Source: Deltaproteobacteria bacterium GWA2_45_12 | Lineage (GTDB): Bacteria > UBA10199 | Assembly (NCBI GenBank): GCA_001797365.1 | Contig: MGPH01000066.1 | Span: forward strand, 1 to 43,130 | DNA length: 43,130 bases | Reading direction: 5' to 3' | Shown: positions 1 to 43,130 of the stretch, piece after piece | Numbering within the stretch: the stretch's first letter is position 1 | How the letters are laid out: the number at the start of each line of letters is the position of its first letter | Position numbers and translations under genes: made by a program | The notes under the pieces: model-generated | What the model was told of the DNA's origin: nothing | Seen by the model: the letters and a program-made list of their open reading frames with translations, nothing else | The model's database searches: none

Positions 1-39
1 AACGAATCCGGTTTAAGTTAACCGGACACTAGTGTCATT

Positions 40-3000
40 TTATAAGGGCCTGAAAAAGGGCCTTGTTGGCCTGAAAGAACTGGGACCGCGAAGGGAAAAT
101 GGGGGGGGGCGCATGGAAAAACGGTAGTTTTGCAAGGGGGCACGGTGAGGCGTGCGAAACTGTCCCCGTAGGGGCGCTGCTCCAGCCTGAGGCTGGTCCG
201 CCTCTGGAGGATGCTGCGCCCTGACAGGGATAGGATTCGATCTAAACTCATACTGCGCCCGCAAATCATAGGCTTCACCCGTGGGGGAAACAGAATCGCC
301 GGCCAAAATTCCATTAAGGCTGGCTCTATGTTGGCCAGAGCTATCTTGCTGATGGCCCTGTGCCCCAGCAGCAACCAAAGTTTGAACTCTGTTCCCTCCT
401 TCCGCAGCAGAATCACCAAGCCTTCTGGCCAATGACGAACCTGAAATCACTTGTTCCATGCTTGCATTGGGATCACTGGCACGACCATTTCCATTGCGCC
501 CCTGTTTTTTCCGTAGCTCTTGGTCCAAAGTAAGCTCCACATCAAAAAGCCTCTTGGTGACTTCGCGCATTTTAACAATGAGTATTTTTGTTGAATGAGG
601 AGGCGAGGTGAACATCAATTTGGCTTTATGAAGCATTTTTGCAAAACGTCTGATGGCAAAAACAAGATGTTCTTCCTCATGGTTTCGTGTTGGACCGAGT
701 AATTCACAAAGGGCGGCCACACGCTCTTGCATTACCTTAAAAAGACGATCGACTTCGGGGTAATAACCTGTTTGGGCATTAAAAGTCTCCAATGCCCCAT
801 GAAGTTGGTTCAGCCCTACAAAAAGAAATTTTTGGATGGAATACTCAGGTCTGTTTCCAAGCTCATAATGGGTAAGCCATTCATCAACATTTGAACTCTG
901 TGCAATGACAAAATGCGCCATTTTTTTGAGAAACCCTTTATCCAATCCCCACAAGAGGGCATCATCGGCTGTCAAAGGTCGATCTGATCTTATGGGTTCG
1001 GAGTAAGGTTTTTTGGTGCTGCCCCTGTGATAATAATTCCAGGCTTTATACGTTAATGGATGAAGAGGAATCCGGTTTTGATCGGCCAAAGCAATCAAAG
1101 GCTCAATGGCATTGCGCCCTTCTTGCGCCTCTTTTCCCGTCCAAGCTTTGATACCATCCCGAAATTCATCAAAGCTGACACCTTCTTCTATCCATTGCTG
1201 GCTTCGGGCATGGGAAAAGGCTTTCCAAAGAACACTGTCAATGTATCCATCCCGTGCATTACGGGTTCCATCTCCCAGACCGTCATGAAGACCATCCGGA
1301 TCCCTTCCCTTCTCAATACGCCGCACGAGCTTGGTAAGTCCCGCATGAAATTTGTCGCATTCCCCCATTGCGGCCAGTATTTTCCATTCATCACGAATTT
1401 CTCCAAGTTCAACAAGGTGTGGGGGCGCACAGTTTTCGACATCTCTGAAAAGACCTTTGGGGGACCTTAAATGATCGGCAGAAAAACCGAGGTTGTAGTG
1501 GGTGAAAAGCCGGGCCATGTCTTCTTCAATAGCCGGTAAAATATCGTTGGTTGCCTTGACTAACTCGGCTTCAAGACGGCTTAAGACAGCCGGATTGGTA
1601 TAATCAATGTCACTTAGATCAAGAATGCGATCCTGAAATTCACTGGCCAGGCCATAAATTTCATAATTTTTACCAGCCCCACCTCCCATGAGCAAAGCAG
1701 CCACTTCAACACTCTGAATAAATTCGATTTCCATCACTTCCCAATCGGCACGTCCATTGTTCATGCGATGGGGAGACATAAGCTTTCGGTATTCTTCCAA
1801 GGCTTCTGCCGATCCACCGGCTATAGTCATGTAAGTTTTTCTTCCCGATAGCATATCCTTTGCGTTGAAAAACCCCCCCTCAACGAGAATACGATCGGCC
1901 AATTCCTTTTTTCCCCTTCGAACCAAATCACAATAAATTTCCAAGTAGGGAATGCTCCCGGCTCCGTCAAAGGCTTTGGCTGGCATGACAAGGACGGGAC
2001 AATAGGGCTTCGACACTCCTGTTTCTGATGGTTTTCCCTTCAAGTCAAAAAGGCTCAAGAATTCCTCATCTTTAAAAAGTTCCACAAGTTCTTTGGCTTT
2101 CTGATTTAAAAAAATGATGTTGGGCCGATATCTCCTTAAGTAACCGTTACGCATTCGGTTAGGTAAATAATCAATGTCACGTCCGGCATTTTCCCCTTGT
2201 GGATTTAGGGGGGTTGTCTCATAAAAATTGGCCACACGATTTGTCCCTAATTCCCTCATTTCCCACACCAGCTCATCGGCAGAGGTGAAGGTTGTCATGC
2301 CAAAATCAAGCTGAAGGCCCGTTTCCTGTTGAGCATCATACCCACAATCCATCAGACGACGTTGATGCGCCCAACGGGCATTCATGGCACCTCCACCAAT
2401 GGACACGGCCTGGTTTTCAGAACTTCGGTCAGCAGGATGGGCTCGTAACCAGCATGAAACAGGGTCGTAATAAGCATAAGCGGCAGGAAGGGGCCTTCCT
2501 TGGTTAAGCTTACGCTGTTCTGATTTGATTAATGCGACCAGATCTTTTTGCAGTTGATAAATCAGGGGAATAATGTGAGTGCGCTGGTCTGATTCAACAA
2601 GATCGGGCCGGGCACGTTCTAGAATACGGGTGAGATATTTGCCTAGGTGTGTGGGCGCAGCAAGCGGCGCCCCTACGATGTCTGCATGAATATCCCTCAT
2701 GGCTTCATAGAGTTTTTTCATTTCCGGATGATCAATTAAATACCCCTCAATGACACCGCGGACTCGATCACTTTTCCAAAATGAAGCTGAAGCCGGATCT
2801 GCTTCATGACGCAATGAATCGTGTGTAAAAATAGTGTTGTCAATTCTGGAAAGATTTAGACCTGACTGGACAAGTTTGCCATCTCCAAGAAACCCCCTGT
2901 GCCATTGAATGACTCGTGGAGGTTCAAGAGTGTTGCCTTTAATCACAAGAACCACTTGTTTGTTTGGATGTTGTTCCACTGCGTGTAGCATTTCTTTCCA

Positions 3001-4509
3001 AAAGGATTGTGGTGGTTCAAAAAAATCCATTTGGTAGGCATCGATGACAAACTCATAAATACTTGGGTTTGCTTGAAGGGCCGTGTGAATATAATCGGCC
3101 AAATCATCCCAAGTGTGAATGCCTGAATTTGTCAAAACATATCGATCCTTATTTTCTACTTTGTGCCATTCATACCGGGCCTTAAAAGAGGCGTGGACGG
3201 AACGAGTACCATCAGAAGAGACTACCGCGCTATCAAGCCAAGAGGAAAATCTTGTTTCAGGAGATTTTTTTGTAGCCTCAAAAGTGGGGAACATGCCGTG
3301 GCCTTCATCATGCACCTGTATATCGTCTTTACTAAAACCGGCACGGACAAGAAGTTCGATGGTTTGTTCCTTGGTGCGATGAAATGAAAAACGGATCCGG
3401 GCCAAGTGCTGATAGATATCAATCTGCAAGCTTAAATCATCATTAGAAATATCATTCCATTCATGATGGGGAGTAATCTGGCTGACCACAAAACTTCCCC
3501 CAATTTTAAGGGCACGATAACATTGCCGATAAAATCGAAGCACCTCATCGTCATTTAAATAAGGGGTAAGCCCATGGCTGGTAAGGACATCGGCTTCTTC
3601 ATGCATGTTCAGTTTGAAAGCATCACGCCACAAAGTACGAAGAGGAACGCCTTGAGAACGGGCAAGTTGGCTAGCGCCAGCAAGAGACGCTGCATCGCGG
3701 TCGATGGCGAGAAATTGAATGCCTTGTACGGACGTTGCTCCAGCCTGAGGCTGGTCCGCCTCTGGAGGATGCCGCGCCCCTACACCAATGATTCCCCGCG
3801 CATAGCCGCTGGGAACATCAATGACCGTAAGAACATCCAGTTGGTCTTTTCTCCCATCGGTAAGGGCGGTTCGCGAACCGCCCCTACGAATGGTTTTCGT
3901 TAACACTCTATTAAAAACCTCAAATCGTTTGAGGGTTCCTACATTTAAGGGAAGTCGGTGCAAAATTTCGTGATCAAGATCTGTTTCATTTGGCGCGCGA
4001 GCCAAAACTTCGGGATTAAAACGGTAATCTGAGAAATGTCCATCCAACCCTCCATGGCGCAACAAATAAAGCCCCAGTTCTCCGACGGCCATTTTTTCAG
4101 CCAAGGGAAATAATCTTTCGCGATCAGCCACCGAAATAGGGCCGTCTGCAATAGCGGCATCAATGCGTGCTTTTATCCGGGCCAAAACTTGGGCCGGGGT
4201 TTCTTCTTGGGTATCGTGGGTACTTAATGTTTCTCTGGGCTTTAAACGGAGTCCAAATCGAGGACCATCGGGAGGGCCAAAAGATTCGTAAAGACGTACG
4301 GGGTGTGGTCTAGAGGTCAATAAAGTCGGCTGTTCAGGAGCGGGACGTAAGTCTTCAGGTACTAAGGTGTAACGTGTTTCATCAGAGACTTGCCATTGAA
4401 GGGGACTTCCGTTTGATACATTTCCACTTTGAGCCGCTTGAAGAGCGTCTAAATAAGCTTCCCAGTCGGTAGAATAAATTCTAGGTGTTGGATTTGTGCC
4501 GTCAGTCAT
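40..4509 (-). CDS. 1489-residue protein of unknown function with a methyltransferase-like segment
   Basis: I do not recognise this family as a whole. Residues about 225-400 resemble a class I SAM-dependent methyltransferase: a motif I-like VIDVPSGYAR, then AIDRD as an acidic post-strand-2 motif, then DVLTSHGLTPY and LKIGGSFVVSQI. The remaining two thirds shows no motif I can name; it has a glycine patch (GGGAMNARW) and MGGGAGKNYEIYG. No signal peptide or membrane segment is evident, so it is probably cytoplasmic. At least four palindromic elements are translated in frame (residues near 208-216, 242-261, 611-619, 1429-1447). The C-terminus is rich in Arg, Phe and Pro and ends FRPTRPFFRPL. It starts 14 nt after the putA stop, so it is probably cotranscribed; only a weak purine-rich Shine-Dalgarno is visible. 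The reading frame is certain, the function is not. Confidence 0.8.
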   Translation of the reverse strand: MTDGTNPTPRIYSTDWEAYLDALQAAQSGNVSNGSPLQWQVSDETRYTLVPEDLRPAPEQPTLLTSRPHPVRLYESFGPPDGPRFGLRLKPRETLSTHDTQEETPAQVLARIKARIDAAIADGPISVADRERLFPLAEKMAVGELGLYLLRHGGLDGHFSDYRFNPEVLARAPNETDLDHEILHRLPLNVGTLKRFEVFNRVLTKTIRRGGSRTALTDGRKDQLDVLTVIDVPSGYARGIIGVGARHPPEADQPQAGATSVQGIQFLAIDRDAASLAGASQLARSQGVPLRTLWRDAFKLNMHEEADVLTSHGLTPYLNDDEVLRFYRQCYRALKIGGSFVVSQITPHHEWNDISNDDLSLQIDIYQHLARIRFSFHRTKEQTIELLVRAGFSKDDIQVHDEGHGMFPTFEATKKSPETRFSSWLDSAVVSSDGTRSVHASFKARYEWHKVENKDRYVLTNSGIHTWDDLADYIHTALQANPSIYEFVIDAYQMDFFEPPQSFWKEMLHAVEQHPNKQVVLVIKGNTLEPPRVIQWHRGFLGDGKLVQSGLNLSRIDNTIFTHDSLRHEADPASASFWKSDRVRGVIEGYLIDHPEMKKLYEAMRDIHADIVGAPLAAPTHLGKYLTRILERARPDLVESDQRTHIIPLIYQLQKDLVALIKSEQRKLNQGRPLPAAYAYYDPVSCWLRAHPADRSSENQAVSIGGGAMNARWAHQRRLMDCGYDAQQETGLQLDFGMTTFTSADELVWEMRELGTNRVANFYETTPLNPQGENAGRDIDYLPNRMRNGYLRRYRPNIIFLNQKAKELVELFKDEEFLSLFDLKGKPSETGVSKPYCPVLVMPAKAFDGAGSIPYLEIYCDLVRRGKKELADRILVEGGFFNAKDMLSGRKTYMTIAGGSAEALEEYRKLMSPHRMNNGRADWEVMEIEFIQSVEVAALLMGGGAGKNYEIYGLASEFQDRILDLSDIDYTNPAVLSRLEAELVKATNDILPAIEEDMARLFTHYNLGFSADHLRSPKGLFRDVENCAPPHLVELGEIRDEWKILAAMGECDKFHAGLTKLVRRIEKGRDPDGLHDGLGDGTRNARDGYIDSVLWKAFSHARSQQWIEEGVSFDEFRDGIKAWTGKEAQEGRNAIEPLIALADQNRIPLHPLTYKAWNYYHRGSTKKPYSEPIRSDRPLTADDALLWGLDKGFLKKMAHFVIAQSSNVDEWLTHYELGNRPEYSIQKFLFVGLNQLHGALETFNAQTGYYPEVDRLFKVMQERVAALCELLGPTRNHEEEHLVFAIRRFAKMLHKAKLMFTSPPHSTKILIVKMREVTKRLFDVELTLDQELRKKQGRNGNGRASDPNASMEQVISGSSLARRLGDSAAEGGNRVQTLVAAGAQGHQQDSSGQHRASLNGILAGDSVSPTGEAYDLRAQYEFRSNPIPVRAQHPPEADQPQAGAAPLRGQFRTPHRAPLQNYRFSMRPPPFSLRGPSSFRPTRPFFRPL
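168..222. repeat. Family A palindromic element, translated in the 1489-residue protein
   Basis: It begins GTAGGGGCG and ends near CGCCCT, with an inner core CCAGCC..AGGCTG..TCCG..CTGGAGGA. Nearly the same sequence recurs at 3726-3783 and 35469-35526. In the minus-strand gene it encodes a short Pro/Ala/Gln-rich stretch (HPPEADQPQAGA) without breaking the frame. Confidence 0.85.
2652..2676. repeat. Short family A element in the 1489-residue protein
   Basis: The minus strand reads GTAGGGGCG, a GCTTG centre and GCGCCCA. It is translated in the frame GTA-GGG-GCG as VGAPLAAPT. This is the shortest form of the element: ends plus a tiny loop. Confidence 0.7.
3726..3783. repeat. Family A element between methyltransferase motifs
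   Basis: This is a second copy of the element seen at 168-222, with the same core and one slightly diverged end (GTACGGACG). It is translated as a HPPEADQPQAGAT-like segment and separates the motif I-like VIDVPSGYAR from the following strand (AIDRD). Confidence 0.85.
3860..3886. repeat. Short GTAAGGGCG palindrome in the 1489-residue protein
   Basis: GTAAGGGCGGTTCGCGAACC is followed by GCCCCTAC, almost a perfect palindrome. It is read in the CGT-AGG-GGC frame as RRGGSRTALT. Confidence 0.85.
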
Positions 4510-4523
4510 TTTACTTTCTTCTT

Positions 4524-7500
4524 CTATCTTCCCACTCTAAACATTGTTTTAAACCCCTGCCCCATCACTCCACGCCCGAATAAAGACATTCTCCCGGATC
4601 GAAACATCGGTGCGGGTCGTACGGGCTGTACGGGCGCATCTCGTGTTCGCCCATTAACGGGAACGATGCCCTGAGAGCGAACACGAGATGCGCCCTTACC
4701 TATCGCCCCCATCTCACTTCCAAATTCTTCAAAATCGCACCCAGTCTCAAGAACGGCTATTCCGGCTTTATCAAACAGGGGGCTGGGAGCTAGAGGTAGC
4801 TTTTTTCTAGCTTCGGCAGAGGGATCAAAATGTTTCGTATTAAATCCCCCTCTTTCCCCCTTTAATAAAGGGGGACGTAAGGGGGATTTTTTCGCCACAA
4901 ACCCATGCCGAGCCGTATTTTTACTGATGAGGCGGTGCTCGGTAAGGCTTTGGAATACAATTTCCTCCTCGGCAAAAATATCGTGGGGATTAATGATGTT
5001 GCGGATGAAATTCTGGCCTGGGGCCATGACCGTTGAGGCTTTAAGAATGCGGGCGTCTGCATCTTTTTTATTGGCAAAGCCAATCCAACGCACATTGTGC
5101 GAGCTGGCCATTTCAGTTAAGGCTTCATCGTTTTCAGGGTGGGGAACAAAGCGGATATTTTGTCCACTGTTGGTGGAAGCAACCAAACTCTTAAGTCTGA
5201 CGATGTCAGACTTGTCGGACCTGTCTGACGGGTCGGAATGGTCTGACGAATAAGACACCGTTACATCGTTGCCTGCGGCCAGGGCCATACCTAAAAGGGC
5301 GCTTACTTCGGCCAAACTCGAATTTTTTCCAAAAACGATCCACCCATGGCCACGGGCGCCATAAATAAGCCGGTTTTCTTCACCCAAAATATCGGGCTGA
5401 CGAATTTCAGGGTTTGCCATACGGGCTTCTGCACGTTTGGCAACTCTTCTAAAAACATTTTGCGCACTCATATCCCCGGCAAAATTTTTCAATTCAAGTT
5501 CTTGCGTGCTTTCCATGGTGACAAATTGTTTTAAATAATGGGGTCCCCCTGCCTTGGAACCGGCAATGCCGGAAAGATTGATTCCACCAAAATCATGCCG
5601 TCCTACAATGGCTCCCGTAATATTGCGATTGATGTACAAATTGCCGACGCGAATCCATTTGCCCTCGGCTAATTCTTCAGCACTTGGCGACCGGGTGATA
5701 ATTCCACCGGTAAGCCCATACTTGGAAAGCTGAGCCAAAATCATGGCTTCTTCCAAAGTGTCCACACGGGTGAGGGCCAGAACCGGTCCGAAATTTTCAT
5801 CCTGAAAGATTTCGCTGCACCATTGTTCGGGAGGAATTTCAAAAATGGTAGGGTTGATGAAATGGCCGGATTTTTGACCCACCGCAGGACTCGACCGCCC
5901 TTCGACTACGCTCAGGGACCGGTCGCTGAGCGGAGTCGAAGCGATATTTCTACCATCCAACAACAACACTCCCTGATTCTCCTTCACAACCCGCCCAATC
6001 AACGCCATCAAACGATCATGGGCTTCTTTGTCGATAACGGGGCCTGAAGCATTTCCAAAATCACGCACATCCCCAAATTTTAAATCCCGCGCCGCCTTGA
6101 TCAAACGCTCAATCTGCTTGCGAACATGGTCTTCATCCCCCACAAAAATAAGCCGGTCGAGCGCCGAACATTTTTGTCCGGAGAAGCCAAACTTGGATTG
6201 AAGAATATATTTCACCACATCATCGGGATGCGCGTCGCGGTCGATGATCATGGTATTTTTTCCACCCATTTCGGCAATCACATTCACGCCGCGTGGCATG
6301 GCTTCGGCATAAATTTTGTTGTAGCCAACATCAAAGGAACCGGTGAAGACCACGGATTTGACGTCAGGGTTTTGGACCAAGGCCTTCCCTACAACCCCGT
6401 CCCCTGAAACATAATTGATGGCTCCGGCAGGAACACCGCCCTTACGAAGAATATCGTTTAAGAGAGCCCCGATCAGGGGTGTTTGTTCTGCAGGTTTCAT
6501 GACCACCGTGTTTCCTGTAACCAGGGCGGCGGCCACCATACCGGTCAAAATGGCGAGCGGGAAATTCCAGGGGGCAATCACGGCAGTGACCCCACGGGGT
6601 TTGATAAGAGCGGGATTTTCATTGGTGAGCTTGACCGCTTCACGAGCGTAATACTCCAAAAAGTCAATGGCCTCAGCCACATCGGCATCGGCTTCACGCA
6701 CGATTTTGCCGGATTCAAGCATGATAAGGGCCGTAAGCTCCGCTTTTTGTTGTCGCATGAGAGCAGCGCTCTTCAGAAGTGCCATCGCTCTTGTTTCTAC
6801 ATCCACTTTTTCCCAGCTTTTAGCATGTTGCTTGGCCAGGCTTACAGCGTGATTGGCATCTTCCGGATTTCCCTTGGAAACACTTCCCAAAACTTCATCG
6901 GGATTGGAAGGGTTGGTAACAAGCATCCGTTGGTTTGCACCATCTAGGTGAATGGGTTGGTACTCGGCCAAGGCCCGTTTTATTTTTTCTAATTCTTCTT
7001 CACGCGAAAAATCGGTGAGGGGTTCATTGACAAAAGGATCGGCAAGTGAAGTGACTTGTTCAGGATGAGCCACCCTATCCCTATGGCCATGCCACAGATT
7101 GGGCGTACGTGGATTTTGCATAAGGGTGTCGAAGTCAACGCCCTGGCGGCTCATGTTTAAAAATGATTGTTGAGAGGCATTTTCCAAAATGCGGCGGGCC
7201 AAATAAGCCATGCCGGTAAACAAGCTTCCCACCGGTGTGTAAATACGATGACGGATTTTTTCACGAACCAGATTCCGTCGGACCTGTGGATCGTTTAAAC
7301 CAAAGAGCTCCTGAAGTTCAGTCGCCACACCTCGTGCGCGTGCATGGGCAATGGCATAGGAAAGAGAACGAACATTGTGGGAGCCAATAGCGGCCCGGAG
7401 GGAACCCGCTTTGTTATACAACACATCGATAAGCCGTTCAAAATTGGCATCACTCATCTGTTTTTTGGGGAAAACCGAGTGTGGTAAACCGCGTTGGGAG

Positions 7501-9083
7501 GCTTGCATTTCTTCATAATCCCAATAAGCTCCCTTTACCAAACGGATGAGGATGCTCTCCCCACCCCCGGCTGCCCTACGTGCTTTGGACCAACTCGCCA
7601 AATCATTGATGATGGCTTCTGCATCCTTTAAATATCCTTGCACCACCACACCCACGTTCTCCATTTGCTTGTATTCATCTTCCATCAACACTTCTTTGAG
7701 AATTTTGTAGGTGAGATCGCGGTATTCAAACTGCTCCAAATCAATGGTTAAACCGACTTTGATGCCCTTGTCTTCGTGGGCCTGAATTTTATCTAAAACC
7801 AAGCAAAGACGTTCTTTTACAGCGGATGCCGTACCTTCGGGGTCTTCAGGTTTCCATTGCGAATAAAGGGAGGAGAGTTTCAACGAAATTTCAAAATCGT
7901 ACTGGTTTTTGGCGGCAAAAACAGGATGAGAATATTCAATTTCTTGTTGTTGGCGTGAAGCCGCGATCAATTTTTTATCCGCGGCCATGGTGTCGATCAA
8001 ATCAAGGTAGGTTTGGAGATATTTCTGGGCTTCTTCTTCGTTTGTTGTGGCTTCTCCTAAAATATCAGCAATGATCCCCTGCCCTTCCTTGGCCATTTGC
8101 CGCATGCGCGGGAGAGCTTCTGGGCCTGTGGCCCCAGCGATAAATTGCTTGGCCATTATAGTGACGGCCCCTCTCACTATGCCTGCCTCGATGGAGCCGG
8201 CATAACCTTCTTGCGCAGCGGCCTCCAAAGAGGTGGCAACAAATTTTCTTGTGACCTTTGTAATTAAGTATTTCAGGATACCGGTTTTAGATGATCCTGG
8301 CGCAACAGGAAGTAATTTTTCCAATTTTGAAATTTGTTCTCGAGTAAAATATTCCCGAAGATGCCCAAAAATAAGATCGGGGTCATCCTGAATTTCAGGG
8401 AGCACATCCACAAAACGCATGAAAGCATTTAAAAGCTCTTCATCCCCCGTCATGATGTCTTGTTGCAACTTAAGAAAAGATTGCCACCAATCAGCAGGTT
8501 TTAAAGAGAATTTCTTTTTTGCCAGGGCTAATCCAATTTTTTTTGTTTCAGATTCCAAGCTGTCTTCAGAAACGCCCAAAGCGTTGCGAAGAAAGTTTCT
8601 TTTTTCGAGGGCATCCGTAAGAACGTCCTGAGGAACTTCTTCTTTTAAGACCAAAGCCCTCAAATCCTGGCGCTGATCTAACCAGTATTCATGTTCGGGC
8701 CCTAGAACTTCATCCAAGGTACCCAGTAATCTTGAAACAGTTTGTCGCACACCCGAATCATCCCACTTGGTGCTGGTTTCTTTTAGATACCAGGGAATAA
8801 TGGCTTCATAATCTTCACAGAACCTTTGATATTGACGCAGAGCTAGGGGGAGAACACCAAGGGATTGGCGATATTGATCAAATCCAACCCCATTGGATAG
8901 CCCTAAAACCCGAAAACGTCTTCGAACGGTGGCTTCGTTTCTTTCCAGTAATTGTTGAAGCGCCAAACGTTTTCCCTCATCCCCATCCGTTGGGGGCTGA
9001 ATTTGTTCACGCCCAAAGCTTCCATCGGAAAGAAAGGAATCATAGAGTTGACTTGTGGCTTGGCCTGTATTTCCGATGCCCAT
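4524..9083 (-). CDS. putA: Bifunctional proline dehydrogenase / glutamate semialdehyde dehydrogenase
   Basis: It oxidises proline to glutamate in two steps (FAD-dependent proline dehydrogenase, then NAD-dependent aldehyde dehydrogenase). The start at 9083 is preferred because AGGAG lies 7 nt upstream, giving 1519 residues. Residues 1-290 are a helical N-terminal extension. The dehydrogenase barrel follows, with LVKGAYWDYE near 512 and YLARRILENASQQSF near 660. The aldehyde dehydrogenase domain shows APWNFPLAI, VVFTGS, AEMGGKN (catalytic Glu near 936) and SGQKCSALDR (catalytic Cys near 970), followed by a C-terminal domain. Four repeat elements are translated in frame: near residues 1047-1061, 1278-1296, 1398-1414 and 1461-1485. 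The C-terminal tail is Arg/Phe/Met-rich and ends MFRVGR. The catalytic motifs are intact, so the enzyme should be active despite the insertions. It sits between orf167 (32 nt upstream) and the 1489-residue gene (14 nt downstream). Confidence 0.96.
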   Translation of the reverse strand: MGIGNTGQATSQLYDSFLSDGSFGREQIQPPTDGDEGKRLALQQLLERNEATVRRRFRVLGLSNGVGFDQYRQSLGVLPLALRQYQRFCEDYEAIIPWYLKETSTKWDDSGVRQTVSRLLGTLDEVLGPEHEYWLDQRQDLRALVLKEEVPQDVLTDALEKRNFLRNALGVSEDSLESETKKIGLALAKKKFSLKPADWWQSFLKLQQDIMTGDEELLNAFMRFVDVLPEIQDDPDLIFGHLREYFTREQISKLEKLLPVAPGSSKTGILKYLITKVTRKFVATSLEAAAQEGYAGSIEAGIVRGAVTIMAKQFIAGATGPEALPRMRQMAKEGQGIIADILGEATTNEEEAQKYLQTYLDLIDTMAADKKLIAASRQQQEIEYSHPVFAAKNQYDFEISLKLSSLYSQWKPEDPEGTASAVKERLCLVLDKIQAHEDKGIKVGLTIDLEQFEYRDLTYKILKEVLMEDEYKQMENVGVVVQGYLKDAEAIINDLASWSKARRAAGGGESILIRLVKGAYWDYEEMQASQRGLPHSVFPKKQMSDANFERLIDVLYNKAGSLRAAIGSHNVRSLSYAIAHARARGVATELQELFGLNDPQVRRNLVREKIRHRIYTPVGSLFTGMAYLARRILENASQQSFLNMSRQGVDFDTLMQNPRTPNLWHGHRDRVAHPEQVTSLADPFVNEPLTDFSREEELEKIKRALAEYQPIHLDGANQRMLVTNPSNPDEVLGSVSKGNPEDANHAVSLAKQHAKSWEKVDVETRAMALLKSAALMRQQKAELTALIMLESGKIVREADADVAEAIDFLEYYAREAVKLTNENPALIKPRGVTAVIAPWNFPLAILTGMVAAALVTGNTVVMKPAEQTPLIGALLNDILRKGGVPAGAINYVSGDGVVGKALVQNPDVKSVVFTGSFDVGYNKIYAEAMPRGVNVIAEMGGKNTMIIDRDAHPDDVVKYILQSKFGFSGQKCSALDRLIFVGDEDHVRKQIERLIKAARDLKFGDVRDFGNASGPVIDKEAHDRLMALIGRVVKENQGVLLLDGRNIASTPLSDRSLSVVEGRSSPAVGQKSGHFINPTIFEIPPEQWCSEIFQDENFGPVLALTRVDTLEEAMILAQLSKYGLTGGIITRSPSAEELAEGKWIRVGNLYINRNITGAIVGRHDFGGINLSGIAGSKAGGPHYLKQFVTMESTQELELKNFAGDMSAQNVFRRVAKRAEARMANPEIRQPDILGEENRLIYGARGHGWIVFGKNSSLAEVSALLGMALAAGNDVTVSYSSDHSDPSDRSDKSDIVRLKSLVASTNSGQNIRFVPHPENDEALTEMASSHNVRWIGFANKKDADARILKASTVMAPGQNFIRNIINPHDIFAEEEIVFQSLTEHRLISKNTARHGFVAKKSPLRPPLLKGERGGFNTKHFDPSAEARKKLPLAPSPLFDKAGIAVLETGCDFEEFGSEMGAIGKGASRVRSQGIVPVNGRTRDAPVQPVRPAPMFRSGRMSLFGRGVMGQGFKTMFRVGR
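4628..4699. repeat. Compound family A element in the putA 3' end
   Basis: It begins GTACGGGCGCATCTCGTG and ends with the inverted form closing in GCGCCCTTAC. The inner text GTTCGCCC..AACGGG is shared with the intergenic element at 25073-25176. It is translated in the GGT-AAG-GGC frame without a stop. Confidence 0.8.
4842..4890. repeat. Family B element (C5T3 / A3G5 palindrome) in putA
   Basis: AAATCCCCCTC..CCCCCTTTA is followed by TAAAGGGGGACGTAAGGGGGATTT. It is translated as SPLRPPLLKGERGGF near residues 1398-1414. The same family occurs in hflX and in several spacers. Confidence 0.85.
5193..5253. repeat. TCTGAC-type degenerate tandem repeat inside putA
   Basis: The hexamer TCTGAC or its complement GTCAGA, with near variants, recurs about seven times. 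The minus strand translates it as alternating Ser-Asp with Pro, Arg or Lys (SDHSDPSDRSDKSD). A related CTGACTC tract lies upstream of nadB. Confidence 0.75.
5900..5941. repeat. Family D element (CTTCGACTMCGCTCAGGGACCG palindrome) in putA
   Basis: The arms CTTCGACTACGCTCAGGGAC and GCTGAGCGGAGTCGAAG face each other. It is translated inside the aldehyde dehydrogenase domain as STPLSDRSLSVVEGRSS. The same element is intergenic at 23502-23552. Confidence 0.85.
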
Positions 9084-9115
9084 AAAACACTCCTGTTGGC
9101 TTAGGATTTTACATC

Positions 9116-9619
9116 TTATCTTCGCGCCAGAAAAGTGCGGGCGGAGGAAAAGGCCAAGGAAGATCTCCAAGACACTGGCCGACCAATAAAAAGCCCATGT
9201 CGCGCCAAATGGGCGCCACGACTTGGGCCATGTAAGGGAGTGCTGCCTATTTTGGATGGAGAAGGTAAGGGAGAAGCTGGTTCCATGGGAACTAAAACAT
9301 CACTAGAAAAATTTGGGGCCAGGTCATAGACCGATACATCTCCAACGTCCGCAATGGTTCGCCCCGTGTTTCTCCTGGCTTTTTCTTTTTCTTCTTTTAT
9401 TCTTTCTTCTTCTCTTCTTCTTACTGAACCGGTGTCTTCGGCAATGGTACCTTCAATCCCATCTCCATTTTCCCTTCTACGGGATCCATTATCTCCAACA
9501 GGAGAATGCATTTCCATCCATTGGTCAAGAATACCATCCAAAGTAAGCTCTTCTTGCCCTTCTTGAGGAAGGGGCCAATCCCATAATGCAAACCCAGGTA
9601 AAGAAATCTCTGAAATCAT
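9116..9619 (-). CDS. Small hypothetical protein (orf167) upstream of putA
   Basis: This 167-residue protein is not recognised. Start ATG at 9619 has a good GAGGTGA Shine-Dalgarno about 6 nt upstream, which supports a real gene. The N-terminal third is ordinary (LPGFALWDWPLPQEG); residues about 60-90 are highly charged (RRREEERIKEEKEKARR), probably a helix; the C-terminal half is Pro/Ser/Arg-rich and probably disordered, ending SSARTFLARR. The stop is 32 nt before the putA start, so it is likely the first gene of the putA cluster. The Arg/Phe-rich tail resembles in composition the tails of putA and the 1489-residue protein. Confidence 0.6.
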   Translation of the reverse strand: MISEISLPGFALWDWPLPQEGQEELTLDGILDQWMEMHSPVGDNGSRRRENGDGIEGTIAEDTGSVRRREEERIKEEKEKARRNTGRTIADVGDVSVYDLAPNFSSDVLVPMEPASPLPSPSKIGSTPLHGPSRGAHLARHGLFIGRPVSWRSSLAFSSARTFLARR

Positions 9620-9783
9620 AAAAATTCACCTCATTAAATAATGTTGGAATAATAAAAAGAAGCTAAAATTCGACCTGACCTTTCCCCTAAAACCTTTTGG
9701 CCTACCTAGGCAATTTTATTTTTAAGTTCAAGGAGTTTTTAAAGGATATTGAAACTTATGTGGGAGGTATGGTTAGGGGAGGA

Positions 9784-9829
9784 TTTTTTCTCGTTCCCAT
9801 AACCCTGAAGGTATGGGAACGAGAAAAAA
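9784..9829. repeat. Perfect 18-bp inverted repeat, 10-nt loop
   Basis: The arms TTTTTTCTCGTTCCCATA (9784-9801) and its exact complement (9812-9829) flank a 10-nt loop. It lies just after the stop of the minus-strand gene at 9836. The stem ends in A residues on the 3' side of both strands, so it is not a textbook Rho-independent terminator. Its GTTCCCA core resembles the family E repeats at 35348-35436. Confidence 0.85.
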
Positions 9830-9835
9830 AATGGC

Positions 9836-10288
9836 TTAATTTTTCACATCGACCCAAATTTTCATCTTATCGGCATTGGCTGTTGTTTTGTGAGTATACC
9901 AATCCCAATAGCTAAGCTTGGCGCGCATTTTATCCTGCACAAAGCTTACACGCTTCCAGGCCAGGTCGTTCTTATCAGCGCTGGCTTCGATATGGACATC
10001 GACATCATTGGCAATGGTTGATTCCAGACCCTTTTTCCAATCGACAAGGTATTTGATGATTTTATCCAGATCGCAGGTGGTTTTGTTATCTGTTTTTGAA
10101 TCAGCGAAAGCACAATTTTCCTTTTTGATTTTATCATTGATGGAAGCTTCAATGCTGGCCCCGGCCACCTTGCTTGAAGTCTTGATGCCTTGATTGGCAT
10201 TGGAGTTTCCTGTGTTAATGTTAAAAGCATGGGCGTTAAGTCCATAACCGACAAAAACCGCCGCCATAAATGTACTGATTTTCTTCAT
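9836..10288 (-). CDS. Small secreted protein of unknown function
   Basis: 150 residues. MKKISTFMAAVFVGYGLNAHA is a typical Sec signal peptide with an AHA cleavage site, so the mature protein is probably periplasmic or secreted. AAAGGAG lies 8 nt before the ATG. The mature part begins with an Asn/Gly-rich stretch (FNINTGNSNANQG) and contains only two cysteines (CAFADSK.. and TTCDLDK), which could form a disulfide bond. No family recognised. It is monocistronic: it is followed by the hairpin at 9784-9829 and preceded by a 145-nt spacer. Confidence 0.75.
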   Translation of the reverse strand: MKKISTFMAAVFVGYGLNAHAFNINTGNSNANQGIKTSSKVAGASIEASINDKIKKENCAFADSKTDNKTTCDLDKIIKYLVDWKKGLESTIANDVDVHIEASADKNDLAWKRVSFVQDKMRAKLSYWDWYTHKTTANADKMKIWVDVKN

Positions 10289-10386
10289 TATATTTCTCCT
10301 TTAAGTGTGATGTTGATTTAAAATCTGACAAAATGTCTCACATTTACAGGTGCGCCTAAAATCTTTTTTGATTTTTTGACATGATG

Positions 10387-10430
10387 CCCATGATTTTCAA
10401 GCCCTTGGTCGCGTGCCTGGCACCATGACT
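10387..10430. repeat. Dispersed repeat, copy 1 (CCCATGATTTTCAAGCCC type)
   Basis: CCCATGATTTTCAAGCCC, then TTGGTCGCGTGCCTGGCACC. The first 32 nt recur at 11097-11140 with one mismatch. The GTGCCTGGCAC end is itself palindromic and also occurs near 11775. Confidence 0.8.
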
Positions 10431-10433
10431 TCA

Positions 10434-10682
10434 TTAAGCGGCAAAACGGTGAAGGATTTCAGAGATAAAAGTTTGATAAGCGATACCCAGCTTTTTGGCT
10501 TTTTGCTTTAACCGTTCTAGATCGTTAGTATTAACCCTTATACTTAACAGGGCGTCTTTTTTTCTGTTTGCTATTGCTTGGGCGATACTTGAAAATTCAG
10601 CTGGTGTTGCTGGGCGGTATTTCCCCTTGATTAAATCCATCTCAATGCTTTTTTCATATTTGTTCAATTTTATTTTATCCAT
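10434..10682 (-). CDS. BrnA/CopG-type antitoxin
   Basis: This 82-residue protein has a C-terminal ribbon-helix-helix pattern (LSIRVNTNDLERLKQKAKKLGIAYQ..ISEILHRFA), as in CopG-like DNA-binding antitoxins. It overlaps the end of the upstream toxin gene by 8 nt, the toxin-first order typical of BrnTA modules. It would neutralise the toxin and repress the pair. The assignment rests on size, order and the helix pattern. Confidence 0.8.
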   Translation of the reverse strand: MDKIKLNKYEKSIEMDLIKGKYRPATPAEFSSIAQAIANRKKDALLSIRVNTNDLERLKQKAKKLGIAYQTFISEILHRFAA

Positions 10683-10938
10683 TTAATTTTCCCTCCTTCC
10701 ACATTTTTGTATATTTCCGACTTGGAAAAAGCGTTTTTAGGAATATCTCTTCCCGCTGCATGACACAGGGGACAACCCAGATGTAATTCTTATGTTCAAA
10801 TAGCAAGACTTTCTGGTTTTTTCTCATTGGATGAGTCATAATTCCAACCATTTTTGACTGAATAATTTCCTCAAAAGAAACTCCCCGTTTTTCTTTGAGC
10901 TGCCTACTTTTTTCCAAATCCCAGCGTATCTCTTTCAT
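10675..10938 (-). CDS. BrnT-like toxin
   Basis: 87 residues. The N-terminal WDLEKSRQLKEKRGVSFEEII matches the WD..K...L...HGVSFEEA signature of BrnT-type toxins (RelE-like fold ribonucleases). The middle is diverged (LLFEHKNYIWVVPCV). No Shine-Dalgarno precedes the ATG; instead a promoter-like pair ends 9 nt before it. It pairs with the overlapping antitoxin gene. Confidence 0.75.
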   Translation of the reverse strand: MKEIRWDLEKSRQLKEKRGVSFEEIIQSKMVGIMTHPMRKNQKVLLFEHKNYIWVVPCVMQREEIFLKTLFPSRKYTKMWKEGKLNG

Positions 10939-10947
10939 TGCTTATGA

Positions 10948-10977
10948 AATGTAATACATTTTGTATGTCTACTGCAA
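10948..10977 (-). promoter_or_regulatory. Promoter/operator of BrnTA-like pair 1
   Basis: On the minus strand TTGCAG is followed after 18 nt by TACATT, and the ATG is only 9 nt downstream. The palindrome AATGTA-A-TACATT (10948-10960) overlaps the -10 element and is a plausible operator. This is the weakest of the promoters proposed for these modules. Confidence 0.45.
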
Positions 10978-11021
10978 CACTATTTTCTCATCCCCCCCCT
11001 TTATCAGCCAAAGGCTAATCC

Positions 11022-11090
11022 GGAGGAAGATTTTCCCCATGCAAATTTTAAAACTTGAATATTGTAAAGACCCGACCCCCCAACTCTGTT
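11022..11090. repeat. Island-bracketing direct repeat, left copy
   Basis: The core reads TTTTCCCCATGCAAATTTTA, then AAACTTGAATATTG, then TAAAGACCCGACCCCC. It matches 13312-13361 in the same orientation with about three mismatches in 50 nt. Confidence 0.8.
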
Positions 11091-11096
11091 CTGCTA

Positions 11097-11140
11097 CCCA
11101 TGATTTTCAAGCCCTTGGCCGCGTGCCTGACCCCATCCGC
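11097..11140. repeat. Dispersed repeat, copy 2 (CCCATGATTTTCAAGCCC type)
   Basis: Same sequence as 10387-10418 with one mismatch, then CCTGACCCC instead of CCTGGCACC. Confidence 0.8.
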
Positions 11141-11170
11141 CGGGGCCGAACAAATACTACAAAATAAAAC

Positions 11171-11199
11171 TTGATATATTGTATATATATTTTTAGAAT
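11171..11199 (+). promoter_or_regulatory. Promoter of BrnTA-like pair 2
   Basis: TTGATA, a 17-nt spacer and TAGAAT; the ATG at 11211 follows 11 nt later. The spacer is an alternating AT palindrome (ATATATTGTATATATAT) that could be an operator. No clear Shine-Dalgarno is present. Confidence 0.6.
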
Positions 11200-11210
11200 A
11201 CCTTTGGAAT

Positions 11211-11516
11211 ATGAATCTCATATATAATGGCTTTGAATGGGATAAAGGAAATACCGATAAAAGTTTTCTAAAACACGGGGTTTCTTGCGAGGAAGCTGAA
11301 CAAATATTTGGTCTGGATCCTTTTATTTTTGAGGATTCCAAACATAGTACGCTACAGGAAAAAAGATTCATTGCATTGGGAGAAACTATTTCGGCAAAAC
11401 TGTTATTTATTGCTTTTACATTAAGAAAAAATCTCCTTCGCATTATCAGCGCAAGGCCAATGAGCCAAAAAGAAAGGACATGGCATGAAAACCAAAGAAA
11501 AAAAGAAAGTTTCTGA
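11211..11516 (+). CDS. BrnT-like toxin
   Basis: 101 residues. FEWDKGNTDKSFLKHGVSCEEA is a clear BrnT N-terminal signature (WD..K...N...HGVS..EA), and the C-terminal RIISARPMSQKER matches the RIISAR..s..E motif of the family. BrnT toxins are ribonucleases that stop translation. The downstream antitoxin gene overlaps by 32 nt. It is transcribed opposite to the pairs on either side. Confidence 0.88.
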   Translation: MNLIYNGFEWDKGNTDKSFLKHGVSCEEAEQIFGLDPFIFEDSKHSTLQEKRFIALGETISAKLLFIAFTLRKNLLRIISARPMSQKERTWHENQRKKESF

Positions 11517-11745
11517 TGCCCAAGTGGCCAATTACTGGGCAAGCCATGATGCCACTGATGTTTTGGATTTAAACAATGCCCCGCGGGTTAATGCTATTTA
11601 TGAGCCCCCCGTGCAATCCATTTCACTACGTCTGCCCCTGCCTTTACTCACAAAAATAAAACGGGTAGCTGCAAACATGGACATTGCTTATCAAGCTCTT
11701 ATTAAGATTTGGCTGAATGAAAAAGCGAAAGAAGTGATGAAATAA
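11485..11745 (+). CDS. BrnA-like antitoxin
   Basis: 86 residues. After a charged N-terminus it shows a ribbon-helix-helix pattern (VQSISLRLPLPLLTKIKRVAANMDIAYQ..IKIWLNEKAKEVMK). It overlaps the upstream toxin gene. The 3' two thirds of this gene (from 11566) is duplicated at 12392-12565. Confidence 0.85.
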   Translation: MKTKEKKKVSDAQVANYWASHDATDVLDLNNAPRVNAIYEPPVQSISLRLPLPLLTKIKRVAANMDIAYQALIKIWLNEKAKEVMK

Positions 11746-11804
11746 TAATTCTCCATAACTTTCATTCCCCTGCCCGTGTGCCTGGCACCATGACTTTTAC
11801 TTTG

Positions 11805-12020
11805 CTATGGCTGAATGACAAGTTGGCCGTCTTCGGCTGCAAATTTCTTCAGGGTTAAGTTGATGAGGGTTTGATAAGGAATACCGCATCGTTTGGACAT
11901 CTTTTGGTAAAATTTTAATACATCTTCATCCAAACGAATTGTTTTTTGAATTTTGTGAGAACGATAAAATTTGCCACGCACTCCCTTTGAAAAATCATAT
12001 TCCTTTTTCATATTGTTCAA
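11805..12020 (-). CDS. BrnA-like antitoxin
   Basis: 71 residues. IRLDEDVLKFYQKMSKRCGIPYQ..INLTLKKFA is a CopG-like ribbon-helix-helix segment with the PYQTLIN motif common in BrnA/CopG antitoxins. It overlaps the toxin gene by 26 nt. Confidence 0.85.
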   Translation of the reverse strand: MNNMKKEYDFSKGVRGKFYRSHKIQKTIRLDEDVLKFYQKMSKRCGIPYQTLINLTLKKFAAEDGQLVIQP

Positions 12021-12282
12021 TTTCCCTTCGTGTTGCCAAACGGGCTGAGATGATACGGATCAACTCTTCTCCGTTGGTAATTTCAATATAAGTGTGAACC
12101 ACAATCAAGGTTTTCCCATGAGGGGTGTGCCCCATGGTGATCCATCTTTCCTGATCGCCTGACTTTTTGTCCAAAACAGACAAATGCAAAGGGTCATCAA
12201 ATACAGTTTGTGCCATTTCGAACGAGACATGGTGTTTTTTGATATTTGATTCAGCCTTCTTAGCGTCCCATGAAAACAACAT
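11995..12282 (-). CDS. BrnT-like toxin
   Basis: 95 residues with both BrnT signatures: FSWDAKKAESNIKKHHVSFEMA near the N-terminus and LIRIISARLATRREIEQYE at the C-terminus. Its ATG directly abuts a palindromic operator and has no Shine-Dalgarno sequence. It is the best match to the BrnT family in this window. Confidence 0.92.
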   Translation of the reverse strand: MLFSWDAKKAESNIKKHHVSFEMAQTVFDDPLHLSVLDKKSGDQERWITMGHTPHGKTLIVVHTYIEITNGEELIRIISARLATRREIEQYEKGI

Positions 12283-12319
12283 TGTAGCTACAGTATAATG
12301 AAATAGAATTCAATGACAA
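12283..12319 (-). promoter_or_regulatory. Promoter and operator of BrnTA-like pair 3
   Basis: On the minus strand TTGTCA (12314-12319), a 16-nt spacer and TATACT (12292-12297). The perfect palindrome TGTAGCTACA (12283-12292) fills the space between the -10 element and the ATG at 12282. Transcription would start within a few nucleotides of the start codon, giving a leaderless or nearly leaderless mRNA. Confidence 0.65.
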
Positions 12320-12340
12320 TGGAATATTTTTGTGAGTGAT

Positions 12341-12380
12341 TTACTTGCTCATTCTATCCAACCAGAGACTTGACCCCTTG
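12341..12380. repeat. Direct repeat flanking the truncated antitoxin, left copy
   Basis: TTACTTGCTCATTCTATCC, then AACCAGAGACTTGACCCCTTG. Nearly the same sequence occurs at 12631-12668, and a shorter form at 13373-13399. Confidence 0.8.
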
Positions 12381-12391
12381 ATTTCCTTTTA

Positions 12392-12565
12392 AACAATGCC
12401 CCGCGGGTTAATGCTATTTATGAGCCCCCCGTACAATCCATCTCACTACGCCTGCCTCTGCCTTTGCTCACAAAAATAAAACGGGTAGCTGCAAACATGG
12501 ACATCGCTTATCAAGCTCTTATTAAGATTTGGCTAAATGAAAAAGCGAAAGAAGTGATGAAATAA
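12392..12565 (+). pseudogene. 5'-truncated copy of the BrnA-like antitoxin gene
   Basis: The sequence repeats 11566-11745 with a handful of silent or neutral changes, in frame to the same stop. The first 27 codons, the toxin partner and the promoter are missing; only an internal ATG (MDIAYQ) remains. It follows directly after one copy of a 40-nt direct repeat and is followed by a second. The rest of this 400-nt gene-poor stretch (12283-12684) holds only these repeats and the upstream promoter. Confidence 0.9.
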
Positions 12566-12630
12566 CACCCCCCGATAACTTTCATATCCCAGGCCCGCGT
12601 GCATGCAAAAAGTCATGGTGCAAAGTCATG

Positions 12631-12668
12631 TTACTTACTCATTCTATCCAACCAGAGACCCCTTGGCT
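12631..12668. repeat. Direct repeat flanking the truncated antitoxin, right copy
   Basis: TTACTTACTCATTCTATCC, then AACCAGAGACCCCTTGG, matching 12341-12380 in the same orientation with a small deletion. Confidence 0.8.
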
Positions 12669-12684
12669 TTTTGGCTGACCCCTT

Positions 12685-12927
12685 TCAAGCGGCAATTGAA
12701 ATAACAGGAATGGCCACCATTTTAGAAGGTTTGTGGCATTTGGAAGCTTCTTTTTCCAATTTTTTTGAAATTTTGGCAGTCAGGAATTTTTCTCCGCACT
12801 GGGTGCATATCCCGGTAGGAACATTTTCCATAATAAAAAGCTGGCCATGATAACGATAATCCACCCTGTCGTGTTTTTCCAGAATATGCCCTCCACAATA
12901 CATACAATCACCATAATTGTTTTTCAT
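12685..12927 (-). CDS. YgiT/MqsA-type zinc-finger antitoxin
   Basis: 80 residues with two CxxC pairs (CMYCGG near residue 8 and CTQCGE near residue 40) that would bind zinc, as in the N-terminal domain of MqsA. It lacks the helix-turn-helix domain of full MqsA. It overlaps the upstream DUF4258 gene by 4 nt; DUF4258 plus YgiT-type finger is a common putative toxin-antitoxin pair. Confidence 0.85.
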   Translation of the reverse strand: MKNNYGDCMYCGGHILEKHDRVDYRYHGQLFIMENVPTGICTQCGEKFLTAKISKKLEKEASKCHKPSKMVAIPVISIAA

Positions 12928-13238
12928 TTTTTATTCCTTTCCGTTGTATTTTTCCATTTGGGCAATGTCGGCTTGTACACGGTTATAATCACAAGCTTGT
13001 CTTGTTTATTTTTACCACACACAATGTGAATGGCCTGGTTTTTGGAGTACCCATAAACCAGACTTGACTTGCCACGAGGATCCTCAGGATACGTTTCTAA
13101 AATCTTGCCCTTAGTAAGGGCTTTTTCCACATCAGCAATTTCCAGGTTATCATTGCGCCTTTCTACATCGGCATGCATGCTCCATAAATAATCACCGCTC
13201 AGGATTTTTTTTCGTATCCACGAAATATTCATCGCCAC
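12924..13238 (-). CDS. DUF4258-type putative toxin
   Basis: 104 residues (GTG start; an ATG two codons later is equally possible). WSMHADVERRNDNLEIADVEKAL..KILETYPEDPRGKSSLVYGYS and VITVYKPTLPKW match the DUF4258 pattern: H..R...R.i...dv, then a G..l..G and a final vyeP..W. DUF4258 proteins are presumed RelE-like ribonuclease toxins. The gene pairs with the overlapping zinc-finger antitoxin. Confidence 0.85.
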   Translation of the reverse strand: MAMNISWIRKKILSGDYLWSMHADVERRNDNLEIADVEKALTKGKILETYPEDPRGKSSLVYGYSKNQAIHIVCGKNKQDKLVIITVYKPTLPKWKNTTERNKK

Positions 13239-13295
13239 TTAATGTAGCATGGGTGACTCAAACAACGAAACAGATTTCTTTTTCTTGAGGTAAAA

Positions 13296-13361
13296 GGAGG
13301 ATTCAGGGATATTTTTCCCATGCAATTTTTAAAACCTGAATATTGTAAAGACCCGACCCCC
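13296..13361. repeat. Island-bracketing direct repeat, right copy
   Basis: TTTTTCCCATGCAATTTTTA and the following AAACCTGAATATTG..GACCCGACCCCC match the left copy at 11031-11080. The two copies bracket pairs 2, 3 and the DUF4258 pair. Confidence 0.8.
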
Positions 13362-13437
13362 AAGAACGATTTGCTATCCAACCAGAGACCCCTTGGCTTC
13401 TCCTTGGCTTCTTAGCTTACCTTGGCTACCTAAGATA

Positions 13438-15837
13438 TTAATCCCCCCAATTTTGCCAAGCATGCCAGGCATTATCCGCATAACCTAAGATAACCACAAA
13501 ATCTTCAAGCATTTCAGTTCCATCAGCATTCAAAGGATGTGAAACTTGGTAGCAACCAACATCGGGCCGATGACCACGCTGACGGCCAGTGATGTCATTT
13601 TGGGGGCCTTCGTTAACCGCAAATGATAGGCCATTATTAAATCTATTGCCCCCATCAGGCTTGAAATCTTCATCCAACAATTCATCTAACTGGTCCAATC
13701 TTTTGCTGGTACGATTAATGTTGGCAACATTCCCATTTACGTCTTTAATGCTCTGGGCAAAATTCGTATCAAATATATTATTAGATTCGGTAAAAACTCT
13801 CCCTGGAAAAAGAGCGTAAGAAGGTTCGTGATTGTTCGTTGATACGAAAAGGTTACTTTGGACCCTATTTGGTGTTTGATCCCTGTTGCCTGTAATCAAC
13901 CATACACAGGGTTCTTGGGAAGCTATTGGAGAAACAGAATCAACATCCCCTTTCACAAGGGTATTGGCAAGCAAATCTACCTTGTTTGCCGCAACAAGCA
14001 CGCATCGCGGTAATTGGGGAACACCATTAAGACCCACGGTAATTAAGTTTGTATCAATAACTACATTATCACTACCAGCATCTATTTTAACTCCAATGAA
14101 ACGATGCATTAGATCGTCATTCCGGTTAAATTGGGCTGGGCCATCGATATTAATGATATTCTTAGAAACAACGACTCCAATTTTTTTTCTCCAATAGTTT
14201 TCATCATTAGCTGAACTTGGTAGGGCTACACTTCTAATTCCAACCGAACTTTCCGTGTTAAAACCATTTGTAGGAGAAGATTGTACGTAAATTTTATTTG
14301 AAACAATTTGAGGCCTATTAATATTTCGATACAGGGAAGCGTTTTGATTTTCTGGGGCCTGACAAGATTCGATACTGATACCATGTGATTCGTATTTTGC
14401 TGATGTCACATTTATAAAATTGCCTTTTAAAAGGGGTTTAACCGTAGCACCCCGCTCCAAACATCTGATTTGAACGCCAATTTTTCTAGAAATGTCATTT
14501 TCAGAATCTGGAATATCAATTTTGTTATTTTCAATTACCGTTTCAATTTCACCAGCTCTTTGTTGGCTTGTTAAAGCAATTCCGACAACCGGCAAAGTTG
14601 TTGGAATAAATCCATCATTTCGATTCTGATCTCTTGGGTCAGGACCTCTAAGGCTATTGGAACTAGCCACAACTCTGTTGCTGACGAAATGCGGGTTGGA
14701 ATCGACAATCAGTACAGTCGCATTCTCATCTTCTACTAGCTGCGTAGCCTCAAGATGTAATGCTTTAATAGTTGCATCAGCTGTTACAGTTAGAACAGAA
14801 CCAGAAGGTACGGTTAACATGACTCGTGGCAATGGCACACGATCTAGCTCTTCACCAACTTCATTAATTTCTCTAAGATTAATTCTTTCTGAACAATTGT
14901 GACCCACACATTTGATTCCTTGAATTTTGATAACCCGACTTACTGTGATCTTTTCATTTTCACAAGAATAACCTTCTAGAACATTAATCACACGAATACT
15001 TCTGTCTCTTGAAGTTCTATCGAGAGCCTTTTTAAGTGAATTATAGGGTTTTCTAAAGCTACCATCGAGCTCGGCTTCATCTTGACCACCCTCCAGTGTA
15101 TTGCATTCTCCTCCAGTTACATATTTGACACCATCATCTGGATTTCTATCGCAAATATCACCAGCACCATCCCCATCCATATCCGTTTGATCAAAATTAA
15201 CTTCATCCGGGCAATTATCGCTACCATCAGCAATAATATCCCTATCCCTATCATTCCCCGCTTGATCCCCACCACAGGCACTTCCAACCATGGCTCTATA
15301 ATCAGGATTACCGGGTGTCCCTTGCTCTGGGTTGGGTTCCAAGGGGCAGTTATCGCAGGCATTGCGGCCAGCTCGGTGGGCGGCCAGTTCTTCATTGCTA
15401 AAGCTTCCATCGTGGTTTGAGTCTAAATTGGCACAAGAACCAAGGCCTGCAACGGGATTGATAAAACCATCCTGGTCGGGGTCACAGTCTTCGGTCATTC
15501 TTTTATTGCGAACATCGGTATCATCTTGATCGCAAGGATGGGAGGTGCGCGTAGCATCCAAGAAAGTGGCAGGGATTCCATCGCCATCACAGTCTTTGCG
15601 GTCTCCACTGGGGCAATTGGCAGCAGGGTCTTCTTCCTCTTCACAGTCAATTCCCAAAAAATCATCACACGCACCGGCTCCACCATCATCTCCATCAAAA
15701 AAATCATCATCGTTATTATCATCATTTGAATTACCGCCACCGCCTCCACCGCAATTGTTTAAACCTGCCAAGGCCAAAAAAACCAAGGCCAGAAGGATTA
15801 GGTTTACTTTGATATATTTTTTAATACATGCATCCAT
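13438..15837 (-). CDS. Surface lipoprotein with calcium-binding repeats and probable beta-helix
   Basis: The start at 15837 has GGGGTGA 7 nt upstream and gives 799 residues. Hydrophobic VNLILLALVFLALAGLNNC is a lipoprotein signal peptide with the lipobox ending in Cys, followed by six glycines. Residues about 70-240 contain thrombospondin type 3-like DxDxDG units (DCDGDGIPATFLD, DPDQDGFINP, DMDGDGAGDICD) and paired cysteines. The remainder (from about 255) looks like DUF1565/right-handed parallel beta-helix: SFRKPYNSLKKALD opening, then repeated short strands with Asn turns. It would be anchored in the outer membrane and exposed; binding partner unknown. It is monocistronic. Confidence 0.85.
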   Translation of the reverse strand: MDACIKKYIKVNLILLALVFLALAGLNNCGGGGGGNSNDDNNDDDFFDGDDGGAGACDDFLGIDCEEEEDPAANCPSGDRKDCDGDGIPATFLDATRTSHPCDQDDTDVRNKRMTEDCDPDQDGFINPVAGLGSCANLDSNHDGSFSNEELAAHRAGRNACDNCPLEPNPEQGTPGNPDYRAMVGSACGGDQAGNDRDRDIIADGSDNCPDEVNFDQTDMDGDGAGDICDRNPDDGVKYVTGGECNTLEGGQDEAELDGSFRKPYNSLKKALDRTSRDRSIRVINVLEGYSCENEKITVSRVIKIQGIKCVGHNCSERINLREINEVGEELDRVPLPRVMLTVPSGSVLTVTADATIKALHLEATQLVEDENATVLIVDSNPHFVSNRVVASSNSLRGPDPRDQNRNDGFIPTTLPVVGIALTSQQRAGEIETVIENNKIDIPDSENDISRKIGVQIRCLERGATVKPLLKGNFINVTSAKYESHGISIESCQAPENQNASLYRNINRPQIVSNKIYVQSSPTNGFNTESSVGIRSVALPSSANDENYWRKKIGVVVSKNIINIDGPAQFNRNDDLMHRFIGVKIDAGSDNVVIDTNLITVGLNGVPQLPRCVLVAANKVDLLANTLVKGDVDSVSPIASQEPCVWLITGNRDQTPNRVQSNLFVSTNNHEPSYALFPGRVFTESNNIFDTNFAQSIKDVNGNVANINRTSKRLDQLDELLDEDFKPDGGNRFNNGLSFAVNEGPQNDITGRQRGHRPDVGCYQVSHPLNADGTEMLEDFVVILGYADNAWHAWQNWGD

Positions 15838-15921
15838 AAATGGGTCACCCCTTACCGAGGGTAAATGCAAGACTAATGCCAGGAAGTGATATTATAAGTA
15901 ATTGATTCTATTATGATTATA

Positions 15922-15949
15922 AGTTATGAGTTATGAGTTATGAGTTATG
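15922..15949. repeat. Four perfect tandem copies of a heptamer
   Basis: AGTTATG occurs four times in a row, in the spacer between the divergent lipoprotein gene (start 15837) and the Phd-like antitoxin gene (start 16052). Confidence 0.9.
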
Positions 15950-16051
15950 GGAGGTATGTTATTGAGATGAAACTGGGGGGTTGGGGCCACAAGGGGGTGA
16001 CTTGTCGCTAGTTGCTCCTCGCTCGTAGGAGTGGAGAGATCAAATTTAATT

Positions 16052-16291
16052 ATGAAAACGATGGCTGTATCCAAATTTAAGGCAACATGTTTAAAAGTGC
16101 TTTCTCAAATAAAAGTAAGCGGTGAAACTCTTGTCATTACTAAAAATGGACATCCTCTGGCCTTGATTACTCCCCCGCCCCCGATCAAGAAAAAGCATTC
16201 ATTATTTGGAACCATGAAACAAGAGATGAAGATAGAGGGTGATATTATGGCTCCCTTGGGCACGGATGATTGGGATGTTTTCAATAGGTAA
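16052..16291 (+). CDS. Phd/YefM-type antitoxin without an adjacent own toxin
   Basis: 79 residues from the ATG at 16052, 13 nt after GGAGAG; the ATG at 16061 is an alternative. MAVSKFKATCLKVLSQIKVSGETLVITKNGHPLALITP is the Phd/YefM fold that binds DNA and covers a toxin. The C-terminal LGTDDWDVFNR resembles the toxin-binding ends of Phd antitoxins that pair with PIN toxins. No toxin follows directly; the next genes are a separate VapB-like antitoxin and a PIN toxin. Confidence 0.85.
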   Translation: MKTMAVSKFKATCLKVLSQIKVSGETLVITKNGHPLALITPPPPIKKKHSLFGTMKQEMKIEGDIMAPLGTDDWDVFNR

Positions 16292-16299
16292 AAAAACCA

Positions 16300-16328
16300 T
16301 TGCCCCATACGATACTGTATCGTATATT
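16300..16328 (+). promoter_or_regulatory. Promoter and operator of vapBC
   Basis: TTGCCC, a 17-nt spacer and TATATT, with the ATG of vapB 6 nt after the -10 element. The spacer contains the perfect palindrome ATACGATA-CTG-TATCGTAT (16307-16325), placed so that a bound repressor would block RNA polymerase. It fits VapBC autoregulation. Confidence 0.7.
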
Positions 16329-16334
16329 AAGCAA

Positions 16335-16550
16335 ATGAAAGTAACAGCACTTATTGCCGATCCGCTTATTAAGGATGTAACCCGCTATGCCCATGGCAAA
16401 AATCTCACGGAATCCCTGGTCATCGTTCTTAAGGAATGGGTGGCCCTCAAAAAAATAAAAAGACTCAATCAAAGCCTTCAGAGCAGGCCCCTCCAATTTA
16501 AAAAAGCATACTCAGCTAAAATCATAAGGGCCATAAACAGAAAAAAATGA
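16335..16550 (+). CDS. VapB-like antitoxin
   Basis: 71 residues. The ATG at 16335 is chosen because upstream in-frame codons overlap the Phd gene and the promoter. MKVTALIADPLIKDVTRYAHGKNLTESLVIVLKEWVALKKIKRLN resembles the short VapB class (strand, then two helices: T.Isd.li....k.....n.teaI..al...v). The remaining C-terminus is basic. It overlaps vapC by 4 nt (ATGA). Confidence 0.8.
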   Translation: MKVTALIADPLIKDVTRYAHGKNLTESLVIVLKEWVALKKIKRLNQSLQSRPLQFKKAYSAKIIRAINRKK

Positions 16551-16936
16551 TGATTCTTGTTGATACTTCCATTTGGATTGAATTCCTTAAACTTAACAGG
16601 AATGTTTTTGATCTGTTCAATCATGAAATGGAGCAGCAAAATATCGTGGTTACGGAATGTGTTTTTGGAGAATTGCTTCAAGGAGCAAAAAATAAGCGAG
16701 AAAGAAAAATCATTCTTGAATATTGGAACAATCTCCCCAAAAAGGATGAAAAAAATTTATGGCTGGATGCAGGTAACTTATCGGGCCAAAAAAAATATTT
16801 TGCCAAAGGTATTGGGCTTATTGACACATTTCTTATTGCTTTTGCCAGACGACATAAGGTTCAAATATGGACATTGGATAAAAAACTGATGTCGGTACTT
16901 TCAGTATCGGAAACATACCAAACAAATCTCCTATAA
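16547..16936 (+). CDS. VapC PIN-domain ribonuclease toxin
   Basis: 129 residues. Acidic metal-binding residues of the PIN domain are in the usual places: D6 in MILVDTSIWIEF, E42 in VFGELLQG, D93 in GLIDTFLIAFA and D111 in WTLDKKL. VapC toxins cut tRNA or rRNA. ATGA overlap with the antitoxin indicates translational coupling. All catalytic residues are present, so it should be active. Confidence 0.92.
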   Translation: MMILVDTSIWIEFLKLNRNVFDLFNHEMEQQNIVVTECVFGELLQGAKNKRERKIILEYWNNLPKKDEKNLWLDAGNLSGQKKYFAKGIGLIDTFLIAFARRHKVQIWTLDKKLMSVLSVSETYQTNLL

Positions 16937-16969
16937 CATCCCCTGTAAAGGCAATGGTTCGACGGAGAG

Positions 16970-17002
16970 CTTCAGCCAGAGGCTGATCCGTCCTTTGGCG
17001 GA
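16970..17002. repeat. Solo core module of the palindromic elements
   Basis: TTCAGCCAGAGGCTGATCC, then GTCCTTTGGCGGAC. Inverted at 35242-35274 and related to the core of the family A elements (CCAGCCTGAGGCTGGTCC, then GCCTCTGGAGGA). Confidence 0.7.
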
Positions 17003-17024
17003 CACCATGTCCACATGAGAATAT

Positions 17025-18332
17025 TCATCCCAATTTATTCAACCATTTCTCCGGCAGGGCCACGGTTACGTAAGCTCCTTTCGTGGTGTTTTTGACTTTG
17101 TGGACGTGGCCATGGGTGTAAAGTTGAGACAATTTGGCTCCGTAAGGATGGGGCAAAAATAATTCTGTTGTTTTTAGATTTTCTTGCAGCGTGGTGTCGA
17201 TGGCTTGAAGGAGTTGGGGGACGCCAACTCCGGTGAGGGCACTAAGGAAAAGGGGATTGTTAAAATCCCCCTCTGCTCCCCCTTTTTTAAAGGGGGACGT
17301 AATTCGGGGACTGTTATTTTCCCCCTTTAAAAAAGGGGGATTAAGGGGGATTTTTTCAATTCGATCCATCTTATTGCGAACCGTTATCATTGGAAGATGG
17401 TTTAATTTTAATTCCTCCAAAACCTGATTGACTACTTTGATCTGGTCTTTGTAGTGCGGGCGCGATCCATCAACTACATGAAGCAAAATGGCTGACTGAC
17501 GCACTTCTTCAAAAGTTGATTTGAAAGCTTCCACCAATTGATGGGGCAAATTGCGGATAAACCCTACCGTATCCGAAACAAGAACTTTTCTTCCCGATGG
17601 CAAACTGATCCGTTTGGTTTTGGGGTCAAGGGTGGCAAAAAGTTTGTCTTCGGCTAAAACATTGGCTTCGGTTAATTTGTTGAACAAGGTGCTTTTGCCG
17701 GCGTTGGTGTATCCAACCAATGTAATGGTGGGAATGGGCAAGGTCGCCCGCTTTTTACGATGAATTTCACGGGAGCGTTCCACTTTTTTAAGATCATTTT
17801 TAATATGCGTGATGCGTTCGCGGACGCGACGACGGTCGACTTCCAACTGGGTTTCTCCCGGTCCACGCAACCCCACCCCACCCCCTCGTTGCTTGGAAAG
17901 ATGGGTCCAGGCCCCCACCAAACGGGGATACAGATACTGATATTGGGCCAATTCGACTTGAAGCTTGCCTTCCTTTGATTTGGCATGAAGCGCAAAAATA
18001 TCCAGGATAAGGCTGGTGCGGTCGATGACATGAATTCCCCACGCTTCTTCAAGTGCCTTGTTTTGGGAAGGCGCCAAATTGACATCAAAAATGACAAGAT
18101 CGCATCCTAACAATTTTAACTTTTCTCCTATTTCTTCAATTTTCCCTTTACCAATGAATGTAGCTGCCGAAATTTGCCTCACTTCGACCATTTGCGATGC
18201 GGCAATGATAACCCCTGAGGTTTGGGCCAAAGCATTCAATTCATCCAAAGACTCAAGAGCCGTTTCTTTGCGTTGAAACGATGTGATAAGCCCAATGAGA
18301 TAGGCTGTTTCTTGTTTTTGGGAACGGATCAT
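17025..18332 (-). CDS. hflX: GTPase HflX with an in-frame repeat insertion
   Basis: HflX binds the 50S subunit and splits stalled ribosomes under stress. 435 residues. The N-terminal HflX domain is followed by the glycine-rich linker RGGGVGLRGPGETQLEVDRR and the G domain: GYTNAGKST (G1, about 205), DTVGFI (G3, about 252), NKMD (G4, about 319) and SAL (G5). Between G4 and G5 about 30 residues are encoded by two family B palindromes (17263-17354), starting LNPPFLKGE; normal HflX proteins have a short loop there. The GTP-binding motifs are intact. Next gene on this strand upstream is dnaE. Confidence 0.96.
   Translation of the reverse strand: MIRSQKQETAYLIGLITSFQRKETALESLDELNALAQTSGVIIAASQMVEVRQISAATFIGKGKIEEIGEKLKLLGCDLVIFDVNLAPSQNKALEEAWGIHVIDRTSLILDIFALHAKSKEGKLQVELAQYQYLYPRLVGAWTHLSKQRGGGVGLRGPGETQLEVDRRRVRERITHIKNDLKKVERSREIHRKKRATLPIPTITLVGYTNAGKSTLFNKLTEANVLAEDKLFATLDPKTKRISLPSGRKVLVSDTVGFIRNLPHQLVEAFKSTFEEVRQSAILLHVVDGSRPHYKDQIKVVNQVLEELKLNHLPMITVRNKMDRIEKIPLNPPFLKGENNSPRITSPFKKGGAEGDFNNPLFLSALTGVGVPQLLQAIDTTLQENLKTTELFLPHPYGAKLSQLYTHGHVHKVKNTTKGAYVTVALPEKWLNKLG
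17263..17354. repeat. Double family B element in hflX
   Basis: Two self-complementary C5T..A3G5 units face each other (arms near 17263-17298 and 17319-17353, 20-nt loop), forming a long inverted repeat. It is translated across its whole length. Confidence 0.9.
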
Positions 18333-18397
18333 TTGAATTGCATCCTAGTATTGGACATGGTGAGTTCATCGAACCATGAATCGAACATTTGATTATT

Positions 18398-21300
18398 TCA
18401 CACCGAAAACTCCACCACCCGATATTGAAAGAGCGTATTGATTTTAGCCGTGAGATGGTCGGTGTTTTCAAGATTGATACGGTTTGGAAGTTCCATAATA
18501 GTTTCACTTTCGTTTGATTTCAGCACGTGTAAAAAACCGGAGCATGCACCGGGGAACTCGTTTAAAATTTGGTGGAAACTTTTAAGCTTTTCTTCCGTGC
18601 ACAATTGAAGGGGGACTTTAAAATGGACCGATTTTGTTTTTTGATTGAGGTAGGTATGAAGCAAAGTAATATCCTGGGCGAGAATTTTTGCCCCATCTTC
18701 GGTCCGATCAACAGTGCCTGAAAGCACCAGGGGTTTATCCTGGGTTAAAACCTCGGCTGTTTTTTGGTAAACATCCGAGAAAATGATCACCTCGATGGAT
18801 CCGGCCAAATCCTCAAAAGTGATGAAAGCCATGCGGCTTCCCTTTTTTGTGGTGATTACTTTACACTGCGACGAAAAACCGCTCAGAAGCACCTTCGTTT
18901 CTTGTGGCAATGTGGCACAAAGAGCCGTTGTTGAATTGGCGACTCTTCTTAATTCTGATTCATAAACTTTAAGGGGATGCCCCGAAAAATAAAAACCCAT
19001 GGCCTCTTTTTCAAAACTTAGCTTTTCATTTTCATGCCACTCAAGCGTGCCCACCTCTAAACCCACGGGCTTCGGGCTTTCCTGCACCATATCAAAAATA
19101 TTCTGCTGGCCCAGCCGGTCTTCATCCTGTTTTTTCACCGCCCAACCGACAACGCCTTCAAGAACATCAAACAGGGCTTTACGCGAAGGATGCAAAGTAT
19201 CAAAAGCGCCGCTTTTGATGAGGGATTCAAGGACACGACGGTTGACCTTGTGGTGGTCAATGGAATGGCAGAAATCAAAAAAAGAATCGAATCGTCCTTT
19301 CTTGTTTTTACGAACCTCGACAATGCATTCAATGGCCCCCTCACCCACTCCTTTTAAGGCACCCAGTCCAAAACGGATTGTGTAGGGGTCAATCACCGAA
19401 AAACCGAAATAACTTTCGTTTACGTCGGGAGCTAAAACCTTGATGCCGTGTTTTTTACAGTCATCAATGTAAAAAAGAATGCGGTCCGTATCATGCATTT
19501 CACAGGTAAGAACCGCGGCCAGATATTCGGCAGGATAATAAGCCTTAAGATATGCGGTTTGATAGGAAACAAGGGCATAAGCCGCACTGTGGGATTTGTT
19601 AAAACCATATTCGGCAAACTTGGCCATTAAGTCAAAAATCTTTTCGGCCTTGTCCTTGGGCACTTTTTTCTCAGCGGCTCCTCTCAAGAAACGTTCGCGT
19701 TGGGCTGCCATTTCCTCCGCTTTTTTCTTTCCCATGGCCCGGCGTAGAAGATCGGCTTCTCCAAGGCTGTAACCGGCCAGCACGGAAGCAATCTGCATCA
19801 CTTGTTCCTGATAAACAATAACCCCATAGGTGTCTTCCAAAATGGGTTTGAGTTGGGGAAGTTCGTAAATGATTTTTGTCTTGCCCTGTTTGCGATTGAT
19901 GAAATCATCCACCATCCCGCTTCCCAGGGGGCCGGGACGATAAAGAGCCACCAAGGCGACCAGGTCTTCAAAGCAGGTGGGCTTAAGCCGGGTCATCAGG
20001 TCGATCATGCCGGAACTTTCCAGCTGAAACACCCCCACCGCATCCCCCTTGGTGATGAGCTCAAAGACTTTTTTGTCATCAAGGGCAATGTCCAAAATAT
20101 TCAAGTCAACCGATTGGGTGCGTTTGATAATGCGAAGCGTGTCGCAAATGACGGTGAGTGTTTTAAGCCCCAAAAAGTCAAACTTGATCAGGCCGATTTT
20201 TTCAACGGCCTTCATGTCAAACTGGGTGACGACGTCTCCGTTGCTTCCCTTGTAAAGCGGAAGAAAATGGGAGAGAGCCTTGTCCGACATCACCACACCG
20301 GCGGCATGGGTTGAGGCATGCCGGTTTAAACCTTCCAGTTTTCGGGCAATTTCAATCAGGCGGGCCACCTGGGCATTGGATTCCATCAACTCTTTAAAGC
20401 GTGGCTCTTGGGTCAGGGCGTCTTCAAGAGTGATGTTGAGTGAGTTGGGCACCAACTTGGCGATTTTATCGACTTCGGCATACGGAATTTCCATCACACG
20501 GCCCACATCGCGCAAAACGGCTTTCGCTTTCATTTTTCCAAAAGTGATGATTTGGGAAACATTCCCGTATTTTTGCGCGACATATTGGATAACTTTGTCG
20601 CGCCCACGCATGCAAAAATCGATATCGACGTCCGGCATGCTGATACGTTCCGGATTTAAAAATCGTTCAAATAGTAAATTGTAGGGGATGGGATCGAGAT
20701 CGGTGATTTGTGTGCAATAAGCCACAAGAGAACCGGCGGCGGAACCACGTCCGGGGCCTACAGGAACATCATGGGTTTTAGCGAATTGGATAAAATCAGA
20801 CACGATCAGAAAGTAACCGGAAAATCCCATTGTGGTGATGACTTCGAGTTCTATTTTAAGACGTTGTTCGTAATTTTTTTTGAGCTTTTCAACTTCCCCC
20901 TCTCCCGGCCTCCGGCCACCCTCCCCCTCAAGGGGGGAGGGATGGGGAGAGGGTGTTATTTTCCTATTCTTTAAAATAGTGGGCCAGCGTTGTTCCAAAC
21001 CAATATGGGCTTGTTCAATAAGGTATTCATCCAAAGTTTTATTTTCAGGGGGAGCAAATTTGGGAAAGTGGTAGGTTTTAAGGTCGAAATCAAAATTACA
21101 TTGGCTGGCAATCAACTCTGTATTGGTGATGGCTTCAGGAATATATTGAAAATCAGTTTCCATTTCTTCCGGCGTTTTAAAATAATAGCAATCCGTCGAA
21201 AATTTTAAATGATCCCCCGTCCCATGCAAGGTGGCTCCTGTTTGGATGCATAAAAGAGTTTCAAAAGCCTCGGCATCGTCCCTGTTTAAATAATGACAAT

Positions 21301-21919
21301 TATTGCTGGCGACAACGCCTATGTTATGAGCCTTGGCGAGTTCAATCAATTTTAAATTGGTGTCATGTTGACCTTCGACCCCATTTTCCTGAAGTTCAAC
21401 ATAAAAGCGATTTTTGAAAATATCACTATAAAGCTTGATGTATTCCCGGGCTTTTTCCTGTTGCTGGCCATCGAATAAATAATGATTTAACGCTCCATTC
21501 CATCCGGCTGAAAGGGCGACGAGCCCTTCGGAATATTGGGCCAAAAGTTTTGAATCGACGCGGGGCTTGTAATAAAAACCCTCCAGATAACTTTTGGAAA
21601 TGAGCGCACATAAATTGCGATAACCCTTTTCGTTTTGAATAAGCAAAACCAGTTGAAAAAGGTGGTCAATGCCACGGCGATGCGAGCGCAAATCAAACTG
21701 GTCGTTGGATGGATGAAAAACAACGCAACCGATGATGGGTTTGATGGAGGCCTTTTTGGCTTCCAGATAAAATTCAACCGCCCCAAAAATATTTCCATAA
21801 TCGGTCAAGGCTACCGCGTTCATGCCATATTCTTTGGTTTTCTTGATGAGTTGAGGGATACGGATGGCCCCGTTAAGCAGGCTGTATTCGGAATGGTTGT
21901 GGAGATGGATGAAGGGCAT
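18398..21919 (-). CDS. dnaE: DNA polymerase III alpha subunit
   Basis: The catalytic subunit of the replicative polymerase. The start at 21919 has GGGAGTGA upstream within the guaA 3' end and gives 1173 residues, normal for DnaE. PHP domain at the N-terminus (FIHLHNHSEYSLLNGA), polymerase core with GPGRGSAAGSLVAY and PDVDIDF (catalytic aspartates near 427), then the finger, helix-hairpin-helix and OB (SGFSSQCKVITTKKGSRMAF) domains. A family C palindrome is translated in the linker between the PHP and palm domains, near residues 321-342 (SPHPSPLEGEGG). It starts 7 nt after guaA, so the two are likely cotranscribed. Confidence 0.97.
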   Translation of the reverse strand: MPFIHLHNHSEYSLLNGAIRIPQLIKKTKEYGMNAVALTDYGNIFGAVEFYLEAKKASIKPIIGCVVFHPSNDQFDLRSHRRGIDHLFQLVLLIQNEKGYRNLCALISKSYLEGFYYKPRVDSKLLAQYSEGLVALSAGWNGALNHYLFDGQQQEKAREYIKLYSDIFKNRFYVELQENGVEGQHDTNLKLIELAKAHNIGVVASNNCHYLNRDDAEAFETLLCIQTGATLHGTGDHLKFSTDCYYFKTPEEMETDFQYIPEAITNTELIASQCNFDFDLKTYHFPKFAPPENKTLDEYLIEQAHIGLEQRWPTILKNRKITPSPHPSPLEGEGGRRPGEGEVEKLKKNYEQRLKIELEVITTMGFSGYFLIVSDFIQFAKTHDVPVGPGRGSAAGSLVAYCTQITDLDPIPYNLLFERFLNPERISMPDVDIDFCMRGRDKVIQYVAQKYGNVSQIITFGKMKAKAVLRDVGRVMEIPYAEVDKIAKLVPNSLNITLEDALTQEPRFKELMESNAQVARLIEIARKLEGLNRHASTHAAGVVMSDKALSHFLPLYKGSNGDVVTQFDMKAVEKIGLIKFDFLGLKTLTVICDTLRIIKRTQSVDLNILDIALDDKKVFELITKGDAVGVFQLESSGMIDLMTRLKPTCFEDLVALVALYRPGPLGSGMVDDFINRKQGKTKIIYELPQLKPILEDTYGVIVYQEQVMQIASVLAGYSLGEADLLRRAMGKKKAEEMAAQRERFLRGAAEKKVPKDKAEKIFDLMAKFAEYGFNKSHSAAYALVSYQTAYLKAYYPAEYLAAVLTCEMHDTDRILFYIDDCKKHGIKVLAPDVNESYFGFSVIDPYTIRFGLGALKGVGEGAIECIVEVRKNKKGRFDSFFDFCHSIDHHKVNRRVLESLIKSGAFDTLHPSRKALFDVLEGVVGWAVKKQDEDRLGQQNIFDMVQESPKPVGLEVGTLEWHENEKLSFEKEAMGFYFSGHPLKVYESELRRVANSTTALCATLPQETKVLLSGFSSQCKVITTKKGSRMAFITFEDLAGSIEVIIFSDVYQKTAEVLTQDKPLVLSGTVDRTEDGAKILAQDITLLHTYLNQKTKSVHFKVPLQLCTEEKLKSFHQILNEFPGACSGFLHVLKSNESETIMELPNRINLENTDHLTAKINTLFQYRVVEFSV
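20894..20955. repeat. Family C palindrome in dnaE
   Basis: TTCCCCCTCTCCCGGCC, a GCCACCCTCCCCCTCA arm and AGGGGGGAGGGATGGGGAGA. It is the same CCCTC..GAGGG module seen around the DUF559 gene and near 42506. Confidence 0.85.
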
Positions 21920-21926
21920 AAAACAA

Positions 21927-23462
21927 TCACTCCCATTCAATGGTCGCCGGGGGCTTTGAAGAAATGTCGTAAACCACACGGTTAATGCCCTTGACTTCAT
22001 TGATGATGCGGTTTGAAATGCGGCCCAAAACCTCCGGTGGCAAGGGCACCCAATCAGCTGTCATTCCATCCTGGCTTGTCACAGCACGAATGGCACAGAC
22101 ATTTTCATAAGTACGTTCATCCCCCATCACCCCCACAGACTTGATGGGCAAAAGGACGGCAAAAGCCTGCCATATTTTAGAATACCAACCGGCATTGCGA
22201 ATTTCTTCCATGACAATGGAATCAGCTTCTCGCAAAATATCCAAGCGATCTTTGGTTAGGGTGCCCAAAATTCTAACAGCCAACCCCGGCCCTGGGAAGG
22301 GGTGCCGATGGATAATATCATCGGGCATGCCCAAAACTTTTCCCAGTTGTCTTACTTCGTCCTTAAAAAGTTCGCGAAAGGGTTCCAAAAGTTTAAGCCC
22401 CATTTTTTTTGGGAGCCCCCCTACATTATGGTGGCTTTTGATTACTGCCGAGGGGCCTTTAAAAGAAACACTTTCAATGACATCGGGATAAAGCGTGCCC
22501 TGTCCTAAAAATTTGGCCCCCTTAATTTTTTTGGCTTCGCGCTCAAACACACGCACAAAAACCCGGCCGATAATTTTGCGTTTTTTTTCAGGGTCAGAAA
22601 CTCCCTTAAGGGCCGTTAAAAACAGACGACTGGCATCCACGTAATGTAATTTAATGTGATAGTGTTTAGCAAAAACTTCTCTTACCTCTTTATCTTCATT
22701 TTTTCGGAGAAGCCCGTTGTTTATAAAAATACAGATAAGCTGGTCCCCAATAGCCTGGTGTGCCAATACAGCCGCAACGGAGGAATCAACCCCACCTGAT
22801 AGACCTAAAATAACTTTATCTTTCAAAACTGTATCTCTTATATTTTTAAGTGAAACTTCAAGGAAGCTCGACATGTTCCAGGTTGCTTTTAAGCCGGCAA
22901 TGGAAAAGAGAAAATTGGAAAGAATGGTTTTGCCATGTTCGGTATGAACGACTTCGGGATGAAATTGCAGGGCATAAAAATGTTTTTCTTTGCACATCAT
23001 GGCGGCCAAAATGCCGTTATTGGTATGAGCCATGGGGACAAAACCCGGCGGCAAGGCTTCAATTGAATCGCCGTGACTCATCCACACCACCGATTCTTGT
23101 GGAAGTTTTGAAAATAGAATCGAGCTTTCTTCGGGCAATTGGATGACGGCTTTTCCGTATTCCCGTTTTTTTGATTTGGTGACTTTTCCACCCAATAAAA
23201 AACTCATCAGTTGCATGCCGTAACAAATCCCCAGAATGGGTAGCCCCATTTCAAATACACGCTTGTCCACTTTAGGAGAGCCTTTTGACAAGACACTGGC
23301 CGGGCCCCCTGAAAGAACAAGGGCATCGGCCTTGAAGTTTTGGATGAATTCGAAAGAAACGGTGCAGGGATGAATTTCGCAATAAACGGCGGCCTCACGA
23401 ATCCGCCGGGCGATTAATTGGGTATATTGGGAACCAAAATCGAGAATGAGAATTTTGTTCAT
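21927..23462 (-). CDS. guaA: GMP synthase (glutamine-hydrolysing)
   Basis: It converts XMP to GMP using ATP and glutamine. 511 residues, the usual length. The class I glutamine amidotransferase domain has Cys80 (GICYGMQ), His168 and Glu170 ([11 protein letters not shown]); the ATP pyrophosphatase domain has SGGVDSS at 222-228; the C-terminal dimerisation domain ends [13 protein letters not shown], the conserved terminus. It lies in a guaB-guaA-dnaE series on the minus strand, separated from guaB by a 102-nt spacer holding a family D palindrome. Confidence 0.98.
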
Positions 23463-23501
23463 GAGAAAATGCGCAGGGCTATAGGCCCATGGCCATTGGT
23501 C

Positions 23502-23552
23502 ATTTCGACTCCGCTCAATGACCAGAAATTCGGTCCCTGAGCGGAGTCGAAG
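23502..23552. repeat. Family D palindrome between guaB and guaA
   Basis: The arms TTTCGACTCCGCTCAATGAC and GTCCCTGAGCGGAGTCGAAG flank an 11-nt loop. The element inside putA at 5900-5941 is the same family. Confidence 0.88.
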
Positions 23553-23564
23553 GGGCCATTTACA

Positions 23565-25043
<1,479 letters not shown>

Positions 25044-25072
25044 TCAAAGTGTTTGGAAGAAGCAAGAGAATT

Positions 25073-25176
25073 GTAAGGGCGCATCTGTACGGGCGAACCT
25101 TGTGTTCGCCCAGAGATATCTGCCCAATAACGGGCGAACACCCTCCTGAGGCGGGCAGGCGAGGTTCCGCCCCTAC
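25073..25176. repeat. Compound family A element that ends the BamB-like gene
   Basis: GTAAGGGCG at the left and CGCCCCTAC at the right enclose smaller palindromes (GGGCGAAC..GTTCGCCC and CCTGAGGCGGGCAGG). The rightmost TAG, read on the minus strand, is the stop codon of the gene at 25173. Confidence 0.85.
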
Positions 25177-26315
25177 CTAACTGTTAAAGAATAGATCTTT
25201 CCCGCCCCAGAAAGGAGGTAGGCATGATTTTTCTCGGTGGCGGCCTCACTTAAGAAAGAAGCCCCCACACGCAGGGTTTGGGCTACTTTGCCCGTAGCCG
25301 CTTCAAAAACAAACAAGTGACCTCTTTGCGAACCAACAAGGACGTAATCACCCAAAATAAAGGGGGAAGAAAGGCTTCCGGCATTCATGCTTATTTCCCA
25401 GGCACGAATTCCCGTTTGTTTGTTAAAGGCCACAACACCTCCTTCAAAATTGCTGACAAAAAGAAGGTTTCCATTTGAAACAATTTCATTTCCTGAATGA
25501 ATTTCCTTTTTCCACAACAATTGTCCACTGGCCAAATCAAGCTTGGCCAAAAAACCGGCATAACTGACAAAGTAAAGATTGGCCCCATCAATAAAGACAC
25601 GGGCATCTACGTCTTTAAACCCACCACTTTCGTTGGTTAAATTAATGTCCCAAACAAGATTCCCGCTTCCTGCAGAAACAACCACCAAGGTCCCATCGGC
25701 AAAGCCGGCGTAAATTTTTCCATTGTGCAAAACAAGGGAGGCATTTCCGCGCATGGTGATTTTTTTCTCGAAACCACGGACATTTTTTTGCCATTGGATT
25801 TCGCCCGTGTTTTTGTTTAAGGCCAGCAAATCACGCCCCGTGGTAACGACATACAAAAAATTCTCATCGCTTACGGATTGAGCCAGCACCTCATTTTCAA
25901 CATAGGTACGCCACTTTTCCTTCCCTGTGGCCTTATCTAAAGCAATGACAAAACCCTTGTTATTTCCCAAATAAACGGTTTGGGCATCGAGGTGGGCTTG
26001 GGAGGCAACAGCACCACCTAAATTAGTTTCCCATGCTTCTTTCCCATCCTTGGTGATGGAATAAAAACGGCCGCCATGGGTACCTACATAAAGATGGCTG
26101 TCATCCAAAACGGGGGAAGCCATGTCCGGATAATATCGTTTTTTTGATCCGGAGGTTTTTAAAGAACGGGTCCAATCAATGGATACAATGTTTTTTCCTG
26201 CACCCTTGGGAGGTTTTGCTTTTTCTTCATCCTCTTTTTTCGCCAGGGCACTATTTGAAGAAAAAATAAAAAGCAGAAAAAGAATTCCTGTAAAATAAAA
26301 AAAAGGTTTCATCAT
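25173..26315 (-). CDS. PQQ-like beta-propeller protein, BamB-like
   Basis: The ATG at 26315 follows AGGAG by 9 nt and gives 380 residues. MMKPFFYFTGILFLLFIFSSNSALA is a Sec signal peptide; there is no lipobox, unlike E. coli BamB. The mature part has repeated beta-propeller blades of PQQ type, each with a G....L.A.d..tGk..W motif (ALDKATGKEKW, ALNKNTGEIQW, VVSAGSGNLVW, AFNKQTGIRAW). BamB helps insert outer membrane proteins. The gene follows a YfgM-like gene, as yfgM-bamB does in E. coli. Its stop codon TAG belongs to the repeat at 25073-25176. Confidence 0.82.
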   Translation of the reverse strand: MMKPFFYFTGILFLLFIFSSNSALAKKEDEEKAKPPKGAGKNIVSIDWTRSLKTSGSKKRYYPDMASPVLDDSHLYVGTHGGRFYSITKDGKEAWETNLGGAVASQAHLDAQTVYLGNNKGFVIALDKATGKEKWRTYVENEVLAQSVSDENFLYVVTTGRDLLALNKNTGEIQWQKNVRGFEKKITMRGNASLVLHNGKIYAGFADGTLVVVSAGSGNLVWDINLTNESGGFKDVDARVFIDGANLYFVSYAGFLAKLDLASGQLLWKKEIHSGNEIVSNGNLLFVSNFEGGVVAFNKQTGIRAWEISMNAGSLSSPFILGDYVLVGSQRGHLFVFEAATGKVAQTLRVGASFLSEAATEKNHAYLLSGAGKIYSLTVR

Positions 26316-26360
26316 GTGTTTAAACTCCTGTTTTATTTCCATCGAATTATTGAACCCATG

Positions 26361-26494
26361 ATATCCCCCTTTAAAAAAGGGGGACTAAGGGGGATTTGTT
26401 CCCGTATCATTTTTGTTTTTTCTCTTTTACCTTTATCCCCGATACGGATACGGAAACAAATCCCCCCTACCCCCCTTTTTTAAAGGGGGATAAT
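26361..26494. repeat. Long inverted repeat of family B
   Basis: The arms at 26361-26408 and 26447-26494 are nearly complementary over about 48 nt (ATATCCCCCTTTAAAAAAGG, then GGGATTTGTTCCCGTATC), with a 38-nt loop. It lies between the YfgM-like and BamB-like genes. Its GGGGGATTTGTTCCCGT string recurs at 35290-35310. Confidence 0.88.
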
Positions 26495-26509
26495 ACGGGA
26501 ATCCAATCA

Positions 26510-27160
26510 CTATTTGAGATAAAGAAGACGTTCTTTGGCTTTTTGGGCTTGGATGACATGGCTTTCGTCAGCGGTAACTAACTGTTCATAGACGGCAATC
26601 GCCTCCTCTTTTTTCCCCGTGGCCTCAAGAAGCTGGCCCTTTATCCATTGGGCCTCAAATTTGACCAAGGCATCTTCTGTTAATTTTTCTTTATCGATTG
26701 TGGCCAAGGCTTCATCCAACTGATTTTTTTGCCAGAGAATTGAAATTTTTGACAAAAGCAGAAGCCCTTTAAAATCTGAAGAAACAGAACCAAGCGCGGC
26801 GTCAATTTCATTGAAAGCCTCATCCCATTTTGCAGCAGAAATTTTATCCTGCAAAAGGGCGATATGAAGTTGGTTTTGTTCGGACTTAAGGGAATATTCC
26901 TTTAAAAGTTCCTCAAAATTTCCCCTGGGTTCCTTATTATTTTTTAGGTGATAAAATTTTTCACTGAAATCCTGAAGGCTTGATTGTTGGTATTGTTTAA
27001 CGCCCCACAAGCTGGCCAAGGTCAACAAAACGACCAATACTCCCCCAATAATAGCGCCTCGGTATTTTTCAAAATAATGAAGCGCGTGATCGATAAAACT
27101 GACAAACTCGTCCCGTTTTGTCTTCACGTTTTTCCTGGGCAGGCGTTTGTACTGGGCCAT
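26510..27160 (-). CDS. YfgM-like membrane-anchored tetratricopeptide protein
   Basis: 216 residues. Short basic cytoplasmic N-terminus, one transmembrane segment (IIGGVLVVLLTLASLWGV, about 39-56) and a periplasmic helical part with TPR-like repeats (AKWDEAFNEIDAALG, NQLDEALATIDKEKL, GKKEEAIAVYEQLV). YfgM acts with the SecYEG-associated chaperone PpiD in E. coli. The ATG follows the hemA stop directly with no gap, so it is probably translated by coupling. Confidence 0.82.
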   Translation of the reverse strand: MAQYKRLPRKNVKTKRDEFVSFIDHALHYFEKYRGAIIGGVLVVLLTLASLWGVKQYQQSSLQDFSEKFYHLKNNKEPRGNFEELLKEYSLKSEQNQLHIALLQDKISAAKWDEAFNEIDAALGSVSSDFKGLLLLSKISILWQKNQLDEALATIDKEKLTEDALVKFEAQWIKGQLLEATGKKEEAIAVYEQLVTADESHVIQAQKAKERLLYLK

Positions 27161-28420
27161 TTAGTCCTCCAATCGAAACAGTTTCTTAAGCCATGAACTG
27201 GCCAACGATCCTTGCGCTTCAAGGCTTTCGTTTTTAAGGGTTAAAATTGGGTCATGCAAAATTTTACTGACCACGGCATCCATTCCTTTTCGGATGGATT
27301 CTTTTTCGTCTTCTTTCAGGTTTTTTAACCGGCCAAAGGTTTTTTCAAGTTCTTGAGCACAAATTTGATCACATTTCTGTTTTAAAAGTGTAATTGTGAC
27401 TTGAGTGCCTAACACAGAATGCCAGAACTGCGAAGTCTCTTTTTCAATAAGCGCCTCGACTTGTTCGGCAACCGCAAGACGTTCAGAAAGGGTTTTGTCG
27501 ACCACTTCTTTTAGATCGTCAATATTGTATACATAAACATTATTGGTGGAATAAACCTGTGAGCTAATATTGCGGGGCAACCCCAAATCAATCATGAACA
27601 GGGGCCTATTTTTTCTTTGGCCCATGATGGTTTTGATGTGTTCTTCTTGAATAAGGGCCGAAGAAATCGCCAATGAAGTAATGACTACATCGTTTTCTTC
27701 CATCCATCTTGGCCAATCCTCAAAACATTTGGTATTGGCTTCAAACTTTTTGGCCAGTCCGGTGGCATTTTCGAAGGTGCGGTTGGTAATGCTGATATTT
27801 TGAACTCCCCTGGCTTTTAAGGCCCCCAAGACAAGTTCGGCTATTTCGCCTGCTCCCATGAGAAGAATTTTTTTGTTTTGAAGTGTATCAAAAATCTTTT
27901 CAGCCAATTCTACAGCCACCGACCCTACCGAAACAGAGCCTGCTCCCAAGCAGGTTTCAGAATGAACATTTTTGGCAAATTGAAGGGTTTTTTGAAGGAG
28001 CCTGTTTAAGATGGGCCCGGTTGTTTCCGCATCCAGGGCGCTTTGGTAGGCATCTCTAAACTGGCCCAAAATCTGGTTTTCACCCAACACCATGGAATCT
28101 AAACTTGAAGCAACCCGAAGCAAATGTCTGTAGGCTTCGGTATTTTCATGAACATAAATAAATTTTTCTATTTCAGGTAAGCTTTGCAAGGTTTCGGCGG
28201 CAAAAAAGGTTTTTAAGGCATTTAATGGCGATGAGGCATCCTGAGTAACTGCTACGATCTCAAAGCGGTTACAGGTCGACAAGCCAAAAATTTCGGTAAG
28301 TGAGAGTTCTTTCTTAATTTTATTTAAAAAAAACTCCAGGGCGCGCGGCTCTTTGGCTATTTTTTCTCTAATAGCAACGGGGGCCGTTTTATGATTCATG
28401 CCGACAAGAAGAAGTGTCAT
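27161..28420 (-). CDS. hemA: Glutamyl-tRNA reductase
   Basis: It makes glutamate-1-semialdehyde, the first committed step of C5 haem biosynthesis. Start at 28420 (MTLLLVGMNHKTAPV) gives 419 residues. Catalytic Cys50 in LSTCNRFE, the NADPH domain motif LMGAGEIAELV and the C-terminal dimerisation helix are present. It follows a short HemX/CcsA-like gene with 5 nt between them; hemX-hemA neighbourhood is usual. Confidence 0.97.
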   Translation of the reverse strand: MTLLLVGMNHKTAPVAIREKIAKEPRALEFFLNKIKKELSLTEIFGLSTCNRFEIVAVTQDASSPLNALKTFFAAETLQSLPEIEKFIYVHENTEAYRHLLRVASSLDSMVLGENQILGQFRDAYQSALDAETTGPILNRLLQKTLQFAKNVHSETCLGAGSVSVGSVAVELAEKIFDTLQNKKILLMGAGEIAELVLGALKARGVQNISITNRTFENATGLAKKFEANTKCFEDWPRWMEENDVVITSLAISSALIQEEHIKTIMGQRKNRPLFMIDLGLPRNISSQVYSTNNVYVYNIDDLKEVVDKTLSERLAVAEQVEALIEKETSQFWHSVLGTQVTITLLKQKCDQICAQELEKTFGRLKNLKEDEKESIRKGMDAVVSKILHDPILTLKNESLEAQGSLASSWLKKLFRLED

Positions 28421-28425
28421 AAATT

Positions 28426-28875
28426 TTAATGCTGTTGGGCCCAGGTTAATAAGATGATGACCGCCACAAAACCGATGCAGGAAAGTAAGATGCCCCTGTG
28501 ACCCACCCATCCCCTTGAAACCCTCAGTCTTAAAAAAATGGCAAAGAAAATCCACAGGACAAAGGAGCCGATCTGCTGAAAATTATTGCTTACATAATAC
28601 CCCGTGGCTGATTTGGACCACCCTCCCCCGGTAATGATTCCCAGCGTGAAAAAAACAAACCCGATGTTTAAAAGTTTATTGTGGTTTCTTTCAATGGTTT
28701 CCAGCGACGGAAGTTTATCAAACCATCCCCCAATCCGTTTGTTTTTGATTCGATATTCTGAAACGAGATAAATGATTCCTTCAGCAAAACTGATCAGGAA
28801 AATAATCATCCCTGTAAAAATGAAAATAAGATGGGGAAGAGCCCAAGGATTCTTCAGAAAAGAAAATGTTTGCAT
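28426..28875 (-). CDS. Short HemX/CcsA-like membrane protein
   Basis: 149 residues with four hydrophobic segments. AEGIIYLVSEYRIK, KLPSLETIERNHNKLLNIGFVFFTLGIITG and LRVSRGWVGHRGILLSCIGF match the C-terminal half of HemX/CcsA proteins. Full-length members have about 250-280 residues, so the N-terminal half appears to be missing. No Shine-Dalgarno precedes the ATG, and the DUF559 cassette lies directly upstream. It may be truncated by that insertion, or it may be a natural short form. Confidence 0.75.
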   Translation of the reverse strand: MQTFSFLKNPWALPHLIFIFTGMIIFLISFAEGIIYLVSEYRIKNKRIGGWFDKLPSLETIERNHNKLLNIGFVFFTLGIITGGGWSKSATGYYVSNNFQQIGSFVLWIFFAIFLRLRVSRGWVGHRGILLSCIGFVAVIILLTWAQQH

Positions 28876-28901
28876 GAAGGAACACTTAGAGGTTTGGAGG
28901 C

Positions 28902-29004
28902 TTTTTTGTCAAAGGAAAATATATGCTTATTTCTTTATCTCTTTAATATCCCCCCTCCCTTGAGGGGAGGGGGTTAGGGGGAGGGTGATCTTGGCATACT
29001 TGAA
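28902..29004. repeat. Cassette module L1 (left end of the DUF559 unit)
   Basis: TTTTTGTCAAAGGAAAATAT, a TTTCTTTATCTCTTTAATAT stretch, the family C palindrome CCCTCCCTTGAGGGGAGGGG, then GGTGATCTTGGCATA. It closely matches L2 at 29401-29502. The palindrome codes for the C-terminus of the DUF559 protein. Confidence 0.85.
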
Positions 29005-29323
29005 AGATAACTTCCAAGACTATATCCAGATCTTGCAACACTTGATAATCCCAAAATCTCAAAACCTGATATCCTTCTTTTTTCAGCCACTCATCCCTTT
29101 GTTGATCTTTTTCAATTTGGTCCAAATGCTGGCTACCATCACATTCAATGATGACACGTTTTTTAAAGCAGACAAAATCAACAATATAATTTCCGATAAT
29201 TTGTTGCCTTCTAAATTTTAACTGTTCAAATCGTTTAGCTCTCAAGGCATTCCACAGCCAATTTTCTGTATCAGTTGACTGTTTTCTCAAATTCTTTGCA
29301 AATCTCATTAATTTTTTGTTCAC
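28943..29323 (-). CDS. DUF559 PD-(D/E)XK endonuclease-like protein
   Basis: 126 residues. The fold is the Vsr-like restriction endonuclease type of DUF559: N-terminal TENWLWNALRAKR..LKFRRQQIIGNYIVDFVCF, then IIECDGSQH (Asp49, Glu60, Asp62, His66 as likely active-site residues) and a C-terminal GYQVLRFWDYQVL. The preferred start is GTG at 29323 with GAGGGTGA 6 nt upstream. That Shine-Dalgarno belongs to module R1, and the last dozen residues (PPPNPLPSREGGY) and stop are encoded by module L1. Function in vivo is unknown; no transposase or methylase gene is next to it. Confidence 0.85.
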   Translation of the reverse strand: MNKKLMRFAKNLRKQSTDTENWLWNALRAKRFEQLKFRRQQIIGNYIVDFVCFKKRVIIECDGSQHLDQIEKDQQRDEWLKKEGYQVLRFWDYQVLQDLDIVLEVIFQVCQDHPPPNPLPSREGGY

Positions 29324-29329
29324 CGATCG

Positions 29330-29409
29330 TCACCCTCTCCCTAACCCTCCCCCCTCAAGGGGGAGGGAATAATAATCTCAAAATAATTTATTTTTAAAAG
29401 ATTGTTGTC
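29330..29409. repeat. Cassette module R1 (right end of the DUF559 unit)
   Basis: TCACCCTCTCCCTAACCC, the CTCCCCCCTCAAGGGGGAGG palindrome, then AATAATCTCAAAATAATTTA and TTTTTAAAAGATTGTTGTC. Repeated at 29518-29590. Confidence 0.85.
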
Positions 29410-29502
29410 AAAGAAAAATATCTATTTGATTTTTGTCTCTTTAATATCCCCCTCCCTTGAGGGGAGGGGGTCAGGGGGAGGGTGAGCTCGGCATATTTAA
29501 AA
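29401..29502. repeat. Cassette module L2 (left end of the empty unit)
   Basis: ATTGTTGTCAAAGAAAAATA, TTTGTCTCTTTAATATCC, the CCTCCCTTGAGGGGAGGGG palindrome and GGTGAGCTCGGCATATTTAA. Homologous to L1, but followed by only about 15 nt before module R2 rather than by a gene. Confidence 0.85.
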
Positions 29503-29517
29503 AAACATCCACTCAAT

Positions 29518-29590
29518 GACTCTCCCTTCCCCCCTCATAAAGGGAGAGAGTAATAACCTCAAAAGGATTTATTTTTAAAAGATTGTTGTC
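29518..29590. repeat. Cassette module R2 (right end of the empty unit)
   Basis: GACTCTCCCTTCCCCCCTCA, TAAAGGGAGAGAGTAATAA, then CTCAAAAGGATTTATTTTTA and AAAGATTGTTGTC, matching R1. A partial third L module (29581-29621) follows before trxA. Confidence 0.85.
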
Positions 29591-29654
29591 AAAGAAAAAA
29601 TATCTACTTGATTTTTTGAGGAGGCTACGGTTTATTTTTAAAAAAGGAGATTTT

Positions 29655-29981
29655 ATGGCCAGTGATTTTGTCAAAACAGCAACCGATGATAATTTTGAAA
29701 CCGAAGTTTTAAAATCAAGCAAACCGTCCGTCGTTGATTTTTGGGCTGTGTGGTGTGGCCCCTGCCGTGCCCTGGCCCCTATTATCGATGAACTGGCCGA
29801 AACCAATGCCAGCAAGGTCAATGTTTACAAATTAAATGTGGATGACAACCCCAACATCGCCTCCCAATACGGCATTCGAGGCATCCCTACCCTCTTATTC
29901 TTTAAGGATGGAAAAATGGTTCAACAGCAAGTGGGTGTTGTCGCTAAGGAGAGTTTGCAGAAGATTATAGATCAATTATAG
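29655..29981 (+). CDS. trxA: Thioredoxin
   Basis: 108 residues from the ATG at 29655, which follows AAGGAGA. The active site is WCGPC (Cys34 and Cys37), the buried Asp is in VVDFW, and the cis-Pro is in GIRGIPTLLFF. It reduces disulfides in the cytoplasm with NADPH via thioredoxin reductase. The stop TAG is followed by GGGCTCGCG, the string with which palindromic elements start here. Confidence 0.97.
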   Translation: MASDFVKTATDDNFETEVLKSSKPSVVDFWAVWCGPCRALAPIIDELAETNASKVNVYKLNVDDNPNIASQYGIRGIPTLLFFKDGKMVQQQVGVVAKESLQKIIDQL

Positions 29982-30105
29982 GGGCTCGCGTATGCTCTCC
30001 ACTCGCCTTTATCTGCCACTGGCAGCGGCTCATGGAGCCTTCCTCCAACCCCGCGCCGCGGGGATGGAGCCTCCCCCTCACCGCCGCTGTGCGGCTGGTT
30101 AGGGA
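29979..30105. repeat. Cluster of palindromic segments after trxA
   Basis: It contains GCCACTGGCAGCGGC, CCCCGCGCCGCGGGG and GCCGCTGTGCGGCTGG. It separates the convergent trxA and 30116 genes and may act as a bidirectional terminator, though no T-run is visible. Confidence 0.6.
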
Positions 30106-30115
30106 CTTCTTAGAT

Positions 30116-30826
30116 TCATATTGCTGATTTGTAGAACTTTTTTACAAAACGTAATCCAAGAAACATTCCCAACAAAACAAGGAAGCTGACAGGGCTGTAA
30201 GAAGAATTGGCTTTAAGCGAACACCCTCCCCCGCTAGAACCACCTGATCCCTTATCTTCTAGGGGCGGATCTATTCCCGGATCAGCCGCCACAATTTGAG
30301 TGACTTGCAGGCTGAATTCGGAATTGGGGATATTTCTGAATTGATAAGTTTGAAAAACCGTTTGTCCTTGAATGCAGGGATTTTCAACAGTACCACTAGG
30401 TTCAAAAATAATATAGGGAGTAAAGCTGCCACTGCCTGTAATAGTTGAAAGTGTTTTGCAAGTTCCATCCTCAGTGTCACAAAACTGGACATTATCTGAC
30501 ATGGATACCGAAACGAAAATATTCTTATTGAATACATCAAAACCACTTTCCTCCATAGTTTGCAACGGAATTTCCTGTCCAACTTGAATGGTGGTTTCAC
30601 CATCATCTACCTGAACTTTACCTCGACCCGGCACTCTTTCCAGTTTTTGAAATTTGAGTGTCACATCTTCTGTGGTACAAAGATAAGCCACGGCAGGGTT
30701 TTCTCCACTGAAAAAAAACTGGGCACCATCAGAGATGGTATTAGGATTAAAATTCTCATCAGCCCATGAAGACAAATTAAAGTTTCCCATCAGAAACAAA
30801 AAAGAAATGAGGATGATTTTTTTCAT
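30116..30826 (-). CDS. Secreted protein with Cys-containing C-terminal sorting tail
   Basis: 236 residues. MKKIILISFLFLMGNFNLSSWA is a signal peptide. The mature domain is a beta-rich sequence I do not recognise (two Cys pairs: LCTTED and FCDTEDGTCK). The C-terminus has a Gly/Ser linker, GGGCSL, a hydrophobic helix (SFLVLLGMFLGLRF) and basic residues (KKFYK). This tripartite form resembles the MYXO-CTERM, JDVT-CTERM or Synerg-CTERM families of processed sorting signals, in which the Cys is retained and may be lipidated. It lies 6 nt after the 354-residue gene, so they are cotranscribed. Confidence 0.75.
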   Translation of the reverse strand: MKKIILISFLFLMGNFNLSSWADENFNPNTISDGAQFFFSGENPAVAYLCTTEDVTLKFQKLERVPGRGKVQVDDGETTIQVGQEIPLQTMEESGFDVFNKNIFVSVSMSDNVQFCDTEDGTCKTLSTITGSGSFTPYIIFEPSGTVENPCIQGQTVFQTYQFRNIPNSEFSLQVTQIVAADPGIDPPLEDKGSGGSSGGGCSLKANSSYSPVSFLVLLGMFLGLRFVKKFYKSAI

Positions 30827-30832
30827 AATTCA

Positions 30833-31897
30833 TTAAGCATAATCTACATCCATGTAGATAATACTTGCCCTAGAAAGATCATGAGCTTGGCGGTCAGCCT
30901 CGCAAGACCACACAACAAGAACATAGGATGCTACGACGTCTTCCGGTAATGCACTAAAATCAAAAGAGTGACCCCCATCATAATATGCATCTTGGTTAAT
31001 AAGGCAGTGAGGATAATTGTCTTGATCGCTACGATTCACACAGATACCATCAGCAACAAGGTCCGAGTAAACTTCTACAATACCATCTGTATCTATATTC
31101 ACTATGCTCTGTTCGGGAAAACCAAAGTTGATAGCAACCACTTGGGTATTGTCATTGAGTTGCCTTGTACGTGGCGCCAACCCAGGCTGCACCACACTCA
31201 CCTGCGGACGTTCCCCACATACGGGGCCGGAGAGACCTTGGTCGACAGCGGAGAAAATATCAGCATCACTGGTGGGTGGAATATAATTATCAGGGACATC
31301 AGAAATGGCTGGGCCATCAGTAGAAACTTGCGAGCCATCGCTTGAGGCAGCATCACCGGCATCACTTGCATCCCCCCCATCACTGGCATCCACGAGAGGG
31401 GTTACTGCATCGCCATCTCCCACATTAACAGTGGCATCTGCATCTCCGTCTATGGCTGTTACATCAACATCTTCTTTTTTAACGGGATCAGCACATGAAA
31501 CAAGGGGAATTAAAGGAAAAGCATCTCCACCTTCATCGGTAACAATAGTAACGGTTTTTGCGCCAGGGTTACGCTCACGTTCGATAATGACCTTTGCTCT
31601 TAAAACGGGGTCATTTTTTATTTTCTCTAATTCTGCTTTTTCTTTTCTATAGTCATTTATATTTCTAGCCAGGCGTCCTTCTGACCCATCGACACGAAAT
31701 CTTTTATAAGTACGCCCCGAATCACGGACATTGCAGGTATATGATTCTGTCATGGGAGATTCGCAGATAAATTTGACATGACCATCTCCCATTGATTCAC
31801 AAACGCGGCGTTGAGCGTTGGTCCCTTGTTGTTCATCCTTACAGGTGTATGCAACTTCGTTAAAGTGAGAGGTTGGATTGGATTGCGTGACAGCCAT
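30833..31897 (-). CDS. Asp-rich protein of unknown function
   Basis: 354 residues; AAGGAG precedes the ATG, so the start is firm and there is no signal peptide. The N-terminal 50 residues hold four cysteines (TCKDEQ, VCESMGDG, FICESP, YTCNVRD). Residues about 130-200 are very rich in Asp, Ala, Gly and Val (DGDADATVNVGDGDAV, DASDGGDASDAGDAA), probably a flexible acidic linker. The C-terminal part has Cys residues and a beta-rich look. No family recognised. It is cotranscribed with the sorting-tail protein downstream. Confidence 0.7.
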   Translation of the reverse strand: MAVTQSNPTSHFNEVAYTCKDEQQGTNAQRRVCESMGDGHVKFICESPMTESYTCNVRDSGRTYKRFRVDGSEGRLARNINDYRKEKAELEKIKNDPVLRAKVIIERERNPGAKTVTIVTDEGGDAFPLIPLVSCADPVKKEDVDVTAIDGDADATVNVGDGDAVTPLVDASDGGDASDAGDAASSDGSQVSTDGPAISDVPDNYIPPTSDADIFSAVDQGLSGPVCGERPQVSVVQPGLAPRTRQLNDNTQVVAINFGFPEQSIVNIDTDGIVEVYSDLVADGICVNRSDQDNYPHCLINQDAYYDGGHSFDFSALPEDVVASYVLVVWSCEADRQAHDLSRASIIYMDVDYA

Positions 31898-32063
31898 AAA
31901 TAGACTCCTTGGTTTATTTATCGGATCTTCTAAGGATTAGTTGCGGAAATTTTAATTTAATTTTTCTACTGTCGATATCTCAATTTACTGATTATGTTTG
32001 ATGGAAGTAATCCCCTGTATTCGTCCCCCTTTTTTCAAGGGGGAAAAATACTAACGCGTCGCA

Positions 32064-33218
32064 TCATTCTCCCCGATAAGCCTTTTTAATAAAAGGCAGA
32101 AGGCTTTCGCTATCTAACGGGCGGGGGTTATAAAAGCTGGCGCCATCATCGGGGGCTTTGGCGGCGATATCGGTAAGTTTATTTTCAGGGATGCCGGCTT
32201 CTTTAAGATTGGTGGGTAAACCACACAATTTCTTTAATTCATTTTTCAAATCTTTGATTTTTTGAATACATTCCTCAGCGGTTTTCACACCCAGCGCAGG
32301 GGCAAGACTTGCTATTTCGGCTCTTCGTTCTTCCAAATTATATTCCATGCCGTAAGGTAAAAAGAGGCTGTTAGCTGTGCCATGATGGACATGAAACATG
32401 GCTCCTATAGTGTGTGCCACGGCATGCACAACGCCAACCATGGCGTGGTTAAAGGCAATGCCAGCCAAATTGGAAGCCACCAAAAGGGCGCTGCGTGACT
32501 CAAGATTGGAACCATCGCGAGTGGCAGGCACAATATTTTGAGCAATGAGGGAAACTGCCTTGAAAGCCAGCGCATCTGAAAAAGGCCCGCGTTGCACACT
32601 CATCACAGCTTCAATGGCATGGGTTAAGGCATCCATGGCAGTGGCCGCTGTTATCTTGGGAGGAAGGCCAAGGGTCAATTCAGGATCAAGGATGGCCAAG
32701 GTGGGAAGTAAATGAGCATCAACAAAACTCATTTTGGTTTGACTGGCCTCATCTAATACCACAATGGCCTCAGTAACTTCACTTCCCGTGCCTGCTGTGG
32801 TAGGGATGGCAATTAAAGGAGATAATTCTTCCCCAATGGTTTGAGCCCCTGAATAGTCATTAACCAAATCCCCCCCAAGTGTGAAAAGAATATTAGCGCC
32901 TTTGGCCGTATCCAAAACACTTCCCCCACCGATGGCGATGAAGCCTTCCGCCTCGCTTTCCTTGGCTATTTGGGCGACATGTTCGATGACTGTAATGCCA
33001 GAATCAGGGGGAACTTCATTAAAGACACCTGCGATTTCACGCCCGGATTTTTTAATACCTTCAAGGATGGGGTCGATGATTTTTAAATCGGTCAGCACTT
33101 TGTCAGTGACAATAAAATATTTGGAAATGGGAATGCGGTCGAGCTCTGCTGAAAAATCCTTGGCCAGCCCCGCCTGAAAAACGATTTTAGTGGGAATGGA
33201 AAATTGAAAAAAATCCAT
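32064..33218 (-). CDS. Iron-containing alcohol dehydrogenase
   Basis: 384 residues, a group III iron-dependent alcohol dehydrogenase. The NAD(P)-binding loop GGGSVLDTAK (98-106) and the metal ligands Asp196, His200, His265 and His279 are present (MDALTHAIE; HAVAHTIGAMFHVHHG). AAAGGAGA precedes the ATG. Substrate cannot be told from sequence; relatives include 1,3-propanediol and 1,2-propanediol oxidoreductases. It is transcribed divergently from the MazEF-like pair. Confidence 0.93.
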   Translation of the reverse strand: MDFFQFSIPTKIVFQAGLAKDFSAELDRIPISKYFIVTDKVLTDLKIIDPILEGIKKSGREIAGVFNEVPPDSGITVIEHVAQIAKESEAEGFIAIGGGSVLDTAKGANILFTLGGDLVNDYSGAQTIGEELSPLIAIPTTAGTGSEVTEAIVVLDEASQTKMSFVDAHLLPTLAILDPELTLGLPPKITAATAMDALTHAIEAVMSVQRGPFSDALAFKAVSLIAQNIVPATRDGSNLESRSALLVASNLAGIAFNHAMVGVVHAVAHTIGAMFHVHHGTANSLFLPYGMEYNLEERRAEIASLAPALGVKTAEECIQKIKDLKNELKKLCGLPTNLKEAGIPENKLTDIAAKAPDDGASFYNPRPLDSESLLPFIKKAYRGE

Positions 33219-33308
33219 AAGGTATCTCCTTTGATGAAGGAGAGATCATAGGAAAGAAGAATATGAAAGCAAGGAATTATTCATTAAAATTTTAGGTGAT
33301 AATGTGCT

Positions 33309-33337
33309 TTGACATAAAAGCATGAATATGTTTATAT
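33309..33337 (+). promoter_or_regulatory. Promoter of the MazEF-like pair
   Basis: A perfect TTGACA, a 17-nt spacer and TTATAT. The ATG at 33336 overlaps the -10 element, so the true start should be the ATG at 33348, 10 nt downstream. No Shine-Dalgarno precedes it. Confidence 0.7.
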
Positions 33338-33347
33338 GGCTTACCCT

Positions 33348-33566
33348 ATGAATACCCGAATCACTCTTGATTTAAAAGACCCTGCCCTTATTCAGCTTGT
33401 CCAGCTTGAAGCTGTATCACAACACAAATCCCTCCGGGAAGTTGTTGTCGATGCCTTAAAAAGCTATTTTTCAAACAAAAAAGAAAACAAGGCCCTATTG
33501 AAATTAGCAGAAAAAACCTTTGAGGAATGGGACAACCCCAAGGACGCCGAATATGACAAATTATAA
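33348..33566 (+). CDS. Ribbon-helix-helix antitoxin of a MazF-type toxin
   Basis: 72 residues from 33348. MNTRITLDLKDPALIQLVQLEAVSQHKS is a ribbon-helix-helix N-terminus (strand, helix, helix), and the acidic end (EEWDNPKDAEYDKL) would bind the toxin. It overlaps the toxin gene by 14 nt. Confidence 0.85.
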   Translation: MNTRITLDLKDPALIQLVQLEAVSQHKSLREVVVDALKSYFSNKKENKALLKLAEKTFEEWDNPKDAEYDKL

Positions 33567-33903
33567 TCCCGGCGATATTGTTTTGGCTCCTTTCCCCTTT
33601 AGCGATCTTAAAACAAAAAAATTACGGCCTGTTCTGGTTTTGGCGAATATCGTTTTTGATAAAAAAAGGAGGCTTTATCCAGTAGCCATGGTTACAAGCC
33701 AAATTGATAGTGGATTTATTGAGGGGGATACTCTGCTTGAAGATTGGGAAAAATCGGGGCTTCTTTACCCTTCCAAAGTCAGGCTTGGAAAACTGGTCAC
33801 TATAGAACACGAAATCATCGTCAAGAAAATAGGCACTCTTTCCTCAAACGATTCAATCAACATTAGTCGTTCCCTTAAAAAAATCTTTCAATCCTGGCTT
33901 TAA
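33553..33903 (+). CDS. MazF/PemK-type endoribonuclease toxin
   Basis: 116 residues from the ATG at 33553. NPGDIVLAPFPFSDLKTKKLRPVLVL is the characteristic N-terminal segment of PemK/MazF, with the basic active-site region (TKKLRP); KVRLGKLVTIE matches the conserved later strand. MazF toxins cut mRNA at short sequences. It converges with the DUF1015 gene, overlapping its stop by 4 nt. Confidence 0.9.
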   Translation: MTNYNPGDIVLAPFPFSDLKTKKLRPVLVLANIVFDKKRRLYPVAMVTSQIDSGFIEGDTLLEDWEKSGLLYPSKVRLGKLVTIEHEIIVKKIGTLSSNDSINISRSLKKIFQSWL

Positions 33904-35213
33904 ACCCACAACGGATGCATCACCAAGCCCGAAAGAATTTTTGGGTAAAAATAAGTCGATTTTTGGGGCATTTTTTCACCGGCCATAGCCACGCGCTCCA
34001 TGTCTTGGATGCGTGTGGGGTTTAGGAGAAAAGTGATTTCGCAGGCCCCCTTCTGGGTTTCGTTGATCGCCTTTTTCGTATCCTTCCAATAAATGATGTT
34101 TTCCTGATTCGCCTGGGCTGTTTGGGAAATGCCCAAGATTTCTTCAAACACAAGGCGGTGTAAAACAGTCACATCCAAGGGGCGTAGGGATTCCGAAACG
34201 GTTTTAGCTACCAAAGAAGAAATCCAATCCTGACGTTTTAGGGAGATGATGCAAGATTGCTTAGAATCTTTAGTTAAAAGAACAAAGGCATGGGCCTGTT
34301 TCCCTGCCTCAGCCAATTTTTCAACAATTTTTTGAGGATTGGTTTCTCCCAAGGGTGTGATTTCAAAGTATGGACGAAGTTTTTCCAACAGGGCTTCAAA
34401 CTTAAAATTCTTGATGCTGTGAAGCGCCCTGTGGATGGGAAGAATGATCAACCCTTCATCACTCATGTTTGAAAAATACATGATGCCATAGTTAAATGGT
34501 TCCAAATTAACGGCACCGGGATTTTTTTGTCGACACTCGTTGCGATAATTAAGGGAGGTTTCGTAACGGTGATGACCATCGGCAATAAACAGGGGTTGCT
34601 CCCCTAAAAAAGAATTAATTTTGGTGCAAACAGATGGTTCTTCTGCTTTCCACAACTGATGCCTCTCCCCTTCAACAGTGACAAAATCAATCAGGGGTTT
34701 TTCCGATTTTATTTTACCAACAAGCGCATCGATATTTTTTTGGGGATCGGAATAAAGTGAAAAAACGGGCGAAAGCTGGGTCTGTGTAGCTCGCATCAGT
34801 TTTAAACGATCAGCCTTGGGCCCTTCCAGGGTTTTTTCATGGGGTTTAATGCCCCCTTCAGAAAAATCTTCAATACGGCGCACACCAAAGAAACCCTTTC
34901 GTGTAATTTCATGCCCATCGGAAAGCTTGAATATTTGGTGGTGAAAATAAAACGCCGGTTTCTCATCCTGAACCAAAATTCCTGCATCAATCCATTGCTT
35001 GAAAAGTTTTCCGGCTTCTTCATAACGCTTATCGCCGGGCTCTTTGTTCAAATCGATTTTGACAAAATTGTAAGGATGCCTTTCATAAAATTCATTTTGC
35101 ATTTCAGGATTGATCACATCATAAGGCGGTGTGACCACATCAGCTAGATTAGAAACCTTGTTGGCATTGTAACGAAGCCCTTTAAAGGGGAGTAATTTGG
35201 GGTTATTGGTCAT
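33900..35213 (-). CDS. DUF1015 family protein
   Basis: 437 residues. LLPFKGLRYNANKVSNLADVVTPPYDVI is the DUF1015 start, and HGHHRYETSLNYR-like IADGHHRYETSLNYR and PVFSLYSD are conserved motifs. Members are widespread and often near serine or methionine pathway genes, but their function is not established; a kinase-like role has been suggested for relatives. The flank here (MazEF, tsaC) gives no clear clue. Its start is followed by family B and E palindromes upstream. Confidence 0.88.
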   Translation of the reverse strand: MTNNPKLLPFKGLRYNANKVSNLADVVTPPYDVINPEMQNEFYERHPYNFVKIDLNKEPGDKRYEEAGKLFKQWIDAGILVQDEKPAFYFHHQIFKLSDGHEITRKGFFGVRRIEDFSEGGIKPHEKTLEGPKADRLKLMRATQTQLSPVFSLYSDPQKNIDALVGKIKSEKPLIDFVTVEGERHQLWKAEEPSVCTKINSFLGEQPLFIADGHHRYETSLNYRNECRQKNPGAVNLEPFNYGIMYFSNMSDEGLIILPIHRALHSIKNFKFEALLEKLRPYFEITPLGETNPQKIVEKLAEAGKQAHAFVLLTKDSKQSCIISLKRQDWISSLVAKTVSESLRPLDVTVLHRLVFEEILGISQTAQANQENIIYWKDTKKAINETQKGACEITFLLNPTRIQDMERVAMAGEKMPQKSTYFYPKILSGLVMHPLWV

Positions 35214-35230
35214 AATGATCTCCAGTTTTC

Positions 35231-35308
35231 TGTCCCCCTTTTCCGCCGAAGGACGGATCAGTCCTTTGGCTGAAAAAAAGGGGAATTAAGGGGGATTTGT
35301 TCCCGTTC
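35231..35308. repeat. Family B element with a foreign core
   Basis: Outer text GTCCCCCTTTT..AAAAAGGGG, then ATTAAGGGGGATTTGTTCCC, enclosing the core (35242-35274) found solo at 16970-17002. It shows one core carried within different outer palindromes. Confidence 0.75.
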
Positions 35309-35347
35309 CCGATTTATTTACATCCATCTCCGTTTTGCTTGTTTGCT

Positions 35348-35436
35348 TGTTCCCACGCTCCAGCGTGGGAACATCTTTGTATTAGACGCTGGAGCGTCGG
35401 GAGTCATACGTTCCCACGCTGGAGCGTGGGAACGAG
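35348..35436. repeat. Family E palindromes (GTTCCCACGCTCCAGCGTGGGAAC)
   Basis: Two copies of the palindrome TTCCCACGCTSSAGCGTGGG (35349-35372, 35409-35433), plus ACGCTGGAGCGTCGG between them. The right copy encodes the last residues of tsaC (VPTLQRGNV). Confidence 0.88.
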
Positions 35437-36159
35437 AGCTTTGAACGGAACATCACCCTGGCGTATGAGTAGGGGCGCAGCATCCTCCAGAGGCGGACCA
35501 GCCTCAGGCTGGAGCGGCGCCCCTACAGCAATATGCGATACATCCACAATTGTGGAACCCTTTGATGGCTTGCACGATCTTCCTCTTACTATTCCATCAA
35601 TCTTATCGCCCATCTGCCCCCACACTTCTTTGGCGCTGAAACATGAAGGCAATCCCGACAAATTGGCACTGGTGGCCGTAATCGCTCCGCCCACTTTTTG
35701 GGCTAATTGCCTTGCCTTTAAATGGGGAGGAATGCGAATGCCAATGGTTCCCGTTTTGGCCGTAAGAATGGAGTTCACATTCTTTTTGGCCTTAAAAATA
35801 AAAGTAACTCTTCCCGGCCACACGCTTTTTATAAGTTTTCTTAAAGAAGATCCTGGCTGTTCTACCCAATTTTGCAGTTCCTTCAAGGAAGAAATAATGA
35901 TTGAAACGGGTTTTCCTTTTTCGCGCCCTTTAATACGGTAAATTCTCCCAAGTGCTTTTTTGTTTTTGGGATCGGCCCCAAGCCCATAAAAAGTTTCCGT
36001 GGGATAAGCGACCACACCGCCTTTTTTGATAAGGCGGGCGGCTTGATCGAGAGATAAAAGGGCGTATGGCGATACGCCCCTACAGCTTTTTATTTTTTTC
36101 GACAATCGAGGCTTCTGTTTTTTTGCGGTATTCTTCCAATTTTTTTCTGATTTTTTCAT
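35404..36159 (-). CDS. tsaC: Threonylcarbamoyl-AMP synthase with repeat-derived ends
   Basis: The YrdC/Sua5 enzyme that makes threonylcarbamoyl-AMP for the t6A37 tRNA modification. The core KKGGVVAYPTETFYGLGADP, KGREKGKPVSIII, WPGRVTFIF, IGIRIPPH and ATSANLSGLPSC is complete and ends at GSTIVDVS. The following about 45 residues are read from a family A and a family E element. The N-terminus overlaps the purE 3' end by 80 nt and includes a family A element (CRGVSPYALL); no alternative ATG exists nearer to the core. The start at 36159 is therefore likely but unproved, and a non-ATG start is possible. Confidence 0.88.
   Translation of the reverse strand: MKKSEKNWKNTAKKQKPRLSKKIKSCRGVSPYALLSLDQAARLIKKGGVVAYPTETFYGLGADPKNKKALGRIYRIKGREKGKPVSIIISSLKELQNWVEQPGSSLRKLIKSVWPGRVTFIFKAKKNVNSILTAKTGTIGIRIPPHLKARQLAQKVGGAITATSANLSGLPSCFSAKEVWGQMGDKIDGIVRGRSCKPSKGSTIVDVSHIAVGAPLQPEAGPPLEDAAPLLIRQGDVPFKALVPTLQRGNV
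35469..35526. repeat. Complete family A element in the tsaC 3' end
   Basis: GTAGGGGCG at the left and CGCCCCTAC at the right, enclosing the same core as 168-222 and 3726-3783. This is the best preserved copy. It is translated in the GTA-GGG-GCG frame. Confidence 0.9.
36060..36083. repeat. Minimal palindrome spanning the purE stop and the tsaC 5' part
   Basis: GGGCGTATGGCGATACGCCC followed by CTAC. On the minus strand TAG in GTAGGGGCG is the purE stop, and the same bases are read one frame over in tsaC. Confidence 0.85.
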
Positions 36160-36565
36160 CTTTTAAAGCAAGGATGTGTGCCGCCAAATACCCGGCATTT
36201 TTGGCCCCGGCCTTCCCCACAGCCACACAAGCCACGGGAATACCCGGCGGCATTTGCACTGTGGAGAGAAGCGCGTCCAGTCCATTTAAAGCGGACCCAT
36301 CTACAGGGACTCCTATCACAGGAAGTAGGGTATGGGCTGCCATGGAGCCTGCCAAATGGTTGGCCATTCCGGCACCGGCAATAATGACCTGCAAGCCGCG
36401 ACTTATGGCTGTTTGAGCATATTCCTGGGCCAGTTTAGGAGTGCGATGAGCTGATAAAATTTTTATTTCAGATTCGACACCAAATTCAGCCAAAACTTTT
36501 TTTGATTCTCCCATCGTGGGAAGATCGGATTCACTTCCCATCACAATGCCAACTTGTATGGTCAT
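36080..36565 (-). CDS. purE: N5-carboxyaminoimidazole ribonucleotide mutase
   Basis: 161 residues from the ATG at 36565 (AAAGGAA 6 nt upstream). MGSESDLPTM (substrate phosphate binding), SAHRTP with catalytic His40 and GAGMANHLAG are the class I PurE motifs. It acts in purine biosynthesis; no purK is seen in the window. The stop TAG is part of the palindrome at 36060-36083. It follows purD on the minus strand with a 74-nt spacer. Confidence 0.96.
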   Translation of the reverse strand: MTIQVGIVMGSESDLPTMGESKKVLAEFGVESEIKILSAHRTPKLAQEYAQTAISRGLQVIIAGAGMANHLAGSMAAHTLLPVIGVPVDGSALNGLDALLSTVQMPPGIPVACVAVGKAGAKNAGYLAAHILALKDEKIRKKLEEYRKKTEASIVEKNKKL

Positions 36566-36591
36566 ATTTTTCCTTTCAATTTGAATAACGC

Positions 36592-36643
36592 CCCCCAACC
36601 CCCTCTTAGTTTAAGAGGGGGCGAGGGGGAGTTAATCCCCTAC
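36592..36643. repeat. CCCCCTC/GAGGGGG palindrome between purD and purE
   Basis: CCCCCTCTTAGTTTAAGAGG followed by GGGCGAGGGGGAGTT. The minus-strand start of this block, TTG-TAG-GGG, provides the purD stop codon. Confidence 0.8.
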
Positions 36644-37902
36644 AACCCTCTTTTACCAATATCCTTCCGGTAATGCATTCCTTCAAACTTTATTTGTTTC
36701 ACACGTTTGTAGGCTTTGTCTAACGCTGCTTGAAGGTTTTTTCCTTGGGCAGTGACGGCTAAAACACGTCCCCCACTTGTGGTTATCTTGTTACCATCTT
36801 TTCTTGTCCCTGCATGAAATACGTAGGTTTGTTCCATCTCTTCATCAAGCCCCGTAATGGTTTTCCCTTTTTCGTATTCACCAGGGTATCCTTTGGATGT
36901 CAGAACAACACAAGCAGCCGGATGAGGTGTAAATTCTATTTTCTCATTTTCAAGTCTTGATTCAATGGCGGCCAACATCAAGGGAACCAAATCGGTTTTT
37001 AACCGGAACAACACGACTTCGGCTTCCGGATCGCCCAAGCGGCAGTTAAATTCGACAAGGCGGGGTTCGCCTTTATTGATCATCAATCCAGCATACAAAA
37101 TTCCCTTGTAAGGACGCCCTTCCTGATTCATTCCATGAAGCAGGGGTTTAATGATTTGATCAACCACTTTTTTATAAACGGCCGGGGTTACAAGGGAAGC
37201 CGGGCTATACGCACCCATTCCCCCTGTGTTGGGCCCCTTGTCATCATCAAAGATACGCTTGTGATCCTGGGATGATTCAAAGGGGAGAAAATGCAACCCA
37301 TCAACCAAAGCCAAAAAGGTGGCCTCTTCTCCCGGCATAAAATCTTCCACGATAATTTTTTTGCCGGCTTCCCCAAACTTTTCATGCACCAACATGGAAT
37401 CGACGGCCTTAAAAGCTTCTTTTTTGTTGTGGGCAATAATCACCCCTTTTCCTTGAGCCAAACCGTCCGCTTTAATGACCACAGGATAATCTTTTCTGTT
37501 TTCCAAAACAGCTTTGGCATCGGTTGCGTTATAGAAAAAAGTATAAGGGGCAGTAGGAATATCGTACTGCGTACAAAATTCTTTGGTGAAGCATTTTGAA
37601 GCTTCAAGAATGGCAGCGTTTTTACGTGGGCCAAAAATAGCAAGGCCGGCGCGTTCAAATTCATCAACAATGCCAAGGGATAAAGGCGACTCTGGTCCCA
37701 CAACAGTTAAATCTATTTTTTCTTTTAAGGCCCATCCAAGCAGTCCTTTGATATTGTCAGCGGATAAGTCCACACATTCGGCAAGTTTGCTTATGCCCAC
37801 ATTACCGGGAGCACAGAAAATTTTTTTTACAAGGGGACTTTGGGATATTTTCCAGACAAGAGCATGCTCTCTAGCGCCTGAACCAATGACAAGAATTTTC
37901 AT
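36640..37902 (-). CDS. purD: Phosphoribosylamine-glycine ligase
   Basis: 420 residues, usual length. GSGAREHAL (N-terminal), VIKADGLAQGKGV and EFNCRLGDPEAEV (ATP-grasp), and the C-terminal SGGRVLAVT are conserved. It joins glycine to phosphoribosylamine in purine synthesis. It forms a purD-purE pair with the downstream gene; its stop TAG lies in a GTAGGGG string. Confidence 0.98.
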   Translation of the reverse strand: MKILVIGSGAREHALVWKISQSPLVKKIFCAPGNVGISKLAECVDLSADNIKGLLGWALKEKIDLTVVGPESPLSLGIVDEFERAGLAIFGPRKNAAILEASKCFTKEFCTQYDIPTAPYTFFYNATDAKAVLENRKDYPVVIKADGLAQGKGVIIAHNKKEAFKAVDSMLVHEKFGEAGKKIIVEDFMPGEEATFLALVDGLHFLPFESSQDHKRIFDDDKGPNTGGMGAYSPASLVTPAVYKKVVDQIIKPLLHGMNQEGRPYKGILYAGLMINKGEPRLVEFNCRLGDPEAEVVLFRLKTDLVPLMLAAIESRLENEKIEFTPHPAACVVLTSKGYPGEYEKGKTITGLDEEMEQTYVFHAGTRKDGNKITTSGGRVLAVTAQGKNLQAALDKAYKRVKQIKFEGMHYRKDIGKRGL

Positions 37903-37962
37903 GAAGAAGCTTACTAATGTAAGTAAAAAGAGAATTCAATGGGAATGTGGGGTAAGAAATGT

Positions 37963-38027
37963 GTAGGGGCGCAATTCATTGCGCCCATGATCTTCAAAAA
38001 TTGCGGGCGCAATTCATTGCGCCCCTA
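37963..38027. repeat. Two tandem family A palindromes between dut and purD
   Basis: GTAGGGGCGCAATTCATTG, then CGCCC, and again GGGCGCAATTCATTGCGC, then CCCTAC. The same GCAATTCATTGC core occurs twice. Confidence 0.9.
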
Positions 38028-38032
38028 CGGGG

Positions 38033-38479
38033 TCATCCCCCCGTACTTCCAAAACCACCCGCACCGCGTGTCGTCGAGTCAAGGTCATCCACTTCTTTGA
38101 GATTTGCCTGCACAATAGGGGCAACAATCATCTGGGCAATGCGCTCGCCACGTTCAATGCGGACGGTGTCCTGCCCTAAATTTACGAGAATAATTTGAAC
38201 TTCGCCACGGTAGTCGGAATCGATCGTGCCAGGTGTGTTAAGGAGAGTGATTCCTTTTTTAATAGCCAAGCCACTGCGAGGACGGATTTGAACTTCAAAA
38301 CCCACAGGAATTGAAAAAGCCAGCCCCGTAGGAACAAGTTTGCGCTGACCGGGTTCTAAAATGACAGTGTCTTTGATGTCGGCCATCAAATCCATGCCTG
38401 CGGAGCCGCTTGTTTGATAGAAAGGAAGGGGTAATTCGGGCTTGATTTGACTTAAACGTTTGATGAAAATTTGGATCAT
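38033..38479 (-). CDS. dut: dUTP diphosphatase
   Basis: 148 residues, trimeric dUTPase. The five motifs are present: [40 protein letters not shown] and [10 protein letters not shown]. It hydrolyses dUTP to dUMP. Probably transcribed together with pgsA, with a 155-nt palindrome-filled spacer between. Confidence 0.97.
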
Positions 38480-38486
38480 TGGATTG

Positions 38487-38633
38487 AAGACGTCATCCCC
38501 GCCCCGCTATCCGCCGTATACGGCGGATTCTTATAGCGGGGATCCAGTATTTGATTCCCGCCCTTAGTATCCCGCTTTGCGGGATCACCCTCGACAAAAG
38601 CACTCGAGGGCAAGCGTGGCGGGAATGACGTTG
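38487..38633. repeat. Family F nested palindromes (GACGTCATCCCCGC)
   Basis: Outer arms GACGTCATCCCCGC and GCGGGAATGACGT enclose CCGCCGTATACGGCGG, ATCCCGCTTTGCGGGAT and CCTCGACAAAAGCACTCGAGG. It fills nearly the entire spacer between dut and pgsA. Confidence 0.9.
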
Positions 38634-38634
38634 C

Positions 38635-39222
38635 TTATTTCTTTTTCATTTCCTTAAAAAACAAAATGCCGTATTCAACTCCTGAAAGAATACTATAAAA
38701 GGTGCCCACAGCCGTGCATACCCAGCCAAAGCTGTAGGCGCTGACTCCCAGAATATCGTAATGGACAAGCAGTGCGGCCAAGCCCACATTGAGCCAGGCG
38801 GTTTTTTTCTTGGCCATTTTTGAGGCCGAAATAATAAGCCCTTCACCTGCGGCCACTGAACGCATGCCCGAAACAAAAATCTCCCGGAATAAATGAAGAA
38901 TGGCAAGCCAGGCAGGAAAACGGCCGAGAGGAATAAGTAATATCATGACACTTAAATGAATCAGCTTATCCGCCATGGGATCAAAAAACTTTCCCATCAG
39001 GCTGACTTGCCCATATTTGCGGGCATAGGCCCCATCCACCAAGTCTGAAATGCCGGCCAGAATGAAAAGAATGGCTGAAACAAGGGCGACCGTTTTGTTA
39101 AATTCAAACGTATTCTGCCCCATTTGCAAAAATAAGAGCCCCATAATAATGGGAATCGTGGCAATACGCCCCAGAGTCAGGATATTTGGAACATTAAAAA
39201 TTTTTTGTTTTTGAGTTGCCAT
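38635..39222 (-). CDS. pgsA: CDP-diacylglycerol-glycerol-3-phosphate phosphatidyltransferase
   Basis: 195 residues with four or five transmembrane segments. The CDP-alcohol phosphotransferase motif DG-2-AR-8-G-3-D-3-D is complete (DGAYARKYGQVSLMG then KFFDPMAD). It makes phosphatidylglycerol phosphate in the inner membrane. Confidence 0.95.
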   Translation of the reverse strand: MATQKQKIFNVPNILTLGRIATIPIIMGLLFLQMGQNTFEFNKTVALVSAILFILAGISDLVDGAYARKYGQVSLMGKFFDPMADKLIHLSVMILLIPLGRFPAWLAILHLFREIFVSGMRSVAAGEGLIISASKMAKKKTAWLNVGLAALLVHYDILGVSAYSFGWVCTAVGTFYSILSGVEYGILFFKEMKKK

Positions 39223-39295
39223 GGGAATTAAATAAAGAGTACTTGTTGAGGTTAAACAATGATGTTCCTAATGTCTATGGAATTTTGGGTAGTCA

Positions 39296-39348
39296 GTAGT
39301 CGGTAGGTTTTTATTCTGACTTCTGACTCCTGACTCCTGACTCCTCTC
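39296..39348. repeat. CTGACTC/TTCTGAC tandem tract just before nadB
   Basis: CTGACTTCTGACTCCTGA followed by CTCCTGACTCC, with AGTCAGTAGTCGG upstream. It ends a few nt before the TTG start, where a Shine-Dalgarno would be expected. Confidence 0.85.
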
Positions 39349-39350
39349 TC

Positions 39351-40940
39351 TTGAAAACAGATATCCTCATCATCGGCAGTGGCATTGCGGGATTAAGCTG
39401 CGCTCTAAAGCTGGCCAAAGATTTTGATGTCACCATTGTCACCAAAAAAGAGGCCATGGAAGCCAATACACGGTATGCCCAGGGGGGTATTGCTTCTGTC
39501 ATGGCTTCCAATGATGATTTCCAGTCGCACATAAGCGATACATTAACTGCAGGAGCCGGCCTGTGCCACGAAAATGTCGTTCATCAGATTGTCTGTGACG
39601 GTCCCCGCCTTGTTGATGAGCTTGTCAATTGGGGCGTCTCTTTTGCCCGCAGAGAGAACCAGAAATTTGATTTGGGTCGTGAAGGGGGGCATTCCAGGCG
39701 GCGTGTTTTACACGCGGGGGATCTTACAGGCAATGAACTTGAATCAGTCTTGCTGGAGCAGGTTAAAAAATCTTCCCGCATCCAAATTTTAGAACATCAT
39801 ATTGCCATCGATTTGATCACCTCAAAAAAACTTGCAGAAACCCCGTCTAATGAGTGTCTTGGGGTTTATGTTCTTTCCATCAAAGAAAATATCATCAAGA
39901 CAATCGTGGCTAAAAAAACAATCCTGGCCAGTGGGGGGGCCGGAAAGGTTTATCTTTATACGAGCAATCCCGATGTTGCCACAGGCGATGGCATGGCCAT
40001 GGCCTATCGCGCCGGAGCCACCTTGGCCAATCTCGAATTTGTCCAATTTCATCCCACTTGTTTATATACCCCCAGCCTTGGCCCCAAAAACTTTCTTATT
40101 TCAGAAGCCCTTCGTGGAGAAGGGGCCCAACTAAAGCTTAAAGATGGTTCCTCGTTCATGGAAAGACACCATCCCTTAAAAGAACTAGCCCCTCGCGATA
40201 TTGTGGCCCGTGCCATCGATTTTGAAATGAAAAAAAGCGGGGATGATTTTATTTATTTAGACATTTCGCACAAGCCTAGTGAATTCATCAAAAAAAGATT
40301 TTCTAACATTTATACAACCTGTCTCAAACTTGGTTTTGACCTGACCCGTGAACCAATCCCCGTTGTTCCTGCAGCCCATTATTTTTGTGGTGGCGTGTTG
40401 ACCGATTTAAAGGGGCAAAGCAGCCTTAAAAATCTCTATGCCATTGGAGAAACGGCTTGCACTGGTTTACACGGAGCCAATCGGCTTGCTTCAAACTCCC
40501 TTTTAGAAGCTGTAGCCATGGCCGATTACGCCTCAAAAGACATTCTCACAAATACCAAAGAAAAGATTTTGTCGGATTTACCCCCATGGAACCCGGGCAA
40601 GGCCAAAGAGAATAAGGAGGAAATTCTTATCACCCAAAACTGGGATGAAATACGAAGGCTCATGTGGAATTATGTGGGGATTGTCCGATCAAACAAACGA
40701 CTGACTTTGGCTCAGAAAAGAATGGCGCTCTTACAGGAAGAAATCATGGATTATTATTGGAGCTTTAAGGTGACTTCTAATTTAATTGAATTACGAAACC
40801 TAGCCTGCATGGCCGAACTTATTATTGCGTCGGCCCTCAAGCGGAAGGAATCACGCGGACTTCATTATAATATTGATTACCCTGATCCTCTTGAATCGGA
40901 GAAGAAGGATACGATCATTACTTACACGGGCAATTCGTGA
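39351..40940 (+). CDS. nadB: L-aspartate oxidase
   Basis: FAD-dependent oxidation of aspartate to iminoaspartate, first step of NAD synthesis. 529 residues. GSGIAGLSCALKLAK binds FAD, and NTRYAQGGIASV, HSRRRVLHAGDLTG, HPTCLY and TGLHGANRLASNSLLEA are the succinate dehydrogenase/NadB signatures. The only start upstream of the FAD motif is TTG at 39351 with no Shine-Dalgarno (the frame is closed by TGA at 39324). The C-terminal TGNS and stop lie within a GGGCAATTCGTGAATTGCCC palindrome. Confidence 0.95.
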   Translation: MKTDILIIGSGIAGLSCALKLAKDFDVTIVTKKEAMEANTRYAQGGIASVMASNDDFQSHISDTLTAGAGLCHENVVHQIVCDGPRLVDELVNWGVSFARRENQKFDLGREGGHSRRRVLHAGDLTGNELESVLLEQVKKSSRIQILEHHIAIDLITSKKLAETPSNECLGVYVLSIKENIIKTIVAKKTILASGGAGKVYLYTSNPDVATGDGMAMAYRAGATLANLEFVQFHPTCLYTPSLGPKNFLISEALRGEGAQLKLKDGSSFMERHHPLKELAPRDIVARAIDFEMKKSGDDFIYLDISHKPSEFIKKRFSNIYTTCLKLGFDLTREPIPVVPAAHYFCGGVLTDLKGQSSLKNLYAIGETACTGLHGANRLASNSLLEAVAMADYASKDILTNTKEKILSDLPPWNPGKAKENKEEILITQNWDEIRRLMWNYVGIVRSNKRLTLAQKRMALLQEEIMDYYWSFKVTSNLIELRNLACMAELIIASALKRKESRGLHYNIDYPDPLESEKKDTIITYTGNS

Positions 40941-40972
40941 ATTGCCCTTACAAATCGTGACCCGCCCCTACC
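40926..40972. repeat. Family A palindromes shared by the nadB and cyclophilin 3' ends
   Basis: GGGCAATTCGTGAATTGCCC, then TTACAAATCG and CCCGCCCCTAC. The left part encodes the end of nadB; the right end (minus strand GTAGGGGCG) gives the stop of the convergent cyclophilin gene. Confidence 0.88.
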
Positions 40973-41531
40973 GTACCAAAATATCCACGCTCTTGATAAT
41001 ATCGCCCTGCAAAATTTCTTGAACAACTTCCATTCCAGCCGTCGTTTGTCCGAAAACAGTATATTCCCCATCCAAAAACGGAGTTGCCTCCAAGGTAATG
41101 TAAAACTGGGAACCGCTCGATCGCTTTTCAGGGTTTACCTGGTCGCCCAAGCGAGCCCAGGCCAAAGCCCCTTTTATATGGGGAAGGCCTATTTCCGCTT
41201 TGACTGTATACCCAGGCCCTCCACTTCCATTGCCCTTGGGGTCTCCGCCTTGAATCACAAAATTGGGAACGACACGATGAAAAGTAAGATTATTATAAAA
41301 ACCGCCCTTTGATAGCTGGACAAAATTGGTGACGGAAACTGGCGCCTTGTCGGGATAAAGCTCGCAAGTGATGTCCCCCTTGGAGGTATGAAGAATAGCT
41401 GTATATTTTTTCCCCGCTTCAAACTTCATGGGGGCAACGGGTTCTGAAAATTGGGTCATGGGGGCTCCTTGTAGGTTTGTGGTTAAAGAGAAAAGAGAGG
41501 CAAGCGCAAGAATGAAATATTTTTTTTTCAT
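40968..41531 (-). CDS. Secreted cyclophilin-type peptidyl-prolyl isomerase
   Basis: 187 residues. MKKKYFILALASLFSLTTNLQG is a signal peptide, so it is probably periplasmic. FHRVVPNFVIQGGDPKGNGSGGPG and GSQFYITLEATPFLDGEYTVFG are cyclophilin signatures, with the catalytic Arg in FHRVV. It catalyses proline cis-trans isomerisation during protein folding. Its stop TAG is part of the repeat at 40959-40972. Confidence 0.95.
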   Translation of the reverse strand: MKKKYFILALASLFSLTTNLQGAPMTQFSEPVAPMKFEAGKKYTAILHTSKGDITCELYPDKAPVSVTNFVQLSKGGFYNNLTFHRVVPNFVIQGGDPKGNGSGGPGYTVKAEIGLPHIKGALAWARLGDQVNPEKRSSGSQFYITLEATPFLDGEYTVFGQTTAGMEVVQEILQGDIIKSVDILVR

Positions 41532-41545
41532 AATATATATATCCC

Positions 41546-41573
41546 GTAGGGGCGGTTCATGAACCGCCCTTAC
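41546..41573. repeat. Near-perfect GTAGGGGCGG palindrome at the deacetylase 3' end
   Basis: GTAGGGGCGGTTCATGAACC then GCCCTTAC. Read on the minus strand, TAA in TTG-TAA-GGG is the stop of the deacetylase gene; it also separates it from the cyclophilin start at 41531. Confidence 0.92.
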
Positions 41574-42493
41574 AAGTTTTCCAAAACAGCTTCGGTTCCT
41601 TCCTGAAGGCCCTTTTTATCATAACCCCCTTCCAAGACAAAGACGATTTTACCGTCACAGACTTTCTTTGCCGTTTTTACCAAATGCCGGGCCATGCTGA
41701 AAAAACCTGTTTTGGTGATTTTCATCCCCCCTAACGGATCGCGGATATGCGCATCAAATCCCGCTGACACCAAAATAAAATCAGGTTTGTAATTCAAGAC
41801 GGCAGGGATTATTTTATTTTCAAACTCGCGTTCATAGTCGGCATCGTCTGAATAAGCCGGCATGGGAACATTTAAGGTAAACCCTACCCCCTTGCCCCTT
41901 CCCCTTTCACTGGCAGAACCCGTCCCCGGATAAAAGGGAAAACGATGAATGGAAGTAAAAAAAACATCGCTTCTTTCCTCAAAGGCATGCTGGGTTCCAT
42001 TGCCGTGATGGACATCAATATCCACAATGGCCACTTTTGTTTTGTGGCTTTGTTTCAATAAAAATTCGGCGGCAATGGCGATATTGTTAAAAAGGCAAAA
42101 ACCCATGGCATGGGCTGCCTCAGCGTGATGCCCAGGAGGCCGCGGGAAAGCAAATGCCCCGTCCACCTCTCCCTTGTCAACAGATTGGACGGCACTCAGC
42201 ACCCCGCCTGCCGCTAAAAAAGCGGCATCGGCAGAACCGCTAGAAACGGGGGTATCCAAATCAAAATAGGCATGGGCCATGCTCCGTGTTTTTTCAACCT
42301 GGGCAATCAGATCTGGATTATGTACCCAGGCAATCTCTTCAACGCTTGCCATGCGGGGTTTCAGGCGCACCAGTGTTGAATCTTTATCCAGAATTTCTTT
42401 GATCGCCAAAAGACGTGCGGGGGATTCAGGGTGGGACTCTCCTGTTTCGTGTTTTAGGTAACGCTCATCCCAGATAATGCCAATGCGATTCAT
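41570..42493 (-). CDS. Class II histone deacetylase-family protein
   Basis: 307 residues. RPPGHHAE (His122, His123), DIDVHHGNGTQ (Asp158/160, His162), SAGFDAH and EGGY are the catalytic and zinc-binding motifs of the arginase/deacetylase fold; H-P-E-SP near the N-terminus is typical. Bacterial members act on acetylated proteins, polyamines or acetoin-related substrates; the substrate cannot be told here. The stop TAA is supplied by the repeat at 41546-41573. Confidence 0.95.
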   Translation of the reverse strand: MNRIGIIWDERYLKHETGESHPESPARLLAIKEILDKDSTLVRLKPRMASVEEIAWVHNPDLIAQVEKTRSMAHAYFDLDTPVSSGSADAAFLAAGGVLSAVQSVDKGEVDGAFAFPRPPGHHAEAAHAMGFCLFNNIAIAAEFLLKQSHKTKVAIVDIDVHHGNGTQHAFEERSDVFFTSIHRFPFYPGTGSASERGRGKGVGFTLNVPMPAYSDDADYEREFENKIIPAVLNYKPDFILVSAGFDAHIRDPLGGMKITKTGFFSMARHLVKTAKKVCDGKIVFVLEGGYDKKGLQEGTEAVLENL

Positions 42494-42505
42494 TATTATT
42501 TATAT

Positions 42506-42617
42506 CCCCTCCCCCTTGAGGGGGGAGGGTTAGGGAGAGGGTGGCCCCGGGATCACCCGCCCCCTAACCCCCTCCCCTTTCCGCGTACCGGAATCCCGCT
42601 GCGCGGGGCAAGGGAGG
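42506..42617. repeat. Family C and related GC palindromes before the deacetylase gene
   Basis: CCCCTCCCCCTTGAGGGGGG then AGGGTTAGGGAGAGGGTG, followed by CCCCCTCCCCTTT and a CCCGCTGCGCGGGG hairpin. It matches the modules around the DUF559 gene, without a nuclease gene. Confidence 0.85.
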
Positions 42618-42628
42618 TGAAAATGTAT

Positions 42629-42907
42629 TTATAAAGATTTTTTTAATGCCAATTTGGCCTCTGCCTCCGCCTCTTTTGAAACTTGAATAGCCATCTCCAA
42701 ATTTTCGTTACTAAAGGCTTTTTTGGCCTGATTTTGAAGATTTAAAGCCTTGAAATAAGAAGCCGGACTCTTACGTGGTGCCCCGGCCTGCATGGCTTCA
42801 CGAATGGCATAGCCTGAATTGCCAAGCTGATGGGTGACTTCATCGGCCAAGGTGTTTAAACTAAAACCAAAAAGAGCCAGAAAAAGGATGATTTTTTTCA
42901 TGGCCAT
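42629..42907 (-). CDS. Small secreted helical protein, DUF4398-like
   Basis: 92 residues. MKKIILFLALFGFSLNTLA is a signal peptide; the mature protein is alpha-helical (AIREAMQAGAPRKSPASYFKAL..AKKAF..AIQVSKEAEAEAKLALKK), a pattern like DUF4398 lipoprotein domains that occur with outer membrane porins. A start at 42901 is equally possible. No lipobox is seen. Weak match. Confidence 0.65.
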   Translation of the reverse strand: MAMKKIILFLALFGFSLNTLADEVTHQLGNSGYAIREAMQAGAPRKSPASYFKALNLQNQAKKAFSNENLEMAIQVSKEAEAEAKLALKKSL

Positions 42908-42969
42908 AAGTGTGCCCTATTTTCGAAATAGAGGCAACTTTTCGATGGCTTGGTCGATAACCCACTTGC

Positions 42970-43130
42970 ATGAAAAAATATTTTTTAATCCTGTTTTTTG
43001 TGTTTTTTCTCACCGGCTTTTCAGGCCTTGGTTATGGTGGCTGGAACATCACGGCGGGTTATTATGTCCCCGGGGTCGTCATGCCGGGAGTGGGATATGT
43101 CAGTTTTTCGAGCTATAGGCACTCCCCCCG
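42970..43130 (+). CDS. Start of a secreted protein, cut by the window edge
   Basis: ATG at 42970 opens a frame to the last base. MKKYFLILFFVFFLTGFSGLG is a signal peptide; the mature start is Gly/Tyr-rich (YGGWNITAGYYVPGVV). No Shine-Dalgarno was seen. Divergent from the 42629 gene. Too short to name. Confidence 0.6.
   Translation, partial: MKKYFLILFFVFFLTGFSGLGYGGWNITAGYYVPGVVMPGVGYVSFSSYRHSP

Follow-up and report, generated by a model that had tools for sequence, protein, structure and literature searches.

A DUF559 nuclease gene between inverted triplex-motif repeats and a gene-less copy beside it: a candidate mobile unit of RAYT/REPIN-like habit

RAYT (TnpA_REP)/REPIN systems combine a nuclease gene lying between inverted palindromes with many gene-less doublets, most of them intergenic, and the RAYT enzyme is of the HUH (Y1) tyrosine class. 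MITEs of DDE insertion sequences follow a similar plan: they are short, carry no gene, have inverted ends and are partnered by an autonomous element. The PIT/TM repeats of E. coli (PIT/TM_ECO; Hoyne and Maher; Holder et al., 2015, PMC4666352), built from a C arm, a loop, a G arm, a short loop and a third strand that mirrors the G arm, have been described with neither an associated gene nor a mobile element. Among the 23 copies in MG1655 there are five inverted doublets, made up of two motif types, and the sites are unstable; according to the authors, the repeats show no link to transposons, phages or plasmids, and the genes beside them have no function in common (PMC4666352). Earlier work cited in the same paper found no promoter or terminator activity for the motif.

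The DUF559/YcjD family (PF04480), which includes VsrA of Caulobacter and 3hrl of Neisseria, appears in papers as orphan PD-(D/E)XK or Vsr-like nucleases with no link to flanking repeats. The Caulobacter protein VsrA is responsible for the SOS response upon loss of a cytosine methyltransferase (PMC12907096), and DUF559-bearing segments of Legionella are intragenomic recombination hotspots (PMC12308824). In the open-access papers searched, we found none linking DUF559 to these repeats.

At the locus described here a DUF559 gene lies between inverted palindromes. As in RAYT/REPIN, the nuclease gene is accompanied by many gene-less doublets, largely in intergenic DNA, but the enzyme is a PD-(D/E)XK/Vsr-like nuclease and the unit ends are C-rich hairpins, each with a mirror-repeat foot. 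The gene-less units, being short, inverted at their ends and paired with a presumed autonomous form, also recall MITEs; unlike those of DDE elements, they show no target duplication, their partner gene is not a DDE transposase, and their ends are hairpins with a foot.

Two units at one site

The window (the whole stretch of DNA analysed, 43,130 nucleotides) carries two such units side by side, together with duplicated outer flanks, in the order S, gene-bearing unit, S, gene-less unit, partial S:

28903..28947, plus strand: outer flank S, copy 1; site-specific, elsewhere outside the element
28951..29367, 417 bp: unit 1, gene-bearing; hairpin, TTA, foot, DUF559 gene (minus strand), inverted foot, TAA, hairpin
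28951..28988, plus strand: unit 1 left end; hairpin CCCCCTCCC-TTGA-GGGGAGGGGG at 28951-28973, TTA, foot GGGGGAGGGTGA at 28977-28988
28943..29323, minus strand: open reading frame of the DUF559 (YcjD-like, PD-(D/E)XK/Vsr-fold) nuclease gene, 126 aa; PF04480, E 6.8e-40
29330..29367, minus strand: unit 1 right end, inverted; foot at 29330-29341, TAA, hairpin at 29345-29367
29368..29447, plus strand: outer flanks between units 1 and 2 (R-outer and S copy 2)
29448..29485, plus strand: left end of unit 2, gene-less; hairpin at 29448-29470, TCA, foot at 29474-29485
29486..29516: unit 2 core, about 31 nt foot to foot, still resembling the nuclease gene's 3' end
about 29517..29550, minus strand: unit 2 right end, inverted and partly decayed; CTCTCCC..GGGAGAG stem
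29551..about 29617, plus strand: outer flank 3' of unit 2 (R-outer and partial S copy 3), the end of the array

The first-pass annotation had described a nuclease cassette next to a gene-less copy of itself, and both the sequence and a repeat finder bear this out. The left and right ends of unit 1 are 85% complementary over 46 nt, the left end of unit 2 is 91% identical to unit 1 over 55 nt, and a 58-nt direct repeat joins 29361-29418 with 29542-29599. The same annotation defined its left and right modules by the shared strings TTGTCAAAG..TTTAATAT and CTCAAAA..TTTATTTTTAAAAG; these strings are present, but as the duplicated flank of a single site and outside the element. A 21-nt flank string matched the window locus alone among all loci fetched, and within the window's own genome long alignments extended into the flank only for the units of this site. 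Because the long outer strings are missing from other copies, the element proper begins at the C-run.

Unit 2 measures about 103 bp against 417 bp for unit 1, and the difference of 314 bp is close to the 324 nt of the DUF559 domain, in agreement with the earlier estimate that the two units differ by roughly the gene body. The annotated spacing of about 15 nt inside unit 2 needs revision: it holds only if a shared GGCATAYTTRAAA is counted with the left module, and foot to foot the core spans about 31 nt. This core aligns locally with the 3' end of the gene at a score of 33 (random 52-mers from the window, mean 19; p 0.004), a resemblance which suggests that unit 2 arose when the gene was deleted from a duplicated gene-bearing unit.

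At each end a linker of 2-4 nt separates the hairpin from an inward-facing, G-rich foot, whose sequence mirrors the G arm of that hairpin, T opposite A being allowed. Feet match their own arms with a mirror score of 0.836, against 0.729 (sd 0.007) when feet are swapped; in types II to IV alone (defined below) the score is 0.841 and the highest swapped value 0.756. By this layout, which the window ends have in full, the repeats are PIT/TM "intrastrand triplex" repeats, and each end could fold as an intrastrand triplex; triplex formation was shown in vitro for the E. coli motif (PMC4666352). Ends of type I share with PIT/TM_ECO the hairpin, loop and third-strand arrangement and nearly the same sequence, and both occur as inverted doublets of two unlike motif types. 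Here, in contrast to PIT/TM_ECO as described, they are the ends of DUF559-bearing units and come in several sequence types. No family was found in an Rfam scan of the window at gathering thresholds.

The window protein matches PF04480 at 135.8 bits (cut-off 20.6; NCBIfam also places it in DUF559), and its only family matches are DUF559 and MTES_1575. It resembles the DUF559/YcjD family in sequence, fold and invariant residues, of which R13, E20, D49, E60, D62, H66 and D73 are all present; the left element end encodes its C-terminal tail, HPPPNPLPSREGG. An AF2 model (pLDDT 87.7) matches 3hrl (the Neisseria DUF559 protein), 3r3p (I-Bth0305I) and 1vsr (Vsr). After 3hrl the closest fold is that of I-Bth0305I, an EDxHD homing endonuclease (TM-score 0.78 by target length), which a sequence profile also retrieves (E 3.5e-5). 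The two share a catalytic fold and detectable sequence similarity; I-Bth0305I was deposited as a mobile-intron protein, whereas the window gene encodes 126 aa and is intergenic between palindromes, and empty and occupied sites of such cassettes exist in Pseudomonas. Among known defence families there was no full-length match, and partial matches to the DpdF and mREase_II models were weak.

Dispersed repeats and their match to the nuclease

The repeats fall into sequence types I (CCCTCnCC), II (CCCTTTnnnAAAGGG), III (CTTTGTAAGG) and IV (CYTTAnnnTAAG), with two further rare types. The exact 19-mer hairpin core of the window, CCCTCCCTTGAGGGGAGGG, has 13 copies in the 2.46 Mb genome, and its reversed control, with up to 3 mismatches, has none there. 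Palindrome copies that had been annotated in dnaE (20919-20941) and at 42506-42529 are indeed present, each within a type I doublet:

20895..20960, minus strand: type I doublet in frame inside dnaE, encoding about 21 residues (PSPHPSPLEGEGGRRPGEGE) that E. coli DnaE lacks
42499..42578, plus strand: dispersed gene-less type I doublet

Repeats of three families are found together in this genome. In the window, type II repeats also lie in frame in hflX (17262-17345, minus strand; NPPFLKGENNSPRITSPFKKGGAEGDFNN) and in putA (about 4838-4890, minus strand; RPPLLKGERGGF), a dispersed type II doublet occupies 26365-26489, and a type IV copy 36602-36618. Several small open reading frames close together at 10434-12282 resemble BrnT/BrnA-type toxin-antitoxin pairs.

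Gene-less units measure about 65-130 bp, have defined and mostly unlike ends, which they share with gene-bearing units, and lie in unrelated flanks; many repeat copies sit at gene ends. In relatives rich in copies the repeats often form inverted pairs with feet inward. Two type III genomes (G029 and G042) have mostly unlike ends, CTCCTTTGTAAGGAG facing CCCCTTTGTAAGGGG, with flanks that vary from copy to copy. Across 40 doublets, whose edges are T-rich/A-rich, target-site duplications of lengths 1-9 did not rise clearly above permutation. Judged by their layout, the gene-less units are MITE- or REPIN-like, the DUF559 gene apparently taking the place of the core in the autonomous form. Dispersed gene-less inverted doublets are a feature of REPINs, as are GTAG-type tetranucleotides of REPs; no such tetranucleotide lies beside the hairpins at 28951-28973 or 29345-29367. 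Type III feet do read GGTAGA, which makes this difference from REPs less sharp outside type I.

We then compared flanks at other DUF559 loci by aligning each upstream flank to the reverse complement of the downstream one, a score of at least 16 counting as matched. In relatives (60 genomes) matched inverted flanks surround 30 of 52 DUF559 loci but 0 of 425 equal-spacing windows nearby, and flanks swapped between loci match in 5.5% of cases. Named GTDB records gave 47 of 79 loci (one an N-run artefact) against 10 of 2575 positional controls; over both sets the controls matched in 10 of 3000. These loci come from Aminicenantes, Proteobacteria, Planctomycetota, Chloroflexi, Spirochaetes, Omnitrophota, Nitrospirae, Bacteroidetes and others, and the set is biased to type I, the contig scan having been run with a closer alignment after a multi-clade one proved too diverse. 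Between about a quarter and a third of DUF559 loci in the two sets have no detectable flanking repeats. The first-pass annotation had suggested looking in relatives for palindromic modules around DUF559 genes, and had named unrelated flanks there, or confinement of the modules to this locus, as counting against its proposal; inverted modules of the same kind surround such genes in relatives and in many other phyla, and they are widely dispersed.

Nuclease clade and repeat type co-evolve. On a maximum-likelihood tree of 41 nucleases the six palindrome types, assigned by eye from the flanks of loci that are phylogenetically non-independent and often in fragmented assemblies, need 7 changes (minimum 5), against a mean of 21.9 for shuffled labels, none of which needed as few in 200 trials. 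A Mantel test over all loci, with GC controlled, gave a partial rho of 0.51 between nuclease and palindrome similarity (0/2000 permutations); the values were 0.32 in relatives alone (0/2000) and 0.18 in the type-I-biased GTDB set alone (8/2000). Types I, II and IV all occur in the window's genome itself, and each is accompanied by a nuclease of the corresponding clade. Two further DUF559 genes lie there, each beside C-rich palindromes of another sequence.

Copy number follows the same pairing. Among the 60 genomes, with each gene's own flanks subtracted, gene-less copies are more numerous where the matching nuclease clade is present (type II, p 1e-4; type III, 2e-6; type IV, 2e-5), reaching 233 matching copies per genome, and for type III the six nuclease-bearing genomes hold the six highest counts. 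Some genomes are rich in repeats but have no detected matching nuclease; one of them (G006) has 56 type II repeats and no DUF559 gene that we could find. Orphan repeats of this kind could reflect nuclease loss, assembly gaps or another mover.

Related sites in Pseudomonas and E. coli

Four Pseudomonas species, P. alcaliphila among them, carry a DUF559 cassette between two conserved genes, with 87-90% identity over 1.5 kb. At the same site in G125 the cassette is absent, the flanks are 92% and 88% identical, and a small REP-like repeat stands instead, so that the pre-insertion sequence is not readable from it. This provides the comparison of occupied and empty sites for which the earlier note had called. 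Three further Pseudomonas species have at this site (that of locus L143) an apparent RAYT gene between its own REPs (L330, L335 and L349; one, when checked, matched NF047646, E 4.5e-50); RAYT-REP and DUF559 cassettes thus occupy one niche. In L328 (G139:C1:803548-807107), again at this site, the DUF559 gene is split by an insert of about 2 kb, with an overlap of about 12 nt between the matched query ends.

In E. coli one of the 23 MG1655 copies, TM no. 9 (1,351,204-1,351,239), lies 168 bp from ycjD (1,351,407-1,351,760), the E. coli DUF559 gene. A complete TM remains at the 3' end of ycjD in two other strains; in MG1655 it is partly lost. Each of the four TM doublets tested varies from strain to strain, at least one of its flanks being conserved, and in some alleles an internal deletion has left a single composite hairpin. 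Strains with ycjD mostly have 4-6 detected TM places and strains without it mostly 1-3 (60 rows sampled), a difference confounded by lineage that we therefore do not take as proof. We rejected clean excision of ycjD, since the eefRABCD operon is present in the alternative allele (PMC12817139).

A mobile unit weighed against other readings

We conclude, at a probability of about 0.7, that the locus comprises an autonomous mobile unit and its non-autonomous derivative, in a RAYT/REPIN-like system built on an unrelated nuclease. The same pairing had been proposed from the locus alone, and it is supported by the ends common to both kinds of unit and by copy number that tracks the matching nuclease clade. 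The likeness to RAYT and REP that had been drawn holds as analogy, down to a shared Pseudomonas intergenic site; it fails as homology, for the enzyme is PD-(D/E)XK/Vsr-like and not HUH, and some repeat-rich genomes have no detectable Y1. The system would thus work like RAYT/REPIN, but with a different enzyme it is not a member.

Computation establishes the architecture and its breadth, the co-evolution of nuclease and repeat, the copy-number link, the dispersal into unrelated flanks and the presence or absence of units at orthologous sites; that the nuclease moves the unit we infer. Co-evolution suggests that it would recognise the structured end of its own repeat type, and the nuclease fold and invariant residues that it would cut at or beside that end. 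The cut unit, or a copy made during host break repair, might then be joined at a new site, usually A/T-rich, intergenic and without target duplication, and one nuclease would serve gene-bearing and gene-less units alike. PD-(D/E)XK nucleases do not join strands by themselves, which leaves the insertion step unexplained and counts against a mobile unit, as do the lack of target duplication at the junctions, the loci without flanking repeats and the repeat-rich genomes without a detected matching nuclease.

Homing offers another account of the gene's position, which is precisely where a short core separates the two ends of a gene-less unit: the nuclease would cut an empty doublet and repair would copy the gene in, the repeats themselves spreading by other means. 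Such a course would suit an enzyme whose closest characterised structure is the catalytic domain of I-Bth0305I. We think it improbable, since the gene-less unit of the window keeps similarity to the gene's 3' end, which suggests a lost gene and not a vacant target, repeat numbers follow the nuclease, and the empty Pseudomonas site lacks a doublet of the DUF559-cassette type. Still less probable is a mover other than the nuclease, a RAYT or a transposase acting in trans, with DUF559 as captured cargo or a defence gene. Although Y1 transposases were detected in 48 of the 60 genomes and the protein has its weak DpdF and mREase_II matches, no known defence family matches it over its full length, RAYT cassettes come with separate REPs of their own, and four genomes without a Y1_Tnp match (G007, G018, G035 and G042) hold 63, 20, 10 and 97 nuclease-matching repeats. 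On the strength of these four we rejected RAYT as the general mover.

A host maintenance nuclease that processes triplex- or hairpin-forming DNA, the repeats being its regulated or tolerated substrates, would agree with the Vsr-like fold, with the instability of TM sites in E. coli (PMC4666352) and with TM alleles that resemble a deletion between two hairpins. Patchy presence, several distinct copies in one genome, broken copies, and presence/absence at orthologous sites are atypical of a maintenance gene, and we regard this role as very unlikely. We give the least credence to the repeats as ordinary terminators or structural DNA with the nuclease gene as a passenger tolerating intergenic positions, even though many copies lie at gene ends and similar repeats were taken as terminators in Enterobacter sp. 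638 (PMC2869309). That account leaves unexplained the clade-matched repeat types, the matched inverted flanks against near-zero positional controls, the in-frame copies in dnaE and hflX, and presence/absence; the E. coli motif, moreover, acted neither as promoter nor as terminator in earlier work that PMC4666352 cites, and the co-evolution of type and clade and the tracking of the matching nuclease by repeat number are outcomes that speak directly against it.

If the mobile-unit reading is true, a REPIN/RAYT way of life has arisen on at least two occasions from unrelated nucleases, and the common DUF559 family, whose function is unknown, gains a biological role. C-rich triplex-capable repeats gain a candidate enzyme, their E. 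coli member is linked to ycjD, and the question becomes testable in K-12; pairing with the nuclease probably explains the spread of this long-known orphan repeat class. We give slightly better than even odds to a further claim, that these units form a class of mobile element without known transposase or recombinase, whose sole driver is a small PD-(D/E)XK (Vsr/homing-like) nuclease able to recognise triplex-forming ends. Such a class would account for E. coli PIT/TM and related C-rich repeats across many phyla.

Two Legionella DUF559 loci (L113 and L108) have much longer, near-perfect inverted flanks, with scores of 120 and 71, as if the genes were enclosed in a larger transposon. At L029 (G009), whose DUF559 gene is closely related to that of the window, there is an outer pair of AT-rich palindromes (AGTTGTTTATGATCAACT).
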